Shown here: positions 1 to 64,000 of the stretch, piece by piece
Layout of the letters: each line of letters starts with the position of its first letter
Numbering within the stretch: the first letter of the stretch is position 1
NCBI GenBank assembly: GCA_021555105.2
Contig: CP134604.1
Span: 1,860,001-1,924,000 of the forward strand
DNA: 64,000 bases
Direction of reading: 5' to 3'
Source of the DNA: Thalassospiraceae bacterium LMO-JJ14
GTDB lineage: Bacteria > Pseudomonadota > Alphaproteobacteria > Rhodospirillales > Casp-alpha2
Program-made: the position numbers and the translations under genes
Notes under the pieces: model-generated
Database searches by the model: none
What the model saw: the letters and a program-made list of their open reading frames with translations, nothing else
What the model was told of the DNA's origin: nothing

Positions 1-66
1 AAAACTCGCGAATAACTCAGTTGACTTTTGAAATCGAGTCTTGGAACCCATCCCATTCCGCCAATC

Positions 67-98
67 AAAAGGGCGCGCCCTTGCGGACACGCCCTTTG
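67..98 (-). terminator. Probable intrinsic terminator after rplI
   Basis: On the minus strand AAAGGGCG pairs with CGCCCTTT across a 14-nt loop, and the stem runs into a short T run (CCCTTTTGATT). It lies about 25 bases beyond the rplI stop and would end the rpsF-rpsR-DUF2232-rplI transcript. The U-tract is short, so termination may be partial. Nothing recognisable lies between it and the window edge. Confidence 0.55.
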
Positions 99-122
99 TC
101 ATTCTCAAGTCTGCCTGAAGCG

Positions 123-839
123 TTATTCGGGCTTTTCTTCTTCAGCGGCTTCCTGCACGGGGTGCACAGCTTCGACCACCGGCTCGTTTGCGGCGGCGGC
201 TTCAGCTTCGGCCGTGGCTTCGGCTTCGGCGACAGCTTCTTCGGCAGCGCCTTCCTCGAACACCGCATCGGCCTGTTCGGCAACCGCAACCGCGGCTTCG
301 GCGGCAGCTTCAGCTTCCGCTTCGATTTCGGCCTGTTCTTGCTGTGCCAGTGAAAGAACGGCGGCGCCGGTCGTTTCCTGGGTTTCCGCTTCTTCCAGCG
401 AGCGGGCGATGTTGGCGATTACACTAATGATCACTTCGCCATGAAGCTGGACGCGAACCTCATGCATGCCGATGGTCTTGATCGGCTTGTCGAGGATCAC
501 CTGACCACGGCGGATCGTGGTACCGGCCGCCGTGACGGCATCGGCGATATCGCGCCCGGTGACCGAGCCGTAAAGCTGACCGGCATCACCGGCCTGGCGG
601 ATCAGAACGACTTTCAAGTCGCCCATCTTCGCCGCGACGGCTTCGGCTTCTGATTTTCTTTTCAGGTTGTCGGCTTCGAGCTGCGCGCGTTGCGCTTCAA
701 AGTGCGACTTGTTCTGATCGGTTGCCCGAAGGGCTTTACCTTGGGGGAGCAGAAAATTACGGGCAAAGCCGGGCTTAACGGAAACGATGTCGCCCATTTG
801 ACCGAGTTTTTCGATACGCTCCAACAGAATGACTTCCAT
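123..839 (-). CDS. rplI: 50S ribosomal protein L9 with long acidic tail
   Basis: L9 binds 23S rRNA at the base of the L1 stalk and helps maintain reading frame. The N-terminal domain is clear ([13 protein letters not shown], then [13 protein letters not shown]), followed by the connecting helix and a C-terminal RNA-binding domain ending near residue 150. At 238 residues it is far longer than the usual 150 or so. The extra 85-90 residues are almost entirely Ala and Glu, an acidic low-complexity tail that is odd on a ribosomal protein. The ATG shares its A with the TAA of the upstream DUF2232 gene (TAATG), so translation is probably coupled. Last gene of the S6 operon. Confidence 0.97.
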
Positions 840-1783
840 TATTCACTCTCCTGGTCATTGACCGGCTGCATCCTGTTGCGCAGTCCGATCCATTGTTCCA
901 AAACACCAGCGCCGGCGACCAGAAACGCGGTCCATCCGAGCACCATGAGAAGTACGTAAAACGCGACAAGCATCAACATGCCGTTTGAAACCCTGCGCGC
1001 GAAGGTATGCACGACGGCAAGCCCCAGCAGGAAAAACGGCACCAGTGCCACGATCACAAGATTCCGCCCGAGATAGCTCCCGTCTCCGGGAACCACGAGG
1101 GCGATAACGCCTGCGCCGACCAACAGCCACGAGCACCAGTCCGGCAGCGTGATATCGGCATAGGAAATTTTCGGCCGCAGATTGCGCCCCGATTTCACCA
1201 ATGCAGCCTGTCCGGCAGCCGCATTTACCAGATGCATGACGACCCAGCTTGCGACCGCCATACCGGGGAAGAAAGGCGCCAGATTGCCGGCCAGATTTGC
1301 ACGGACATCGGCGGGAATATCGGACCCCATCCGTTCCAGTGCGCTGCCGATCAACCCCGCGACGATTTCCTGTAGCGGTCCCGCACCCTCGTCCATGATT
1401 GCCATCATGGCAAAAAACACGAGAGCCGTGGCACCGATAACGGTCAGGGTGCCGATCAGATTTCCGGCTGGATACCAGATCGGGTTCCCGTTGGTGTCGG
1501 GCTGAGTACGCAATGCCAACTGGCAAAGCACGATTGCCGGTACGGCATAGGCGAATGCGAACGGAATGGCGGTATATGCATTGCCGATCAGTCCGGCGGT
1601 AAACACCGCCGTCAGACCGGCGGTAATCGCCCCCTTCGTTCCGATCCCGAATCCTGCCAGATATAGCGGCAGGGGGGCCAGATAGAATAACGGCATTGCC
1701 AGAATCGAGCCGAACACGATGGAGAACACCGCGATCGCGCTGCAAATTCCGGCGCTGAGCGCCATGATGGGGGTGAAGGGCAT
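839..1783 (-). CDS. DUF2232 multi-pass membrane protein in the S6/L9 operon
   Basis: A 314-residue, very hydrophobic protein with about eight predicted membrane segments and no catalytic motif I recognise. It matches the DUF2232 (YybS-like) membrane proteins often found between rpsR and rplI in alphaproteobacteria and Firmicutes. Its function is unknown. It resembles ECF-transporter S components in general shape, but that is only an impression. It sits 38 bases after rpsR and overlaps rplI by one base. Start is the ATG at 1783; the Shine-Dalgarno is weak (GCGGACAG), and an internal ATG at 1765 is a less likely alternative. Confidence 0.8.
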
Positions 1784-1821
1784 AATCAGTCTGTCCGCTT
1801 GGGCGCGTCTACGCCTACGCC

Positions 1822-2046
1822 TTACTTAAGGACGTAGGGAAGCAGACCGAGGAAGCGGGCGCGCTTGATAGCGCGGGCCAGTTCCCGTTGCTTCTTCGCA
1901 GAAACAGCCGTGATACGGCTGGGGACGATCTTGCCGCGCTCGGAAACATACCGGCCGAGCAGTTTAAGATCCTTGTAATCGATCTTCGGCGCATTCGAGC
2001 CCGAAAACGGGCAGGTTTTGCGGCGGCGGAAGAATCCACGTCTCAT
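1822..2046 (-). CDS. rpsR: 30S ribosomal protein S18
   Basis: Seventy-four residues, normal for S18, which binds with S6 to the central domain of 16S rRNA in the small-subunit platform. Diagnostic stretches are the basic N terminus (RRGFFRRRK), CPF, IDYKD and [12 protein letters not shown]. The ATG overlaps the rpsF stop by one base (TAATG), so it should be made in step with its partner S6. Confidence 0.97.
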
Positions 2047-2489
2047 TATTCTTCTCCCTCTTTGCTGTCGCTTTTGACTTCGGGCTTGTCTTCATCAAAG
2101 CGCGACGGACGGTCACCACGGTCACCACGATCGTTGCGGTCGTTGCGGCGCGGGCGATCATCACGATCCTTGTTGCGCAGCATGGCCGAGGGGCCTTCCT
2201 CGAAGCCATCGACACGGATCGTCATGTAACGCAGCACGTCTTCGTGGATGCGCATCTGACGTTCCATTTCATGAACCGCCGGCGCCGGAGCGTCGATGTT
2301 CATGAGCACGTAATGGCCTTTGCGGTTTTTCTTGATACGGTAGGAAATAGAACGCAAACCCCAGCTTTCGGTATTGACGACATTGCCGCCATTACCCGAG
2401 ATGATTTGCGAAAAGGTTTCTGTAAGTCCCTCTGCTTGGGACGCAGAGATGTCTTGGCGTGCGATGAACACGCTTTCATAGCAGGGCAT
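2046..2489 (-). CDS. rpsF: 30S ribosomal protein S6
   Basis: S6 pairs with S18 on the small-subunit platform. The start is the ATG at 2489 ([13 protein letters not shown]), preceded by GGGAG; the reading frame is open further upstream but that part is not conserved. The ferredoxin-like fold covers roughly residues 1-100. After it comes a charged tail of Arg/Asp-rich repeats ([10 protein letters not shown]) ending in Lys/Glu, a common feature of alphaproteobacterial S6. First gene of a four-gene operon with rpsR, a DUF2232 gene and rplI; promoter at 2575-2602. Confidence 0.96.
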
Positions 2490-2574
2490 ATTTTTGCTCC
2501 CTTCGGCTTTTCTCAACCCGGACATCGACCGAGCATAGCCAGGACAATCCCGGCAAGGAGTGACGAAGCGGCGC

Positions 2575-2602
2575 AATATACAGAGTTTCCGGGCCACTGC
2601 AA
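2575..2602 (-). promoter_or_regulatory. Promoter of the S6 ribosomal operon
   Basis: Reading the minus strand, TTGCAG (2602-2597), a 16-base spacer and TATATT (2580-2575) form a strong housekeeping promoter. It leaves a leader of roughly 80 nt before rpsF. That leader is GC-rich with several short complementary segments, and it is where S6:S18 autoregulatory leader RNAs occur in many bacteria. I did not confirm that motif. Confidence 0.65.
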
Positions 2603-2674
2603 GGGTTTGCATGCATCCGGGCCGGGGTGAAATTTACGGTTGGGTCGGCTGGCTTAAATCGTTAATAAATAAGC

Positions 2675-3445
2675 ATGAATAAGACTGCAGATGTTACCCC
2701 CTTCGATCTGACCGGCCGCCATGCTCTGGTGAGCGGCGGCGTTCGCGGTCTGGGGTTTGAAATCGCCCGCGGACTGGCGAAAGCCGGGGCTTCGGTGGCG
2801 ATTACGGGGCGCGTCGAAGAAACCGTCTCGCAAAGTGCCCAGGCTTTGGCGGCAGAGGGTTTCGATGCCGAGGGCATCGCCCTCGACATGACGGATGACG
2901 CCGCTGTCACGGCTTGGTTCGAAGCCTATGACAGGGATATAGACATCCTCGTTAATAATGTCGGTATGCGGGACCGCCGCGGCACGCCCGATCTGCCTGC
3001 GGAAGCTTTCGCGCGGCTTTTGGACTTCGGCATTACATCCGCGTATCGCATGTCCAGGCTGGTGCAGCCCGGCATGGCAGCACGCGGCAAGGGGGCGATC
3101 ATCAATGTCGCGTCGATTGCGGGACCGCTGGCGCGGCCGGGTGATCCCGGTTACACGGCGGCAAAGGGCGGCATGGATGCGCTGACCCGTTCGCAGGCCG
3201 TCGAGTTTGCGCCGATGGGGATTCGCGTCAATGCCATTGCCCCCGGGTTCTTTGCGACGGAAGCTAATCAGGAATGGGTCAGCGACCCGGTTGTCACCGA
3301 CTACATCGAACGCCGCATTCCCATGCAACGCTGGGGGCAACCGTCGGAGGTCGCAGGGGCTGCGGTCTTTCTGGCATCGGAAGCGGCCAGCTACATCACC
3401 GGTCATACACTGACCATCGATGCCGGCCTGTCGGTCAGAATGTAA
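2675..3445 (+). CDS. SDR family oxidoreductase (gluconate 5-dehydrogenase-like)
   Basis: A classical short-chain dehydrogenase of 256 residues: cofactor motif GGVRGLG near 21-27, NNVG near 94-97, the catalytic Ser in NVASIAG, and YTAAK for the Tyr/Lys pair. GR after the second strand (TGR, 44-46) suggests NADP use. Overall it looks like the gluconate 5-dehydrogenase/3-oxoacyl-ACP reductase branch, but the substrate cannot be read from sequence. It diverges from the S6 operon and converges with the next gene with no bases between the two stop codons. Confidence 0.85.
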   Translation: MNKTADVTPFDLTGRHALVSGGVRGLGFEIARGLAKAGASVAITGRVEETVSQSAQALAAEGFDAEGIALDMTDDAAVTAWFEAYDRDIDILVNNVGMRDRRGTPDLPAEAFARLLDFGITSAYRMSRLVQPGMAARGKGAIINVASIAGPLARPGDPGYTAAKGGMDALTRSQAVEFAPMGIRVNAIAPGFFATEANQEWVSDPVVTDYIERRIPMQRWGQPSEVAGAAVFLASEAASYITGHTLTIDAGLSVRM

Positions 3446-3937
3446 TCAGGATTCGACGAAATTCACCAGATCGCGGCGGCGCAGCACGCCGATGACACGA
3501 CCGTGTTCGGCGACGCCGACCCTGTCCCATCCGTCTTTTCTGAGCGCTTGCAGGACCACATAGGGGCTATCCGTGATGCTGCACACCGGCCGGTTGCGCT
3601 GCACGGCCTCGATGATCGGATAATCCAGCGCGCGGACGCCATCGCGTTTGATCAGGGCCATCACGTCCTCGTCCACCGCAACGCCCATAAACCCGTATTC
3701 TTCATCGTAAACCGAGACCGAGCAGCCGGGGCTCGCCGCCAGCCAGTCCGCGATATAGCCGATCGTCGCCGTGGCCTCGACATCGCGCGTTTGAATATCG
3801 TGTGTCCCCAGAAAATCCCGGATCATCACCGGTGGCCAGGGGCGGACGGATACGGCGTCGTTTACGGGGCCAGCGGCCCCGTTCAGGACTTCGATGATGT
3901 CGTTTCTGACGATGTCGTCCCAGGCATTCATGTTCAT
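3446..3937 (-). CDS. CBS-domain protein
   Basis: 163 residues. The C-terminal half reads as a CBS pair; the second copy is clearest (PVCSITDSPYVVLQAL, then VGVAEHGRVIGVLRRRDLVNF). CBS pairs bind adenine nucleotides or act as regulatory modules, usually attached to an enzyme; here none is attached. The N-terminal 45 residues are not recognisable. Start ATG 3937 has GGAGG five bases upstream. Convergent and abutting with the SDR gene. The partner it regulates is unknown. Confidence 0.6.
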   Translation of the reverse strand: MNMNAWDDIVRNDIIEVLNGAAGPVNDAVSVRPWPPVMIRDFLGTHDIQTRDVEATATIGYIADWLAASPGCSVSVYDEEYGFMGVAVDEDVMALIKRDGVRALDYPIIEAVQRNRPVCSITDSPYVVLQALRKDGWDRVGVAEHGRVIGVLRRRDLVNFVES

Positions 3938-4042
3938 CTTCGCCTCCGGAGATAATTCTCAGTAGGGCGAGAAATACGCCGGCAACGTAATCGCGGTATG
4001 TCGGCAATGTAATAAAGTGTTACGCGATGCGGTGGCCCAAGC

Positions 4043-4071
4043 TTGACAGCCCTGAGACCTGCGGCCAATTT
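4043..4071 (+). promoter_or_regulatory. Candidate promoter for the fab operon
   Basis: TTGACA at 4043-4048 is a perfect -35 box. With a 17-base spacer the -10 would be CAATTT (4066-4071), which is poor. The start of fabD is about 40 bases downstream. The -35 match makes this the best candidate in the interval, but the -10 is uncertain. Confidence 0.4.
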
Positions 4072-4112
4072 GCGATGAAACCAAGAACGCACTTCCAATG
4101 GGAGGACACTTA

Positions 4113-5054
4113 ATGTCCCGAGCTTTCGTTTTTCCCGGTCAGGGGTCTCAGGCAGTCGGTATGGGCAAGGAACTTGCCGACGCGTTTCCCGCCGCCCGCG
4201 AGGTATTTCAAGAAATTGACGAGGCCCTGAAGCAGAAACTCTCGGCCCTGATGTTCGGCGGACCCGAAGACGAACTGACACTGACCGAGAATGCGCAGCC
4301 TGCCCTGATGGCGGTCAGTATGGCGGTGATGAAAGTTCTGAAATCCGAAGGCGGTATCGATCTCGTCAATGTCGCCGATTTCGTTGCCGGGCATTCGCTG
4401 GGTGAATATTCCGCTCTGGCAGCGGCCGGGTCGTTTTCGCTGGCGGATACGGCACGCCTTCTGAAGACACGCGGCCAGGCGATGCAGCAGGCGGTTCCCG
4501 TCGGCGAGGGGGCGATGGCCGCCTTGCTGGGGCTCGACCTCGAGCAGGCCCGTGACGTGGTCGCTGAGGCGGCCGGCGGCGATGTCCTGGCGACGGCGAA
4601 CGATAACGCCCCCGGGCAGGTCGTCATCAGCGGCAAGCGCGAAGCGGTCGAACGTGCCGTTGACGTGGCCAAGGAAAAGGGCGCCAAGCGCGCCATGCTT
4701 TTGCAGGTCAGCGCCCCGTTCCATTGCCCGATGATGGCGCCGGCGGCCGATGTCATGGCCGATGCGCTTGCCGAGGTGAATATCGATGCTCCGCAGGTGC
4801 CGCTGATTGCCAACGTCACGGCGGCCCCGGTCGAGGATCCGGCGGAAATCCGCCGCTTGCTGGTCGAACAGGTGACGGGCATGGTGCGCTGGCGCGAAAG
4901 CTGTATGACGATGCGCGGAAAAGACGTGGACACGCTTGTCGAAGTTGGCTCGGGCAAGGTGCTTTCCGGTCTGGCCAAGCGAATCGACAGGGAATTATCG
5001 GCATCGAATATCGGCGTACCGGCCGATATCGAGGCGTTTTTGGGTACTCTTTGA
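4113..5054 (+). CDS. fabD: Malonyl-CoA:ACP transacylase
   Basis: Transfers malonyl from CoA to acyl carrier protein in type II fatty-acid synthesis. 313 residues. GQGSQ near residues 9-13, nucleophile Ser95 in GHSLGEYSAL, and catalytic His204 in APFHCP. The start is ATG 4113 with GGAGG seven bases upstream; an in-frame ATG at 4098 lies before that site and is rejected. First gene of fabD-fabG-acpP-fabF. Confidence 0.97.
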   Translation: MSRAFVFPGQGSQAVGMGKELADAFPAAREVFQEIDEALKQKLSALMFGGPEDELTLTENAQPALMAVSMAVMKVLKSEGGIDLVNVADFVAGHSLGEYSALAAAGSFSLADTARLLKTRGQAMQQAVPVGEGAMAALLGLDLEQARDVVAEAAGGDVLATANDNAPGQVVISGKREAVERAVDVAKEKGAKRAMLLQVSAPFHCPMMAPAADVMADALAEVNIDAPQVPLIANVTAAPVEDPAEIRRLLVEQVTGMVRWRESCMTMRGKDVDTLVEVGSGKVLSGLAKRIDRELSASNIGVPADIEAFLGTL

Positions 5055-5080
5055 GGCCCTGACGAGCGAAAGGAAAACTT

Positions 5081-5818
5081 ATGTTTGATCTCACAGGCAA
5101 GCGGGCAGTGGTTACCGGGGCTTCCGGCGGCATTGGCGGCGCTATTGCCAAGGCTCTGCATACGCAAGGTGCAAGCGTCGCGCTGTCCGGTACGCGCGTT
5201 GAAGCATTGCAGGCGGTCGCCGATCAGCTGGGCGATCGCGCCTACGTGGTGCCGGCCGATCTGTCGAGCGCGGAAGGGGCGGACAAACTGATCAAGGATT
5301 CCGAAACCGCCATGGGCGGGATCGACATTCTCGTCAACAATGCCGGCCTGACCCGCGACCAGCTGGCGATGCGGATGAAGGACGAAGACTGGCAGACGGT
5401 GCTGGATGTCAACCTGACAGCGGCTTTTCGGCTTTCGCGTGCATGCCTGCGTGGCATGATGAAGGCGCGTGCGGGACGTATCATCGGCATCACCTCGGTG
5501 GTCGGTGCGACCGGCAATGCCGGGCAGACCAATTATGCAGCAAGCAAGGCCGGCATGATCGGGATGTCGAAATCGCTCGCCCAGGAAGTCGCTTCCAGGG
5601 GAATTACGGTGAACTGCGTTGCGCCGGGTTTCATCGAAACCGCGATGACGGATGTGCTGTCCGATGATATTAAAACCAAGCTTCTGGCGGGAATCCCTGC
5701 GGGACGGCTGGGGAATGTGGATGACATCGCCGCCGCCTGCGTCTATCTGGCCAGTGACGAAGCCTCTTATGTTACCGGACAGACCTTGCATGTGAACGGC
5801 GGCATGGCGATGATATAA
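5081..5818 (+). CDS. fabG: 3-oxoacyl-ACP reductase
   Basis: NADPH-dependent reductase of the elongation cycle, 245 residues as expected. It has TGASGGIG at the N terminus, NNAG, the catalytic Ser in GITSVVG and YAASK. The C-terminal TLHVNGGMAMI is typical of FabG. It sits 26 bases after fabD with AAAGGA as ribosome-binding site. The neighbours (fabD, acpP, fabF) separate it from the three other SDRs in the window. Confidence 0.96.
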   Translation: MFDLTGKRAVVTGASGGIGGAIAKALHTQGASVALSGTRVEALQAVADQLGDRAYVVPADLSSAEGADKLIKDSETAMGGIDILVNNAGLTRDQLAMRMKDEDWQTVLDVNLTAAFRLSRACLRGMMKARAGRIIGITSVVGATGNAGQTNYAASKAGMIGMSKSLAQEVASRGITVNCVAPGFIETAMTDVLSDDIKTKLLAGIPAGRLGNVDDIAAACVYLASDEASYVTGQTLHVNGGMAMI

Positions 5819-5885
5819 GGGCAATCCGCCTTATGAAGTTTTCCGTGCTAACGTTCTGGTAATGGCGAAAAGAGTGTGTTAGTTA

Positions 5886-5958
5886 CCCCCACCTTTCGGG
5901 GGATTATAGGCGGGAAACCGTTGTTTCATGAGGGCCTTCGGGCCGGGGAGCGAAGCTC
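5886..5958 (+). other. Cluster of four small hairpins in the acpP leader
   Basis: Between fabG and acpP four compact inverted repeats lie in 73 bases: CCCCC/GGGGG (5886-5902), CGG-GAAA-CCG with a GNRA loop (5911-5920), GGCC-TTCG-GGCC with a C(UUCG)G loop (5933-5944), and GAGC-GAA-GCTC (5948-5958). None is followed by a T run, so they are not classical terminators. They may stabilise the very abundant acpP mRNA or shape its leader. Confidence 0.5.
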
Positions 5959-5994
5959 TCAAGTTTAAACCGTAAAGATCGGGGAAAATCGACA

Positions 5995-6231
5995 ATGAGT
6001 GATGTTGCAGATCGCGTAAAAAAGATCGTTCTTGAGCATCTCGGCGTGGACGAGGACAAAGTCGTCGAAGGCGCCAGCTTCATCGACGATCTGGGCGCTG
6101 ACAGCCTGGATACCGTTGAATTGGTGATGGCATTCGAGGAAGAATTCGGCATCGAAATTCCGGACGATGCGGCCGAAAAAATCCTGACCATCAAGGACGC
6201 GGTCGACTTCATCGAGTCGCAGAGTAACTGA
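5995..6231 (+). CDS. acpP: Acyl carrier protein
   Basis: 78-residue acidic carrier. The phosphopantetheine attachment Ser37 lies in GADSLDTVE. Helix and loop composition is typical ([20 protein letters not shown]). It carries growing acyl chains between FabD, FabG, FabF and lipid A/phospholipid acyltransferases. It sits 176 bases after fabG behind a hairpin-rich leader, and 68 bases before fabF. Confidence 0.98.
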
Positions 6232-6299
6232 CCTGATACACGGTCGTATCCACATCAGGTGGGTATGACCGGTTATCATTGAAACGACGGGCGCTATCT

Positions 6300-7565
6300 A
6301 TGAGACGTGTTGTCATCACCGGGATAGGTGCGGTTACGTCGCTTGGTGTTGGTGCCGAGCATAACTGGAAGAATCTTCTCGAATCCCGCTCGGGTATTCG
6401 CGGGATCGACAGGTTTGACGTTTCCGATCTGCCAGCCAAGATTGCCGGGTGCGTTCAGCCGGGCGACGGCAGCGGCGATACCTTTAATGCCGATGACTGG
6501 GTTCCGGCCAAGGACCGCCGGCGCATGGATGATTTCATCATCTATGGGTTATGCGCGGCGGAACAGGCCATTGCCGATTCCGGTTGGGAACCGAAGACCG
6601 AAGAGGACGCCTGTAATACCGGCGTACTGATCGGCTCCGGCATCGGTGGCCTGCCCGAGATTGCGCGCGGCGCCATCAAGGTCGATGCCGAGAAGAACCC
6701 GCGCCGTCTTAGCCCGTTTTTTATTCCGGCCAGCCTGATCAATCTGGTCTCGGGGCATGTTTCCATCATGCACGGCTATAAAGGTCCGAACCATGCCGTG
6801 GTCACAGCGTGCTCGACCGGGGCGCATGCCATTGGCGATGCCGCGCGGCTGATCATGTGGGAAGATGCAGATGTGATGGTTGCCGGTGGCGCCGAAGCGG
6901 CGATCTGCCGCGTCGGGATTGCCGGCTTCTGTGCCGCCCGCGCACTTTCCACAGGCTTTAACGACACCCCTGAAAAAGCATCGCGTCCGTACGACGTCGA
7001 CCGTGACGGTTTTGTCATGGGCGAAGGTGCGGGTGTGGTTGTGCTTGAGGAATACGAACACGCCAAGGCGCGCGGCGCGAAGATTTATGCCGAGGTTGTC
7101 GGTTACGGCATGTCCGGCGATGCGTATCATATTACCGCACCGGCGGAATCCGGCGATGGTGCGTTTCGTTGCATGAAGGCGGCGCTCAAGCGCGCCGGCA
7201 TGGACCCGAGCGACATCGATTATGTGAATGCACACGGCACCTCGACGCCGCTTGGCGATGAAATCGAATTGCGTGCGGTCGAACGTCTTTTCGATGGCCA
7301 TACGCAGGGCATGTCCATGTCCTCGACGAAATCGGCAATCGGACATCTGTTGGGTGCCGCCGGTGCCGTCGAGGCGATTTTCTCTATCCTGGCGATCCGT
7401 GACAACGTCGCGCCGCCGACCTTGAACCTCGACAATCCATCGGTGGACACACCGATCGATCTGGTGCCGAAGCAACCCCGTGAGCGGCCGATCCGCGCTG
7501 CGCTTTCGAATTCCTTCGGGTTCGGCGGCACGAATGCGTCGCTGATTTTCCGCGAGGTTGATTGA
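6300..7565 (+). CDS. fabF: 3-oxoacyl-ACP synthase II
   Basis: Condensing enzyme of the elongation cycle. The Cys-His-His triad is visible: Cys171 in TACSTG, His312 in AHGTSTP and His349 in KSAIGH. The start is ATG 6300 (MRRVVITG), giving 421 residues, near the family norm; a TTG seven codons upstream is not supported by conservation. The ribosome-binding site is weak. The stop overlaps the open frame of mltG by a few bases. Confidence 0.97.
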   Translation: MRRVVITGIGAVTSLGVGAEHNWKNLLESRSGIRGIDRFDVSDLPAKIAGCVQPGDGSGDTFNADDWVPAKDRRRMDDFIIYGLCAAEQAIADSGWEPKTEEDACNTGVLIGSGIGGLPEIARGAIKVDAEKNPRRLSPFFIPASLINLVSGHVSIMHGYKGPNHAVVTACSTGAHAIGDAARLIMWEDADVMVAGGAEAAICRVGIAGFCAARALSTGFNDTPEKASRPYDVDRDGFVMGEGAGVVVLEEYEHAKARGAKIYAEVVGYGMSGDAYHITAPAESGDGAFRCMKAALKRAGMDPSDIDYVNAHGTSTPLGDEIELRAVERLFDGHTQGMSMSSTKSAIGHLLGAAGAVEAIFSILAIRDNVAPPTLNLDNPSVDTPIDLVPKQPRERPIRAALSNSFGFGGTNASLIFREVD

Positions 7566-7576
7566 AGGCCGGCGGC

Positions 7577-8557
7577 ATGATGCGCCGTCTTCTTATCCTG
7601 TTTGCGATTTTGATCGTCCTTGCCGGGATGACCGGCGGGGCAGGCTTTTTGTGGCTGCAATCCGCGTATAACGCATCCACGCAAACCCAGAATGAAAAAA
7701 TCATCGTCATCGAGCGTGGCAGCTCGGTGGCGTCGATTGCCCGGCAGTTACAGAGCCTGGGGCTGATCCGCTTTGCCCGTGTCTTCCGTTTAGGTGTCCG
7801 TCTGCTTTCCGACAATAAACCGTTACAGGCCGGCGAGTACCGGATTCCGGCGCAAGCAAGCGCATCGGCGATTGCCGAAATCCTGAAATCGGGTGCCCAG
7901 GTGGTTCACAAGCTGACGATTGCCGAGGGGCTGACCAGCATTGAAATCGTCGATCTGCTGAGTGACGAGCCGTTGTTGAAAGGCGAGGTCAGGGGCATCC
8001 CCAAAGAGGGCACGCTGCTGCCGGAAACATACCACTTCCATCGCGGCGAAACGCGCGCAGAAATCATCAGGCGCATGGGCGATGCCCTCGAAGAGGTTCT
8101 GGATGAGTTCTGGGACGGACGGGCCGACGGGTTGCCGTTCGCATCCCCTGAAGAAGCGGTTATTCTGGCGTCCATCGTCGAAAAGGAAACCGCCGTCGAA
8201 GCCGAGCGCAGTCTGGTCGCCGGTGTTTTCATCAACAGACTGAAAAAAGGCATGCGCCTGCAATCCGACCCGACGGTGGTATATGGCATTACCAATGGCG
8301 CCGGTCCGCTAGGGCGGCCGTTGTCGCGCGCGGATCTGAATGCAAAAACGGCTTACAACACCTATCAGATCGGCGGCATGCCGCCGACGGCGATTGCCAA
8401 TCCGGGCCGGGCTTCGATCGCGGCTGTTCTAAACCCTGCAACAACCGATGCCCTGTATTTCGTCGCCGACGGCAGCGGTGGGCATGCTTTTGCAGCGACG
8501 TTGGAAGAACATAACCGAAATGTCCGGGCGTGGCGCAAGCTGCAACGGGCGAATTGA
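7577..8557 (+). CDS. mltG: Endolytic murein transglycosylase
   Basis: MltG (YceG family) cleaves nascent glycan strands at the inner membrane. One N-terminal membrane anchor (LLILFAILIVLAGM), a LysM-like region, then the YceG domain with catalytic Glu in SIVEKET and the conserved FINRLKKGMRLQSDPTVVYG. Start ATG 7577 (or 7580) follows GAAGG; a TTG at 7562 overlapping the fabF stop is possible but less likely. The fabF-mltG order is common in proteobacteria. Confidence 0.94.
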   Translation: MMRRLLILFAILIVLAGMTGGAGFLWLQSAYNASTQTQNEKIIVIERGSSVASIARQLQSLGLIRFARVFRLGVRLLSDNKPLQAGEYRIPAQASASAIAEILKSGAQVVHKLTIAEGLTSIEIVDLLSDEPLLKGEVRGIPKEGTLLPETYHFHRGETRAEIIRRMGDALEEVLDEFWDGRADGLPFASPEEAVILASIVEKETAVEAERSLVAGVFINRLKKGMRLQSDPTVVYGITNGAGPLGRPLSRADLNAKTAYNTYQIGGMPPTAIANPGRASIAAVLNPATTDALYFVADGSGGHAFAATLEEHNRNVRAWRKLQRAN

Positions 8558-8563
8558 CGGGCG

Positions 8564-9334
8564 TCAGACGGATTTTCTGGGGGCCCTGCTGAGGATCGCG
8601 TTGTAAACCGGCCCCGGCAAAGTTGTCAGGATCCGCATTATCCAAACCATCTGCCACGGAAAGGCAATCGTCTTTTTGCGCCGGTATAGACCGTCGGCAA
8701 TGATCTCGGCGGCTTTTGCGGCAGGCATCAGGAACGGCATCGAAAAATCGTTGGCATCGGTGATGCGGCTTTCGACGAAGCCCGGATAAATCATGCTGAG
8801 GTCAATGCCGTCATGTTTCAATTGCGGGCGGATGGCTTCCCCCCAGGCTTTCAGGGCGACTTTGCTCGCGGAATAAGCCGGCGCTGTCGGCATGCCGCGA
8901 AACCCGGCAATGGAACTGACAATGGCAATCTGTCCTTTGGCTCGCGCACGCATGGCCGTCAGCGCGGGCAATACCGTGTTCAAGACGCCGGTAAGATTGA
9001 TGGCAAACACATCGTGCGTCATTTCGTCGTCACCTTCGCCTGCGCCCGCACTGCTGGAAATACCGGCATTGGCAAACACCAGATCGAGCGGCCAGCGTGC
9101 TTCGATATCCGCGACGAGGGCAGACATTGCCGTGCGGTCGGTGACATCCGCCACGTGCGCCATCGTGTCGGCGCCTTTTTCCTTCAGGTCGGCTGCAACG
9201 GCCTGAAGTCGTTCGGCGTTCCGCCCGGTAATCGCGATCAGCACGCCCGGGGCGGCGAGTTGGCGGGCGACGGCGGCGCCGATGCCGCTGCTGGCGCCGG
9301 TGATGAGGATGCAACGATACGGTTGGATAGCCAT
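8564..9334 (-). CDS. SDR family oxidoreductase
   Basis: 256 residues, classical SDR: TGASSGIG near residue 12, NAGISS, the catalytic Ser in IVSSIAGF and YSASK. The C-terminal helix (KTIAFPWQMVWIMRILTTLPG) is hydrophobic and probably membrane-associated, as in the YqjQ/DltE-type SDRs that lie near cell-envelope genes. Substrate unknown. Convergent with mltG with six bases between the stops. Confidence 0.85.
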   Translation of the reverse strand: MAIQPYRCILITGASSGIGAAVARQLAAPGVLIAITGRNAERLQAVAADLKEKGADTMAHVADVTDRTAMSALVADIEARWPLDLVFANAGISSSAGAGEGDDEMTHDVFAINLTGVLNTVLPALTAMRARAKGQIAIVSSIAGFRGMPTAPAYSASKVALKAWGEAIRPQLKHDGIDLSMIYPGFVESRITDANDFSMPFLMPAAKAAEIIADGLYRRKKTIAFPWQMVWIMRILTTLPGPVYNAILSRAPRKSV

Positions 9335-9447
9335 GATGCGGTTATAGACAAATTACGTGTCGAAGGCGATGCCGATTGGCGGTTCTGCCGCTTGTAGCCC
9401 GTGAAGCGGGCGGCTAAAGTCTCGACATTCGATGGAAAGGAACTGCG

Positions 9448-10338
9448 TTGACAATCAATTCAATGACCGGGTTTTCCCGTGCCACCGGGACACACGCGGC
9501 TTGGTCGTGGACGTGGGAACTGAAAAGCGTTAACGCGAAAGGGCTTGATGTCCGCCTGCGTTTACCGATGGGCTTCGACAGTTTTGAACCGCCCGCCCGC
9601 ACCCTGCTTTCGAAAATTTTCGATCGCGGCAATGTTTCGGTCAATCTAATGCTGAAGCAGTCGGACACATCGTCTGGATATCGCATCAATGAAGAACATT
9701 TGCAGACGCTGCTGTCTGCGGCAGACCGCCTGAAAACCCGGTTGCCGGACGCTGCACCCCTCAGCATAGATGGCATTCTTGCCCTTCGCGGCGTTATCGA
9801 GCCGATTGAAGAAGATGTCGACGAGGCCGCCCGCGCCGCATTGGAGTCGATGTTGCTGAAATCGTTGGATACGGCCGCCCATGATCTGCTTGCTGTTCGC
9901 GAAGAAGAGGGTGGACGTCTGGAAACGGTCCTCGGCGCGTTTGTCAGGTCTCTGAGCGAGCTGTGTGCTCAGGCACAGGATGCGGCGATGTCGCAGGAAA
10001 CGGCAATCCGTGCCCGCATGAAAGAGCAACTCGACGCGATCATCGAGGATGTTTCCACCATGGATGCAGGACGGCTGGAACAGGAAGTCGCCTTGTTGAT
10101 GACGAAAGCGGATATCCGCGAGGAACTAGACCGTTTGGGTGCGCACATTGCATCCGTCCGCGAGCTTCTTGAGGCGGGCGGTGCTATCGGCCGCCGTCTT
10201 GATTTCCTGTGCCAGGAGTTGAACCGCGAAGCCAATACAATATGCTCGAAAGCGCACGAGACGTCGCTGACGCGCATCGGTCTGGATTTGAAGGCAACCA
10301 TCGAACAATTCCGTGAGCAGGTGCAGAATATTGAGTGA
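9448..10338 (+). CDS. yicC: YicC/YloC family endoribonuclease
   Basis: 296 residues. The N-terminal INSMTGFSRA and ELKSVNAKGLDVRLRLP and the C-terminal IGRRLDFLCQELNREANTICSKA are signatures of the family, whose E. coli member is an endoribonuclease affecting RyhB sRNA. The start is TTG 9448, with AAAGGA six bases upstream. The first ATG (9463) would cut the conserved N terminus. It overlaps gmk, its usual neighbour, by eight bases. Confidence 0.93.
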   Translation: MTINSMTGFSRATGTHAAWSWTWELKSVNAKGLDVRLRLPMGFDSFEPPARTLLSKIFDRGNVSVNLMLKQSDTSSGYRINEEHLQTLLSAADRLKTRLPDAAPLSIDGILALRGVIEPIEEDVDEAARAALESMLLKSLDTAAHDLLAVREEEGGRLETVLGAFVRSLSELCAQAQDAAMSQETAIRARMKEQLDAIIEDVSTMDAGRLEQEVALLMTKADIREELDRLGAHIASVRELLEAGGAIGRRLDFLCQELNREANTICSKAHETSLTRIGLDLKATIEQFREQVQNIE

Positions 10339-10981
10339 TAACAACCAGTCCATTCACATTTCTCGTCGTGGCTTCATGCTTGTGCTGTCCTCACCGTCGG
10401 GGGCAGGCAAATCGACGATTTCCCGTGCCCTGCTCGAAAAACACCCGGACCTGACGATGTCCGTGTCGGCGACCACGCGGCCGATGCGTCCGGGCGAGGT
10501 CGAGGGAAAGGACTACTTCTTCGTGAGTACGGAAGAATTCGAAAACATGGTCGCTGCCGGCGAACTGCTCGAACATGCGAAGGTCTTTGATAATTATTAC
10601 GGAACACCGCGCGCCCCGGTCGAGGCGGCATTGAAAGCCGGTAAGGATGTTCTGTTCGATGTCGATTGGCAGGGGACGCAGCAATTGCGCCAGAATGCTC
10701 GTGACGACCTTGCCAGCATCTTTATCCTGCCGCCCTCGGTGGAAGAACTGGAACGGCGGTTGTATGCGCGTGCGCAGGATCCAGTCGAGGTCGTGAAGCG
10801 CAGAATGGCCAAAGCGACGTCCGAAATGAGCCACTGGGCCGAGTACGATTACATCATCGTCAACGAGGATATCCCGCACAGCGTTTCCGAAGCGGAAGCG
10901 ATCTTGTCCGCTGAGCGGCTTAAACGCGAGCGCCGTGTCGGACTTGCAGAATGGTTGCGCGGTATGGGCGTCGGCCAGTAA
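10331..10981 (+). CDS. gmk: Guanylate kinase
   Basis: Phosphorylates GMP to GDP. P-loop SPSGAGKST, GMP-binding SATTRPMRPGEVEGKDYFFV and lid region KRRMAKATSEMSHW are all present. The start is taken as TTG 10331 (MSDNNQSIHISRRGFML), nine bases after AGCAGG and inside the end of yicC, giving 216 residues. GTG 10313 and ATG 10376 are alternatives; the latter leaves only one residue before the core fold. Confidence 0.95.
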   Translation: MSDNNQSIHISRRGFMLVLSSPSGAGKSTISRALLEKHPDLTMSVSATTRPMRPGEVEGKDYFFVSTEEFENMVAAGELLEHAKVFDNYYGTPRAPVEAALKAGKDVLFDVDWQGTQQLRQNARDDLASIFILPPSVEELERRLYARAQDPVEVVKRRMAKATSEMSHWAEYDYIIVNEDIPHSVSEAEAILSAERLKRERRVGLAEWLRGMGVGQ

Positions 10982-10997
10982 GCCTGATCCAGAAGAA

Positions 10998-11822
10998 CTA
11001 GTCCTGGTCTTCAAGCATCCGCGACAGCGCGCAAAACTGCTCGATTGTCAGTTGCTCTGCCCGCAGTTCGGGATTGATGCCGGCATCTGCCGGATTGATC
11101 CCCACGGATTTCAGTGAGCTGCGCAGCATCTTGCGCCGTTGACCGAATGCCGCCTGTGTCACGCGCTCAAGATGGGGGAGCGATGCTTCGGCGATTTTAT
11201 TTTTACGGGGTATGAGTTCGATAACGGCTGACATGACTTTTGGCGGCGGCGTAAAGGCGCGTTTGTCGACGTTGAAAAGGATGCGGGCCTCGCACAGCCA
11301 TTGCGTCAGTATCGCCAGCCGTCCATAAGCCGAAGTGCCGGGCTGTGAAGCGATACGCTCGGCAACCTCTTTTTGGAACATCAGGACCATCCGCTCGATC
11401 CCGTCCAGGTTGTTGAGCCACTTGATCAACAGCGCGGTCCCGACGTTATAGGGCAGGTTCGAGATAATAATGCCGGGTTGTGGCGAGAGACCGGCGAGAT
11501 CCGTCTTCATCGCATCCGCTTCGACGATATTCATGACGGACGGATATACGGACTGCAGACCGGCAAGGGCGTCGATACAGCGCTTATCGCGCTCGATCAC
11601 ACACAACGATGCGGGATGACAGGCTAGGATGGAACGGGTAAGGCCTCCGGGGCCGGGGCCGACTTCGAGGACATGCTTTCCCTCAAGCGGGCCTGCGCTG
11701 CGGGCAATGCGGTCGGTCAGATTGGCATCGAGCAGAAAATGCTGGCCGAGTGATCTCTTCGCGCCGAGGCCATAGGCCTTGATAATGTCGCGCAGCGGCG
11801 GGAGGTCGGTATCGGCGCTCAT
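10998..11822 (-). CDS. rsmA: 16S rRNA (adenine1518-N6/adenine1519-N6)-dimethyltransferase
   Basis: KsgA/RsmA dimethylates the two adenines in helix 45 of 16S rRNA during small-subunit maturation. 274 residues: LGQHFLLD, SAM-binding VLEVGPGPGGLTR and catalytic NLPYNVGT. Last gene of the leftward lptF-to-rsmA series, four bases after pdxA. The pdxA-rsmA coupling is widespread. Convergent with gmk across 16 bases without a terminator. Confidence 0.96.
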   Translation of the reverse strand: MSADTDLPPLRDIIKAYGLGAKRSLGQHFLLDANLTDRIARSAGPLEGKHVLEVGPGPGGLTRSILACHPASLCVIERDKRCIDALAGLQSVYPSVMNIVEADAMKTDLAGLSPQPGIIISNLPYNVGTALLIKWLNNLDGIERMVLMFQKEVAERIASQPGTSAYGRLAILTQWLCEARILFNVDKRAFTPPPKVMSAVIELIPRKNKIAEASLPHLERVTQAAFGQRRKMLRSSLKSVGINPADAGINPELRAEQLTIEQFCALSRMLEDQD

Positions 11823-11826
11823 GTGA

Positions 11827-12840
11827 TCACGTTGCTTTGTAGGCGAGGCGGCTCGCGCTGATCTCGGAGGCCATCTTCAATGCGCTTATCAAACTCGACG
11901 GATCGGCCAGGCCTTTGCCGGCGATATCAAGCGCCGTGCCGTGATCGGGCGAGGTGCGGACAATCGGCAAGCCAAGGGTGACATTGACTGCATTGTCGAA
12001 TTCCAGCGCCTTGATGGGGATCAGCGCCTGGTCGTGGTACATGCAAAGCGCAGCGTCATAGCGTAACCGGGCGCGTGGTGTGAACAGGGCATCGGGCGGC
12101 ACAGGCCCGAACAATTCCACGCCCGGCGTGGCCAGCGCCTGAATAGCGGGAGCGATGATGTCTTTATCCTCGCGCCCGAGTTTGCCGTTCTCGCCGGCAT
12201 GGGGGTTCAACCCGGCCACGGCGAGGCGGGGATTCTCAATGCCGAAATCCTGCCTCAGGGCGGTAATAACGAGCCTGCCTTGTTCAATGATCGCCTCGGT
12301 CGTCAGCTGGTCCAGTGCGTCACGAAGCGGCAGATGGACGGTAAGCGGCACGACGCGGAGTGACGGTGACGCCAGCATCATGACCGGGCGCATGCCGCCA
12401 CCGACCAGTTCCGCCAGATACTCCGTATGGCCGGGAAAACCGAAACCGGCATCGTACAGGGTTTCCTTCTGGATCGGGTTGGTGATCAGGGCATTCGCCT
12501 GGCCATCTGAGGTATATGCAACGGCGCGTTCTATCGATTCCAGAACGGCTTTCGCGGTTTGGATGCTGGGAATGCCAGCATCTGCCTGCGCGTCTGCCGT
12601 AAGCGGCAGGACGGGTAGGGCATCGGCGAATACAGCGGCTGCCTCGGCCGGCGTGCCGATCTCGGTAATGTTGATGTTCCAACCGTTAGCCGTGGCGATT
12701 TTTCTGAGGCGATCTGGACTATCAAGGGTGAAAAACGGCGACAGCCGGTCGCGGAATCCCGACCATGCTTTCAATGTCAACTCACCGCCAATACCGGCTG
12801 GTTCACCCATCGTCAGCACACTTGGCGCCTGAGTTGTCAT
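11827..12840 (-). CDS. pdxA: 4-hydroxythreonine-4-phosphate dehydrogenase
   Basis: NAD- and metal-dependent step of DXP-dependent pyridoxal phosphate synthesis. 337 residues: GEPAGIGGE at the N terminus, GLNPHAGE, and metal-ligand His in MYHDQALIPIK; it ends with RTSPDHGTALDIAG. Eight bases separate it from surA and four from rsmA, so it is probably one transcript. This surA-pdxA-rsmA order is conserved in Proteobacteria. Confidence 0.96.
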   Translation of the reverse strand: MTTQAPSVLTMGEPAGIGGELTLKAWSGFRDRLSPFFTLDSPDRLRKIATANGWNINITEIGTPAEAAAVFADALPVLPLTADAQADAGIPSIQTAKAVLESIERAVAYTSDGQANALITNPIQKETLYDAGFGFPGHTEYLAELVGGGMRPVMMLASPSLRVVPLTVHLPLRDALDQLTTEAIIEQGRLVITALRQDFGIENPRLAVAGLNPHAGENGKLGREDKDIIAPAIQALATPGVELFGPVPPDALFTPRARLRYDAALCMYHDQALIPIKALEFDNAVNVTLGLPIVRTSPDHGTALDIAGKGLADPSSLISALKMASEISASRLAYKAT

Positions 12841-12848
12841 ATCCTGGA

Positions 12849-14162
12849 TCAGAGCCTGATGTCGATGAAGGCCTGGCGGCGGAGTTTATCCTCGTGCTGG
12901 GCTGCCATGCGCGCGATCCGGCGGTTGAGAATGCGCAGCCGGATGTTTCCTCTTGCTGCGGCGATGGGATCTTCCTGACCCCCGGATTCCCTTGAACAGA
13001 CCATCAGAACGATCACGCCGTCGGCCGTGCGGAGCGGCTGGCTTGCTTGATCGACATTCAGGGACCTCACCATGGCCTTCAATTGCGGGTTGAGTTGGTC
13101 GAGCTTGAACTTGCCTAAAAATCCGGAATGCTCACTACCTTCGGATTTTGAGATTCTGCTGAAAGCATCGCAGTTTTCGGCGCTTTGTGCGAGTTGCGTT
13201 GCCTGCATAGTCGTATCGGTGATTGTTTTGGGGTCGGCGTTCTGCGGAATCGTCAGATGCAACTGGTGGATGCCCAGCGTAATGTCTTCAGGACTGGCTT
13301 CTATACCCTTGGCGATCCGCTTGTTGCGCAGTAGCAGTATATACACGCCGTCATCCGTTGTGATCGGCGATGACATCTGCCCTGGCTCAAGCCTCGAGAC
13401 GACACCGCCAAGGACGGCGCCGAGATCGGAGGCCAAGTTCCATCCCAAATCACCGCCATTCACGGCGCTGGCCGATTCCGAGAAATTCTGTGCCATTTGC
13501 GGCCAGCTTGCACCGGCGCCAAGTTGTGCATGAATGCGCTGCGCAACTTGTTCGACTTCGCTGCGTGGTTTCTCGTCGTAAGCCAGAAAAATCTCGGCGA
13601 CGTGGTATTCAGGTTTGCCTGCATCGGCACGCATTTTTGCCAGTACATCCTCGACTTCCTGATCGGAGACGGAAACCAGACGACTGAAAAGCGATCTGAC
13701 GATGTCGCCCCAAACAATATCGGCGATGACCTGCTGTCTTAGTGATTCCGGGTCGATGCCGACCCGTTCCAGCGCCGCATTCATCTGTCCGGGAGGTATG
13801 TTGTTGCGTTTTTCTATTTCGGCGATGGATCTCTGTATCTCACTCTCCGGCGCTTCGATCTGAAGCCGCTTGGCTTCCTGCATTCTGAGCTTTTCAATAA
13901 TCAGACGGCGCAGGACATCGGGTGCTATCCGCTGTTGGTTTTGCGGCGTGTTCGGGATTTGTGAAAACGTGATGACCATAAGAATTCGCTGCGACAGGTC
14001 GTATACGGAAATGACATCGTCATTCACGATGGCTGCAATATTAAGCGTGTCCTGGCTTCGAGCGGCGGAGACGGCAATAAATTGCTGAGCCGTGCAGGCA
14101 AATAACAGTGCTGCAATCAGAAAAAACTGTTTTAGACGCATTGGTTTCAAGAATTTTGCCAT
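12849..14162 (-). CDS. surA: Periplasmic chaperone/peptidyl-prolyl isomerase SurA
   Basis: Escorts outer-membrane proteins across the periplasm. 437 residues: signal peptide (core FFLIAALLFACTA), N-terminal SurA chaperone domain with IVNDDVISVYDLSQRI, a parvulin domain at about 180-285 (FSESASAVNGGDLGW) and a second, poorly conserved parvulin-like region at about 290-390. The best-known client, LptD, is encoded immediately upstream (18-base gap). Start ATG 14162; ATG 14141 is also possible and would leave a shorter signal peptide. Confidence 0.95.
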   Translation of the reverse strand: MAKFLKPMRLKQFFLIAALLFACTAQQFIAVSAARSQDTLNIAAIVNDDVISVYDLSQRILMVITFSQIPNTPQNQQRIAPDVLRRLIIEKLRMQEAKRLQIEAPESEIQRSIAEIEKRNNIPPGQMNAALERVGIDPESLRQQVIADIVWGDIVRSLFSRLVSVSDQEVEDVLAKMRADAGKPEYHVAEIFLAYDEKPRSEVEQVAQRIHAQLGAGASWPQMAQNFSESASAVNGGDLGWNLASDLGAVLGGVVSRLEPGQMSSPITTDDGVYILLLRNKRIAKGIEASPEDITLGIHQLHLTIPQNADPKTITDTTMQATQLAQSAENCDAFSRISKSEGSEHSGFLGKFKLDQLNPQLKAMVRSLNVDQASQPLRTADGVIVLMVCSRESGGQEDPIAAARGNIRLRILNRRIARMAAQHEDKLRRQAFIDIRL

Positions 14163-14180
14163 GAATGGATTTTCCCAGTC

Positions 14181-16919
14181 TTACTGTAAACGGGAAGCCC
14201 CCGAGTGAATTTCTCCAAGAGTTTTCAGCACGACGGTAAACGTAACTGCGTCGGACGGCCTTAAATCCCGGTCTTCGAAGTAGGAACGGGAGAATTGAGA
14301 TGTGAATTTAATACACTCATCCTCATAAACGATGCCGAAGCCGAGTGAGCGCAGGTCAGATGCTGAAAGATCATGGCGCGCTCTGACATACGTCGACCAG
14401 TTTTTGCTGATCTCGGATGAAATTCCCCCATTGATTTCTTCCCGTCCGGAAAACTCGCTTCCCTGCTTCTGATTGATAAAGATGTAATCCGTATTCACGT
14501 TAAACGCCGGTGTGCCGATGTTAGCTGACAATTCATTGCGTTGGGGTGACAAATTATCAGGGCTGAACTGGGTCCGGTAAATCATGTTCAGGTATTTCTG
14601 CGGTGAAATCTGCACGCGCCCTACAAAGTCCGAGAAATTGTCCTCAAGCCCGGAAGATTGACTGTAAGAACTGTCGATTCTCGGGCGGTACGACTGGCCC
14701 AGGAAAACGGACGTGCTGCCGCCTTCATTTCCAGTAAGGACCCAATTCAGGCCGTAATTGAAACGCGTGCCGCCATCGACACGGTCAAAGCCATCATAAC
14801 GGTTATCCTGGAAAAGATTGGTCTCGTCGAATTCGATTTCCTGGCTGTCCTCGTTGGGGATTTTATCCGGGTTGCCGCCGTTCGGGGCAACGGTGACGGA
14901 AGCCAGGGGTTCGATCGTCTGGCTGAAGTTTTCGCCCGGGCGTATCAGGGGGAGTCGCCACGAAAGAGAAGCGCGAGGCACAAACCTGCCGCTCATGCCG
15001 GTGTAACTTGAGCCGTCATCCCGGGTGACGTCTGATGCATGATAGGCATCAGCAGCGAGCGAAACCGAGGCGTTATAAATTTCACCGAACGAGCCGTTGA
15101 ACGGCCTGTCCCATCGTGGCCGGAATGCGAAACGGCGGGTGTCAGTACCTGAATCCCTGATGATATTCAACGCGTTGAAATCAAATGAAGCAAAGCCGCC
15201 AGCCCTGTCACGTTTGCCGCTGTAATTGAAATCATACATAGGCAGTACAATCGGCGAGTCTCCGGATTCTTCTTCCTGTCTTAAATCGTTGAAGGCATAG
15301 GTGTTCAGTGCCTGATAATTCTGACCGCGGAAACCTTCCAGGTATCCTCTGGAAACAAGAACCGGCTCCGTGTCGAAGCCGTAGCGGCGTGTGTAGGTAT
15401 CGTCGGATGCCGTTTCGACTTTCAAACCGGCACGCCAGGTGGGGTCGATGTGATATTCGGTTTCCAGATCAATGTATCCACGCGATCCTTTATCAGGGTC
15501 GTCTACGACAAAATTGCCGTCGGCTATGATGCTGCCGTGCTTAAAATTGCGTCTGAACTGACCTATTGCGCCCTGACCGCCGTCGGTTGCCAGCATCGGG
15601 GCGAAGGTTGCATCCTGATGTTCGTCAATGGCCCAGAAGTACGGGGTGCGTAACTGTAAACCCAGATCCGAGGAATTCGAGAAAGTCGGTGCGAGGAAAC
15701 CCGAACGGCGCTTTACGGTCGGGTCGGGATGGCTGAGGTAAGGCGTATACGCGACAGGGATGCCGTAAACCTCGAGCCAGGCATTACGGTAAGAGATTTG
15801 CTTTTGTTCTGAATCGTGGATTACGCGGATGGCTTTAATCTGCCAAAGCGGTGCCGCTGACGGGTCGTCCTTGCACAGATTGCAGGGGGAATAGACGGCC
15901 CTGCTGATCTCGGTGATTTCAGCGTTGGAACGGCGAGCGCCTGCACCGGCTACCCGCGATTTATCCTCGAGTACCAAGCCGATGTTATAGATGATGCCGT
16001 CTTTGAGGTCGCCCGTGATTTCGACCTTGTCGCCGAACAGAACCTTACCGGTCTGATCGGTCATGGAAACATTGCCATCGGCGATGACGACGTCGGTTTT
16101 CTGGTTATAGGAAACCTTGTCTGCAATCAGGGAACGGGTCCCGTATGTGATCCCAACGTTTCCTGTTGCGACGACCAATCCCAAGTCGCGATCATATGTC
16201 ATCGAATCTGCGCTTAATTCAGCACGCAGAACGTTCAGGTCCTGATTAACCGAGGACGCAGCAGTCGCCGTACCTTTTATCGGCTCCGGGCTTTTTGTCT
16301 TATCGCTGGATATGCCGGTGGTCCGGTCTTTCGGGATGCGCGGCGAACTGCCGAAAAGCGTACCCAGCGGTTTGGCGTCCGTCGCATCGCTGCCGGGTGT
16401 TGCATATGCCTTGTGTGCAGGCTGCACTTCACGTGCCTGAACGGCGGCCCCGGACGTCTGCGCGCCTGCAGAGGTTGGTCGTGCCTGTGGCAGGTTGATC
16501 AGGGTGCCCAGAGGGCGTGTCGCCGAGCCCGTGGTGGTGGTATCCTGACCCGTCGGGGCGCTGACGCGAGCCGGGTTCGAGGCCCAGTTCCGGGGCAGGA
16601 CGGATCCGGTTTTCCGCACGGGTTCCGCTGGCGCGTTAAACAGACTGCCGAGTGGGCGGTCTGTGGCGTCTGCGGCCGAACTCTTTGGCGCGGTGCTGGC
16701 GGCGGGAGAACCGGTGCCTGTTTGCTGATGCGGGATCGGTGGGATGGGTGAGCGGACCTGCGGCGCCGGCTGTTGAACCCCCGGAAACAGAATGCCAAGC
16801 GGTCGTTCCGCATCCTGCGCGTGGAGCGGCTGGGCAAATGCCATCAACAGGCAGACCGTGGCTGCAGCCGGGAATTCAGGTCTCAACAGACGCATCATGG
16901 TTTGACGGCAAAGACGCAC
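14181..16919 (-). CDS. lptD: LPS-assembly protein LptD with a repeat-bearing N-terminal extension
   Basis: Outer-membrane beta-barrel that inserts lipopolysaccharide at the cell surface. 912 residues, longer than the usual 750-800. Signal peptide to about residue 34 (PLHAQ), a disordered Pro/Ala/Thr-rich stretch to about 225, an OstA/LptA-like jellyroll from about 230 (LSADSMTYD), then the barrel domain. The disordered part holds four copies of [RK]PLGxL[FI], at residues 39, 88, 135 and 183. Start is GTG 16919, directly after the lptG stop, with GGAGGA seven bases upstream; ATG codons at 16898 and 16895 lack such a site. Confidence 0.95.
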   Translation of the reverse strand: MRLCRQTMMRLLRPEFPAAATVCLLMAFAQPLHAQDAERPLGILFPGVQQPAPQVRSPIPPIPHQQTGTGSPAASTAPKSSAADATDRPLGSLFNAPAEPVRKTGSVLPRNWASNPARVSAPTGQDTTTTGSATRPLGTLINLPQARPTSAGAQTSGAAVQAREVQPAHKAYATPGSDATDAKPLGTLFGSSPRIPKDRTTGISSDKTKSPEPIKGTATAASSVNQDLNVLRAELSADSMTYDRDLGLVVATGNVGITYGTRSLIADKVSYNQKTDVVIADGNVSMTDQTGKVLFGDKVEITGDLKDGIIYNIGLVLEDKSRVAGAGARRSNAEITEISRAVYSPCNLCKDDPSAAPLWQIKAIRVIHDSEQKQISYRNAWLEVYGIPVAYTPYLSHPDPTVKRRSGFLAPTFSNSSDLGLQLRTPYFWAIDEHQDATFAPMLATDGGQGAIGQFRRNFKHGSIIADGNFVVDDPDKGSRGYIDLETEYHIDPTWRAGLKVETASDDTYTRRYGFDTEPVLVSRGYLEGFRGQNYQALNTYAFNDLRQEEESGDSPIVLPMYDFNYSGKRDRAGGFASFDFNALNIIRDSGTDTRRFAFRPRWDRPFNGSFGEIYNASVSLAADAYHASDVTRDDGSSYTGMSGRFVPRASLSWRLPLIRPGENFSQTIEPLASVTVAPNGGNPDKIPNEDSQEIEFDETNLFQDNRYDGFDRVDGGTRFNYGLNWVLTGNEGGSTSVFLGQSYRPRIDSSYSQSSGLEDNFSDFVGRVQISPQKYLNMIYRTQFSPDNLSPQRNELSANIGTPAFNVNTDYIFINQKQGSEFSGREEINGGISSEISKNWSTYVRARHDLSASDLRSLGFGIVYEDECIKFTSQFSRSYFEDRDLRPSDAVTFTVVLKTLGEIHSGASRLQ

Positions 16920-18023
16920 TCAACCGTCCTCCAGATGTAAAAGGGTTCCGAGCCCCAGCAAGGTGGCGACCCCGGATGGTGCCCAGGCCGCCAGTGTGAC
17001 CGGGATGCTGTCGGATAGACCCAGGGCGAAAACGACATCTGAAAAGAAATAGAGCAAGAAGCCGGTCAATACACCCATTGATATGATGAACGTGGTGCCG
17101 CCCCGGCGCGAGCTTTGGCGAAGCGTAAAGGTTGCCGCGATCAGAACCATTGCGCACATCAATAACGGAGAGGCCAAGAGGGCATTCAGATGCAGCCGGT
17201 GGCGAATGGCCGAAAACCCGGCCGCTTCCAGCGTCTCGATAAAGTCGGACAACGCCCAGAAGGACATCGTTTCCGGGGGCGCAAAACTGTCCTGGATTTT
17301 TGTCAGTGTGAGATCGGTCTCCAGCCAGTATTCCTCGTAAGTTTGTGTGCCTTCCTCTGGTTTTTGGATATGCACATCTCGCATGTACCAGAAACCATCT
17401 TCGAGGCGTGCATAGGCGGCATCGAGACGTTCCTGAAACTTGTCAGTTCCTTCATATACGAACACGACAACTTTGTTGAGCTCTACGTCCTGGCCTTGCT
17501 GCAGAACGGAATTCGAATGAATGACGGATTGCCCCTGGGAGTTCGCCTGACGGAGCCACAGTCCGGATTTTGAAACGGCGAGAGAATTCGCCTGACCGCG
17601 AAGTTTTGTCGCCTCGAGTTGTTCGAATCTGGTCAGCATCGTCGAAGCAAGCGGGTTGAAGATGGTGATATGAAAAACGCCAAGGGCCGCAGCCAATAAA
17701 AGAACCGGCAGCAGGAATTGCCAGGCTGAAACGCCTGCGGCCCGGGTGATGACCAGTTCATGCGTTCGCGCCAGCCGCCAAAAAGCCGACATGCCGCCGA
17801 AAAGTACGGCGAAAGGAAAGGTTTCCTGGCCCATGTGCGGCAGCCTGAAGAATGCCATCTTGATCACATCCGTGAAGGTGATGTCAGGGAGAGACGCAGA
17901 CCGGCGCAGCAATTCGATACTGTCGAAAAGCATGACGACCAAAAGGAAAACGGCAAAACATGCCAGAAAGCTGACAAGAAAATGCCTGCCGATGTAAATT
18001 GAGAGGGTTGTCGATACGCGCAT
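16920..18023 (-). CDS. lptG: LPS export ABC transporter permease LptG
   Basis: Inner-membrane half of the LptB2FG complex that extracts lipopolysaccharide and passes it to LptC/A/D. 367 residues with six predicted membrane segments, three at each end of a periplasmic beta-jellyroll region (about 130-255). TRAAGVSAWQFL matches the coupling-helix region of YjgP/YjgQ permeases. Seven bases after lptF and directly abutting lptD, so all three are presumably made together. Confidence 0.93.
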   Translation of the reverse strand: MRVSTTLSIYIGRHFLVSFLACFAVFLLVVMLFDSIELLRRSASLPDITFTDVIKMAFFRLPHMGQETFPFAVLFGGMSAFWRLARTHELVITRAAGVSAWQFLLPVLLLAAALGVFHITIFNPLASTMLTRFEQLEATKLRGQANSLAVSKSGLWLRQANSQGQSVIHSNSVLQQGQDVELNKVVVFVYEGTDKFQERLDAAYARLEDGFWYMRDVHIQKPEEGTQTYEEYWLETDLTLTKIQDSFAPPETMSFWALSDFIETLEAAGFSAIRHRLHLNALLASPLLMCAMVLIAATFTLRQSSRRGGTTFIISMGVLTGFLLYFFSDVVFALGLSDSIPVTLAAWAPSGVATLLGLGTLLHLEDG

Positions 18024-18030
18024 CAGTCCC

Positions 18031-19161
18031 TCATGCCGTCTTCAGTTTGTTGCGACGGTGCCGTTTTGGCTGCTTCGGGCCTTTCGGGTGGCGCATCAGC
18101 ATGATTGTGCCTGCCAGCATGGGAACGACCGCCAGTACATAGAACAAAGGCGTCAGAACAAGATTTTTGGCAATGACGTTTTCAAGTCCGAGTGCTGCAC
18201 CTTGTAAGGAAATCATAATCGTCACTGCAGTTACAATTCGCATCGACTGGCTGCGTCGTGTGATCGGTCCGTACAGCAGACAAGCGAGCCCGATCATGGC
18301 ATACCCGACGCCCAGAAGCGGGGTGACGAAACGTTTATGAAGTTCGACCTTATACTTGCCCCAGTCATGTGGATTTATGTCCTTGGCGCTTTCGAGGTTG
18401 ATAAGTTCGCTCATCGATCGTTCTCGGGGTTCCCTGAAGCGCTCGGAAATACTTTCGGAACTGGTCGGTACTTCAAAGACATACCGGTCGAAATACAGGA
18501 TCGACAGCTTGTTATTGGTGCCGATTGTCTGACGGTTGCCGTTATACATGACGACACGGGGTCCCTTGCCGGTATCCACCAGCGCGCCCCTTTCCGCCAT
18601 TAATGTGACGGGGGCGGTCTCATCGCGCTCATCGTGCACGAGAATCCCGAGAAGCTGCCCATCTGCTGCACGTTCACGGATATAGACAGTGACGGTCTCG
18701 GAAAGCGGGTTAAACGCACCTTCCTTCAGCAGTACATGCGAATAGGTATTGCGGATTTCCCACTGCAAAAGACGGAATGCCCGGTAGGATTCCGGCAACA
18801 GATAGAGATTGAGGAAGTAGCCAAAGAGCAGTGTCAGAAATGTAATGATCAGGGCCGGTTTCGCGAGCCCGAACTGGCCGACGCCGGCGGCGCGCATGAC
18901 CACCAGTTCACGGTCCGTGACCATCTTGGAATAAGTGAAGACGATGATCGTGAACAGGGCGATCGGCAGGATGACGGTGAGGAAATTCGGCAAAAGCAGC
19001 ATCGTCATGTAGACGAAGGTGCCGGCGCTGACACCCCGGTTGACGATCATTTCGACGAACCGGAGTGACTGCGAGAGCCAGATAATGCACGTCAGTCCCG
19101 CACTCACCAGAATCATACCGGCGAAGAGCTGGCGCAGCACGTATCGTGTGTAGCTGTTCAT
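18031..19161 (-). CDS. lptF: LPS export ABC transporter permease LptF
   Basis: The second LptB2FG permease subunit. 376 residues with six membrane segments around a periplasmic domain; RELVVMRAAGVGQFGLAKPA is the coupling-helix region. The start is ATG 19161 (MNSYTRYVLRQLFAG); an upstream extension of 17 residues is not conserved. The C terminus is strongly basic (KQPKRHRRNKLKT). First gene of lptF-lptG-lptD-surA-pdxA-rsmA. A TTGATT-N17-CAATTT pair about 50 bases upstream is a weak promoter candidate. Confidence 0.92.
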   Translation of the reverse strand: MNSYTRYVLRQLFAGMILVSAGLTCIIWLSQSLRFVEMIVNRGVSAGTFVYMTMLLLPNFLTVILPIALFTIIVFTYSKMVTDRELVVMRAAGVGQFGLAKPALIITFLTLLFGYFLNLYLLPESYRAFRLLQWEIRNTYSHVLLKEGAFNPLSETVTVYIRERAADGQLLGILVHDERDETAPVTLMAERGALVDTGKGPRVVMYNGNRQTIGTNNKLSILYFDRYVFEVPTSSESISERFREPRERSMSELINLESAKDINPHDWGKYKVELHKRFVTPLLGVGYAMIGLACLLYGPITRRSQSMRIVTAVTIMISLQGAALGLENVIAKNLVLTPLFYVLAVVPMLAGTIMLMRHPKGPKQPKRHRRNKLKTA

Positions 19162-19258
19162 GCACTCGAACCTAACCTTCGGAGACCGCCCAAATTGTGG
19201 TATCGGCGGCAAAAAATCAAGGAATCTCCGTAAATTAGCGCATGCTATGGTTAATTAA

Positions 19259-21019
19259 TCAGATCGCTTCCGGCGGTGTCTCGGCGATAATCGAACTGCC
19301 GTCCAGAACGGCATCAGCGAGACCGGGTGCCTGCGTCAGGATATGCCGCGCATAGAAGCTTACGGACACCTGCCGGCGCTGGGCGAGCAGGGGGTTTTCC
19401 GCGCTCCGGGCCTTGGATGCCTCATAGATCCGCACCATCAGCCAGCCGCCGATGGCAATGCCTGCCAAACGTAGATACGGCACCGCGCCAGCCAGTGCGG
19501 TGACGGGGTTTTCTGCGAACCCCTGCACAATCCAGTTGGTGGCCCGCTCCAGTTCATCGATTGCCTTGCTGAGCCGGGCATGGTCATGACCCATGGCTGC
19601 GATGGACGCTCGCATTTCGGCGATCAGAGCCGTCATCGTCTCGCCGCCTTCGCGAGCGATCTTACGCCCGGCCAGGTCGATGGCCTGAATGCCGTTTGTA
19701 CCTTCGTAAATCGGTGCAATGCGGGCATCGCGCAGATGCTGGGCGGCGCCGGTTTCTTCGATAAATCCCATCCCGCCGTGTACCTGAACGCCGGTATTTG
19801 CGACCTCGACGCCGATATCCGTGCTCCATGCCTTGACGATCGGCGTCAGCAGATCGACGTAGGATTGCGCCTTCTTGGCCACTTCGGGATCCGGATGGCG
19901 GTGCGCGATATCAAGCCGGGACGCCACCCAATAGGCCAGCGCGCGCACGGCTTCGGTCTGGCTGCGCATCGACAACAGCATGCGCCGCACATCCGGGTGC
20001 TGGATGATCGCCACCGGTTCTTTGCTGGCGGAAGCGCTGTCGCGGCCCTGAACCCGTTCATCGGCAAAGGCACGGGCGCGTTGATAGGCTCGCTCGGCGA
20101 TGGCGACCCCTTCAAGGCCGACGGCCAGGCGGGCGTTGTTCATCATCGTGAACATGTATTCGATGCCGCGGTTCTCCTCGCCGATCAGATAGCCGATGGC
20201 GCCGTCGTTTTCGCCGAACAGCATGACCGCGGTCGGGCTCGCGTTGATCCCGAGCTTGTGCTCGATGGATCCGCACCGGAGGTCGTTTCTGTCGCCGAGC
20301 GACCCGTCCGCGTTGACCAGGAACTTAGGCACCACAAACAGCGAAATGCCCTTGATCCCGTCGGGCGCGTCGGGGGTTCGGGCCAGCACCAGATGAATGA
20401 TGTTCTCGGTGAAATCATGCTCACCATAGGTGATGAAAATCTTCTGCCCGGAAATGCGATAGGCATCACCATCACGGACCGCCTTGGTTCTGACGCGCGC
20501 CAGATCGGACCCGGCCTGCGGCTCGGTCAGGTTCATGGTGCCTGTCCATTCGCCGCTGATCATATTTTCAAGGTAAATACCTTTCAACTCGTCCGATCCG
20601 TGGATGGACAACAACTCAGCAGCACCGCCGGTCAAGAGCGGGCAGAGGCCGAACGCCATGTTCGCGCCATGCCAGATTTCCGAAACCCCGGTCGACACCA
20701 GCCAGGGCAGGCCCTGGCCGCCATACTTCGGATCGAAGGGCATGGAATTCCATCCGGCGTCGATAAATTGTCGATAGGCTTCCTTGAAACCGCTGGGCGT
20801 GCGGACCACGCCGTTCTCGAGCGTGCAACCTTCCCGGTCGCCGCTGACGTTGATTGGGTCCAGGACATCGGTGCCAAGCTTTCCGGCTTCATCGAGGATC
20901 GCCTGCACAAGGTCGGGCGTTGCATCCTCATAGCCGGGGAGACCGGAAATATCCTCGAGATTGCCGATTTCGTTCATTACGAAAAGCATTTCCTCGACGG
21001 GGGCACGATACGCGGTCAT
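19259..21019 (-). CDS. Acyl-CoA dehydrogenase with C-terminal extension domain
   Basis: 586-residue FAD-dependent dehydrogenase of the long form that carries an extra C-terminal domain (DmdC-like group). FAD/substrate motifs include MNLTEPQAGSDL and KIFITYGEHD; the catalytic base Glu is in PIYEGTNGIQ. The C-terminal helical domain covers about 470-580. Members act on 3-methylmercaptopropionyl-CoA or on acyl-CoAs; the substrate here is not determinable. No other beta-oxidation gene is adjacent. Ten bases after the AsmA-like gene, so probably cotranscribed with it. Confidence 0.9.
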   Translation of the reverse strand: MTAYRAPVEEMLFVMNEIGNLEDISGLPGYEDATPDLVQAILDEAGKLGTDVLDPINVSGDREGCTLENGVVRTPSGFKEAYRQFIDAGWNSMPFDPKYGGQGLPWLVSTGVSEIWHGANMAFGLCPLLTGGAAELLSIHGSDELKGIYLENMISGEWTGTMNLTEPQAGSDLARVRTKAVRDGDAYRISGQKIFITYGEHDFTENIIHLVLARTPDAPDGIKGISLFVVPKFLVNADGSLGDRNDLRCGSIEHKLGINASPTAVMLFGENDGAIGYLIGEENRGIEYMFTMMNNARLAVGLEGVAIAERAYQRARAFADERVQGRDSASASKEPVAIIQHPDVRRMLLSMRSQTEAVRALAYWVASRLDIAHRHPDPEVAKKAQSYVDLLTPIVKAWSTDIGVEVANTGVQVHGGMGFIEETGAAQHLRDARIAPIYEGTNGIQAIDLAGRKIAREGGETMTALIAEMRASIAAMGHDHARLSKAIDELERATNWIVQGFAENPVTALAGAVPYLRLAGIAIGGWLMVRIYEASKARSAENPLLAQRRQVSVSFYARHILTQAPGLADAVLDGSSIIAETPPEAI

Positions 21020-21028
21020 GCGTTTCTC

Positions 21029-21763
21029 CTACTTTTCTTTCAACAGGGCACCAATATTCAGGTCCGGGATGGTGGCGCCGGTTTTCGCGGCCAGTGCCTT
21101 GAGGTCGATACGCCGCGATGCCCGTTCCGATGCCGTGATCATGAGTTGGGTGATCTCCGCAATCACTTCGGCAGGCAGTGCCCCATCGGGTGCCTTGCCG
21201 ATGTCGCGGACACGGCTGTCGGGCAGGGGGACCTCGGTTTCGTTGCCGTCAAGAAAATCGGCGCGGAACAGCATCGTGCCATTCTGCAGGACAAGTTCAT
21301 CGATGATCAGGCGCTGTCCGGAGGCGGCTTCCTCGTCATCGTTTTCGGACCGCGCCACCCAGGCTTTGTTGCTGTCCTTGAGCCGCATCAGATTGACGCG
21401 GCCATCCTTGATTTCGAGAACGATTTTGGGCTGATCGATCACAACCCGGTTCAGCGCAATCGCCTTGTCCGCCATCCGGTCGGTATCGGCATTGAGGGTG
21501 ATCAACGGGATATGTACGGCATCGGGCGCGGTGAACCCCGGCGGGTTTTGAATTCTGAGGCCGATGATCCGCCCGGCTCCCGACTTTAGCGACATGGTGG
21601 CTTCGGTAACGCTCACCGGGACCTTATAGGCTTTGGACGCCGTCCCCTCGATCGTGTCCTTAATCAGCTCATCGATGTTGAACAGGACATACGTGACGGA
21701 TACGAGGACCAGAATAATCGTCGCGGTTAGCGCCAAGCCACTGAATAAAAAAGCTTTTCTCAT
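21029..21763 (-). CDS. AsmA-like envelope protein
   Basis: 244 residues: one N-terminal membrane anchor (LALTATIILVLVSVTYVLF) followed by an extracytoplasmic domain with the AsmA-type phrase SGAGRIIGLRIQNPPGFTAPDA and alternating beta-strand pattern. AsmA-like proteins are linked to phospholipid traffic and outer-membrane assembly, but this short member lacks most of the long groove. Its job is not known. It diverges from the M24 gene across 161 bases. Confidence 0.6.
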   Translation of the reverse strand: MRKAFLFSGLALTATIILVLVSVTYVLFNIDELIKDTIEGTASKAYKVPVSVTEATMSLKSGAGRIIGLRIQNPPGFTAPDAVHIPLITLNADTDRMADKAIALNRVVIDQPKIVLEIKDGRVNLMRLKDSNKAWVARSENDDEEAASGQRLIIDELVLQNGTMLFRADFLDGNETEVPLPDSRVRDIGKAPDGALPAEVIAEITQLMITASERASRRIDLKALAAKTGATIPDLNIGALLKEK

Positions 21764-21924
21764 AAACCTGTATGCCGCCCAACGTTATGTTCTTTTCTGG
21801 ACGATATCCGCCGGTCATCCTTGCCGCAAGGCATAGTGAGCCGGGTTTATTTCCAACACATCAAGGAAACCGCTCGCTTTTACAAGCATGATTTGCTGCA
21901 CTGATTCCAAAGGGGGAATGGCCG

Positions 21925-23076
21925 ATGCCACTGCATTTTGATGATGGGGAATACAATGCACGTGCGGCAAGGGCACGGGACGCTTTGGCGGCACATGATC
22001 TTGACGGACTTTTGATGTTCGCCCCCGAAAGCCACTACTGGCTGACAGGATATGACACATTCGGTTTCGCACTCTTCCAGTGCATGGTGATGTGCGCCGA
22101 TGGCGATATACACCTGTTGACGCGCGCCCCGGATCTGCGCCAGGCGCGCTATACGTCGACACTCGACGATGATCACATTCATATCTGGGTCGACCGTGAA
22201 GGCATGGCGCCGGCGGACGATCTGAAAGCGCTGTTGGACGCGCTTGGCCTTCATGGCAAGCGCCTCGGCATCGAAAAGTCCACGGTCGGGCTGACGGCTG
22301 CGAACTGGGATATGGTGCGGGGCGTTCTTGGCGAGGATTTCATCGATGCATCGACGCTGATCCGCGACCTGAGAAGGGTAAAAAGCACGGCCGAGATCGC
22401 CTGCCACCGCCGGGCTGCCGAACTGGCGGATGCGGCGCTTGAGGCGGGCATAGAACAAACCCTTGCCGGCGCCTTTGAAGGGGATATTCTCGCCGCCATG
22501 CAGGGCGCCGTTTTCAAGGGGGGCGGCGATTACGCAGGCAACGAATTCATATTGGGGTCCGGTCCGGGCGCGCTGCTTTGCCGGTATTATTCCGGCCGCC
22601 GACATCTGGATGCGACGGACCAGCTGACCATCGAATGGGCGGGTGCCTATGCGCGCTATCACGCGGCGATGATGCGGACCCTTGTCGTCGGCGGGCCGGT
22701 CGATCTGCAAAAAAGGATGCATACGGCCTGCGTCGAAGCGCTTGAATCCTGCGAGGCGGCGATGATCCCCGGCGATCCGATGGGCAATGTCTTCGATGCC
22801 CATGCCCGGACGTTCGATGCACACGGTTTCGAACATGCCCGGCTGAATGCCTGCGGATACGGCATGGGGGCTGTCTATAATCCGATCTGGGTCGATTTCC
22901 CGATGTTCTTTACCGGCAACCCGTTGCCGATGGACGTCGGTCAGGTATTCTTCATGCACATGATCTTGATGGATTCGGAAAGCGGCTACGCCATGTGCTG
23001 GGGACATTCCGTGCTGATCGGAGAGAACGGCGTGGAGAGGCTTTCCAAGGCCCCGCAAGATATGATTGTTTGCTGA
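21925..23076 (+). CDS. M24 creatinase/ectoine-hydrolase-like protein
   Basis: 383 residues with an N-terminal creatinase domain (to about 150) and a pita-bread C-terminal domain. It resembles DoeA/EutD ectoine hydrolases: MFAPESHYWLTGYDTFGF early on, then IEWAGAYARYHAAMMRT. The two Asp metal ligands of true M24 peptidases are absent (Glu/Trp and Ala in their places) and GHGIG is replaced by YGMGAVY. So, like creatinase, it is probably not a metal aminopeptidase but a C-N hydrolase. The EutA-like gene starts one base after its stop, as partners do in ectoine-utilisation clusters. The substrate is an inference. Confidence 0.75.
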   Translation: MPLHFDDGEYNARAARARDALAAHDLDGLLMFAPESHYWLTGYDTFGFALFQCMVMCADGDIHLLTRAPDLRQARYTSTLDDDHIHIWVDREGMAPADDLKALLDALGLHGKRLGIEKSTVGLTAANWDMVRGVLGEDFIDASTLIRDLRRVKSTAEIACHRRAAELADAALEAGIEQTLAGAFEGDILAAMQGAVFKGGGDYAGNEFILGSGPGALLCRYYSGRRHLDATDQLTIEWAGAYARYHAAMMRTLVVGGPVDLQKRMHTACVEALESCEAAMIPGDPMGNVFDAHARTFDAHGFEHARLNACGYGMGAVYNPIWVDFPMFFTGNPLPMDVGQVFFMHMILMDSESGYAMCWGHSVLIGENGVERLSKAPQDMIVC

Positions 23077-23077
23077 C

Positions 23078-23833
23078 ATGACCATCTCGTCCAAACCGTT
23101 TGATATTGTTTTCGATGCTGGCCGTCATCCGCTGGCCAAGCTCGGCTTTATCCTTCTGGCGACGGAACAGACGGTGCAGGACGATATGATCGCGATTTGC
23201 CCGCCGGGCGTCGGCGTTCATTTCGCCCGTGTCGACAATCCGGATTCGATCACCAACGAGAGCCTTTCCGCCATTGCCCCGGACCTGACGCGGGCGGCGC
23301 GCACGATCCTGCCGGACGGGAGTCTGGATGTCGTCAGTTATGCCTGCACTTCGGGGTCGCTGGTATTGGGTCAGGAACGCGTCGAGGCGTTGCTCAGGGA
23401 CGGCAATCCGAATGCCAAAGCTTCGTCGATTATCGCCGCGGTGATTCGGGCGCTACAGGCTGTCGGTGCTAGGAAGATCGTCGTCGCGACGCCTTATCTG
23501 GATGAAATCAACACGGCTGAGAAGGCGTATTTGCAGGACCGGGGCTTCGACGTTCTGGACATACAGGGTCTGAATCTCGAAAAAGACAGTGACATGGTGC
23601 GCGTCAGCCCCGATTTCATCATGGACATGGCACTACAGCTCGACCGGCCGGACGCAGACGCGATTTTTATATCCTGCGGGGCGCTGCGCTCGGTGGATGT
23701 CATCGAAGCGCTGGAGGAAAAGACCGGCAAGCCCGTCATTACGTCCAATCAGGCGCTGGCGTGGGATGCGCTCCGACTTGCCGGGATGAACGAAAAACGC
23801 GACGGATATGGCCGGCTTTTACGTGAATTATAA
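23078..23833 (+). CDS. EutA-like Asp/Glu racemase-superfamily protein
   Basis: 251 residues of the maleate isomerase/arylmalonate decarboxylase group. The paired cysteines are seen in YACTSGSLV (N-terminal half) and FISCGALRS (C-terminal half), with KPVITSNQALAWDAL near the end. This is the EutA pattern from ectoine/hydroxyectoine degradation, and the preceding gene is EutD/DoeA-like. Other eut/doe genes (eutB, eutC, doeB) are not in the window. ATG 23078 is one base after the M24 stop, implying coupling; TTG 23066 is an alternative. Confidence 0.72.
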   Translation: MTISSKPFDIVFDAGRHPLAKLGFILLATEQTVQDDMIAICPPGVGVHFARVDNPDSITNESLSAIAPDLTRAARTILPDGSLDVVSYACTSGSLVLGQERVEALLRDGNPNAKASSIIAAVIRALQAVGARKIVVATPYLDEINTAEKAYLQDRGFDVLDIQGLNLEKDSDMVRVSPDFIMDMALQLDRPDADAIFISCGALRSVDVIEALEEKTGKPVITSNQALAWDALRLAGMNEKRDGYGRLLREL

Positions 23834-23844
23834 GGGATGGCCGA

Positions 23845-24618
23845 TCAGGGCTGCGGGCGCGTGAAGACCCAGGTGGTCTCGTCGGACTGATCGGGCTGAT
23901 AGCTATAGCCGCCGTCATTGAAGGCCTTGAGCTTGGCTTCCGTCTCGATCCTGTTGACGATCATATAGCGTGCCATCATGCCGCGCGCCCGTTTGGCGAA
24001 AAGGCCGAGCACGCGCGCCGTGCCGTCCTTGATTTCCTTGAACACCGGCGTGACGATGCCGCCTTCCAGTGCTTTGAGGCGGACGACCTTGGCGTATTCG
24101 TTCGACGCCAGATTGATGATCCGCCGATCCTTGTGTGATTTGGTGGCGGTATTCAATTGCTCGGTGACGCGATTGTCCCAGAAGTCATATAGGTCCTCGT
24201 TGCCATTCACCGGGAACTTGGTGCCCATTTCCAGGCGGTACGGCTGGATCAGGTCCAACGGGCGCAGGACGCCATACAGGCCTGACAATATCCGTAAATG
24301 ATCCTGTGCGTATTCCAGGTCTTTCTTTTTCAGGCTCGGCGCATCCAGCCCGACATAGGTATCGCCGGCAAAACTGAACGCGGCCTGGCGGGCATTCGCC
24401 AGGTTGAACGGCGGCTGGAAATCCTGGAATCGCCGAAAGTTCAGATCGGCCAGCTTGTCGGAGATGCTCATCATTGCCTTCAGGTCCGAGCGTTTGAGCT
24501 TTTTGGCGTTTTTCGCCAGAACCTCGGCGTCTTTCATCAAAACCGGCTGCGTGTGTGCATCCGTGATCGGATCGCTCTCGAAGTCGAGCTTTTTCGCGGG
24601 AGAGATGATCGCGAGCAT
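23845..24618 (-). CDS. yaaA: Peroxide stress protein YaaA
   Basis: 257-residue DUF328/YaaA protein; in E. coli YaaA is an OxyR-regulated DNA-binding protein that lowers free iron during peroxide stress. Clear signatures are MLAIISPAKKLDF, LSGLYGVLRPLDLIQPYRLEMG and the C-terminal ARGMMARYMIVNRI. The start at ATG 24618 is the conserved one; upstream in-frame codons are not. It diverges from the ArsC-like gene, and the two promoters overlap. Confidence 0.92.
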   Translation of the reverse strand: MLAIISPAKKLDFESDPITDAHTQPVLMKDAEVLAKNAKKLKRSDLKAMMSISDKLADLNFRRFQDFQPPFNLANARQAAFSFAGDTYVGLDAPSLKKKDLEYAQDHLRILSGLYGVLRPLDLIQPYRLEMGTKFPVNGNEDLYDFWDNRVTEQLNTATKSHKDRRIINLASNEYAKVVRLKALEGGIVTPVFKEIKDGTARVLGLFAKRARGMMARYMIVNRIETEAKLKAFNDGGYSYQPDQSDETTWVFTRPQP

Positions 24619-24634
24619 GGACCGGATTCCTTTT

Positions 24635-24663
24635 TTGACCGTTTCTAAACTACACCTTACATA
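24635..24663 (+). promoter_or_regulatory. Promoter for the ArsC-like gene
   Basis: TTGACC (24635-24640), 17 bases, TACATA (24658-24663). It faces away from yaaA. Its -10 hexamer overlaps that of the opposing yaaA promoter. Confidence 0.5.
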
Positions 24664-24687
24664 TAGAACGCTCACCCCAACCTTCAA
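24660..24687 (-). promoter_or_regulatory. Promoter for yaaA
   Basis: On the minus strand TTGAAG (24687-24682), 16 bases, TATATG (24665-24660). The -10 overlaps the -10 of the rightward promoter by four bases, so both cannot be open at the same time. Confidence 0.45.
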
Positions 24688-24703
24688 ACCTTAAGAGATA
24701 TTC

Positions 24704-25048
24704 ATGTTGAAGATGTACGGCCTCAAGAACTGCGATACCTGCCGCAAAGCCGTGAAATGGCTGGGCGGGGAAGGAATCGATCATGAATTCATCGATGTGC
24801 GCAAGGATGGCATAAGCGAAGCCGATATCGCTGAATGGGCAGCTTCGGCGGGTGTCGATTCGCTTTTGAACAGGCGAGGCACAACATGGCGCGGCTTGTC
24901 CGAGGCAGACAAGGCGAAAGCCGATGACGGCGGCGCCATCGCCCTGATGGCGACTTACCCGGCTCTGATCAAGCGCCCGGTGTTCAACAACAACGGCGAT
25001 ATCCGGGTCGGCTTCAAGACGGATGAGCAGGACTGGCTGAAAGCGTGA
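24704..25048 (+). CDS. ArsC-family (YffB/Spx-like) thioredoxin-fold protein
   Basis: 114 residues. Cys10 and Cys13 form CDTC after GLKNC, and LIKRPVFNNNG near residue 90 is the conserved Arg-Pro loop. The family includes arsenate reductase, Spx and YffB, a glutathione-dependent thiol reductase-like protein. The CxxC and the lack of arsenate-operon neighbours favour YffB. It converges on the rhodanese gene with a five-base gap. Confidence 0.82.
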   Translation: MLKMYGLKNCDTCRKAVKWLGGEGIDHEFIDVRKDGISEADIAEWAASAGVDSLLNRRGTTWRGLSEADKAKADDGGAIALMATYPALIKRPVFNNNGDIRVGFKTDEQDWLKA

Positions 25049-25053
25049 TCCGC

Positions 25054-25371
25054 TTATAAGGCAAGCGGGCCGCTGCGCTGTTGCCATGCTTCAAAGCCAC
25101 CCCGGAGGTATGACGCCGAAATACCCGCTGAGCGCAGTTCCGCCGTGGCGCTTTGGCTGACTTCATGGCCGTGCACGCAATAGCAAACGACGGGAAGCCC
25201 GTCATTGACGCTATCTGCCCATGCTTTGACATTCTGAAAGTCCTGCCAGACGGCGCCTTGTATTTTTGCCGGATTTTTCTCGACAGCGGGCTGTTTGCGG
25301 ACGTCGACGATATGAACCGGGGCTTTGAATTTGATGAGGGTTTCAAGTTCGTCCTGCGTGATCATGCTCAT
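25054..25371 (-). CDS. Rhodanese-like sulfurtransferase
   Basis: A single rhodanese domain of 105 residues, cytoplasmic. VHIVDVRKQ is the CH2A region, and the active-site loop is CVHGHEVSQ with Cys65 as persulfide carrier; a further Cys63 is two residues before it. It sits 42 bases after chrA on the same strand. Single-domain rhodaneses handle sulfane sulfur and often sit with metal or oxyanion resistance genes. Confidence 0.85.
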   Translation of the reverse strand: MSMITQDELETLIKFKAPVHIVDVRKQPAVEKNPAKIQGAVWQDFQNVKAWADSVNDGLPVVCYCVHGHEVSQSATAELRSAGISASYLRGGFEAWQQRSGPLAL

Positions 25372-25413
25372 GATGAGTCTCCTTGCGTTAGCAGGGTTGC
25401 GGGCGAGAGACGT

Positions 25414-26706
25414 TTAGATAAAGGAAGAAACGAGGCCGAAAGCGGCACCCAGTGCGACTAGCAATGGAATGCCGAGCCGGTTCGTGACCAGTAAAGCCAG
25501 GGAGATCATGGCCGCAGCAACGGCGATCCACTGGATTTCACCCTGCTCGAGAAATGCGGCGCGGCCGAGGAAGATCGCGAGGCTGAGAATTACCCCGACG
25601 ACCGCCGCAGTAATTGCCGACAGTGCATTTCGCGCCCAGGCGAACCGCTGGATGCTCTCGACATAAGGCGCACCGGCGATGATCAGGTAAAATGACGGGA
25701 TAAATGTCACATATGTGGTCAGCAGTGCGGACAAGATTCCGGCACCCAGGCCGCCGTTGTTCCAGCCGGCGAAAAAACCGACATAAGTCGTCACCAGTAT
25801 CAGCGGCCCCGGCGTGGTCTCAGCCAGCGCCAGACCGTTCAGCATGTCGTCGCCGGAGAGCCAGTGGTATGTGTTCACCCCGGCATCGGCAACGAAAGGC
25901 AGCACCGCATAGGCGCCGCCGAAGGTTACGAAAGCAGCCGTCGTAAAAAGCTTGATCACGTCGGCGAACGGTTGCGAACCAAGGATGCTCACGGCCAGAG
26001 CCGACGGGGCAATCAGGGCGGCAAGAAAGATGATGCTTATTCTTATAAACCTGCGCATTGCCGAAGGTCTGGATGCGCTCTGCACCGTATCCTCGATGGG
26101 ATGTTCGCCATGCCCTTTGGTCAGCGCATCCGGCATGAACCGCGCGATTGCAATCCCGGCGATCCCGGCACCAAGGATGACGACAGGAAACGGCACGCCG
26201 GTGAACTGCAGGGCGGCAAACGCCGCGATCGCCAGAGCAAGCGGCACCGGCCCCTTGCAGGTCTTGCGGCCGATCCGGTAGACGGCGGCGACAACAATGG
26301 CGACGACGACGGGTTTGATCCCGGCGAAAATCGCGGCAATGGCGCCTTCGCCGCCGTATGCGGCAGCGATCCATGCGAGGAAAATCATCAGCGCGCAGCC
26401 CGGCACAATGAATGCCGTTCCGGCAAACAGCGCCCCTTTGACGCCGTGCAGGCGCCAACCGATATAGGCGGCGAGCTGTTGTGCTTCGGGTCCCGGAAGC
26501 AACATCGAATAGTTGAGGCCGCGCAGGAACGCGCCCTGGCTGATCCAGCGCCGGCGATCGACGCATTCGGTCTGCATCATGGCGATCTGGCCCGCCGGGC
26601 CGCCAAAACTCATGAAGCCGAGTTTTATCCAATAGCTTGCGGCTTCCGCAAAACTGGGAGCGGTGTTGGTATCGGTAGAGGTGGTGTTGTTTTTAATGTC
26701 GTCCAT
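25414..26706 (-). CDS. chrA: Chromate transporter ChrA (two-domain)
   Basis: 430 residues, long-chain CHR family with two homologous halves. The first begins LGFMSFGGPAGQIAMMQ and contains LLPGPEAQQLA; the second has FVTFGGAYAVLPF and AETTPGPLILVTTYVGF. About ten membrane segments. ChrA exports chromate by ion-coupled antiport. Probably cotranscribed with the rhodanese gene and divergent from the bufferin operon, which makes this a metal-stress neighbourhood. Confidence 0.92.
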   Translation of the reverse strand: MDDIKNNTTSTDTNTAPSFAEAASYWIKLGFMSFGGPAGQIAMMQTECVDRRRWISQGAFLRGLNYSMLLPGPEAQQLAAYIGWRLHGVKGALFAGTAFIVPGCALMIFLAWIAAAYGGEGAIAAIFAGIKPVVVAIVVAAVYRIGRKTCKGPVPLALAIAAFAALQFTGVPFPVVILGAGIAGIAIARFMPDALTKGHGEHPIEDTVQSASRPSAMRRFIRISIIFLAALIAPSALAVSILGSQPFADVIKLFTTAAFVTFGGAYAVLPFVADAGVNTYHWLSGDDMLNGLALAETTPGPLILVTTYVGFFAGWNNGGLGAGILSALLTTYVTFIPSFYLIIAGAPYVESIQRFAWARNALSAITAAVVGVILSLAIFLGRAAFLEQGEIQWIAVAAAMISLALLVTNRLGIPLLVALGAAFGLVSSFI

Positions 26707-26856
26707 GGACCCTCACATTCGGGATGTCCCGAAGTCAACTAGCGAGGGCAGTTCTTGGACGATCCATCGCCTTTGAATGCCGGGCGACTGCCTCGAGCCC
26801 GACGCACAACTCATAAAACAATTCGCTCACGCAGAAAAGAAAAAACCTCACAGGAT

Positions 26857-26934
26857 CGTGACACCCCGTTAGATCAACGTGACACCACTTCACAAAATGC
26901 TTCGCTATTATGCTTTTGCCGGTAACGAGCCGGC
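26857..26934 (+). promoter_or_regulatory. Bufferin operon control region: direct repeat, -10 box and dyad
   Basis: CGTGACACC occurs at 26857-26865 and again at 26878-26886, 21 bases apart (two helical turns). TATTAT at 26906-26911 is a plausible -10 box; no TTGAC-type -35 exists, and the second repeat occupies about that position. A dyad GCCGG-N7-CCGGC follows at 26918-26934 in the presumed leader. This fits an activator- or ECF-sigma-dependent promoter, but no regulator is encoded nearby. Confidence 0.45.
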
Positions 26935-26968
26935 TGGGGATTTTTAATTCACTACAGGAGAACTTTTT

Positions 26969-27235
26969 ATGTCCATTCAAAAGAAAACCGTTGGTGCTAC
27001 GCTCGCCACTGCCGCCGCCGCAATGTTCATTGCCGGGGCTGCTCTGACCGGTGCACCGACCGCCGCCAAAGCCGACGTCAAATGCGCCGGCATCAATTCC
27101 TGCAAAGGCCATGGTTCGTGTGCCAGCGCATCCAACGCTTGCAAGGGCCAGAACGCCTGCAAGGGTCAGGGGTGGGTCAGCACCACCAGCGCGTCCGATT
27201 GCACAGGTAAGGGTGGCCACGTCGTCAAAGGCTGA
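26969..27235 (+). CDS. bufA: Bufferin-type metallophore precursor (BufA2-like)
   Basis: 88-residue precursor: Sec signal peptide (AAAAMFIAGAALTGAP, cleavage about ...AKA-D36), then a small core with six cysteines at 39, 45, 51, 58, 64 and 78 in a CKGxxxC pattern (NACKGQNACKGQGW). This is the bufferin 2 type, whose cysteines are modified by the MNIO enzyme BufB so that the exported peptide binds copper or similar metals. The two following genes are bufB and bufC. ACAGGAG precedes the ATG. The metal and the exact modification are not deducible here. Confidence 0.82.
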   Translation: MSIQKKTVGATLATAAAAMFIAGAALTGAPTAAKADVKCAGINSCKGHGSCASASNACKGQNACKGQGWVSTTSASDCTGKGGHVVKG

Positions 27236-27264
27236 CGCAGACTTCCCAATACGTTACTTTGAAT

Positions 27265-27302
27265 CGGAGGGGACGCGGATGCGGCTCCTCCGTTTCTTTT
27301 TT
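27265..27302 (+). terminator. Intercistronic terminator/attenuator between bufA and bufB
   Basis: An eight-pair stem, CGGAGGGG with CTCCTCCG (one G-U), a 12-base loop, then TTTCTTTTTT. It ends 13 bases before the bufB start. With only this gap and no clear new promoter, partial termination would give much more bufA than bufBC message, fitting a precursor/maturase ratio. Confidence 0.75.
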
Positions 27303-27315
27303 ACGGGCGAACACG

Positions 27316-28155
27316 ATGGCACTTGAAGGTTTCGGTCTCGGTCTCAGGCCACAGCATTTTCCGGACATACTGGGCGACGATCCGGATGCGACGGCCGGCG
27401 TGGACTGGTTCGAAATCATATCCGAGAATTTTATCGGCGCCGGTGGGCCGCCGCTCCGCAATATGATGGCGGTGCGCGAACGTTTTCCGATCGTCATGCA
27501 CGGGGTGTCGCTGTCAATCGGCTCGACCGACCCGCTGGACATGGATTACCTGAAGGGCCTCAAGGCTTTGGCCGATCTGGTCGAGCCTGCGCTGATTTCA
27601 GATCATCTTTGCTGGACCGGCGTGCATGGTCTCAACATGCACGATTTGCTGCCGCTGCCGATGACCGAAGAGACCGTCACGCACGTCGCATCGCGGGTCA
27701 TGCAGGTTCAGGATTTTATTGGTAGGCGTTTCATGCTGGAAAATGCTTCCACCTATGTCACGTTCGAAGAAGACGAAATGACCGAGTGGGCATTCTTGTC
27801 GGAAATCGCCGAGCGAGCCGATTGCGATATTCTTCTAGACGTCAACAACATCTATGTGTCGGCTTTCAATCACGGCTTTTCGGCAGACGATTATCTGTCC
27901 GGTGTGCCGGCAGGACGGATCAGGCAAATCCATCTGGCGGGGCATGAGCACAATGGCGATTACATCGTCGATACCCATGACGAGCCGGTGCCGGATTATG
28001 TACTCGATCTGTATGCGAAGACCTTGGAGAGGTTTGGTATGGTGCCGACGATGATCGAGCGCGATGCCAATATTCCGCCGTTCAGCGAGCTTGTCCGCGA
28101 GCTTCAGGGCGTCAGGCATATTGCCGAGGCGGTGCTGTCGAAAGTACCGGCATGA
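27316..28155 (+). CDS. bufB: MNIO-family maturase BufB (DUF692)
   Basis: 279-residue TIM-barrel multinuclear non-heme iron oxidase that modifies cysteines of the bufferin precursor. Family blocks: FGLGLRPQHF, DWFEIISENFI, MHGVSLSIGS, LISDHLCWTG, LLDVNNIYVSAFNHG, IHLAGHEHNGDYIVDTHDEPV; these hold the His, Asp and Glu iron ligands. The start is ATG 27316 (MALEGFG); an upstream TTG frame is not conserved. It overlaps bufC by four bases (ATGA). Confidence 0.93.
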   Translation: MALEGFGLGLRPQHFPDILGDDPDATAGVDWFEIISENFIGAGGPPLRNMMAVRERFPIVMHGVSLSIGSTDPLDMDYLKGLKALADLVEPALISDHLCWTGVHGLNMHDLLPLPMTEETVTHVASRVMQVQDFIGRRFMLENASTYVTFEEDEMTEWAFLSEIAERADCDILLDVNNIYVSAFNHGFSADDYLSGVPAGRIRQIHLAGHEHNGDYIVDTHDEPVPDYVLDLYAKTLERFGMVPTMIERDANIPPFSELVRELQGVRHIAEAVLSKVPA

Positions 28156-28943
28156 AGGATTCTCTTTCACAGTTGCAAGATAAATTTCAGGCGCGGCTGT
28201 TGTCAGGCGATCCGTCAATCGATCCGCATCTGACGGCAGGTGGGCCGTACATGAAAGCCTATGATCATGCGTACAGGGCGCGTCTCGTTGAAATCCTGAC
28301 CGAGGATTTCGAGGGGCTGCACACGCTGCTGGGGGACGAGAACTTCTTTCAGACGATGACCGATTATGTTGATGCGTATCCATCGACGTCGCGCTCGGCG
28401 CGTTGGCTGGGCCGGCATTTGCCCGATTGGCTCAGACATTCGGAGGCCTGGGCAACTCAACCCGTCGTCGCCGATATGGCGGCTTTCGAATGGATGATCG
28501 GTCTTGCCTTCGATGCACCGGACGCGGCGCTTGTCGCGATCTCGGACATGGGGGCGGTTCCACCAGAAGCTTGGCCGATGCTGACGTTCACGTTTCACCC
28601 GGCGCTTAATACGGCGCAATTGACGCATGATGTTTCGGGTTTCTATCAGGCTGCCAAGGCGGGTACCGACCCGGATGGCCCACCGGTCGCATATGATCAT
28701 CCCGTGACCTGGGCCGCATGGCGTGATCCGCAAAGCCTGATGGTGACTTACCGTGTACTGGATACGGACGAAGCCATGGGACTTGCGGCCGCACAGGACG
28801 GTCAGACATTCGACGGCATTTGTGAAATCATCGCCGACTGCACGGAAGCCGACGAAGCGGCTGTTCGTGCTGCCGGGCTGTTGAAGGTATGGATCGAAAG
28901 CGGATGGGTGATCGGCCTCGATGCCGAGGGCATGAGCTGGTAG
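28152..28943 (+). CDS. bufC: Bufferin biosynthesis partner BufC (DUF2063)
   Basis: 263 residues. The N-terminal DUF2063 helical domain is evident: LQDKFQARLL, then YMKAYDHAYRARLVEILTEDF and the GxxxFxxxxxxYVxxYPSTSRSARWLGRHLP block. The C-terminal half is a RiPP-recognition-like domain in this family. BufC works with BufB, presenting the precursor to the oxidase. Its ATG overlaps the bufB TGA. The downstream gene converges after three bases. Confidence 0.9.
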   Translation: MKDSLSQLQDKFQARLLSGDPSIDPHLTAGGPYMKAYDHAYRARLVEILTEDFEGLHTLLGDENFFQTMTDYVDAYPSTSRSARWLGRHLPDWLRHSEAWATQPVVADMAAFEWMIGLAFDAPDAALVAISDMGAVPPEAWPMLTFTFHPALNTAQLTHDVSGFYQAAKAGTDPDGPPVAYDHPVTWAAWRDPQSLMVTYRVLDTDEAMGLAAAQDGQTFDGICEIIADCTEADEAAVRAAGLLKVWIESGWVIGLDAEGMSW

Positions 28944-28946
28944 CGC

Positions 28947-30353
28947 CTAAAGCACCTTGCCCGGGTTCATGATCCCGCTCGGATCGATGATCGACTTGAT
29001 CTTGCGCATCAGATCGATCTCGACGGGCGAACTGTAACGGACCAGTTCTTCACGTTTCATCCTGCCGATTCCGTGTTCGGCGGAAAAGCTGCCGTTCATT
29101 TCTTCGACCAGATCGTTCAACGGATCGGTGATGTCATGCCATTTGTCCAGAAACGCCTGAGGGTCCATGCCCTCGGGCTGGGTCAGGTTGTAGTGCAGGT
29201 TGCCGTCGCCGATATGCCCGAAGGTCATGGGGCGTGTGCCCGGAATAATACGCTCGACGATAGCGTTGCCCTTGGTCATGAACTCCGTCACGCGGGAAAT
29301 CGGGATCGACAGATCGTTCTTGATCGATGCGCCTTCGAATTTCTGTGAATCCGAGATCGCTTCGCGGATATGCCACAGGTCATGGCGTTGCTGACCGCTT
29401 TCGGCGATTACGGCGTCGACGACGGCGCCGCTTTCGAACGCGTCACCGAGAAGATTCTCCAATGCCTCGCGGAGATCCGTTCCGGACCTGGGCGAGGTCA
29501 GCTCCATCAGCACATACGCTGCATGTTTATCGGCGAACGGATCGCGGAGACCATCGGTATATTCACACGAAACCCAAAAGCTGTTGCGGTTCATGTATTC
29601 GAATGCCGTCAGGGTATCGCCGACCACGTTCGATGCCTGACCGAACAGTTGCATCACCGCATTCGCATCCGCCAGGGCGATCAGCGCCGTTTCCGTTTGC
29701 TGCGGTTTCGGGAAAAGTTTGAGAACGGCCGCAGTGATGATACCCAGCGTCCCCTCGGCACCCATGAACAGGTGCTTCAACTCGTACCCGGTGTTGTCTT
29801 TTCGAAGACCCTTGAGACCGTTCCAGATGTCACCGTTGGGCAGGACCACTTCAAGGCCCAGCACCAGTTCGCGGGCATTGCCGTAACGAAGTACATTGGT
29901 GCCGCCGGCGTTGGTCGAGAGATTGCCGCCGATACGGCAGCTACCTTCCGCTGCGAGGCTAAGCGGAAACAGTTTGCCCGCTTCGTCGGCGGCGTTCTGG
30001 ATATCGGCAAGGATGCAACCCGCACCGACGGTCATGGTGCCGTTCAGCGTATCGATTTCGAAAATATCGTTCAGCCGCTCCGTGGAAACGATGATTTCCT
30101 GATCGGCGATGCCGCCGCCGACAAGTCCTGTATGGCCGCCGAGCGGGACAACCGGCACCCCGGCATCCGCGCAGGTCTTGAGGACGAATGCAACGTCATC
30201 GGTCGTTCCGGGACGGGCCACGAACGTCGCCGAGCCGCGATACAGGCCGCGAGCTTCGACGTTATAGGCATCCAGTGCGCCGGGATCGTCGACGTAACCG
30301 GAGGGGCCGAGTTGCTGTTTGATTTTTTCAATAACGGAATTTTTGTCAGTCAT
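28947..30353 (-). CDS. FAD-linked oxidase (GlcD/D-2-hydroxyglutarate dehydrogenase-like)
   Basis: 468 residues of the VAO flavoprotein family. PVVPLGGHTGLVGGG and NLSTNAGGTNVLRYGNARELVLGLEVVLPNG form the FAD-binding domain. FGHIGDGNLHYNL and EHGIGRMKREEL in the C-terminal cap hold the metal/substrate residues. The pattern suits oxidation of a D-2-hydroxyacid (D-2-hydroxyglutarate, D-lactate or glycolate) with transfer to an electron carrier. Single polypeptide, no GlcE/GlcF partners. 33 bases after tsaC on the same strand. Confidence 0.88.
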   Translation of the reverse strand: MTDKNSVIEKIKQQLGPSGYVDDPGALDAYNVEARGLYRGSATFVARPGTTDDVAFVLKTCADAGVPVVPLGGHTGLVGGGIADQEIIVSTERLNDIFEIDTLNGTMTVGAGCILADIQNAADEAGKLFPLSLAAEGSCRIGGNLSTNAGGTNVLRYGNARELVLGLEVVLPNGDIWNGLKGLRKDNTGYELKHLFMGAEGTLGIITAAVLKLFPKPQQTETALIALADANAVMQLFGQASNVVGDTLTAFEYMNRNSFWVSCEYTDGLRDPFADKHAAYVLMELTSPRSGTDLREALENLLGDAFESGAVVDAVIAESGQQRHDLWHIREAISDSQKFEGASIKNDLSIPISRVTEFMTKGNAIVERIIPGTRPMTFGHIGDGNLHYNLTQPEGMDPQAFLDKWHDITDPLNDLVEEMNGSFSAEHGIGRMKREELVRYSSPVEIDLMRKIKSIIDPSGIMNPGKVL

Positions 30354-30386
30354 GGGGCAGGATATTGGCGTCGGCGACGGCGATGA

Positions 30387-31349
30387 TCAAGACCGAACGG
30401 CACGCCGAAGCCGATCATTTATGGCAAGACCCAGACCGCTCTGCGGTATAGGGGCAACCGCGATGGCTTCAGCATTGCCTTCATCGAGCGCATGCAGCAT
30501 CTGGAACAGATTGGCCGCTGCCTGTGTCAGGTCCCCGTCGGGGCTGAGGTTGTAACCACCGGGTGTGCCGGTCGTGCCAAAACCGACAAAGACCTCGCCG
30601 GATTCTGCGGACAGGGCATTCATCCGGAGCTTGGCCTTCGGCGCATAATGGCGGCTCATCATGCCGGGGGATTTCGGTGCGTGATCGTCGCTGCCGGCCA
30701 TGGCGAGAGGGCCGATGACGCTTTCGATATCTTCTTTCGATAGGCCGCCGGGGCGCAGCAGTGTCGGTGTCGCGGTGGAAAGGTCGACAACGGTCGATTC
30801 CAGGCCGACCTCGCACGGGCCGTCATCGAGGATGATCTCGGGTCCGCCATCTTCAGGACCGGGCAGGGAGGCGGCGACGTGAACGGCCCGGCTTGGGCTG
30901 ACGGCGCCGGAGGCATTGGCGCTGGGCGCGGCCACAGGGACACCGCAGGCTTCCAGGAATTGCCGCGCTCGGGGGCGGGCGGGAATGCGCACGGCGATGG
31001 TCGACAATCCCGCCGTCGTCAATGCCGCGATACCGGCGTCGTCGCGCTTGTTCAGGACAAGGGTGAGCGGACCCGGCCAGAAAGCATCCGCCAGCAAGGT
31101 CGCGCGTTCATCGACAACGGCAATCGCCTTCACGCCATTCATGTCAGCGACATGTGAAATCAGCGGGTTGAAGGTCGGACGCCCCTTGGCAGCGAAAATA
31201 CGCGCAACGGCATCCGCGTTCGTTGCATCGCCGCCAAGTCCGTAAACGGTTTCCGTGGCGAAAGCGACCAGACCGCCGGCACGGATGATCCGGGCGGCGT
31301 CTTCGATCGCCGCATCATCCATTGCGCGGATCGGCGTTTTCGCGGTCAT
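30387..31349 (-). CDS. tsaC: L-threonylcarbamoyladenylate synthase (Sua5 type)
   Basis: Makes the TC-AMP intermediate for the t6A37 modification of ANN-decoding tRNAs. 320 residues: YrdC domain with GGLVAFATETVYGLGGDA, KGRPTFNPLISHV and PSANASGAVSP, then LLRPGGLS and a linker with SPGMMSRHYAPK leading to the extra Sua5 domain. That makes it the long Sua5 form rather than the short TsaC. Three bases after cysQ. Confidence 0.94.
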   Translation of the reverse strand: MTAKTPIRAMDDAAIEDAARIIRAGGLVAFATETVYGLGGDATNADAVARIFAAKGRPTFNPLISHVADMNGVKAIAVVDERATLLADAFWPGPLTLVLNKRDDAGIAALTTAGLSTIAVRIPARPRARQFLEACGVPVAAPSANASGAVSPSRAVHVAASLPGPEDGGPEIILDDGPCEVGLESTVVDLSTATPTLLRPGGLSKEDIESVIGPLAMAGSDDHAPKSPGMMSRHYAPKAKLRMNALSAESGEVFVGFGTTGTPGGYNLSPDGDLTQAAANLFQMLHALDEGNAEAIAVAPIPQSGLGLAINDRLRRAVRS

Positions 31350-31352
31350 GTG

Positions 31353-32144
31353 TCAGGCTGGGTCGGGGACACCCGGTCCCCGGGCGATAAAGGAAGGATT
31401 ACGGAATTCCGGCTTGCCGTACTGCAACTGCCTGCCGTCTTCGGTAATGACTTCACCGCCAGCATACATCAGCACCGCGTGTCCAGCGGCCGTGTCCCAT
31501 TCCATGGTCGGCCCGAAGCGCGGATAGACGTCGGCTTTACCTTCGGCGACACGGCAGAATTTGAGGCTCGAACCGGCGCTGATACGCTCTTTGACAGGCA
31601 GTCCGGCGAGGTAGTTTTCGGTTTCTTCGGTCAGATGGCTTTTAGACGCAATGGCGGTCAGGCCATCCTTGGGGGCAAGGCGGCAGGATATCTGGATCGC
31701 TTTGCCTTCACCGCCGTACTGAACGAACACACCGGCACGCGTCGCGATAAAGGTATCGTCGCTGACCGGAAGGTGCACGACGCCAAGAACGGGAATGCCG
31801 TTTTCTATCAGGGCGATATTGACGGTGAACTCGCCGTTTCTGGAGATGAATTCCTTGGTCCCGTCGAGGGGATCGATCAGCCAGAACGGCTTGTCGCCGA
31901 TGACAGGTGCTTTCCCCTGCGACATCGCTTCTTCGCCGACCAGCGGAAACTCGCCGGTGATGCCTTCGCGGATCATGCGGAAGATCAGGTCTTCGGCCTG
32001 GGTATCTGCCTCGGTCACGGGGGAGGCATCGCCCTTGGCTTCGACGTCGAAGTCCGTCTTGTAGACATCCATGATGACACGGCCTGCACGGCGCGAAACT
32101 TCACCGATTTGTTCGGCGAGGCCGAGTGTGACGTTGAGTACCAT
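31353..32144 (-). CDS. cysQ: 3'(2'),5'-bisphosphate nucleotidase
   Basis: Inositol-monophosphatase superfamily enzyme that removes the 3'-phosphate from PAP, a by-product of sulfate assimilation. 263 residues from ATG 32144 (MVLNVTLGLA). Metal ligands Glu71-Glu72 in VGEEA, the DPLDGTKEF motif at 91-99, and WDTAAGHAVL near the C terminus. DGTKEF (rather than DGTxNF) favours CysQ over inositol monophosphatase. Upstream amrBA is 84 bases away on the same strand. Confidence 0.92.
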   Translation of the reverse strand: MVLNVTLGLAEQIGEVSRRAGRVIMDVYKTDFDVEAKGDASPVTEADTQAEDLIFRMIREGITGEFPLVGEEAMSQGKAPVIGDKPFWLIDPLDGTKEFISRNGEFTVNIALIENGIPVLGVVHLPVSDDTFIATRAGVFVQYGGEGKAIQISCRLAPKDGLTAIASKSHLTEETENYLAGLPVKERISAGSSLKFCRVAEGKADVYPRFGPTMEWDTAAGHAVLMYAGGEVITEDGRQLQYGKPEFRNPSFIARGPGVPDPA

Positions 32145-32228
32145 GATGCGTGCTCTCCGGCAAAATTGACGTATGCGGACAATTGCCTTCACCGGACCGA
32201 TAGTCAACCGGGCCAATCATCCGGCGGT

Positions 32229-33701
32229 TCAGGAATGCGCGTGAATTTCCTCGGCAATAAAGCGGTTGGCGCGGAAATCCGGCGACCAGTGGGTAATGCC
32301 CATTCCGGCCTTGTGCTTGAGGTGCTGAAGGAACTGCTTCGGATCCGGCAGCTGCTCCCAGACCGAGGGGAGAAACAGGGCGCGGCGCCCGCCGTCTGCA
32401 ATCACGAGGCCGTCGATGCCGGGTCGTAACTGGCGCAGCAAATCGGCCTCGTCCTTGATGTGCATGGGCGATTGCGGGCTGAGGACGGAGATCGAAAGGT
32501 GCAGGTCTTTATATTCATCCGGCCCGACCGCCTTGAAACGGGGATCGTTAAAAGCCGCCTTGAAGGCATTCGTGGCGACATCAAAAGCGAGCGGCTGGTG
32601 CGCCACCGGCGAGCCGATGCAGCCGCGGAGCTGCTTATCGCGCGTTTTCAGCGTCACGAACGATGCCCCGTTGGCCTGCAGCGAAGCGGGTTCCGCCGGC
32701 AGATCAAGGGGCAGGGGTTTCTTGTGCATGAGGCCATGACGTATCGAGGAATCGGCGATTTCAAGCAGACGCGGACCATGCTCGGCCAGAAGCTGTTTTG
32801 TTTGTTGTTCAAAGTCGGCGGCAGTGGCGGGGGACGGCGCCTTGTTTCCGTCTGCCGGTTCCTTGCGTTTAATGGTGATGTTGAGCGGCACTTTCCGCTT
32901 TGCCGTTTTCGGCTCGAAGAACGCCCAGGCGCCATACCCGACGACCTTGTCCTTGCCGCCGGCGGTATCGCCGGAATTTTTAAGTTCAAGGGTTTCGACC
33001 GTCATGCCATGCGCCTTGGCGAGGGTCAGCAGGCCACCGACCGGGAACCGACCGCAGGCGCCGTTGCGCTCGATCTTTGCCGGGTCGAACGCGGTGATGG
33101 CTTCACAGGTGCGCCGGTCGATTTCCCTGGCGGCCTCGTACCCGAGAAAATGACTGAGATCGGACGAGACGACGATCAGGGTTTCCGGTCCGCCCCACAG
33201 CGTTTCGAGGACTTCGGCGACTTTCGACGGCGGCGTTTCGCCGACGACCAGCGGCACCAGCTTGAAGTCGCCCAGAACCTCTTGCAGGAACGGCAGGTGC
33301 ACTTCCAGCGCATGTTCCGCCACATGCGTCGGCGGAAAGACGCCGACCTGGGGCAGGTTTGCGATTTGCGATTCAGCGTCCTTGTCGATTTCTATGCGAC
33401 CCAAGGGGGTCTCGAAATAATCGGCGCCGGAAAGGGCCAGCCCCTGTACCGCGACACGGTGGCAAGGCCCCAGCAGGACAACACGCTTGATACTGTCGGC
33501 AACGGGTTTCAGCAGGGCATAGGCCTTGGCGGCAATGGCGCCGGAATACCGGTAACCCGCATGCGGCGCGATAATCGCCTTCGGCGCGGGACCCGTGGGG
33601 GTGCCGGCATCGTTCAGGAAGCCTTGCACCTCGACCTGCAGGACGCGGGCATCGTTTGGATAAAAGGCTCCGGCGACGGCGGGTTTGCGAATAGCGGTCA
33701 T
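32229..33701 (-). CDS. amrBA: AmmeMemoRadiSam fusion: MEMO (AmrB) + AMMECR1 (AmrA)
   Basis: 490 residues joining two partners that are separate genes in many species. The first 270 residues are the MEMO domain, related to class III extradiol dioxygenases: KPAVAGAFYP, IAPHAGYRYSG, VAEHALEVHLPFLQ, VSSDLSHF. Residues about 300-490 are AMMECR1 with SFVTLKTRDKQLRGCIGS. The radical SAM partner is the divergent amrS gene. The biological function of the system is unsettled. Start ATG 33701; an upstream TTG is less likely. Confidence 0.92.
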   Translation of the reverse strand: MTAIRKPAVAGAFYPNDARVLQVEVQGFLNDAGTPTGPAPKAIIAPHAGYRYSGAIAAKAYALLKPVADSIKRVVLLGPCHRVAVQGLALSGADYFETPLGRIEIDKDAESQIANLPQVGVFPPTHVAEHALEVHLPFLQEVLGDFKLVPLVVGETPPSKVAEVLETLWGGPETLIVVSSDLSHFLGYEAAREIDRRTCEAITAFDPAKIERNGACGRFPVGGLLTLAKAHGMTVETLELKNSGDTAGGKDKVVGYGAWAFFEPKTAKRKVPLNITIKRKEPADGNKAPSPATAADFEQQTKQLLAEHGPRLLEIADSSIRHGLMHKKPLPLDLPAEPASLQANGASFVTLKTRDKQLRGCIGSPVAHQPLAFDVATNAFKAAFNDPRFKAVGPDEYKDLHLSISVLSPQSPMHIKDEADLLRQLRPGIDGLVIADGGRRALFLPSVWEQLPDPKQFLQHLKHKAGMGITHWSPDFRANRFIAEEIHAHS

Positions 33702-33748
33702 CTGTCTCTGTTCCAAAAGCTCATTTGATTATTTTAGAGCAAAATGAC

Positions 33749-33763
33749 GGTATTCGAAATACC
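33749..33763. promoter_or_regulatory. Dyad in the divergent amrBA/amrS region
   Basis: GGTATT-CGA-AATACC is a perfect 6-bp inverted repeat with a three-base centre. It lies midway between the two start codons, 48 bases before amrBA and 45 before amrS, where a shared regulator could act on both genes. No known box matched by eye. Confidence 0.45.
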
Positions 33764-33774
33764 ACGTCACTGTT

Positions 33775-33801
33775 TTGCCGACGGGCAGGGAGGTTTATAA
33801 T
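33775..33801 (+). promoter_or_regulatory. Promoter of amrS, possibly giving a leaderless mRNA
   Basis: TATAAT at 33796-33801 is a perfect -10. TTGCCG at 33775-33780 is the nearest -35 candidate, with a short 15-base spacer. Transcription six to seven bases after the -10 would begin at or next to the amrS ATG (33808). GGGAGG at 33788-33793 is 14 bases from that ATG, too far for a good ribosome-binding site. Confidence 0.45.
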
Positions 33802-33807
33802 AATTAT

Positions 33808-34926
33808 ATGACTGATGCTGCCCCCATGATGGACGAGACCTTTGCTGATGCCGTGCCGGGCCGCTACTGGCACAAGCTTGATGACGGCCGTATCCAGTGC
33901 GATGTCTGCCCGCGTTTTTGCAGGCTGCACGAAGGCCAGCGTGGGCTGTGTTTCGTGCGCGGCCGTCAGGACGATCAGGTTGTGCTTACGACCTACGGCC
34001 GCTCCAGCGGTTTCTGCGTCGACCCGATCGAGAAAAAGCCTCTGAACCACTTCCTGCCGGGGACCCCGGTGCTGAGCTTCGGCACGGCGGGTTGTAATCT
34101 CACATGTACGTTCTGCCAGAACCACGACATTTCAAAGTCACGCGCGTTCGACAAACTGCAATCCAAGGCAACGCCTGAGATGATTGCCGCCGCTGCCGTC
34201 AAAACCGGCTCGCGGTCCGTCGCCTATACCTATAACGATCCGGTGATCTTCCTCGAATACGCGGTCGATACGGCGATTGCCTGCCGCGAGCGGGGGATTA
34301 AGAACGTCGCCGTGTCGGCGGGGTATATCTGCGATGCACCGCGCGAAGAATTCTACCGGCACATGGATGCGGCCAATATCGATCTGAAAGCGTTCACGCA
34401 GGAATTCTATCGCAAACTCTGCACGGCCGATCTTCAACCGGTGCTCGAGACGCTCATGTACCTCAAGCACGAAACGGATGTGTGGTTCGAGATCACCGAT
34501 CTGTTGATCCCGGGCGAAAACGACTCGGAGCATGAAATCGAGGAAATGACGCAGTGGATCATGGAGAACCTCGGCCCCGACGTACCGCTGCATTTCACGG
34601 CGTTTCATCCGGACTGGAAAATGCTCGACAAGCCTCGCACGCCACCGGAAAGCCTGATCCGGGCCCGGGAAATAGCCATGAAGAACGGGATACGATACGT
34701 TTATAGCGGCAATATTCACGACAAGCCGACCCAGAGCACGTATTGCCATAACTGCGGCGAACTGCTGATCGGACGGGACTGGCACCAGCTGTCCGACTGG
34801 AATCTTGTGTTCGGCGGGAATCACATTTGCGACTGTAAAAACTGCGGTACACAGCTGGCCGGTGTGTTCGAGGAAAAACCCGGGGATTGGGGCCGAAAAC
34901 GTGTTCCGATCCGCTTTGGCGATTAA
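33808..34926 (+). CDS. amrS: AmmeMemoRadiSam system radical SAM enzyme
   Basis: 372 residues. The [4Fe-4S] motif CNLTCTFC has Cys96, 100 and 103. An N-terminal cysteine cluster (31, 34, 38, 48: CDVCPRFC...GLCFV) and a C-terminal one (YCHNCGELL, CDCKNCGT) suggest extra metal sites. Related to pyruvate formate-lyase activating enzymes. It diverges from the amrBA fusion. Start is ATG 33808; ATG at 33826 is a possible alternative because the first ten residues are not conserved. Confidence 0.93.
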   Translation: MTDAAPMMDETFADAVPGRYWHKLDDGRIQCDVCPRFCRLHEGQRGLCFVRGRQDDQVVLTTYGRSSGFCVDPIEKKPLNHFLPGTPVLSFGTAGCNLTCTFCQNHDISKSRAFDKLQSKATPEMIAAAAVKTGSRSVAYTYNDPVIFLEYAVDTAIACRERGIKNVAVSAGYICDAPREEFYRHMDAANIDLKAFTQEFYRKLCTADLQPVLETLMYLKHETDVWFEITDLLIPGENDSEHEIEEMTQWIMENLGPDVPLHFTAFHPDWKMLDKPRTPPESLIRAREIAMKNGIRYVYSGNIHDKPTQSTYCHNCGELLIGRDWHQLSDWNLVFGGNHICDCKNCGTQLAGVFEEKPGDWGRKRVPIRFGD

Positions 34927-35028
34927 ATCTTTCTTGTCGGTTTTAATATACGTCTCACAGCGTGACTTTCCGCGCCTGACCTGCTAAACGCGCGCCCATA
35001 TTCCAGTTAAATAAGGCCATTAAGTTTA

Positions 35029-36045
35029 ATGACCAGAAAACAATTTTTGATCGCGCTGAAGGTCGTTGTTTCCATCGGCTTGATGAGTGTCCTGATCAGC
35101 GGGATCGACCTCGGCGCCGAAAAGGACCGCATCATATCGGCCGACATCGGCCTGATGCTGGCGGCTGCTTTTGTGCTGATATTCCAGATGGGAATCGGCG
35201 GCGCGCGCTGGTGGGCGGTGATGCGTGCGATCGAGCATCCATTGCCGTGGCTTGAACTTACGCGCCTGTTCTGGATCGGTGGATTTTTCAGCCAGGCACT
35301 GCCGTCATCGGTCGGTGGCGACCCGATCCGGATTTATATGGCCTACAAGGACGGGCTGCCGCTCGGCAAATCGATCAACGGCGTGATGCTGGAACGGGTC
35401 GTAACGATCGTCGGTCTTGTCGTGCTGGTTACGGCTGTACAGCCTGCGTTCCTGCCGAAACTCGATGATCAGGCGCAGATGCTGACGCTATGGAGCCTGT
35501 TCCTGCTCGGGGTGGGAACGATCGCCGGTATTATCGTCTTGATGTGCCTCGACCGTCTGCCGGCAGCACTGACACGCTTCAGGGTTGTTCGTGGTCTGCA
35601 CGAGCTTGCCGGCGATACGCGGAAACTGTTTCTGCACCCAGGCCATGTCGTCGCCGCACTGTTTTTCGGGGTGATGACCCACATAAACATTTCATTGTGC
35701 GTCTTTCTGCTGGCGCAGGGACTTGCCGTCGATGTGACCTGGCTGGACTGCATCGTACTGATGCCGCCAGTGATCCTGGTAACCACCTTGCCGATTTCCA
35801 TAGCTGGCTGGGGCGTCCGCGAGGGGGCCATGACGGTCGCTTTTGCGCTTGTCGGCGTATCCCAGGGCGGCGCCGTCGTCCTGTCGCTGTCGATGGGCTT
35901 GCTGGCGATCGTCATTACGCTGCCGGCCGGCGTGGTCTGGTTGCTGGGCCGCAAGAAGGGCGAATCGATCTCGGTCGCCGAAGCCGAGGCTGCGGTCGAG
36001 GAAGAACTCGAGCACGCCGCCGAAAGTGCTTCCGAAAAGTCCTGA
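35029..36045 (+). CDS. Flippase-like/LPG-synthase transmembrane-domain protein (UPF0104)
   Basis: 338 residues with about eight membrane segments. GGFFSQALPSSVGGDPIRIYMAYKDG and LERVVTIVGLVVL are the hallmark blocks of the lysylphosphatidylglycerol-synthase TM family, which moves or modifies lipids. The aminoacyl-transferase half of MprF is absent, so it is probably a stand-alone lipid translocase-like protein. The C terminus is an acidic cytoplasmic tail (about 30 residues rich in Glu/Ala). No specific lipid can be assigned. Confidence 0.83.
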   Translation: MTRKQFLIALKVVVSIGLMSVLISGIDLGAEKDRIISADIGLMLAAAFVLIFQMGIGGARWWAVMRAIEHPLPWLELTRLFWIGGFFSQALPSSVGGDPIRIYMAYKDGLPLGKSINGVMLERVVTIVGLVVLVTAVQPAFLPKLDDQAQMLTLWSLFLLGVGTIAGIIVLMCLDRLPAALTRFRVVRGLHELAGDTRKLFLHPGHVVAALFFGVMTHINISLCVFLLAQGLAVDVTWLDCIVLMPPVILVTTLPISIAGWGVREGAMTVAFALVGVSQGGAVVLSLSMGLLAIVITLPAGVVWLLGRKKGESISVAEAEAAVEEELEHAAESASEKS

Positions 36046-36121
36046 ACCATCGAAGCGCGGCCTTGAACCGTGGACGCTGGCCTATACACTCGCTTAAACC
36101 GTTTTCACAGCGAGGTTCTCC

Positions 36122-37624
36122 ATGAAGGTCACGTTCACTAATCCTGCACAGCCCGCCAAGGGTATCGCCGTTGTTTTCGCCGCCGAGGGTGGCAAATGGA
36201 CATCGACGGCAGCGGCTCTCGATAAAAAACTCAATGGCACTCTCAAACGTGCCGCCAAGGCCGCCAGCTTCGATGGCAAGAAGAAACAGACGATGACGGT
36301 GCTGGCGCCGGGCGGGACCAGCCTGGACCGCGTGCTTTGTGTCGGTGTCGGCAAGCCTGGCGATATTACCGCCGAGAGCATGGCCGAAGCCGGCGGGGCG
36401 ATTTTCGCAGCCCTCAAGGGGGCGGGTAAAAGCGCTGAAATGCACGTCGACGACATTCCCAGAAGCAAACTGAAAGCCGACGAATGTGCCGCCAACCTGG
36501 CTTATGGCGCTAAGCTGCGGGCCTATAAATTCGAAAAATACAAGGGCAAGGAAAAGCAGGACAAGCAGCCGGGTATCGATACACTGTCGGTCCGGTGCAA
36601 TGGTTCCGCATCGGCCCGCTCGAGTTACGCCAATCTCGCGAAGATTGCCGATGGTGTCTACTTCACCCGCGATCTGGTGTCGGAGCCGCCGAATATTCTC
36701 TACCCGGCCGAATTCGCGAAGCGCCTGAAAAGCGATCTGACCAAGCTCGGCGTCAAAGTCACCATTCTCGGCGAGGCGCAGATGCGCAAGCTGGGTATGG
36801 GATCGCTCCTGTCCGTCGGCGACGGCAGTTCGCGCGAAAGCCAGATGGTGGTGATGGAATGGAACGGCCTGCCGGCATCCAAGAAGAAAGGCTCGAAGCC
36901 GATTTCCTTTATCGGCAAGGGGGTCTGTTTTGATACCGGCGGTATTTCTCTCAAACCGTCAGCCAGCATGGATGACATGAAATGGGATATGGGCGGCGCT
37001 GGTGTCGTTTCCGGACTGATGAAAGCGCTGGCCGGCCGCAAGGCCAAGTGCCATGTGATCGGCGCGGTCGGGTTGGTCGAGAACATGCCGGACGGCAACG
37101 CCACCCGTCCCGGCGATATCGTCAAATCCATGTCCGGACAGACCATTGAGATTCTGAACACCGATGCCGAAGGCCGCCTGGTGCTCTGCGACGTGCTGCA
37201 CTACGTCAACAGCAAGTATAAGCCGCAGTTCATGGTCGATCTGGCGACGCTGACCGGCGCGATTATCATCTCTCTCGGGGCCGAGCGCGCCGGCATGTTC
37301 ACCAACGATGACAACCTGGCTGACCGCATCTTTGCCGCCGGCGAAACCATCGGCGAGCGCGTCTGGCGTTTTCCGCTGGGCGAGGAATACGACAAGGATC
37401 TGGATACCGCTGCGGCCGATATGCGCAATATCGGATCCGGCCGCGGCGCCGGGTCGATTACGGCGGCGCAGTTCCTGAAACGCTTTGTCGGCGACACGCC
37501 ATGGGCGCATCTGGATATCGCCGGTGTGACGTGGTCCAAGAAAGACACGCCCGTGGTGCCGAAGGGCGGCACGGCTTTCGGTGTCCGATTACTGGATCGT
37601 TTCGTCGCCGATCATTACGAATAG
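36122..37624 (+). CDS. pepA: Leucyl aminopeptidase (M17)
   Basis: 500-residue cytosolic dizinc aminopeptidase. The C-terminal catalytic domain holds SFIGKGVCFDTGGISLKPS (Lys and Asp ligands) and NTDAEGRLVL (Asp/Glu ligands and the bicarbonate Arg). The N-terminal domain, residues 1-170, is the usual DNA/hexamer-contact domain. CGAGG seven bases before the ATG. In many Proteobacteria pepA precedes holC, as here. Confidence 0.96.
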   Translation: MKVTFTNPAQPAKGIAVVFAAEGGKWTSTAAALDKKLNGTLKRAAKAASFDGKKKQTMTVLAPGGTSLDRVLCVGVGKPGDITAESMAEAGGAIFAALKGAGKSAEMHVDDIPRSKLKADECAANLAYGAKLRAYKFEKYKGKEKQDKQPGIDTLSVRCNGSASARSSYANLAKIADGVYFTRDLVSEPPNILYPAEFAKRLKSDLTKLGVKVTILGEAQMRKLGMGSLLSVGDGSSRESQMVVMEWNGLPASKKKGSKPISFIGKGVCFDTGGISLKPSASMDDMKWDMGGAGVVSGLMKALAGRKAKCHVIGAVGLVENMPDGNATRPGDIVKSMSGQTIEILNTDAEGRLVLCDVLHYVNSKYKPQFMVDLATLTGAIIISLGAERAGMFTNDDNLADRIFAAGETIGERVWRFPLGEEYDKDLDTAAADMRNIGSGRGAGSITAAQFLKRFVGDTPWAHLDIAGVTWSKKDTPVVPKGGTAFGVRLLDRFVADHYE

Positions 37625-37735
37625 GCTTCGTTCGGGACGCAGCTTTGCTGCTCCTCGCGATGCGTCCGGGGTTAAAACTTCGTGCCGGGGGAGTTCGCTC
37701 AGGGCCGTCTTGAAGCATGTGAGGCTAAAAATGGC

Positions 37736-38182
37736 ATGACCGAAATCGGCTTTTATCACCTGACGCGTTCCGGCCTTGACCGGGCACTGCCGCAGCTTCT
37801 GCAGAAAACCATGGAGGCGGGGAAGCGCGCGCTCGTTGTGCTGGGCTCGGATGAGCGTGTCCACTGGTTCGACGATTACCTGTGGACGTATGATTCCGCG
37901 TCGTGGATGCCGCATGGCTCGGCTAGGGACGGCGAGCCCGAAATGCAGCCGGTGTGGCTCGATACTTCCGACGCCAATCCGAATAATGCCGAATTTCTGT
38001 TCCTGGCCGACGGCGGCGCATCGGCGCGCGTCGGGGATTTCGAACGCTGTTTCGATCTTTTCGACGGTCAGGATGAAGACGCCGTTACCGAAGCGCGGGC
38101 GCGCTGGAAAGCATTGAAGGACGCCGGGCATGAGCTCACGTACTGGCAACAGGGCGAGCGCGGCTGGGAAAAGAAGGCTTAA
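37736..38182 (+). CDS. holC: DNA polymerase III subunit chi
   Basis: 148 residues. Chi links the clamp loader to single-stranded-DNA-binding protein. Typical features: MTEIGFYHLT, LPQLLQKTMEAGKRALVV, the SDERVHWFDDYLWTYD block and PNNAEFLFLADG. ATG 37736 is chosen for conservation; GAGG lies 11 bases before it. An out-of-frame ATG sits five bases upstream. Confidence 0.94.
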   Translation: MTEIGFYHLTRSGLDRALPQLLQKTMEAGKRALVVLGSDERVHWFDDYLWTYDSASWMPHGSARDGEPEMQPVWLDTSDANPNNAEFLFLADGGASARVGDFERCFDLFDGQDEDAVTEARARWKALKDAGHELTYWQQGERGWEKKA

Positions 38183-38210
38183 CCGTAAAAAGAATATCGG
38201 GGGAAGACAG

Positions 38211-39236
38211 ATGACCAAACGCTGGGTGAAGCGGCCCGAGGGATCGACCTGGGGGGACTGGGGCGATGACGACGAGTGGGGACGGAAAAACCTTCTTACA
38301 CCTGACAAGGTCAGAGCTGGCGTTGCCGAGGTGACGGAAGGACTGACGTTCTGCCTGTCCATGCCGCTCGATATGCCGGGCGGTAATGGCGTCAATCCGA
38401 AACGCTTCCCGCCACAGTTCGGCCCCGTGTTCCACCCGCCGGGCGGCGATGCGTTCTACTACAATATGGAATGGCGGAAATGGCAGGACGGCAACATGGA
38501 TGTGTCGTCGGATGAATGCACCACATTCTGGAACCAGTATTCGACGCAGTGGGACAGCTTTGCGCACGTCGGTAGTATGTTCGATGCCGATGGCGACGGC
38601 GAGCCGGAACGGGTCTACTACAACGGCTTCCGTGCCGATGTCGACGTTCTGGGACCGGATCACCCGGACGGCATGGGCGCGCGTTCGCTTTCCGTTGCGG
38701 GGATGGCCGAGGCCTGCATGCAGGGCCGGGGTGTTATGCTGGACATGGTGGCGCACCATGGCCGCGAGCGAGTCGTTGTCGGCTATGACGAGCTGATGCG
38801 CATGTTCGAGGCTGATAACATTGTCGTCGAAGAAGGCGATTTCTTTCTGTTCCACACCGGTTGGGACGACATGATCTTCGAGATGGACGGCAATCCGGAC
38901 GCCAAGAAACTGCATTCCAGCGGCGCCGTGCTGGATGGTTATGACGAGAAGCTTTTGCAGTGGATTACCGACAGCGGCGTTGTTGCCCTTATTTCAGACA
39001 ATATGGCGGTTGAGGATTCTCATGGATATGGCGAGACCCAGGGTGGGTGTTCGCGTCTGCCGCTGCACCGTCATTGCCTGTTCCGTCTTGGCGTCCATCT
39101 TGGTGAGATCTGGCATCTTTCAGAACTGGCCAAGGCGCTCAGGGAGCGGGGCCGCTCGCGGTTCCTGCTGACGGCACCGCCGTTGCGGCTGCCAGGCGCG
39201 GTGGGATCGCCGGCGACACCTGTCGCCACGATCTGA
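38211..39236 (+). CDS. Cyclase/kynurenine formamidase-like hydrolase
   Basis: 341-residue member of the cyclase family (PF04199). The metal-binding segment reads QYSTQWDSFAHVG, the variant found in long family members in place of HxGTHxDxPxH. Later blocks are ARSLSVAG, RGVMLDMVAHHG and FLFHTGWDD. Known relatives hydrolyse N-formylkynurenine or cyclic amides/esters; the substrate is unknown. GGGGGAAG precedes the ATG. Only three bases separate it from the CoA-transferase, so the pair probably shares a pathway. Confidence 0.8.
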   Translation: MTKRWVKRPEGSTWGDWGDDDEWGRKNLLTPDKVRAGVAEVTEGLTFCLSMPLDMPGGNGVNPKRFPPQFGPVFHPPGGDAFYYNMEWRKWQDGNMDVSSDECTTFWNQYSTQWDSFAHVGSMFDADGDGEPERVYYNGFRADVDVLGPDHPDGMGARSLSVAGMAEACMQGRGVMLDMVAHHGRERVVVGYDELMRMFEADNIVVEEGDFFLFHTGWDDMIFEMDGNPDAKKLHSSGAVLDGYDEKLLQWITDSGVVALISDNMAVEDSHGYGETQGGCSRLPLHRHCLFRLGVHLGEIWHLSELAKALRERGRSRFLLTAPPLRLPGAVGSPATPVATI

Positions 39237-39239
39237 TCG

Positions 39240-40457
39240 ATGCTGCAGCAACGCGAATTCAATCCCGATCAGCCGCAGCCGCTCGAGGGTGTGCGGGTGC
39301 TGGACCTCTGTCGCCTCGTGTCGGGCAATATGCTGACCCATCAGCTGGCCGATTTCGGCGCCGAGGTGATCAAGATCGAACCCGCCGGCAAGGGCGATCC
39401 GCTGCGTGCCTGGACGCAAGGCGGGATCGGCACGTTCTGGAAAGCGTATTGCCGCAACAAGAAAAGCATGGCGATCGATTTTCGCGCCGAGGGCGCCACC
39501 GAGGTCATCCTCAAACTTTGTGAAACAGCGCAGGTCCTGGTCGAGAATTTCCGCCCGGGCCGGCTGGAAGAAATGGGGCTGGCCCCGGATATCCTGCTGG
39601 CCCGTAATCCGAAGCTGATCATCGTACGGATTTCCGGTTTCGGCCAGACCGGTCCGTATCGCGAGCGCCCGGGATTCGGATCGCTGGTCGAGGGTATGTC
39701 GGGCTTTGCCTACCGTAACGGTTTTCCCGACCGGCCGCCGCTTTTGCCGCCCATTGCCATGGCCGACATGATTGCCGGTCTGCAGGGGGCCTATGCGACC
39801 ATGGTGGCGTTGCGTGAAGTCGAGTTGAAGGGCGGCAAAGGACAGGTGATCGATATGTCCCTGCTGGAACCAATCCTGTCCACGCTGGGGCCGTCGGCCA
39901 TGGATTACCTTGCCACGGGCGAGGTCGCGGAAAGGGTCGGGAACCGTTCGAACACATCGGCGCCGCGCGATGTATACACGACCCGCGACGGGGGCTTCAT
40001 TTCGCTCTCGGCTTCCATCCAGCAGATGGCCGAGCGCGTATTCCGCACCATCGGCCGCGAAGACATGATCGACGATCCGCGTTACCGCACCAACGCCGAG
40101 CGGGTGGCGCGCCGCGACGAGGTGAATGACATTGTCGCCGAATGGGTGGCGGCGCGCGATATGGATGAAGTCCTGGAAATTTTCGATGCGGCGGGCGTTA
40201 CGGCCGCGCCGATCTATAATGCGGCTGATATTCTCGACGATCCGCACGTGAATGAGCGGGGCGTGCTGGTCGAAGTGCCGGACGACGATCTGGGCCGTGC
40301 GCCGATGCACAATATCCATCCGTATCTTTCTGAGACACCCGGCGGCTTTCGTATTCGGGCGCCGAAGCTCGGCGAGCATACCGATGACGTGCTCGGCAAT
40401 GGCGGCTTTAGTGCTGAAGAGGTCGAAAGCCTGCGCCGACAGAAAATCGTCTTTTAA
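39240..40457 (+). CDS. CaiB/BaiF family CoA-transferase
   Basis: 405-residue class III CoA-transferase. EGVRVLDLCRLVSGNMLTHQLADFGAEVIKIEP is the signature N terminus; VLVENFRPGRLEEMGL and ISGFGQTGPYRERPGF follow. The catalytic Asp is probably in PIAMADMIAGLQGAYA. These enzymes move CoA between an acyl-CoA and a free acid. Here it would activate a product of the neighbouring hydrolase, though this is only contextual. Its TAA shares TTAA with the stop of the opposing MFS gene. Confidence 0.9.
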   Translation: MLQQREFNPDQPQPLEGVRVLDLCRLVSGNMLTHQLADFGAEVIKIEPAGKGDPLRAWTQGGIGTFWKAYCRNKKSMAIDFRAEGATEVILKLCETAQVLVENFRPGRLEEMGLAPDILLARNPKLIIVRISGFGQTGPYRERPGFGSLVEGMSGFAYRNGFPDRPPLLPPIAMADMIAGLQGAYATMVALREVELKGGKGQVIDMSLLEPILSTLGPSAMDYLATGEVAERVGNRSNTSAPRDVYTTRDGGFISLSASIQQMAERVFRTIGREDMIDDPRYRTNAERVARRDEVNDIVAEWVAARDMDEVLEIFDAAGVTAAPIYNAADILDDPHVNERGVLVEVPDDDLGRAPMHNIHPYLSETPGGFRIRAPKLGEHTDDVLGNGGFSAEEVESLRRQKIVF

Positions 40458-41590
40458 GGATCGTTTCGCCTGCGGCGGATGCTCCAGGCCAGGATCATGC
40501 CGATCCCCCCCATGCCGGCCATGGCCAGATATGCCTGCCCCTGATAGGCACCATAAAGGTGACCGGACAAATAACTGGTAAGGCCGATGCCAAGGCCGGA
40601 AACCAGTAACGCATAGACCGTCTGTGCCGTCGCCGAAACTTCGTCGGGCATGCGGTCGGCGATGAAATGAATGGCACCGAGATGTGCCGCGCCGAAGGTG
40701 AATGCATGCAAAAGCTGCAGCAAGACAATGACCGGCATGTCGACCGCGTAGGCGGTCAGTGACCAGCGGATGAGACAGGCCAGTCCGCCCAGCGCGATCA
40801 GTCGTGCCGGGCCGATCCTGCGGATGGCGTTGGCGGCGAAGACGAAAAGAATAACCTCGGCAATGACGCCTTCGGCCCAAAGCATGCCGATGACGCCTTC
40901 GCCCAATCCCATGCGCAGCCAGTTCAGGGTGCCGAAGCCGTAATAAAGGGCATGCGATCCCTGTATGCACGCCGTCGCCGCAACGAACACCAGAAATGTC
41001 CTGTCGGTCAGAACATGCGTCAACGGGGCGGTTTCCTTTGTCGCGGCCCGCGTGCGGAGATCCGGCAGGAGCAGGCTGCAAAGCACGGCGATCAGGATTG
41101 CAACGGCGATGCTGGTCCAGATCATCCCGGGATCGGCGCCCTTGAGGAAGAAGCCGACACCCGATGCACCGACAATGAATGTCAGCGACCCCCATAACCT
41201 TACCCGCCCGTAATCGATCCCGTGATTGCGCACGCCGATCATCGACAGGCTGTCGCTGAGCGGCATCAGCGGCCCGAGCACACCGGCGAAGCAAGCCTGC
41301 AGCATCAGGATCGCTATGAAGTCGTCCAGCAAGGCGAACGGCAAAAACAACAAGAACGCGCTCAACGACAATGCGACGATTGGCCGTTTGCGCTCGCCCA
41401 GGCGGTCGCAGAATCGCGCGATCAAAGGGCTGATAAAAACCCGAACGACACTGCCTGCGGCCAGAACCATGCCGATTTCCGATGCAGAAAGTCCTTTCGC
41501 GGAAAGCCAGACCGGCCAAAACGGCATCATGATGCCGATGACCAGAAACATGCCGCCGAAGTGCAGGGACAGGCGGAGTGCGGTGCTCAT
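40454..41590 (-). CDS. MFS transporter (HcaT/LacY-like group)
   Basis: 378 residues, 12 predicted membrane segments, with family features SLHFGGMFLVIGIMMPFWPVWLSAKGLSASEIG at the N terminus (LacY/phenylpropionate-permease style) and ARFCDRLGERKRPI as the loop 2-3 motif. Substrate unknown; the relatives carry aromatic acids or nucleosides. Its ATG overlaps the stop of the BtuF-like gene (ATGA), so the two are coupled. Its stop overlaps the CoA-transferase stop. Confidence 0.82.
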   Translation of the reverse strand: MSTALRLSLHFGGMFLVIGIMMPFWPVWLSAKGLSASEIGMVLAAGSVVRVFISPLIARFCDRLGERKRPIVALSLSAFLLFLPFALLDDFIAILMLQACFAGVLGPLMPLSDSLSMIGVRNHGIDYGRVRLWGSLTFIVGASGVGFFLKGADPGMIWTSIAVAILIAVLCSLLLPDLRTRAATKETAPLTHVLTDRTFLVFVAATACIQGSHALYYGFGTLNWLRMGLGEGVIGMLWAEGVIAEVILFVFAANAIRRIGPARLIALGGLACLIRWSLTAYAVDMPVIVLLQLLHAFTFGAAHLGAIHFIADRMPDEVSATAQTVYALLVSGLGIGLTSYLSGHLYGAYQGQAYLAMAGMGGIGMILAWSIRRRRNDP

Positions 41591-42417
41591 GACGCTATCG
41601 TTTCAGCAAAATTCTTCAGATAGCCAAGTCCGCTTATGGCGCGCGATCCGTACCATGACGTCATCTCGCCATCAATCAGATGCGCCTTGTGCGCGTGTTC
41701 GGGAAACGCCGCTTGAAAAGCATCGATATCGGTTTTGCCGAAGGCATATGGCTCTGTCGAGAAAAGCACGAGATCGACATCATTCAACATGTCGACGTTG
41801 AGGGTAACTTCAGGATAACGCGCGGCGTCACCGCTAAGGGCAGGTTCGGCGCCCGGTGTTGCGGCCTGCCAGTTCACCAGCCCCAGCATGTTCGCGATAT
41901 AGGTGTCCGGGGAAATCGCCATCCACGGGTCTTTCCAGATCAGGTACAGTACACGCCGATGCGTAAACGGCCCGGTTTCAGCAAGTGCCGCATGCGCATC
42001 GTTATAGGCTGTGACCAACGTTTCTGCTTTGGCACCGGCGTTGAAAATACCGCCGATAAGCCGGAACAGTTGAATATTATCGTCCGGATGCATGGGATGG
42101 GTGACGATGACGTCGATGCCCTGGTCCCGAAGCGCATCGGCCATGTCTTTGGGGTTCTCATCGACATTCAGCAAGGCATGCGTGGGCGCCAGTTCGGCGA
42201 CGCGGTCCATTTTGATTTTCTTTGTGCCGCCGACGGAGGGGACCGTCTTGAGGCCTTCGGCTGGATGGATGCAGAATTGCGTGCGCCCGGCGAGGTTCTG
42301 TTCAAGCCCGAGATCGAATAACAGTTCTGTCAAGCTCGGCACCAGCGAAAGGATGCGCGCATCCGGAGCCTGTTCGAATGTTTGCCCAAGATAATCGGTG
42401 AGCGGGATGTGCATCAC
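41587..42417 (-). CDS. BtuF-like substrate-binding-fold protein without signal peptide
   Basis: 276 residues of the periplasmic-binding-protein family used for vitamin B12 and iron chelates (PF01497). It shows ILSLVPSLTELLFDLGL, AGRTQFCIHPAEGL and VPSVGGTKKIKMDRVAELAPTHAL. It begins directly at the fold, with no signal peptide or lipobox, so it is presumably cytoplasmic. No BtuC/BtuD-type permease or ATPase is nearby, and the downstream coupled gene is an MFS transporter. Start is GTG 42417 or ATG 42414. Confidence 0.82.
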   Translation of the reverse strand: MMHIPLTDYLGQTFEQAPDARILSLVPSLTELLFDLGLEQNLAGRTQFCIHPAEGLKTVPSVGGTKKIKMDRVAELAPTHALLNVDENPKDMADALRDQGIDVIVTHPMHPDDNIQLFRLIGGIFNAGAKAETLVTAYNDAHAALAETGPFTHRRVLYLIWKDPWMAISPDTYIANMLGLVNWQAATPGAEPALSGDAARYPEVTLNVDMLNDVDLVLFSTEPYAFGKTDIDAFQAAFPEHAHKAHLIDGEMTSWYGSRAISGLGYLKNFAETIAS

Positions 42418-42420
42418 GGC

Positions 42421-44307
42421 TCACGCCGCGCCTTCCAGCGCTTCCTGAGCTTCGAGCCAAGCCGCTTCTTCCGTTTCAAGGGCTTCCTTGATCTCAGCAT
42501 GCTTGAGCTGCAGGTCCATTAAATCACGGGTTGAATTGTTATATACTGCGGGGTCGGCAAGCTTGGCCTCAAGCGCAGTTTTTTGCTCTTCGAGTTTGGC
42601 CATCCTGGATTCCGCATTCTTGATGGCTTTGCGGAGATTTGCCGTCGCCTGACGTTGCTCGGCACGTTCCTTGCGGGCTTGTTTGCGGTTGTCGCGGCTG
42701 TGCTCGCCCTCGGTCGACTGCTTGCCGGACTGACGTTTTGCTCTGCGCGATGCCTGCAATTCAGCGGCATAATCGTCGAGTGTCCCGTCGTAGGGTAGGC
42801 AGGTGCCGTCCGCGACCAACCACAATCGGTCGGCGACCAGTTCGATCAGGTGCGCGTCGTGGCTGACCAGAATGACGGCGCCCGGGAATGCGTTAAGTGC
42901 CTGCACCAGCGCTTCACGGGCATCCACATCCAGGTGGTTGGTCGGCTCATCGAGCAAAAGAATATTCGGCTTGCCGCAGCTCATCAGCGAAAACAGCAAT
43001 CGTGCTTTCTCGCCCCCGGAAAGGTTCTCGACACGGGTGTCGGCCTTGTCCGAGGAAAAACCGAAGCGGCCAAGATGGCCACGTACCTGACTTTCCTTTC
43101 TATCGCCGAGCGCACGGGCGACATGGTCATAAGGCGTTTCATCCAGGTTTAATTCGTCCGTTTGATGCTGGGCGAAATAGCCGATTTCCAACTTCGATGC
43201 TTTGACAATCGTGCCGTCCTGCGGCTTCAGGCGCTGGCTCAACAACTTGACGAGCGTCGACTTGCCGTTGCCGTTGGCGCCGATCAGTGCAATGCGGTCA
43301 TCGGGATCGATGCGCAGGTCCAGATGTTGCAGGATTGGTTTTTTCGCCTCGTATCCGACGCTGACATCCTGAATGGCCATCAGTGGCGGCGGCGGCGGAT
43401 CCGATTCCGGGAACGAGAACTGGATGGATTTGTCCTCGATTGCGGCGGCAATGGGTTCCATTCGTTCCAGCATTTTCAGGCGGCTTTGCGCCTGTTTGGC
43501 TTTGCTTGCCTTGGCGCGGAACTTGTCGACAAAACTCTGGATGTGCGCGCGTTGGGCTTCCTGCTTCTCGCGCTGCTTGGATTCATGCATCAACCGCTCG
43601 CTACGGGTTTTTTCGAAGCGATCATAGTTCCCGGCATATCTGGTCAGCTTGAACTCTGCGAGGTGCACGATGCCATCGACAATTTGGTTCAGAAAACGCC
43701 TGTCATGTGAAATCACCAGCAAGGTGCCGTTCCACGTAAGTAGATACTGTTCCAGCCACAATGCGGCTTCGAGATCCAGGTGGTTGGTCGGCTCGTCGAG
43801 CAAAAGGAAGTCCGGGCGTGCGAACAGCGCGGCCGCCAAGGCAACGCGCATTCGCCAGCCGCCGGAATAATCGGAACAGGGACGTTGCTGGGCTGTTTCA
43901 TCAAATCCGAGACCCGCCAGAATACGGGCGGCGCGGGCCGGTGCGCGTTCGGCATCGATATCGGCCAACCGGGTATGGATTTCGGCAATGCGCATCGGGT
44001 CCTGGGCAACCTCAGCTTCGCTGAGCAGGTCGGCGCGCTCGGTATCAGCGGCCAGAACCGTATCGATCAGGCTTTCCGGCCCGGCAGGCGCTTCCTGGGC
44101 GACCTCGCCCAGACGCACGCCCTTCTGTAACTGTATCCGGCCGCCATCTGGCTGCACATCCCCGGTTATAAGACGAAACAGGGTTGTTTTGCCGGTGCCG
44201 TTACGGCCGACAAGACCCAGTTTCTGGCCGCGCTCGACGTTCAGCGACGTGCTTTCCAGAAGTGTGCGCCCGGCGATCCGGTAGGTGATGTCCTGAATGC
44301 TTAACAT
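42421..44307 (-). CDS. ABC-F family ATPase (YheS/Uup-like)
   Basis: 628 residues with two ABC domains and no membrane segment. Walker A motifs GRNGTGKT (34-41) and GANGNGKST; signatures YSGGWRMR and LSGGEKARL. Between them is a charged P-site-tRNA interaction linker, and the C-terminal 90 residues are a coiled coil (KAIKNAESRMAKLEEQKTAL). ABC-F proteins act on ribosomes at the E site to relieve stalled states. Start ATG 44307; seven upstream in-frame codons are not conserved. Confidence 0.9.
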   Translation of the reverse strand: MLSIQDITYRIAGRTLLESTSLNVERGQKLGLVGRNGTGKTTLFRLITGDVQPDGGRIQLQKGVRLGEVAQEAPAGPESLIDTVLAADTERADLLSEAEVAQDPMRIAEIHTRLADIDAERAPARAARILAGLGFDETAQQRPCSDYSGGWRMRVALAAALFARPDFLLLDEPTNHLDLEAALWLEQYLLTWNGTLLVISHDRRFLNQIVDGIVHLAEFKLTRYAGNYDRFEKTRSERLMHESKQREKQEAQRAHIQSFVDKFRAKASKAKQAQSRLKMLERMEPIAAAIEDKSIQFSFPESDPPPPPLMAIQDVSVGYEAKKPILQHLDLRIDPDDRIALIGANGNGKSTLVKLLSQRLKPQDGTIVKASKLEIGYFAQHQTDELNLDETPYDHVARALGDRKESQVRGHLGRFGFSSDKADTRVENLSGGEKARLLFSLMSCGKPNILLLDEPTNHLDVDAREALVQALNAFPGAVILVSHDAHLIELVADRLWLVADGTCLPYDGTLDDYAAELQASRRAKRQSGKQSTEGEHSRDNRKQARKERAEQRQATANLRKAIKNAESRMAKLEEQKTALEAKLADPAVYNNSTRDLMDLQLKHAEIKEALETEEAAWLEAQEALEGAA

Positions 44308-44527
44308 GGCGCGGGTCTTAGCATGCACCCGGTTTCTTCAAAAGGGGGATTCCCAGGAATATTAAATGTTTGTCCGAATACGCCAGGCTCATGTTTCCCG
44401 GGATAATATCCTGCCGGCCCGGTATGTGCTGAATACAATGCCTGGTGGGAATATTAATATATCAAATCGAGCCGTTTTATTATTGTTTACTCGTCCTGAC
44501 TGCACGATGGGCAGGTTGTCTGGCGGG

Positions 44528-44561
44528 TGAGCAGAATATGGCGGTTGAGCAGAATATGGCG
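44528..44561. repeat. 18-bp tandem repeat, two copies
   Basis: TGAGCAGAATATGGCG occurs at 44528-44543 and 44546-44561, an 18-base period with one difference in the two-base joint. It lies in the AT-rich gap before the kinase gene. Confidence 0.85.
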
Positions 44562-44697
44562 ATGGTAGAAAATGGCATCTAGGTAATATACGCAACTTTT
44601 CATATGGCCCTGCGTATGGTCTTTAGAATCCGGTAGCGACCTATGAATTGAAAAATATAAAGAAATCCAACTGAATATTCAGACGGAACAGCGATCC

Positions 44698-44719
44698 AGA
44701 GAATGCAAAGAGAATGCAA
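44698..44719. repeat. 11-bp perfect tandem repeat upstream of the kinase
   Basis: AGAGAATGCAA is repeated head to tail (44698-44708, 44709-44719), ending 22 bases before the kinase start. One copy per helical turn places the same face twice, which would suit a DNA-binding protein. Confidence 0.8.
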
Positions 44720-44741
44720 TCAGCTTAATTAGCGAGTTCCC

Positions 44742-46328
44742 TTGACCCGTCATCGAAATTTGAAACTCAAACTGATGTATGCGGCGCCGTTTCCGGTTGT
44801 CGCAGCCGTCCTGTCTTTTTTGTTTCTGTCGATATCGATTGGCGCGGTCTCATATTTCCTCAGTGTTTCTGCCGACAGAGAGAACGATGTCGCTTTCAGG
44901 GAGTCTCAACATATAGTCGAGACGGCTTTTTCTCTGGCGCAACGTGACGTCAGCAATTGGGTAAAGGACTATGCATGGTGGGACGACACGGTCCTGAAAG
45001 CATCAAATAATGTCGATATTGAATGGGCTGAAGACAATATCGGCACGTACATGCAGGAATCATTCGGCATTACCGGATCTTTTATTGTTTCCCCCACTCT
45101 GGAAACGATTTTTCACTCTCCGAGATCGGAAAACGCAAATGACGACGCGATTGCTTTTCTGGGCGTAACCGGGCGTGATTTTTTAGGCAGCGTGCAATCG
45201 ACAAGCATGGACAAAAGTATTCCGCTGACAACGTACACGTGGTTCAAGAACGACCTTTATCTTGTTGGTGCGGCGGCGATCACGAAAGAACATCCGACAG
45301 CGGCGGAACTGGTCCCTCGTTTGCGCTCGGTACTGATATTATACAAGAAGCTGGATCGTGAGCAGATAGATGAAATGTCAGCGCTATTTCTGCTGCGTGA
45401 TCTGCAGGTCACTGTCGAAGCGCCACAAGGGGCCTCGGCGTGCATTCCCATGTATGACAACGGCGGGAATGTGATCTCATACATTAGCTGGACACCCGGC
45501 AAGCCAGGGGATCAGCTTTTTATGGAGTTGTTGCCTAAAATTTCGCTGGTCTCCATTTTGCTGTTCATAATGGCTTTGCTGGTCTTTTTTGCATGGTGGC
45601 GCACGGCGTCACAGGCAAACGAGGAAAAGTCCAGATTTCTTGCAAAAATGAGCCATGAGCTTCGCACGCCCTTGAATCCGATCATCGGGTTTTCAAGCCT
45701 GATGTCGAACGAAACGCTGGGGCCATTGCCGGATACTTATAAGGGTTATGCTGATGATATCCATCAGTGTGGTGTGCATTTGTCGGCGATTATCGAAGAT
45801 ATCCTCGATGTGTCGCGGATCGAATCCGGGGAAATGACCCTCAATGAACAGGTTTTCGATATTGCCGAGCTGATAGAGAATCTGCCGGCCTTTTCCAATC
45901 GTGCCACCGGTCATGATGCCGTTGACTCGTCTACGCCCGAAATTCGCAAGGAAATCGCAGAAAATATGCCGCAACTGCGTGCCGATAAGCTTCGTATCCA
46001 GCAGGTTCTGATGAACCTGCTTTCGAATGCCATGAAGTTTTCCGAAGGCAAGGAAATCGTCATTCGTGCAAATAAAGAATCAGATCACATTATCATATGT
46101 GTTGAGGACCAGGGGGTCGGTATATCCGAGCACGATATGAACCTGCTCTTTCAACCCTTCGTTCAGGTCGGTCAGCAATCGATTGAAAACCGTTCTCACG
46201 GCAGCGGGCTGGGATTGCTGGTCTCCAGGGAATTGATGCGGTTGCATCACGGCGAACTGTCGCTCGAGAGCGAACCGGGAAAGGGGACCACCGCGATTAT
46301 GAAGTTCCCGGCAAACCGCTCCGCTTGA
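44742..46328 (+). CDS. CHASE4-domain sensor histidine kinase
   Basis: 528 residues. First membrane helix about 17-42; periplasmic CHASE4 sensor about 45-260 (signature DYAWWDDT at 76-83); second helix about 266-286; then a HisKA domain with phospho-acceptor His305 in MSHELRTPLNPIIGF and an HATPase domain (N box NLLSNAMKFS, DQGVGIS, GSGLGL). No HAMP, PAS or receiver domain, and no response regulator gene in the window, so it is an orphan. The start TTG 44742 has only a weak GAG upstream; ATG 44775 would remove 11 residues. Confidence 0.9.
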   Translation: MTRHRNLKLKLMYAAPFPVVAAVLSFLFLSISIGAVSYFLSVSADRENDVAFRESQHIVETAFSLAQRDVSNWVKDYAWWDDTVLKASNNVDIEWAEDNIGTYMQESFGITGSFIVSPTLETIFHSPRSENANDDAIAFLGVTGRDFLGSVQSTSMDKSIPLTTYTWFKNDLYLVGAAAITKEHPTAAELVPRLRSVLILYKKLDREQIDEMSALFLLRDLQVTVEAPQGASACIPMYDNGGNVISYISWTPGKPGDQLFMELLPKISLVSILLFIMALLVFFAWWRTASQANEEKSRFLAKMSHELRTPLNPIIGFSSLMSNETLGPLPDTYKGYADDIHQCGVHLSAIIEDILDVSRIESGEMTLNEQVFDIAELIENLPAFSNRATGHDAVDSSTPEIRKEIAENMPQLRADKLRIQQVLMNLLSNAMKFSEGKEIVIRANKESDHIIICVEDQGVGISEHDMNLLFQPFVQVGQQSIENRSHGSGLGLLVSRELMRLHHGELSLESEPGKGTTAIMKFPANRSA

Positions 46329-46350
46329 ACCATCGGGACGGACTTTTAAT

Positions 46351-47850
46351 TCACAGCTGGTTTTTTGCCGGCCGCCAGGCGCGGATACGTGACTTGGCCT
46401 CCGCCAGTTCATCCGGGCCAAGGGCCTTGGCAATCCGTGACTTTTCCCGCACCAGATCGGCACGGCTTGGCGCCGGCCATGAGCGCTCGGCCAGGGAGAT
46501 CCATTTGAATGCCTCAATCGGGTTACGAGGGATGTCCTGCCCATTGTAAAAGACGGCCGCCAACCGGCGTTGCGCGGGGGCATAACCTGTCTCGGCTGCC
46601 TGTTGTAAATACGCGAGCCCCACATGCCTTTTTTTGCTGTCGCCGTTCAGCAAAAGCCGGGCGAGATCGTATCGGGCCGGGGCGTGCCCGCGGGCTGCGG
46701 CACGGCTATACCAGTCGTGTGCGGCAGTGGTGTCCCGGGGGACGGCGATCCCCTCATGATACAGGCGGCCAAGATCATGTTCTGCCGGCGCATAGCCTTT
46801 GTCGGCGGCAACCATCAACCAAGCGATGGCTTGCTTGTAATCCCGTATCACGCCATCGCCCAGACGGTAGATATTGCCGAGAGTAAAAGCTGAGATGGCT
46901 GATCCGTTTTCTGCAGCGCGTTTATACCAAAGCAAGGCCTGATCAAGATCTTGCGGTGCTCCTAGGCCTAGCCGGTATGCATTGCCGAGATTATATGCAG
47001 CCTCCGCATGCCCCGCTTCAGCGGCACGCCGGAACCAGCCTGCTGCCATGGCAGTGTTGCGGGTGAGCCCGTCACCATTGAGGTACAACGTCGCCAGGGC
47101 ATTCGCGGCTTCTGTATCGCCGGCCCGGGCATCGTCCTCAAGATATGGGATTGCTGCGATTACATTGCCGGCTTTGTAATACGCGAGGCCTTGTGAGAAC
47201 TGCCGCGGCAGACCGATGTCACTGAAATGCATGGTGCCAGGCAGCACCGCGCAGAACAGGACAATGGCGATGGATTTTATTTTACGGCGCCCATGCCGGT
47301 TTTCCGCCGTGTCCGATTGAAGAGCAGGCGCCTTGGCGTAAGTCAGCGCGGCATCGTGAATGATTTTTCTGAGGTCGTCCGCGCGCAGTGGCCAGATCAA
47401 GCCGATATCGACGGCAATTGCCGCTTGCGGCGTATCTCCGAGAATGCGCCTGAGTTTTGATGATTGCCAGGCCACGATCTGCGGATGCTTGAAATGGAAC
47501 AACAGCCGGTCATGAATGTCCCCGGTCGCACCGCGACGCGCCCCGGCCTGGATTTTGGCAATATCCGGCCAGCGGATGGGGGTCGAGAGGATTTTCGGAA
47601 TTTCAATGCCGCCGGGGCTGACGCGCATCAGGGGGGCTGCGTTAAAAAGCCGGATCGCCGCCAGCGCCAACGCGACCGCCGAGATCGAACTCAGCACGAT
47701 CCATGCAGGTTCACCCATCCAGACGAGAGCGTCCCGGCGCAAGGCCAGTAACCCGAATAACGGCAAGGCAAGTAACACGGATACGGCAATTGCCGGCAGC
47801 TTTCGCGGACGGATCAGTGTTATGGGCTGGAGGTCACGGTCATGGCGCAT
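46351..47850 (-). CDS. Sel1-repeat protein with N-terminal membrane domain
   Basis: 499 residues. The N terminus has two close membrane helices (about 18-37 and 48-68), then a PH-like segment (SPGGIEIPKI, IRWPDIAKIQAG) and a third hydrophobic stretch near 195. From about 225 to 450 there are six to seven Sel1-like repeats of about 36 residues (for example ALATLYLNGDGLTRNTAMAAGWFRRAA). Sel1 arrays mediate protein contacts. Function unknown. It converges with the kinase (22 bases). Confidence 0.8.
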   Translation of the reverse strand: MRHDRDLQPITLIRPRKLPAIAVSVLLALPLFGLLALRRDALVWMGEPAWIVLSSISAVALALAAIRLFNAAPLMRVSPGGIEIPKILSTPIRWPDIAKIQAGARRGATGDIHDRLLFHFKHPQIVAWQSSKLRRILGDTPQAAIAVDIGLIWPLRADDLRKIIHDAALTYAKAPALQSDTAENRHGRRKIKSIAIVLFCAVLPGTMHFSDIGLPRQFSQGLAYYKAGNVIAAIPYLEDDARAGDTEAANALATLYLNGDGLTRNTAMAAGWFRRAAEAGHAEAAYNLGNAYRLGLGAPQDLDQALLWYKRAAENGSAISAFTLGNIYRLGDGVIRDYKQAIAWLMVAADKGYAPAEHDLGRLYHEGIAVPRDTTAAHDWYSRAAARGHAPARYDLARLLLNGDSKKRHVGLAYLQQAAETGYAPAQRRLAAVFYNGQDIPRNPIEAFKWISLAERSWPAPSRADLVREKSRIAKALGPDELAEAKSRIRAWRPAKNQL

Positions 47851-48019
47851 GATCGTTGCAGCATACCACGCGCACCGTGGTGCAAATATGCCCGATTGCC
47901 GGCACCGATACGAAGCCCCCGGTGACGTGGCGGAATCACTTGCTCAGCCGGGCATTGAGGGATCGGGGTGTTCGGCGGTATTCTATGCGTATACGTTAAC
48001 GCCGGGAGTTGAAGCCCAG

Positions 48020-48637
48020 ATGATGATCCTTGTTGGACAACTCGATTCGCCGTTCGTCCGTCGTGTTGCGGCGACGCTCAGTCATTACGAGCTTCCGTTC
48101 GACCGCCATGTGCTTTCGGTTTTCGGCGATCGCGATGAGGTCATGCGCCTCAATCCGCTCGGCAAAGTACCGGCCCTGATTATCGATGAAGGGGAAACGC
48201 TGGTCGACAGCGCCATTATCATTGATCACCTCGATCAATTGGTGGACCCGGATATTTGCCTGACGCCGAAGCAAGGGGCCGGGCGACGGCAGGTGCTCCG
48301 GCTGGCAACCATCGCCATGGGCATGTCGGAACGCGCCGTTCAACTGCGTATTGAGACGGTCCGCCGGCCTGCGCACCTGCAGAGTGAGGAGTTCATCGAT
48401 ACCTACCGGAAATCGATTCGCGACAGTCTGGACTTTCTGGACCGGGAAGCAGCTACGCCATGGATGGCCGGTGCCGCCTTGAGCCAGGCCGATTTCGCCG
48501 TCACTTCGGCGTTGACCCATCTTTCCGCAAAAATTGACGCGTTTTCCGACCTCCAGGCATGGCCGAGGCTTGCTGCAATAAGGGCGGCGGGCGAAAAGCT
48601 GCTGGCCTTCAAGTGCAATCCTTTCATGGAAGGCTGA
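48020..48637 (+). CDS. Glutathione S-transferase-like protein
   Basis: 205 residues: thioredoxin-like N-terminal domain (MMILVGQLDSPFVRRVAATL, NPLGKVPALIIDEGETLVDSAIIIDHLD, with the cis-Pro and the Glu/Asp-Ser GSH site) and an all-helical C-terminal domain ending near GEKLLAFKCNPF. The frame stays open about 500 bases upstream, but similarity begins at ATG 48020/48023, which follows GGGAG. Substrate unknown. Confidence 0.87.
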   Translation: MMILVGQLDSPFVRRVAATLSHYELPFDRHVLSVFGDRDEVMRLNPLGKVPALIIDEGETLVDSAIIIDHLDQLVDPDICLTPKQGAGRRQVLRLATIAMGMSERAVQLRIETVRRPAHLQSEEFIDTYRKSIRDSLDFLDREAATPWMAGAALSQADFAVTSALTHLSAKIDAFSDLQAWPRLAAIRAAGEKLLAFKCNPFMEG

Positions 48638-48682
48638 CAAAGCTGTTTCGACAGCGCTTCAGGTCGTGTAACGTCTGGCCTC

Positions 48683-49861
48683 ATGTCAGATGTGATTACC
48701 GATACGGAAACCCTCCGCGCTTTTTGTGACTCCCTCGTCGACGAATCTTACGTAACCGTCGATACGGAATTCATACGAGAAAGCACTTTCTGGCCCGAGC
48801 TTTGTCTGGTGCAGGTTGGCGGCACCGAGCAGGCCAGGGCCATCGACACGTTGGCCCCGGGCATAGATCTGAAACCGCTTTACGATCTCATGGCGAACAC
48901 CAAGGTGCTCAAGGTGTTTCATGCCGCGCGTCAGGATCTTGAGATTTTTCTGCATCTCGCCGGCGCGCTGCCGCGCCCGATCTTCGATACGCAAGTTGCC
49001 GCCATGGTATGCGGCTTTGGTGATTCGGTGGGTTATGAAAACCTGATCACCAGGCTGACAAACGGGAAGATCGACAAAGGGTCCCGGTTTACCGATTGGA
49101 AACTTCGACCGCTCAGCGAGAAGCAGATCCAATATGCTCTGGCCGATGTGACGCATCTCAGGCCGGCCTATGAAATTCTTGCCGGTAAACTGGAACTTTC
49201 CGGCCGCCAGTCCTGGGTAAAGGCGGAAATGGAAATTCTGGAAGACCCGAAAACCTATATCGTCGATCCGGACGATGCCTATTTGCGGATCAAGACCCGT
49301 GGCGCGAAAGGCAGGCAATTGTCCGTATTGCAGGCCGTTGCGGGTTGGCGCGAGCGCGAGGCGCAGGCGCGCAACATACCGCGGAACCGCGTTCTCAGGG
49401 ATGAAGCGCTGCTGGAAATATCCCACCGCATGCCGAAAACGGTCGACGACCTGGCCAAGACCAGAGGACTGGGCCGCCGCCTCGCGGAAGGGTCGTCGGG
49501 TGACGCCTTGCTGAAGGCCATCCGAAAGGGAGCCGATGCGCCGAAATCCGAGTGGCCGACGCCGCCGGTCAAGCCGGACCTGCCGCCATGGACGGCCGCC
49601 GCCGCCGATCTGCTGAAAGTGCTACTTAAAATGAAATGCGCGGATGCCGATGTCGCCACGAAGCTGGTAGCCAATGCCGCTGATGTGGAACTGATTGCGG
49701 CCTTCGGTGAAGATGCGGATGTCCCGGCGATCAAAGGCTGGCGCCGTTCCGTGTTTGGTGAGGATGCCTTGCGGCTTCGCCGCGGGGAGATATGTCTGAA
49801 ACTCGACGGCGAGCGGGTCGCCATTGTCGAGAAGGATGTCGTTTCCGAAGCCCCGGATTAA
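48683..49861 (+). CDS. rnd: Ribonuclease D
   Basis: 3'-5' exoribonuclease for tRNA and other stable-RNA maturation. 392 residues: DEDD exonuclease domain with VTVDTEFIRE, KVFHAARQDLEIF and the YALADVTHL block, then two HRDC domains (LSVLQAVAGWREREAQARNIPRNRVLRDEALLEIS is the first). Its TAA shares TTAA with the stop of ppx on the other strand. Confidence 0.95.
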   Translation: MSDVITDTETLRAFCDSLVDESYVTVDTEFIRESTFWPELCLVQVGGTEQARAIDTLAPGIDLKPLYDLMANTKVLKVFHAARQDLEIFLHLAGALPRPIFDTQVAAMVCGFGDSVGYENLITRLTNGKIDKGSRFTDWKLRPLSEKQIQYALADVTHLRPAYEILAGKLELSGRQSWVKAEMEILEDPKTYIVDPDDAYLRIKTRGAKGRQLSVLQAVAGWREREAQARNIPRNRVLRDEALLEISHRMPKTVDDLAKTRGLGRRLAEGSSGDALLKAIRKGADAPKSEWPTPPVKPDLPPWTAAAADLLKVLLKMKCADADVATKLVANAADVELIAAFGEDADVPAIKGWRRSVFGEDALRLRRGEICLKLDGERVAIVEKDVVSEAPD

Positions 49862-51366
49862 TTCCTGGAAACCGTGCCGCTGACGCCGAGGCTCTTGCAG
49901 AGACCGCGAAACCGCCGGTCGACCGTTTCCGATTGGAATGCACGGCTGTTACCGGGAAGATGTAGTATCAGCTTCTTGTCCGTGCGTTCGAGGCTGGTTT
50001 GCGACAGCAATCCCGGCGCCGATCCGGAAAGGGTATGCGCCAGCCTGATAGCCCGGCCGATCCCGTCGACCTTGTTGAGTTGTTCCGGGTCGAGGAGGCT
50101 GCGCACATCGTTCACGACCGGCGCATTCGAATCGCCGTTATATCTGACGAAGACGGTTGCCGCGATAAAGACCCTGTCGGCGTGAGACAGGCCTGCGAAC
50201 GGCAGGCGCAGAGCGCGGAAAAAGGAATGCTCGGCGCGGTAATCCGGATGCTCATTCCAGCCGATGTCGGACAGCAGACATGATGCCAGAATGCGGCGCC
50301 GGTCTTCTTCTTCGAGGCTGGGGAATATAGGATCGACCCAGCCCGCAACTTCGGCGCCTTTGAGGGAAAACCGCCCGGTGCGCTCGGCCAGTGTTTCCGC
50401 CCCGGCAATCAGCGGGTCCTGATGACGCATGTCTTCCGGCAGATGTTGCAGCATTTGCCCTTCACGCATCCCAAAGCCCGAAAATACGACTGAAGCCGGC
50501 TCGGCCGCTTCGATCATGCTGCCAAGGACTTCCGTTGCAAAGGGAACGCTTTTAACCCGCGAAGGCGAGATCGAGGAAATACGCCGTAACGTTCCGGTGC
50601 TGAGGCCGGCCATCAAGCGCGAGAGTCCCAGAGCATCGTCAGCCCGGATCGTATAGTTGTCGACGACATGCAGCGGATAGTTCGTCTGTTCGATGAAAAC
50701 CCTTGCGATGGCACGCATGATGCCGCCGGTCAGATACAGGCTTTTGCCTTTGGCCTGTTTGAGCCATTTCTTTTTCGCGAAATTCTTGTCGATGATGTCC
50801 TTGGCGCGTGAAATATCGTCGCCGGACATTTCCTGCAGGCGTAAATGACCCAGTGGCAGCGTTCCATAAGTCTTGCAGTTGCCATTTTCCAATCGCACCA
50901 GATCGAGCGAGCCGCCGCCGAGATCGCCGAGTATACCGTCGGCTTTCGGGACACCGACGACGAGACCCAGTGCGGAAAGCTCCGCTTCTTCAGAACCGCT
51001 GAGAACCTGGACGGATATGTCGAACTCTGATTCGATCCTGTTGACGAAATCGTCGCCGTCCGATGCATCCCTGACGGCAGCCGTTGCCACCAGATCGAGT
51101 TTTTCCACGCCCATCGCCTGGGACAAGCGGATAAACCGCCGCAGGGAATTCAGGGCTTTCTTGACGCCGGCAGGAGAAAGTTTACCCGACTTCGACATGC
51201 CTTCGACAAGGCGGCACTCGGCTTTTTCGTTGAACATCGGTACCGGCATGCGCTCGGGGACATCATATACAACCAGCCGCACGGTGTTGGAACCGATGTC
51301 GACGATCCCGATGCGGCCCGTGACGGTCGATGTGTCCGGGTGCAGGCGAATAGCTTTTTCAGTCAC
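49858..51366 (-). CDS. ppx: Exopolyphosphatase (Ppx/GppA family)
   Basis: 502 residues. The actin-like ATPase-fold N-terminal domain contains GIVDIGSNTVRLVVYD, ATAAVRDASDG and GDLGGGSLDLV. The C-terminal helical HD-like region includes LLSDIGWNEHPDYRAEHSF. Releases phosphate from polyphosphate or acts on pppGpp. Start is GTG 51366, with AGGA seven bases upstream. It follows ppk by 72 bases on the same strand. Confidence 0.92.
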   Translation of the reverse strand: MTEKAIRLHPDTSTVTGRIGIVDIGSNTVRLVVYDVPERMPVPMFNEKAECRLVEGMSKSGKLSPAGVKKALNSLRRFIRLSQAMGVEKLDLVATAAVRDASDGDDFVNRIESEFDISVQVLSGSEEAELSALGLVVGVPKADGILGDLGGGSLDLVRLENGNCKTYGTLPLGHLRLQEMSGDDISRAKDIIDKNFAKKKWLKQAKGKSLYLTGGIMRAIARVFIEQTNYPLHVVDNYTIRADDALGLSRLMAGLSTGTLRRISSISPSRVKSVPFATEVLGSMIEAAEPASVVFSGFGMREGQMLQHLPEDMRHQDPLIAGAETLAERTGRFSLKGAEVAGWVDPIFPSLEEEDRRRILASCLLSDIGWNEHPDYRAEHSFFRALRLPFAGLSHADRVFIAATVFVRYNGDSNAPVVNDVRSLLDPEQLNKVDGIGRAIRLAHTLSGSAPGLLSQTSLERTDKKLILHLPGNSRAFQSETVDRRFRGLCKSLGVSGTVSRN

Positions 51367-51438
51367 AAAGCGATCCTAAGTCCTGTGGCATGGCCCAATA
51401 TAAGGGCCGTCAATGTCTGGTGATTTTCGTTGCTCAGG

Positions 51439-53643
51439 TCAGCTTTGGCTAGTGTCGTCTTTGTGGGTCATTTCCTGACCGACATTAAGCGCTGAACCGC
51501 GCCCGGACAAGCTCGGGTTGGTCATGAAATATTCCTGTGCGGACAGGCCTTCCCCGGTTGCAACCCGCTGGAAGTTGCCATCGGGATGCATGATCCAGCT
51601 TTGCGCCTGATCGCGCAGGTTGGCGATCATGATTTCTTCCAGAACCTGTTTGTGGACGGTTGGATTTTCGATCGGCACCAGCGTCTCGACCCGGCGATTC
51701 AGATTTCTGGGCATCAGATCAGCCGAGGCGATGAATATCTTCGCCGCCGGGGAGGGCAGGCTTTCGCCGTTGGCAAAGCAATAAATGCGCGAGTGTTCAA
51801 GAAACCGCCCGACAATGCTTTTGACCCGGATGTTCTCGCTCAGCCCTTTGATGCCGGGACGCAGACAGCAGATGCCGCGGATTACGAATTCCAGTTGCAC
51901 ACCGGCTTGCGAGGCTTCGTAGAATTTCTCGATCAAATCCGGATCGACGAGGGAGTTCATCTTCATCCAGATGCCGGCCGGTTTTCCGGCTTTGGCATTC
52001 TTGATTTCGACATCCGTCAGGCGCTCAAGCGTTTGCCGTAGCGTCAGCGGTGAAAATGAGAGTTTTTCCATCTGTGCCGGCTGTGCGTAGCCTGTCATGT
52101 AATTCAACAGCCGGGCGGCATCGCGGCACAGTGCCTGATCGCAGGTGAAGAACGACAGATCGGTGTAAATCTTTGCGGTAATGGGGTGGTAGTTCCCGGT
52201 TCCGAAATGGACATAGGATTTCAAGGTCTGTCCTTCGCGCCGCACGATCAGGTTGACCTTGGCGTGAATTTTCTTGTCGACGAAACCGTAAACGACCTGT
52301 GCGCCCGCACGTTCCAGATCGCGTGCCCAGCGAATATTGGCTTCTTCGTCGAAACGGGCCTTCAATTCGACCATCGCGGTCACCGACTTGCCCGCTTCGG
52401 CAGCCTCGATCAATGCGGCGACAATGGGGGAGTCGTTCGACGTTCTGTAAAGTGTTTGCTTGATGGCGACGACATCCGGGTCCCGGGCGGCCTGGCGGAC
52501 GAACTGCACGACAACGTCGAAGCTTTCATAGGGATGGTGGACGATGATGTCTTTCTTGGAAATCGCCGCGAATATATCGCCACCGAAGTCGCGAATTCGT
52601 TCCGGGAAACGGGCGTTGAAGGGCGTAAACAGAAGATCGGGGCGCTCGCTGAGAATCAGTTGCTTGGTGTCGGCAAGGCCAAGCGGGCCGCTCATGGCCA
52701 TGGCAACCCCGTTCTCGGCACCCATTTCGCCGATGATCAGGTCCTGCAACTGTTGCGGCATGTCGGCATTGAAGGTCAGGCGGATGACCGACCCGCGGCG
52801 GCGGCGTTTCAGGGCGCTTTCGAAGGTTCGAACCAGATCTTCGGCTTCTTCGTCGATTTCCATTTCGCTGTCGCGGATGACACGGAAAGAACCGTTCTCG
52901 ACCAGCGAAAAATCGGGGAACAACTTGTCGATAAACAGCAACACCCAGTCTTCAAGGGCGAGGAAGCGAATGTCGGGGCCGGGCAGCCGCACATAGCGTT
53001 CAAGCTGCGACGGGATCGGCAGCAGGGCGCGCAGATGCTCATCGAAATCGCGGTGCTCAAGCAGCAAGACCAGCGAGAATCCGAAATTCGGGATAAACGG
53101 GAAGGGGTGCGCGGGATCGACGGCAAGCGGCGTCAGGACAGGGAACACGTGCTCCATGAATTGCTGTTCCAGCCAGACCAGATCGTCTTTTGAAACTTCA
53201 TCGCGATTGAGAACATAAATTTGCTTCGAGCGCAGTTCCTGGCGCAGACGGTCCCAGATGGCATGCTGTTGATGCATCACCGTATGCGCCTGGCGCTGGA
53301 TGGCGTCGATCTGTTGCGAAGGTGTCAGGCCGTCGTCGCTCGTCTGCGTCACACCGGCGCGGATCTGGCCGCGAATACCGGCAACGCGGACCATGAAAAA
53401 CTCATCAAGGTTGGCAGCGGAAATCGACAGAAAGCGCAGCCTTTCCAGGAGCGGATGCGCTTTGTTCTCGGCTTCCTCGAGAACCCGCGTATTGAACGAA
53501 AGCCACGACAGTTCACGGTTCAATAGATGCGGTTCATACGTCACACGATCTAAAGCGGCGCTCTTTTCATCAGGGGCCTCGCTTTGGTCCTTGCCGTCAT
53601 TGCCTGATTCTGGCGGTGTCGTTTCATCCATCGGGTTCACCAA
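51439..53643 (-). CDS. ppk: Polyphosphate kinase 1
   Basis: 734 residues. Synthesises polyphosphate from ATP. The N-terminal domain has [17 protein letters not shown] and [19 protein letters not shown]. The catalytic region includes [18 protein letters not shown], and the autophosphorylated His lies in [30 protein letters not shown] is also diagnostic. Several starts are possible (TTG 53643, GTG 53640, ATG 53631); none has a strong ribosome-binding site. Confidence 0.96.
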
Positions 53644-53664
53644 GATATGGAGATTGCTGCTTTA

Positions 53665-53694
53665 ATGATACCAGTCCCGGGCCGGGAATGTCAC
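53665..53694 (-). promoter_or_regulatory. Candidate ppk promoter with palindromic spacer
   Basis: On the minus strand GTGACA (53694-53689), 18 bases, TATCAT (53670-53665). The spacer contains the palindrome TCCCGG-G-CCGGGA (53675-53687), placed where a repressor would block RNA polymerase. It is not a recognisable Pho box. Confidence 0.4.
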
Positions 53695-53821
53695 TGAGCG
53701 GAATTTTGACAGTTATAAAACCACGGTCTTGCCGAGGTTTCTAATCAGTCCCTTCTGGATCAACATGCAGCGAACATGTTCTAATTACGGTGGACTTATA
53801 TCTTCCGGAGATAAACACACG

Positions 53822-54208
53822 TTGAAAAGATTACTTGGGCTGCTGATCGTAATTTGCTGTCTGGCGGGGAATGCCTCGCCGGCGCAGGCGAATATCACGC
53901 TCGCCGAATACATGGCGCTCCGGGCCGAAGCCAAGTCGGGGAACAAAGGCGCCGAAGCCCGTTGGCGTTATTATATCATCGGTTTGATGGATGGGATCCA
54001 GGCGGTCCAGGCACCGGCATCTGCCGCGGGTACGAGGCTGCATTTCTGCATGCCGGATACCTTGCCGATTTCGCCACGGTTTCTCGACGAATTCATCCAG
54101 GAAGCGATATCGCAGCTCAGCGCCAAGGGCGCGCTCAAGAACCGTATCGGGCAGCCGATGGCGGTTCTTGTCGCATTGGAACTGAAAAACGCGTTCCCTT
54201 GTGAATAG
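53822..54208 (+). CDS. Exported Rap1a/Tai-like domain protein
   Basis: 128 residues from TTG 53822: signal peptide (RLLGLLIVICCLAGNASPAQA), then a small domain matching the Rap1a/Tai immunity-type pattern: YYIIGLMDGIQAV, FCMPDTLPISPRFLDEF, and AVLVALELKNAFPC at the end with two cysteines that could pair. Rap1a-type proteins include type VI secretion immunity proteins, but no effector or T6SS gene is nearby. GGAG lies 11 bases before the start; ATG 53765 is an alternative without a leading signal peptide. Confidence 0.6.
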   Translation: MKRLLGLLIVICCLAGNASPAQANITLAEYMALRAEAKSGNKGAEARWRYYIIGLMDGIQAVQAPASAAGTRLHFCMPDTLPISPRFLDEFIQEAISQLSAKGALKNRIGQPMAVLVALELKNAFPCE

Positions 54209-54214
54209 AGCGCT

Positions 54215-54994
54215 TTACAGCGTCCCCGGATAGTTGCCGCCGTCGATCAGGCAGTTTTGACCGGTGATGTACCCGGCCTGTGCGGAACACAGATACGCAC
54301 AATACTCCCCGAATTCAGCGGCATCACCCAGACGCCCCGCAGGAATGCTTTCGGCTCGCTGTGCCGCTGCTTCTTCCAGGGTAATGCCGTCCTTGCCGGC
54401 GTGCGCCATCAGGTTCGATTTCAGCCGGTCCGTATAAAAAGCGCCCGGCAGCAGGCCGTTGATGGTGACGTTGTGGCGAACGGTCTTGCGGGCCAGTCCG
54501 GCGATGAACCCGGTCAGTCCGGCGCGCGCGCCGTTGGAAAGGCCGAGAATCTCGATCGGTGCCTTCACGGAACTCGACGTGATGTTGACGATGCGGCCGA
54601 ACTTGCGCTCGATCATGCCGTCCACGGTCGATTTGATCAGGAAGATCGGCGTCAGCATGTTGGCATCGACGGCCTTGATCCAGTCCTCGCGGTCCCAATC
54701 GCGGAAGTCGCCCGGCGGCGGGCCACCGGCATTGTTGACAAGAATATCTGGCGCCGGGCAGGCCTCAAGCACGGCCGCGCGGCCTTCCTCGCTGGTGATA
54801 TCGCAGGCGACGGTCTGCACCTTGCCGCCGCCGAGGGCGCGGATTTCATCCGCAGCGGCGTTCAGCGTTTCCTCGGTCCGTGCGCAGATCGTCACGTCGA
54901 CACCTTCGCGCGCCAGGGACGCCGCACAGGCTTTTCCCAGTCCCTTCGACGCTGCACAAACGATGGCTTTCTTGCCGGCTATTCCCAAATCCAT
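54215..54994 (-). CDS. Divergent SDR lacking the catalytic Tyr and Lys
   Basis: 259 residues with an SDR Rossmann fold: AASKGLG (14-20), NNAG (87-90) and NITSSSVKAP near 137-146. Where YxxxK is expected, the sequence is SNGAR (Ser153, Arg157), so both catalytic residues are replaced. The C-terminal GRLGDAAEFGEYCAYLCS and ITGQNCLIDGG are typical. It may bind a nucleotide without standard reductase chemistry, or use another base. GGGAGG before ATG 54994; good promoter upstream. Confidence 0.85.
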   Translation of the reverse strand: MDLGIAGKKAIVCAASKGLGKACAASLAREGVDVTICARTEETLNAAADEIRALGGGKVQTVACDITSEEGRAAVLEACPAPDILVNNAGGPPPGDFRDWDREDWIKAVDANMLTPIFLIKSTVDGMIERKFGRIVNITSSSVKAPIEILGLSNGARAGLTGFIAGLARKTVRHNVTINGLLPGAFYTDRLKSNLMAHAGKDGITLEEAAAQRAESIPAGRLGDAAEFGEYCAYLCSAQAGYITGQNCLIDGGNYPGTL

Positions 54995-55012
54995 TCGATC
55001 CTCCCGTTGATA

Positions 55013-55042
55013 TATAAACTTGCAACTACTCTATGATGTCAA
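55013..55042 (-). promoter_or_regulatory. Promoter of the divergent SDR gene
   Basis: TTGACA (minus strand, 55042-55037), an 18-base spacer and TTTATA (55018-55013), 18 bases before the start codon. The rest of 54995-55255 shows no convincing gene; a 72-codon GTG-start frame there has no recognisable similarity. Confidence 0.55.
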
Positions 55043-55255
55043 AAAGCCCGGTCAAGCGGGCCATTCCGGCGTCATTTCAATGTCACTTGAGTTAGCATGT
55101 GGTGACGCGTAAGTCGGTTTACATCGACGGGGAAGGTGAAAATGTGCTGATCGCAATCGCTAGCGGCGCATGGTACCCGCAACCGAATGGCGTGGTCTGG
55201 GTATTCGGAACCGTATGCGAGCATCCGAAAGCCCGCGGTCATGATGTGCAGCCCA

Positions 55256-55948
55256 TCAATCCAGGTTTGGCAGGCTCGCTTGATGGTTCAGAACCTCACG
55301 CGCCAGCGGCACGGTAATCCGGCGCTTGTCTTCTAGCGCCATCCGGTCTGCGCTGGCGACAAAGGCCTGGGCTGCGGCGAAGGATCTTTCGATCCGCGGT
55401 ACGACGAAATCAAGCACCGCCTGTTCGATGCCGATCTGTCTGTCAGCGAACAGCTTGACGAGAATCATCGTCAAAAGCGCATCGTCCGGGGCCGATATTT
55501 GCACCGACGGCGCCGCGCGCAGCCTTGAAGCCAGATCCGCAAGGGCGATACCCCAGCGGGCTGCCGGTTTGCGCGCCGTCAGCAGGATTGCCCGGCCGTC
55601 TTCGCGGGCCTGATTATACAGGTGGAACAGTGCTTCTTCGGCGACGGGGTCGCCGGCGAGGGTGTCGCAATCCTCAATGACCACGGCCCGGACGTCAGGA
55701 AAAACCGGCGTCGCGTTATGCAGAAAATCATGCGCCATTTCCATGGCCGATGACTTCGCCATGAAAACCCGGGCCAGATGGGTTTTGCCGGAACCGGTAT
55801 CGCCGCTCAGGACCAGAGCCGGCGCTGGCCAGTCCGGGTAGCGGTCGATCCACGCGACGGCTTCGGCATTGCAGGGGGCGACGAGATAATCGTCTTCACC
55901 AAGTGCCGGGCGGTGTTCAAGATCGAAGGCAAGCTGCTTGGGGCTCAC
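55256..55948 (-). CDS. hdaA: DnaA-homologous regulatory ATPase HdaA
   Basis: 230 residues with the AAA+ core of DnaA but no DNA-binding domain. QLAFDLEHRPALGEDDYLVAPCNAEAVAWI is the Hda N terminus including a QLxF-like clamp-binding motif; Walker A is GDTGSGKTHL; VIEDCDTL is the Walker B region. With the sliding clamp it stimulates ATP hydrolysis by DnaA and prevents over-initiation. Start is GTG 55948 (GGAGG upstream), overlapping the perM stop by four bases. Confidence 0.9.
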   Translation of the reverse strand: MSPKQLAFDLEHRPALGEDDYLVAPCNAEAVAWIDRYPDWPAPALVLSGDTGSGKTHLARVFMAKSSAMEMAHDFLHNATPVFPDVRAVVIEDCDTLAGDPVAEEALFHLYNQAREDGRAILLTARKPAARWGIALADLASRLRAAPSVQISAPDDALLTMILVKLFADRQIGIEQAVLDFVVPRIERSFAAAQAFVASADRMALEDKRRITVPLAREVLNHQASLPNLD

Positions 55949-57027
55949 TTGCCCTCCGACGTACTATTGTTCTCGCCATGATAAAGCTCGCTTTGCAGGT
56001 ACTGCTCGATCCCGAAACGGACCAGCACACCGCTGACGGCGGCAACGGGCAGGGCAATCAGAACCCCGGTCAGGCCGAATAGCGTCCCCCCGGCGAGCAT
56101 CGCAAAGATGATCCAGATCGGCGACAGTCCGACCCGGCCGCCGACAAGTTTCGGTGTCAGGAAGTAGCTTTCCAGGGTTTGTCCGCAGATAAACACGGCG
56201 GCAACGATCAGGATCGATACCCAATCCTGCTGAAACTGGGCAATGGCCAGTCCGACACCGATGAAGAAGCTGACCGCAGCGCCGATATAGGGAATAACAG
56301 CCAATGCACCGGCGGCGAGGCCGATCAATAGCCCGGCCTTCAGTCCGGCAAGGCTGAGCCCGATTGCATACAAGACTGCCAGCACGAGGCAGACGCTGGC
56401 CTGACCTCGGACGAACCCGGCCAGGGTTTCGTCGATCTTGCGAACCTGCTCGCGGATCGTGTCGGCGGATTTCAGCGGCAGCCAACTGTCGACTTTGGCA
56501 ACGATTTCATCCCAGTCCCGGAGCAGGTAAAACGCGACGAGTGGCGTAATCAGGATAAGCGACAGGAGGTTGAGGACAGCCAGTCCGCCGCTCCAGACAT
56601 TCGCAATGAAGCCTGAAAGCCACTTGAAGACAGTGCCCGCATAATTCCCGGCAGCTTCCTTAAGTTTGCTTACGGTTTCGGCCGTGAAGTCGGCGCGAAG
56701 TTGTTCCATCAAGGGCGATAATATGGCCTGGAACTGATCGACCATGGCGGGGACTAGCTTGATCGCAGCGGTGATCTGTTTTTGCAGGGCGGGAAATATC
56801 AGGACAACAATACCCGTGGCTGCGAGGAAGAAACCCAACAGGATTAAGGACGTCGCCAGTGGTCGTGACATGCCTACGCGCTCAAGCCGGTCGGCGAGCG
56901 GATCAAAGAAATAGGCGATGGTGATGCCGATGACGAACGGCAAAAGCACATCGCTGAGCAGATGAAGGATAAAACCGGCACCGAGCAAGGCAATCAGCCA
57001 GATAATCACGTGTTGTTCACGGCTCAC
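55945..57027 (-). CDS. AI-2E/PerM family membrane permease
   Basis: 360 residues, about seven to eight membrane segments, with the family segments IAYFFDPLADRLERVGMSR and GRVGLSPIWIIFAMLAGGTLFGLTGVLIALPVAAV. Family members export small molecules or ions; the exact role here is unknown. It overlaps the preceding CDP-alcohol transferase by 11 bases and hdaA by four, so the three are tightly coupled. PerM-hda adjacency is conserved in alphaproteobacteria. Confidence 0.9.
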   Translation of the reverse strand: MSREQHVIIWLIALLGAGFILHLLSDVLLPFVIGITIAYFFDPLADRLERVGMSRPLATSLILLGFFLAATGIVVLIFPALQKQITAAIKLVPAMVDQFQAILSPLMEQLRADFTAETVSKLKEAAGNYAGTVFKWLSGFIANVWSGGLAVLNLLSLILITPLVAFYLLRDWDEIVAKVDSWLPLKSADTIREQVRKIDETLAGFVRGQASVCLVLAVLYAIGLSLAGLKAGLLIGLAAGALAVIPYIGAAVSFFIGVGLAIAQFQQDWVSILIVAAVFICGQTLESYFLTPKLVGGRVGLSPIWIIFAMLAGGTLFGLTGVLIALPVAAVSGVLVRFGIEQYLQSELYHGENNSTSEGK

Positions 57028-57595
57028 GATTGTTTCCCTTTGTATCCGCGTCGCTTACCCGTTCAAGTACATGTACCCGCATGGTCCAGATGTACACGTA
57101 AGCAGCCCCTGAAACCAGTGTCGTGACTAAAACAGCGGTACTCAGCAACGTTACGACGGGTGCGATGGGGGACGCAAATACACTCGGCAACATGGCGGCT
57201 ATGATCAACAAAAGCTGCATCACCGTGTTCAGCTTGCTGACCAGAAGAGGTTCCATATTCAGCCTGCCCGTTAGTTTGTCGAAGAGCAGCGCGCCGCCGA
57301 CGATCAGGGCATCGCGGGAAACCACAGGAATGACGACCCACAACGGCAGAAGTCCCTTGCCGCCGAGAACGATATAAGCGCTTACCAAAAGTGTTTTGTC
57401 GGCAATCGGATCGAGATAGGCGCCGAGATCGGTCTGCATGTTGAAGCTTTTGGCGATGATCCCGTCGACGGCATCGCTGATGGCGGCTGCCAGAAACAGC
57501 CAGAACGCGGCGGCGGTTTCGTCGATCAGGATCAGCCATACGAAGACAGGCACCGACAGCAGTCTGGCCAGTGATATGATGTTGGCGATGTTCAT
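57017..57595 (-). CDS. CDP-alcohol phosphatidyltransferase
   Basis: 192-residue membrane enzyme with five to six helices. The active-site motif reads DAVDGIIAK-N8-GAYLDPIADK, i.e. DxxDGxxA...GxxxDxxxD, with Lys where Arg is common. It likely makes phosphatidylglycerophosphate or cardiolipin from CDP-diacylglycerol (PgsA-like), but the family is too broad to fix the acceptor. 21 bases after the DUF2066 gene. Confidence 0.88.
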   Translation of the reverse strand: MNIANIISLARLLSVPVFVWLILIDETAAAFWLFLAAAISDAVDGIIAKSFNMQTDLGAYLDPIADKTLLVSAYIVLGGKGLLPLWVVIPVVSRDALIVGGALLFDKLTGRLNMEPLLVSKLNTVMQLLLIIAAMLPSVFASPIAPVVTLLSTAVLVTTLVSGAAYVYIWTMRVHVLERVSDADTKGNNREP

Positions 57596-57616
57596 GCGCG
57601 CTGATGCTTACACTGA

Positions 57617-58753
57617 TCAGGTCTTAGGCGGCTGAAAGACACCGATCGGCATGATGATCCATTCACCGCTTTCCTGCAGCATCGACAGGTTTGCCTGCTC
57701 AAGGGCGGTGATCAGTTGCTCCGCGCCACCAACGAAATGCACATTCACGCGGACCTGATCCTTGGACATCAGGACAATTTCGGATTCCCGGATGATGCCG
57801 ACACGCGATAACTGATCGCGGATGGTGAGCCAGTCTTTAAGGCCGGTGATCGGAATGGTGACAGCCAGAACCCCCGTGCCGGACTGGGAAATCAGATTCC
57901 GGCGTTTCCAGATGTTCTCGATTCGCTTCGCCGTTGCTTCCGTCACACGTGCCATCATGGCATCCGGTGTCTCGCCTTCGTTTTGGATATAACTGTCCGT
58001 GCGGTATTCCACTTCGATCGGATCGCTTGGGCGCAACAGTGTCACGGTCATCATCTGCCGGCCGCTTGCCGGATCGGCTGTTTGATTGTTATGGGCAACG
58101 ACTGTGTCGGCGGCGGCATATCGTTCGGCGATAACGCCGAGCCTGTTGGTGTCGCCTGCCATTGCCTCGCTGACGCCGACGGTGGAAATGTCCGAAAGAT
58201 CGCCGATCGGCACGATAAGAGGCACCAGTCCCTCGGGGCGGTCCCGGCCGCTCCATGCCTGACGCCAGGGATTCGGTTCGTCCCACAAAACGGCACTGGC
58301 ACCGATTTCGTAAACCGGAAGCACAACCATCGGCTTTGAAGGGGTTTCCGCGAACGGGACATTATAAGACCGCAGCAGACCGCGAATGGCATCGGGTTTG
58401 AAGCGGTAGTTCAGGCGCGCAATATATCGCACGCTCGACGCTTTTTCCCGCGCAACCGAGAAATCGCGAACATACGGTGCGATTTCGGCATTAGAGAATT
58501 CGGGAATGCGTTCTTCATCCTCGCTCAGGGTCATTCTCGAAACAAGCACGTAAAAAGCGCGCCGTTCCGCTTGCGCCAGAGCCTGCTTACGGGCTTCGGC
58601 AGCCGTCGCCGCCTTGACGTCGACGCCGACATTTTTCACCTCGAAGACATCGGCCCGGGCAAATTGGGCTGGCCAGGAGACCATGGCGGCGATAAACAGC
58701 GCTGCCAGCAGGCGGGGATACGGAGTGAAACGTTTTTCGGCTATGGGCGCCAT
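57617..58753 (-). CDS. DUF2066 exported protein
   Basis: 378 residues with an N-terminal signal sequence (RLLAALFIAAMVSWPAQFARA). DUF2066 begins VFEVKNVGVDVKAATAAEARKQALAQAERRAFYVLVSRMT and continues past VLPVYEIG. It is conserved in proteobacteria and commonly adjacent to purM and hda; function unknown. The C-terminal third looks like a tandem of small alpha/beta repeats (for example LKDWLTIRDQLSRVGII). First gene of the leftward operon. Confidence 0.8.
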   Translation of the reverse strand: MAPIAEKRFTPYPRLLAALFIAAMVSWPAQFARADVFEVKNVGVDVKAATAAEARKQALAQAERRAFYVLVSRMTLSEDEERIPEFSNAEIAPYVRDFSVAREKASSVRYIARLNYRFKPDAIRGLLRSYNVPFAETPSKPMVVLPVYEIGASAVLWDEPNPWRQAWSGRDRPEGLVPLIVPIGDLSDISTVGVSEAMAGDTNRLGVIAERYAAADTVVAHNNQTADPASGRQMMTVTLLRPSDPIEVEYRTDSYIQNEGETPDAMMARVTEATAKRIENIWKRRNLISQSGTGVLAVTIPITGLKDWLTIRDQLSRVGIIRESEIVLMSKDQVRVNVHFVGGAEQLITALEQANLSMLQESGEWIIMPIGVFQPPKT

Positions 58754-58802
58754 GAGTTCTTCTTTCTGCGCGAGGTGGCCGCTCTTACGCCCTGTTTAAG
58801 CC

Positions 58803-58831
58803 TTGTTGGCACAGGGGACGGCGCGTAATTT
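58803..58831 (+). promoter_or_regulatory. Promoter of purM-purN
   Basis: TTGTTG (58803-58808), 17 bases, TAATTT (58826-58831). It gives a leader of about 20 nt before the AUU codon of purM, just long enough for the AAGGAG ribosome-binding site at 58846-58851. Confidence 0.5.
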
Positions 58832-58858
58832 AGCATACTAACGCCAAGGAGAAAGACC

Positions 58859-59956
58859 ATTACCGAGCCGACTGAAAAAACCACGGATAAAGCCGCTTCC
58901 GCACTTAGCTACAAAGACGCTGGCGTCGATATCGAAGCCGGCAACGAGTTGGTGCGCCGGATCGGTCCGATTGCAGCGAAAACCATGCGTTCAGGTGTCG
59001 TTGCGGATTTGGGCGGTTTTGGGGCGTTGTTCGATGTTGCCAAGGCCGGATACAAGGATCCGGTGTTGGTTTCCGGTACGGATGGCGTCGGCACCAAGCT
59101 GATGCTGGCGATCGAAAGCGGTGTACACGGCAGCGTGGGTATCGATCTGGTTGCCATGTGCGCCAACGATCTGGTGGTGCAGGGCGCGGAACCGCTGTTT
59201 TTCCTGGATTACTTTGCCTCTGGGAAGCTCGACGTCGGGGTCGCGGAAAGTGTCATCACCGGCATTGCCGAAGGATGCAAGCAGGCAGGCGCTGCGCTGA
59301 TCGGCGGCGAAACGGCAGAAATGCCCGGTATGTACGATGACGGTCATTATGACCTTGCCGGATTCTGCGTCGGTGCCGTGGAACGGGCCGACGTGCTGCC
59401 CAGATCGGACATCGCCGTTGGCGACGTTATTCTCGGTATAACATCTAGTGGTGTGCACTCGAACGGTTATTCGCTTGTCCGCAAGGTCGTGGCGCGCGCA
59501 GGTCTGGCCTGGGACGCACCATCGCCGTTCGACGAAGCTAAAACCTTGGCCGAATCGTTTCTGACGCCGACACGCATGTATGTGAAGCCCTGCCTCTCGG
59601 CGATCAAGGCCGGCGGCGTCAAGGCGCTGGCGCATATCACCGGCGGTGGGCTTGTCGAAAACCTGCCGCGCGTTCTGCCGAAAGGTATGGGGGCGGATAT
59701 CGATGCCGCTGCATGGCAGGGCCTGGCGGTATTCTCGTGGCTAAAGAAAGCCGGAAATATCGACAGCGCCGAGATGTTCCGCGCCTTTAACGCCGGTATC
59801 GGCATGGTTGTCGTATGTGCACCGGAAGATGCCGGAAAGATTTCCGATACCCTTCGGGCCGCCGGAGAAACCGTGCAGATCATCGGTCAAATGACCGGGG
59901 CTGCCGGGGCTGATCCGGTTGTCATCAAAAACGGCGATGCGCTATGGCGCGGATGA
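58859..59956 (+). CDS. purM: Phosphoribosylformylglycinamidine cyclo-ligase, apparent AUU start
   Basis: AIR synthetase of purine synthesis, 365 residues if begun at ATT 58859. The conserved N terminus [16 protein letters not shown] (17-32) lies entirely upstream of the first ATG/GTG/TTG codon (TTG 58949), and an in-frame TAA at 58826 bars any earlier start. AAGGAG sits seven bases before the ATT, and the next codons read TEPTEK, resembling MTDK in E. coli. Later motifs: [37 protein letters not shown] is a rare but real initiator (infC, pcnB). A sequencing error for ATG cannot be ruled out. Overlaps purN by 13 bases. Confidence 0.93.
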
Positions 59957-60594
59957 AGATCGCCGTTCTCGTTTCCGGCCGGGGATCGAACATGCAGGCG
60001 ATCCTCGATGCCAGTGCCGATAATCAATTCCCGGCAGAAGTCGCCGTCGTGATCTCAAATATAGAAGGTGCCCCGGCGCTGGCCCGTGCCGAAGCTGCCG
60101 GGGTCAGGACGGCTACGGTCCGTCACAAGGACTTCCCCGATAGGGAAAGCTTTGACCGGCGCGTCAGCGAAGAAATCAAGTCCGCCGGATGTGAGCTGGT
60201 CGTTCTTGCCGGGTTCATGCGATTGCTCAGCGAAGAATTCTGTGAAACGTGGCGTGACCGGCTGATAAATATCCATCCGTCCCTGTTGCCGTCCTTTAAG
60301 GGCTTGGATGTGCATGCGCGGATGATCAACGCCGGGGTCAGGTTCGGCGGTTGCACGGTGCATTACGTCCGCCATGAAATGGACACGGGCCCGATTATCG
60401 TTCAGGCGGCAGTCCCCGTTCATCCGGGCGATGACGCCGATACACTGGCGGCCCGCATTCTTGAGCAGGAACACATCATCTATCCGCTTGCCGTCAGGTG
60501 GATTGCCGAGGGCAGGGTCCGGATCACGGGCGAGGTTGTTCGGGTTTCCGGCGCAAAGGCGCCGGATGGGGCGTTAATCAACTATCAGGACTGA
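59944..60594 (+). CDS. purN: Phosphoribosylglycinamide formyltransferase
   Basis: 216 residues. Transfers formyl from 10-formyl-THF to [17 protein letters not shown] at the N terminus; [16 protein letters not shown] carries the catalytic Asn-His pair; [17 protein letters not shown] is diagnostic, with the Asp. Start ATG 59944; ATG 59953 overlaps the purM stop as ATGA and is equally plausible. The last gene before a strong bidirectional terminator. Confidence 0.96.
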
Positions 60595-60598
60595 ACAT

Positions 60599-60628
60599 AA
60601 AAAAAACCCGGCCGAAGCCGGGTTTTTT
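60599..60628. terminator. Bidirectional intrinsic terminator between purN and ndk
   Basis: AAAAAA-CCCGGC-CGAA-GCCGGG-TTTTTT: a six-pair GC stem with a four-base loop, flanked by A6 and T6. It can stop purN transcripts on the plus strand and ndk transcripts on the minus strand, and is the only textbook terminator at a convergent junction in this window. Confidence 0.92.
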
Positions 60629-60646
60629 GATTCGAACCGACCAAAG

Positions 60647-61069
60647 TCAGCCGACAATTTCGGTCTCAGCAAAGAAGAACGAAATTTCGATGGCGGCATT
60701 TTCCGGCGAATCGGAACCGTGCACCGAGTTGGCTTCGACGTTTTCGGCGAAGTCCTTGCGGATCGTACCTTCGTCGGCGTTTGCCGGATTGGTCGCGCCC
60801 ATGATTTCCCGGTTCTTGGTCACGGCGCTTTCGCCTTCGAGAACCTGAACGACAACGGGACCCGAGGTCATAAAGTCACAGAGGTCGCCAAAGAACGAGC
60901 GTTCCTTGTGCACACCGTAAAATGCCTCGGCCTGTGCACGGGTCAGCTGAATGCGTTTTTGCGCGACAATGCGCAGTCCGTTTTCTTCGAAGCGGGCATT
61001 GATCTTACCCGTCAGATTACGGCGCGTGGCGTCTGGTTTAATGATCGAGAGTGTCCGTTCTACGGCCAT
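60647..61069 (-). CDS. ndk: Nucleoside diphosphate kinase
   Basis: 140 residues. Balances NTP pools through a phosphohistidine, His117 in [26 protein letters not shown] and [23 protein letters not shown] are typical. The start ATG 61069 has AGGAGA upstream. Monocistronic, with its own promoter at 61170-61198. Confidence 0.97.
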
Positions 61070-61169
61070 GTCTCTCTCCTAGTCTGTTGCGGTTAAAGGT
61101 AAAAACCTAATTCGCCGGATTTTTTTACCGGTTCCATAAAAAGAAAGCCCCTCAAGCAGGAGCGGGCGG

Positions 61170-61198
61170 GTTATAACGGTCCCCAGACGGGGTGACAA
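61170..61198 (-). promoter_or_regulatory. Promoter of ndk with hairpin spacer
   Basis: On the minus strand TTGTCA (61198-61193), 17 bases, TATAAC (61175-61170). The spacer contains CCCC-GTCT-GGGG. The untranslated leader is about 95 nt. Confidence 0.6.
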
Positions 61199-61243
61199 GC
61201 CCATAAAAATGAAATCATCAACCACGGAACAGAGAGATATTCC

Positions 61244-61558
61244 ATGATTATCGACCATCGCACCTACACCATCGCACACGGACGCAACAAGGAATATCTG
61301 GCGCTGTTCGAAGCCGAGGCACTGCCCGTGCAATTAAAGCATATAGGCAATCTGATCGCCTATTTCACCACCGCCGTGGGACCGGTGAACGAGGTTGTCC
61401 ACCTTTGGGGATTTGAGGATTTCGCCGACATGGAGCGCCGCCGCAAGGCACGCGATGCCGATCCGGCATGGGCTGAATACAAGCGCAAGTCGGCTGGAAT
61501 GCTGATCGACCAGCGGAACAAGATTCTCACACCGGCCAGCTTCTCGCCGCTGAAATAG
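61244..61558 (+). CDS. NIPSNAP family protein
   Basis: 104 residues, ferredoxin-like dimeric alpha/beta barrel: MIIDHRTYTIAHGRNKEYLALFE, LIAYFTTAVGPVNEVVHLWGFEDFADMERRRKA, ending AGMLIDQRNKILTPASFSPL. Small NIPSNAP proteins occur beside catabolic enzymes and may bind or isomerise small acids; no reaction is proven. Converges on the TPP-enzyme gene through a tandem repeat. Confidence 0.85.
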   Translation: MIIDHRTYTIAHGRNKEYLALFEAEALPVQLKHIGNLIAYFTTAVGPVNEVVHLWGFEDFADMERRRKARDADPAWAEYKRKSAGMLIDQRNKILTPASFSPLK

Positions 61559-61568
61559 CCGCCCATCT

Positions 61569-61629
61569 GCGTAAACGCGCTAGATTATCAGCCGCGTAAA
61601 CGCGCTAGATTATCAGCCGCGTAAACGCG
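61569..61629. repeat. 25-bp tandem duplication, 2.4 copies
   Basis: GCGTAAACGCGCTAGATTAT plus CAGCC occurs at 61569-61593 and 61594-61618, followed by a partial GCGTAAACGCG (61619-61629). The last part lies inside the end of the TPP-enzyme gene, so the stop codon and the preceding codons have been copied into the spacer. Each copy includes the near-palindrome CGCGTAAACGCG. Confidence 0.9.
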
Positions 61630-63178
61630 ACATGTCATCGCCGTAACCGGCGGCATCGATGCGGACATCGATCAGCTTCGGTCCCGGTATTACAAGGGCT
61701 GCCTTCAGTTGCGTCGCATCGTTGGCGCGGACGCCCTGCCAGCCATAGGCCTTGGCGATGGCGGCAAAGTCCTGTGCCGGATAGCGGACGCCCAGGCTCG
61801 GCCGCTGTTGGCGTTGCTGCTTGATGTCGATCAGCGAGAGTGCGCTGTCGTTCATGACGACCAGCGTGATATCCAGGTTCAGTTCCCTTGCCGTTGCAAG
61901 TTCGCCGACGCACATGGAAATGCCGCCGTCACCGGTGACGGCCATGACCGGTGTCGCCGGATCGGCAAGCGCCGATGCTATGGCTGCGGGCAATGCATAC
62001 CCCATCGTCGAAAGACCGTTCGATTTCAGAATGCCCTGTGGCTTCGTGGCCGGCCAGCGGCCGATGGTAGCGAACATGTGGGCGCCGGCATCGACGCATA
62101 TGCGCGTGCCGTGATCTATCGATTCGCCGATCGCGTCGATCGCCGCCGCTGTCGAGAAGCCGTTGCTGTCAGGTGTGTAAATCCGTTCAGCAATGGCTTT
62201 CAATTCATTGAGGCCGCTGTCGGCCCAGCCGCTGTCCGTGAGGCCATCTCCGAGCGCGCGGAGGATCGTCTCAAGGGGGCCGGTCAGTTTAAGATCGAAC
62301 GGCACACGCGGATTCGCGGGCGAGCCCTCGCCGATCTGAAGGAACGGGGGAAAATCCGCCGGCCATGTGCCCGGAATGAATTCAATCGGATCGAAGCCGA
62401 TGCCTATTATCAGGTCCGCCTTTTGCAAAATCGGCATTTCACCGGCGGCCCCCGTAATCGGCCCGATGAATCCGGGGGATTCTGCGGATATAATGCCCCC
62501 CGCCTTATAGGTGGTCATGGCGGCGCAGCCCAGCCGGTCGGCGAACGCGCGGACGGCGTCCGCATGCAGGCGGGCTTCAAGGCCGACAATGACCATCGGC
62601 CGCTTGCTTGCGGCGATCATGCTTGCGGCGGCGGCAAGGTCATCTGTCGATGGCGGTGGTGGTGTAGCGTCATCTGACGGTATGCATGTGTTGGCTTTGG
62701 CGGCGGCATCGCCGGCCGTCAGCTCGACCATAACGGGGCCTTCAGGTGCGCTGAGCGTGGTCTTCAGCAAATTATCTAGAACCTCGGCGCCGTCGGCCGG
62801 TTGCAATCGTGCCGTGCCGCGCGAGATCGGTGCGAACATTGCCTGCTGATTGAAATGCTGATGCATCGTCGACGCCGGACCGTCGATGAACAGCACCATG
62901 GGCGAGCGCTCGAGCGATGCATAGGCAAGCCCGTTGGTGGCGCTTGATGCGCCAGGTCCGACGCCGACGAGAACCGCACCCGGGGCGCCGGTCAGTTCAC
63001 CTGTCACGGCGGCCATGATGGTCGCTGCGGCTTCGGTACGGGTCAGTGTAAACGGAATGCCGGCCTTGTCGGCGGCATCGATCAGATCAAGGCTGGAGCC
63101 GCCGCCGGGTATGCCGAATATACGTGTCACCTTGCGGGCCTTCAGAACCTTTGCAATTTCTTCGGCAAGCGAGGCCAT
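61613..63178 (-). CDS. Thiamine-diphosphate-dependent enzyme (acetolactate synthase-like)
   Basis: 521 residues with the three-domain decarboxylase layout. The catalytic Glu is in LTRTEAAATIMAA; central domain about 185-320; TPP site GDGGISMCVGELATARELNLDITLVVMNDSA. It is shorter than true acetolactate synthases and has no regulatory subunit. Closest in kind to benzoylformate decarboxylase/oxalyl-CoA decarboxylase-like proteins; substrate unknown. Its ATG overlaps the stop of the RraA-family gene (TGATG), which suggests consecutive steps on a 2-oxo acid. Confidence 0.85.
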   Translation of the reverse strand: MASLAEEIAKVLKARKVTRIFGIPGGGSSLDLIDAADKAGIPFTLTRTEAAATIMAAVTGELTGAPGAVLVGVGPGASSATNGLAYASLERSPMVLFIDGPASTMHQHFNQQAMFAPISRGTARLQPADGAEVLDNLLKTTLSAPEGPVMVELTAGDAAAKANTCIPSDDATPPPPSTDDLAAAASMIAASKRPMVIVGLEARLHADAVRAFADRLGCAAMTTYKAGGIISAESPGFIGPITGAAGEMPILQKADLIIGIGFDPIEFIPGTWPADFPPFLQIGEGSPANPRVPFDLKLTGPLETILRALGDGLTDSGWADSGLNELKAIAERIYTPDSNGFSTAAAIDAIGESIDHGTRICVDAGAHMFATIGRWPATKPQGILKSNGLSTMGYALPAAIASALADPATPVMAVTGDGGISMCVGELATARELNLDITLVVMNDSALSLIDIKQQRQQRPSLGVRYPAQDFAAIAKAYGWQGVRANDATQLKAALVIPGPKLIDVRIDAAGYGDDMSRLRG

Positions 63179-63834
63179 CAGATATTTCCAAACTTTTTCA
63201 TGGCATCTGAAAACTTCATGCCGTTGCGAATTGCATCGGCCGCTTTTTCATCTTCGCGTGTGAACGCCTCGGCAAGCGTGATGACATCTTCGACGGCGCT
63301 GGCGGGTATCGACAGAATGCCCGTGTCGTCGGCGACGATCCAGTCCCCGGCGCTGACGGTCACGCCATCGACGACGATGGTCGTGCCGATGTCGGCGACC
63401 CGCAGGCGGCAACGCCCCGTGGTCGGGATCAGATGCCTGGAAAAGACCGAAAACCCGGCCTCGGCGGTTTCATCGGCATCGCGCGCGCCGCCGTCGATGG
63501 CAATCCCGGCGATACCCTTGTGCGCGGCTGCGAGCGATGCCATGCCGCCCCAGGTCGAATACGGGACGCCATCCGCGGCGACGACAATCACTTCGCCGGG
63601 GCTGGCGGCATCGATCATGGCGCCGACCCGGAAATCATCCGAACTGAAGGTGCCGAAGGGGCCGGATTCTTCCAGTACCGTGAGCGCCGGGCCGGCGAAC
63701 TTCATGCCCGGCGCGACCGGTTTCAGATTGACCATGGTGCAGCCGAAGCAGCCCGTGCGGTCGAGAGCGTTTGCAATGGTCGATGTGGCAAGCGCACTGA
63801 GTTTTCCGGCGAGTGCCGTTTGCTGCGAATTCAT
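63178..63834 (-). CDS. RraA-family aldolase/decarboxylase
   Basis: 218 residues related to 4-hydroxy-4-methyl-2-oxoglutarate aldolase and oxaloacetate decarboxylase, and to the RNase E regulator RraA. Typical stretches: ISTIANAL-like SSTIANALDR, GPALTV, GEVIVVAADG, GMASLAAAHKGIAGIAIDGGARD (metal-site region GGxRD) and DWIVADDTGILSIP. The start is ATG 63834 behind GGGGG; an earlier TTG is not needed. Coupled to the TPP enzyme. Confidence 0.85.
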   Translation of the reverse strand: MNSQQTALAGKLSALATSTIANALDRTGCFGCTMVNLKPVAPGMKFAGPALTVLEESGPFGTFSSDDFRVGAMIDAASPGEVIVVAADGVPYSTWGGMASLAAAHKGIAGIAIDGGARDADETAEAGFSVFSRHLIPTTGRCRLRVADIGTTIVVDGVTVSAGDWIVADDTGILSIPASAVEDVITLAEAFTREDEKAADAIRNGMKFSDAMKKFGNI

Positions 63835-63861
63835 GGCGTCCCCCAAATGTCGTTGGCGTGA

Positions 63862-63889
63862 ATAGTAGCCGCACAGATGCGCGCGGCAA
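63862..63889 (-). promoter_or_regulatory. Promoter of the RraA/TPP-enzyme operon
   Basis: Minus strand TTGCCG (63889-63884), 16 bases, TACTAT (63867-63862). The transcript would start about 25 bases before the RraA-family start. GCCGC/GCGGC form an inverted repeat across the spacer. Confidence 0.5.
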
Positions 63890-63980
63890 GTGCCGTTGTT
63901 TGAAATTCCTGCCTTGTCCGGGGCGGGATCATGTTATGCACATAAAGCATGGCGGTGAGCGTAAAAGTGGGAGTAGGCTC

Positions 63981-64000
63981 GTGCCGTTCAAGGGGGGATC
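63981..64000 (+). CDS. Possible start of a gene running off the window
   Basis: GTG at 63981 follows GGGAGTAGG and opens a frame (MPFKGG...) that reaches the window end. Too short to identify; reported only because the ribosome-binding site is good and the strand is free. Confidence 0.25.

Follow-up and report, generated by a model that had tools for sequence, protein, structure and literature searches.

In the 64,000-nt window of Thalassospiraceae bacterium LMO-JJ14 analysed here, purM presents an unusual question: at which codon does its translation begin? The identity of the gene is secure. When the frame is read from ATT 58859, TIGR00878 is matched over profile positions 1-330 of 332 with a score (Table 1) to be set against a cut-off of 236.35, and full-length purM occurs as a single copy in the genome. 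A mechanical ORF call begins at TTG 58949 and yields 335 aa. From there the TIGR00878 match starts only at profile position 17, and the first 16 positions are lost. In frame, the stretch that runs from the TAA at 58826 to the conserved SYKDAGVDI (beginning at 58907, with Y at 58910) offers no ATG, GTG or TTG. The earlier note had described a conserved PurM N terminus ahead of the first canonical codon, with AAGGAG seven bases before the ATT, and both were seen in our analysis. Its count of 30 residues lost by a caller restricted to ATG, GTG and TTG agrees with the mechanical ORF list. The in-frame TAA does bound the start as it had proposed, but not to a 30-codon stretch: TAA to TTG covers 40 codons, and 30 is the distance from ATT to TTG. 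Judged from the sequence comparisons below, translation of purM almost certainly starts at AUU 58859.

Table 1. Features of the purM locus in the window
Feature	Position	Strand	Remarks
Promoter-like TTGTTG-N17-TAATTT	58803..58831	+	Read by eye; putative function
In-frame TAA	58826..58828	+	Bounds the possible start region; kept in 5/5 genus members
Shine-Dalgarno AAGGAG	58846..58851	+	7 nt ahead of ATT; invariant in 5 genus members
ATT (AUU), probable start codon of purM	58859..58861	+	Invariant in genus; AUU, AUA or AUC at the equivalent place across order and class
TTG	58949..58951	+	First canonical codon in frame; inside conserved domain; rejected as start
purM	58859..59956	+	365 aa from AUU; stop TGA 59954-59956; TIGR00878, 440.8 bits
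purN	59944..60594	+	Overlaps purM stop; ATG 59944, or ATG 59953 in ATGA; TIGR00639, 238.5 bits

Leader and operon context

Rfam models, searched over 58400-59100 up to E 1, gave no hit in the leader to a riboswitch for purines or to any other known RNA, and no special mRNA fold was found at the purM start, where folds were slightly weaker than those of shuffled sequences (z +1.0 and +1.3). A consensus promoter scan made no call, the promoter-like sequence of Table 1 included. Members of the genus share the TAATTTAGCA block (58826-58835), and in other parts of the order related blocks of the form TA.CAC lie some 27 nt ahead of the start. Another block, TTGCAAAC...(A)GTATCTTC, recurs in many loci of the order (for example L023, L129, L145, L188 and L213), some 60-95 nt upstream of the gene. 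It resembles a promoter (TTGCAA, roughly 17 nt, TATCTT), and a second block in these loci is TA.CAC. In the window the former was not seen, and only the TA.CAC-type block TAATTTAGCA is present.

Downstream, purN followed purM directly in all 16 loci checked, which is a usual context of purM, though not a strictly defining one. The two genes are probably translationally coupled. The divergent neighbour (57617-58753, minus strand, 378 aa) had no NCBIfam family match up to E 0.001.

Conservation of the AUU, AUA and AUC starts

The start codon is conserved among close relatives. The earlier note had suggested this comparison, and in each of the four other readable genomes of the genus (G001, G002, G006 and G007) ATT occupies this position, inside the block AAGGAGAAAGACCATTAC, making 5/5 readable members with the present genome; the remaining genus members gave no purM match. 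Between positions -34 and +6 the leader is identical at 38-39 of 40 sites among G000, G001 and G002, whose PurM proteins are 80-81% identical while their fourfold sites are only 42-48% identical. The distance from ATT to Y ranges from 14 to 17 codons in the genus. The N-terminal tail thus varies in length by whole codons, indicating that the frame is kept from ATT onward.

In the order, our survey took in some 100 purM genes, usually a single gene per genus, though some genera were sampled more deeply. For the class, 60 genes were taken, at close to one per family. An arrangement recurs in most families of the order and in some others in the class: GAGG or GGAG, 5-9 nt, AUU (more rarely AUA or AUC), and then 5-18 codons to YKDAG, the residue after the start usually being Ser, Thr, Asn or Pro. 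Examples within the order are families f1, f6, f9, f11, f15, f19, f20 and f23. Outside it, AUU was found in f112, f113, f123 and f128, AUA in f67, f107, f114 and f146, and AUC in f40, f85, f96, f98 and f138. Among named organisms, Kiloniella majae and Rhodovibrio have AUA and Azospirillum brasilense has AUC. ATG is used at purM in f17, f29, parts of f1 and f19, Sphingomonas, Rhodobacteraceae and Sinorhizobium, and also in Rhizobiales-like relatives. With so many relatives carrying ATG, the non-AUG start must be dispensable and has been repeatedly lost or gained. In a single-gene FastTree phylogeny AUG and non-AUG starts are scattered, with at least 28 changes of state, a count in which gains and losses are not distinguishable. 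In three loci, L187 and L226 (f6) and L027 (f14), the sequence reads ATGGAGGAAGCCATT, with an in-frame ATG directly before the Shine-Dalgarno sequence (SD) and four codons ahead of AUU. Two starts compete there, and the sister genomes L188 and L189 carry AGG instead of that ATG.

The pattern is far from chance. In a strict set of 146 loci with a visible upstream stop, canonical codons were sought from the stop (or from 45 codons upstream) to YKDAG, and 53 loci (18 families, 33 genera) had no ATG, GTG or TTG at all. In 47 of these 53 an SD core precedes an Ile codon in frame (AUU 44, AUC 2, AUA 1), an arrangement that the other six lack; counted once per genus, the figures were AUU 23, AUC 3, AUA 1 and none 6. 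AUU with an SD occurred 44 times in frame and never at +1 or +2 in the strict set, and across all 170 purM loci in 85 loci in frame against 2 and 0 in the other frames; the sequences are related and these counts are not independent events, yet the contrasts of frame and codon remain very large. Furthermore, 97 automatically labelled starts (about 29 families) comprised 78 AUU, 10 AUA and 9 AUC, whereas internal Ile codons of the same genes were mostly ATC (1131 of 1430, with 262 ATT and 37 ATA). From that usage about 18 AUU starts in 97 would be expected, and the maximum in 20000 simulated draws was 34. A few automatic labels are wrong (L128 has ATT, not ATC, and L280 may be AUA), and the stricter count of 53 loci is preferred for this reason. 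In the strict set the SD stayed within 5-9 nt of the codon, but anything from 5 to 18 codons separated that codon from YKDAG; a start would behave in this way, a coding residue would not. These comparisons strongly support AUU initiation of purM as the earlier note had proposed it, and they indicate that the AUU start is an old, selected trait of alphaproteobacterial purM, not an accident of a single strain.

Other readings of the start, and comparison genes

The non-AUG start was compared with those of other genes. In nearly all genomes of the order with a readable infC, this gene starts behind an SD at AUA (the majority) or at AUC (a few); in the present genome the start is AUA, in ...AGGAGATATTTCC-ATA. 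These infC loci (L162 and others in L146-L175) thus have AUA or AUC, unlike the AUU of E. coli. By contrast, purF and purH start at ATG, and purL probably at TTG. The purL of this genome (L302) has an apparent TTG start behind GGGACAGGA, with no ATG in frame upstream of the conserved N terminus. Among the five genes read (infC, purM, purF, purH and purL), AUN starts occurred only in purM and in infC, which is known to be controlled by IF3. An AUU start as a trait of the whole purine pathway was rejected on the starts of purF, purH and purL, and AUN starts do not control the pathway in its entirety.

Several other readings of the start were weighed. TTG 58949 is the first canonical codon, and if it were the true start the frame upstream would be open by chance. 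However, its position is CTG in G001 and G002, the upstream SYKDAGVDI is conserved both among the genus members and in solved PurM structures, which align to the query from residues 10-13, ahead of the SYKDAG motif, and the truncated reading forfeits the first part of the purM profile. We consider it extremely improbable. Still less credible is an ATG misread through sequencing or assembly error. ATT and ATG do differ by a single base, and the earlier note had allowed for an error or a mutation of ATG, but the same kind of non-AUG codon stands in the five genus genomes and in dozens of other genera, with non-AUG starts in some 29 families. The ATT block in the genus relatives and the replacement of TTG by CTG exclude error and the TTG start, and a recent mutation of ATG is excluded as well.

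A start further upstream at another odd codon, such as ACG 58841, would make the ATT an ordinary Ile codon, and the frame is indeed open back to 58829. However, ACG 58841 has no SD, and a message from the guessed promoter would probably begin close to it. An ordinary Ile here would mostly be ATC, as the body codons show, yet the codon is ATT; in f6 a stop lies only five codons before ATT (*SREEA-I), with the SD itself filling them. This reading is very unlikely. A special initiator tRNA or an altered code could make AUU a normal start, and the presence of AUN starts in both infC and purM of this genome fits such a view. It is opposed by the ATG of purF and purH and by the non-AUG infC of distant bacteria, and we give it hardly any credence. 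AUU 58859 is retained as the start in what follows.

IF3 and the possible role of the start codon

The AUU of infC in E. coli is repressed by IF3, which also restricts non-canonical starts in other cases (PMC5472188, PMC9410913, PMC13009471). The class that IF3 rejects consists of codons other than ATG, GTG and TTG (PMC5472188), and the AUU of purM falls into it. Initiator fMet-tRNA would pair with AUU despite the mismatch at the third position, aided by the strong SD, and PurM would begin with Met. AUU, AUA and AUC being rejected by IF3, initiation at purM is expected to be inefficient and to depend on the discrimination stringency of the 30S-IF3 complex. The output of PurM would then track the balance of ribosomes, IF3 and fMet-tRNA. 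Such a translational throttle on the purM-purN operon, in which PurN would be throttled too through coupling, appears the most likely role, since AUU, AUA and AUC all belong to the class rejected by IF3. It is probable that the weakness of the AUU start is itself under selection, and there is a slightly better than even case that discrimination by IF3 serves as a regulatory handle on purM. As a whole, an AUU-started purM that is kept weak and sensitive to IF3, with a strong SD in compensation, is in all likelihood the best explanation of the data.

The AUU could instead represent a fixed expression setting that does no more than bring PurM down to the proper level, as for pcnB, with no regulation by the level of IF3. 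The pcnB gene has been described as translationally limited by its AUU (Binns and Masters 2002, as cited in PMC9410913), and the existence of AUG lineages implies that regulation is not essential. On the other hand, a weak SD with AUG could give a low level as well, yet purM combines a strong SD with a codon that stays in the IF3-rejected class across many families; this argument is not decisive. We regard a fixed setting as a real but less than even possibility. The link to IF3 stringency that the earlier note had suggested is plausible and gains strength from the non-AUG starts of infC in these genomes.

Known non-canonical starts offer parallels. The infC gene has AUU in E. coli, AUC in Streptomyces and AUA in S. 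aureus, and like purM it keeps an AUU-class start over wide taxa. However, infC encodes the discriminating factor and is autoregulated, whereas purM encodes a purine enzyme and would be at most a target. In E. coli only infC and pcnB start with AUU (PMC9410913). pcnB resembles purM in that its product is no translation factor, but it encodes another protein in another bacterial group. In Streptomyces, sigR resembles purM in heading a coupled two-gene operon with a non-canonical start; its start is GTC and not AUN, and repression by IF3 was demonstrated experimentally for sigR (PMC5472188), while for purM it is our inference. In S. aureus, ccpN (AUA) and cvfC1 (AUU) have conserved starts, strong SDs and reduced translation, which is medium-dependent for ccpN (PMC13009471). 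They share with purM a conserved AUN start and a strong SD, and ccpN bears on metabolism. They differ in belonging to Firmicutes and in encoding a regulator and a small protein, the conservation of cvfC1 being described among Staphylococci (PMC13009471). With infC, pcnB, sigR and ccpN, purM joins the genes known for AUN or other non-canonical starts, and its conservation is unusually deep.

More tentatively, and with the balance leaning slightly against it, the purM-purN output across much of the Alphaproteobacteria may be coupled to the initiation machinery and its state (the IF3:30S ratio) by way of the AUU, AUA or AUC start. Formylation of fMet-tRNA might also be sensed, as it draws on the same 10-formyl-tetrahydrofolate as PurN. 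If so, purine synthesis would follow translation capacity, and purM would be a second, metabolic target of the discrimination that controls infC. In the open-licence literature we found no earlier report of AUU, IF3 or an alternative start for purM, or of ATT/AUU starts in Alphaproteobacteria, although such reports may exist. AUU starts have been proven in very few genes (two in E. coli), and a core biosynthetic enzyme with AUU, AUA or AUC over many families would make the rejected codons a stable regulatory device beyond translation genes. The N termini of purM products are likely wrong wherever only ATG, GTG and TTG are allowed. The idea of metabolic regulation by IF3 stringency is now directly testable, for example in A. 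brasilense with its AUC start. Within f1, genera switch between AUU (L008, L012, L041 and others) and ATG (L014, L026, L032, L042) at purM, and they form natural pairs for the effect of the codon.
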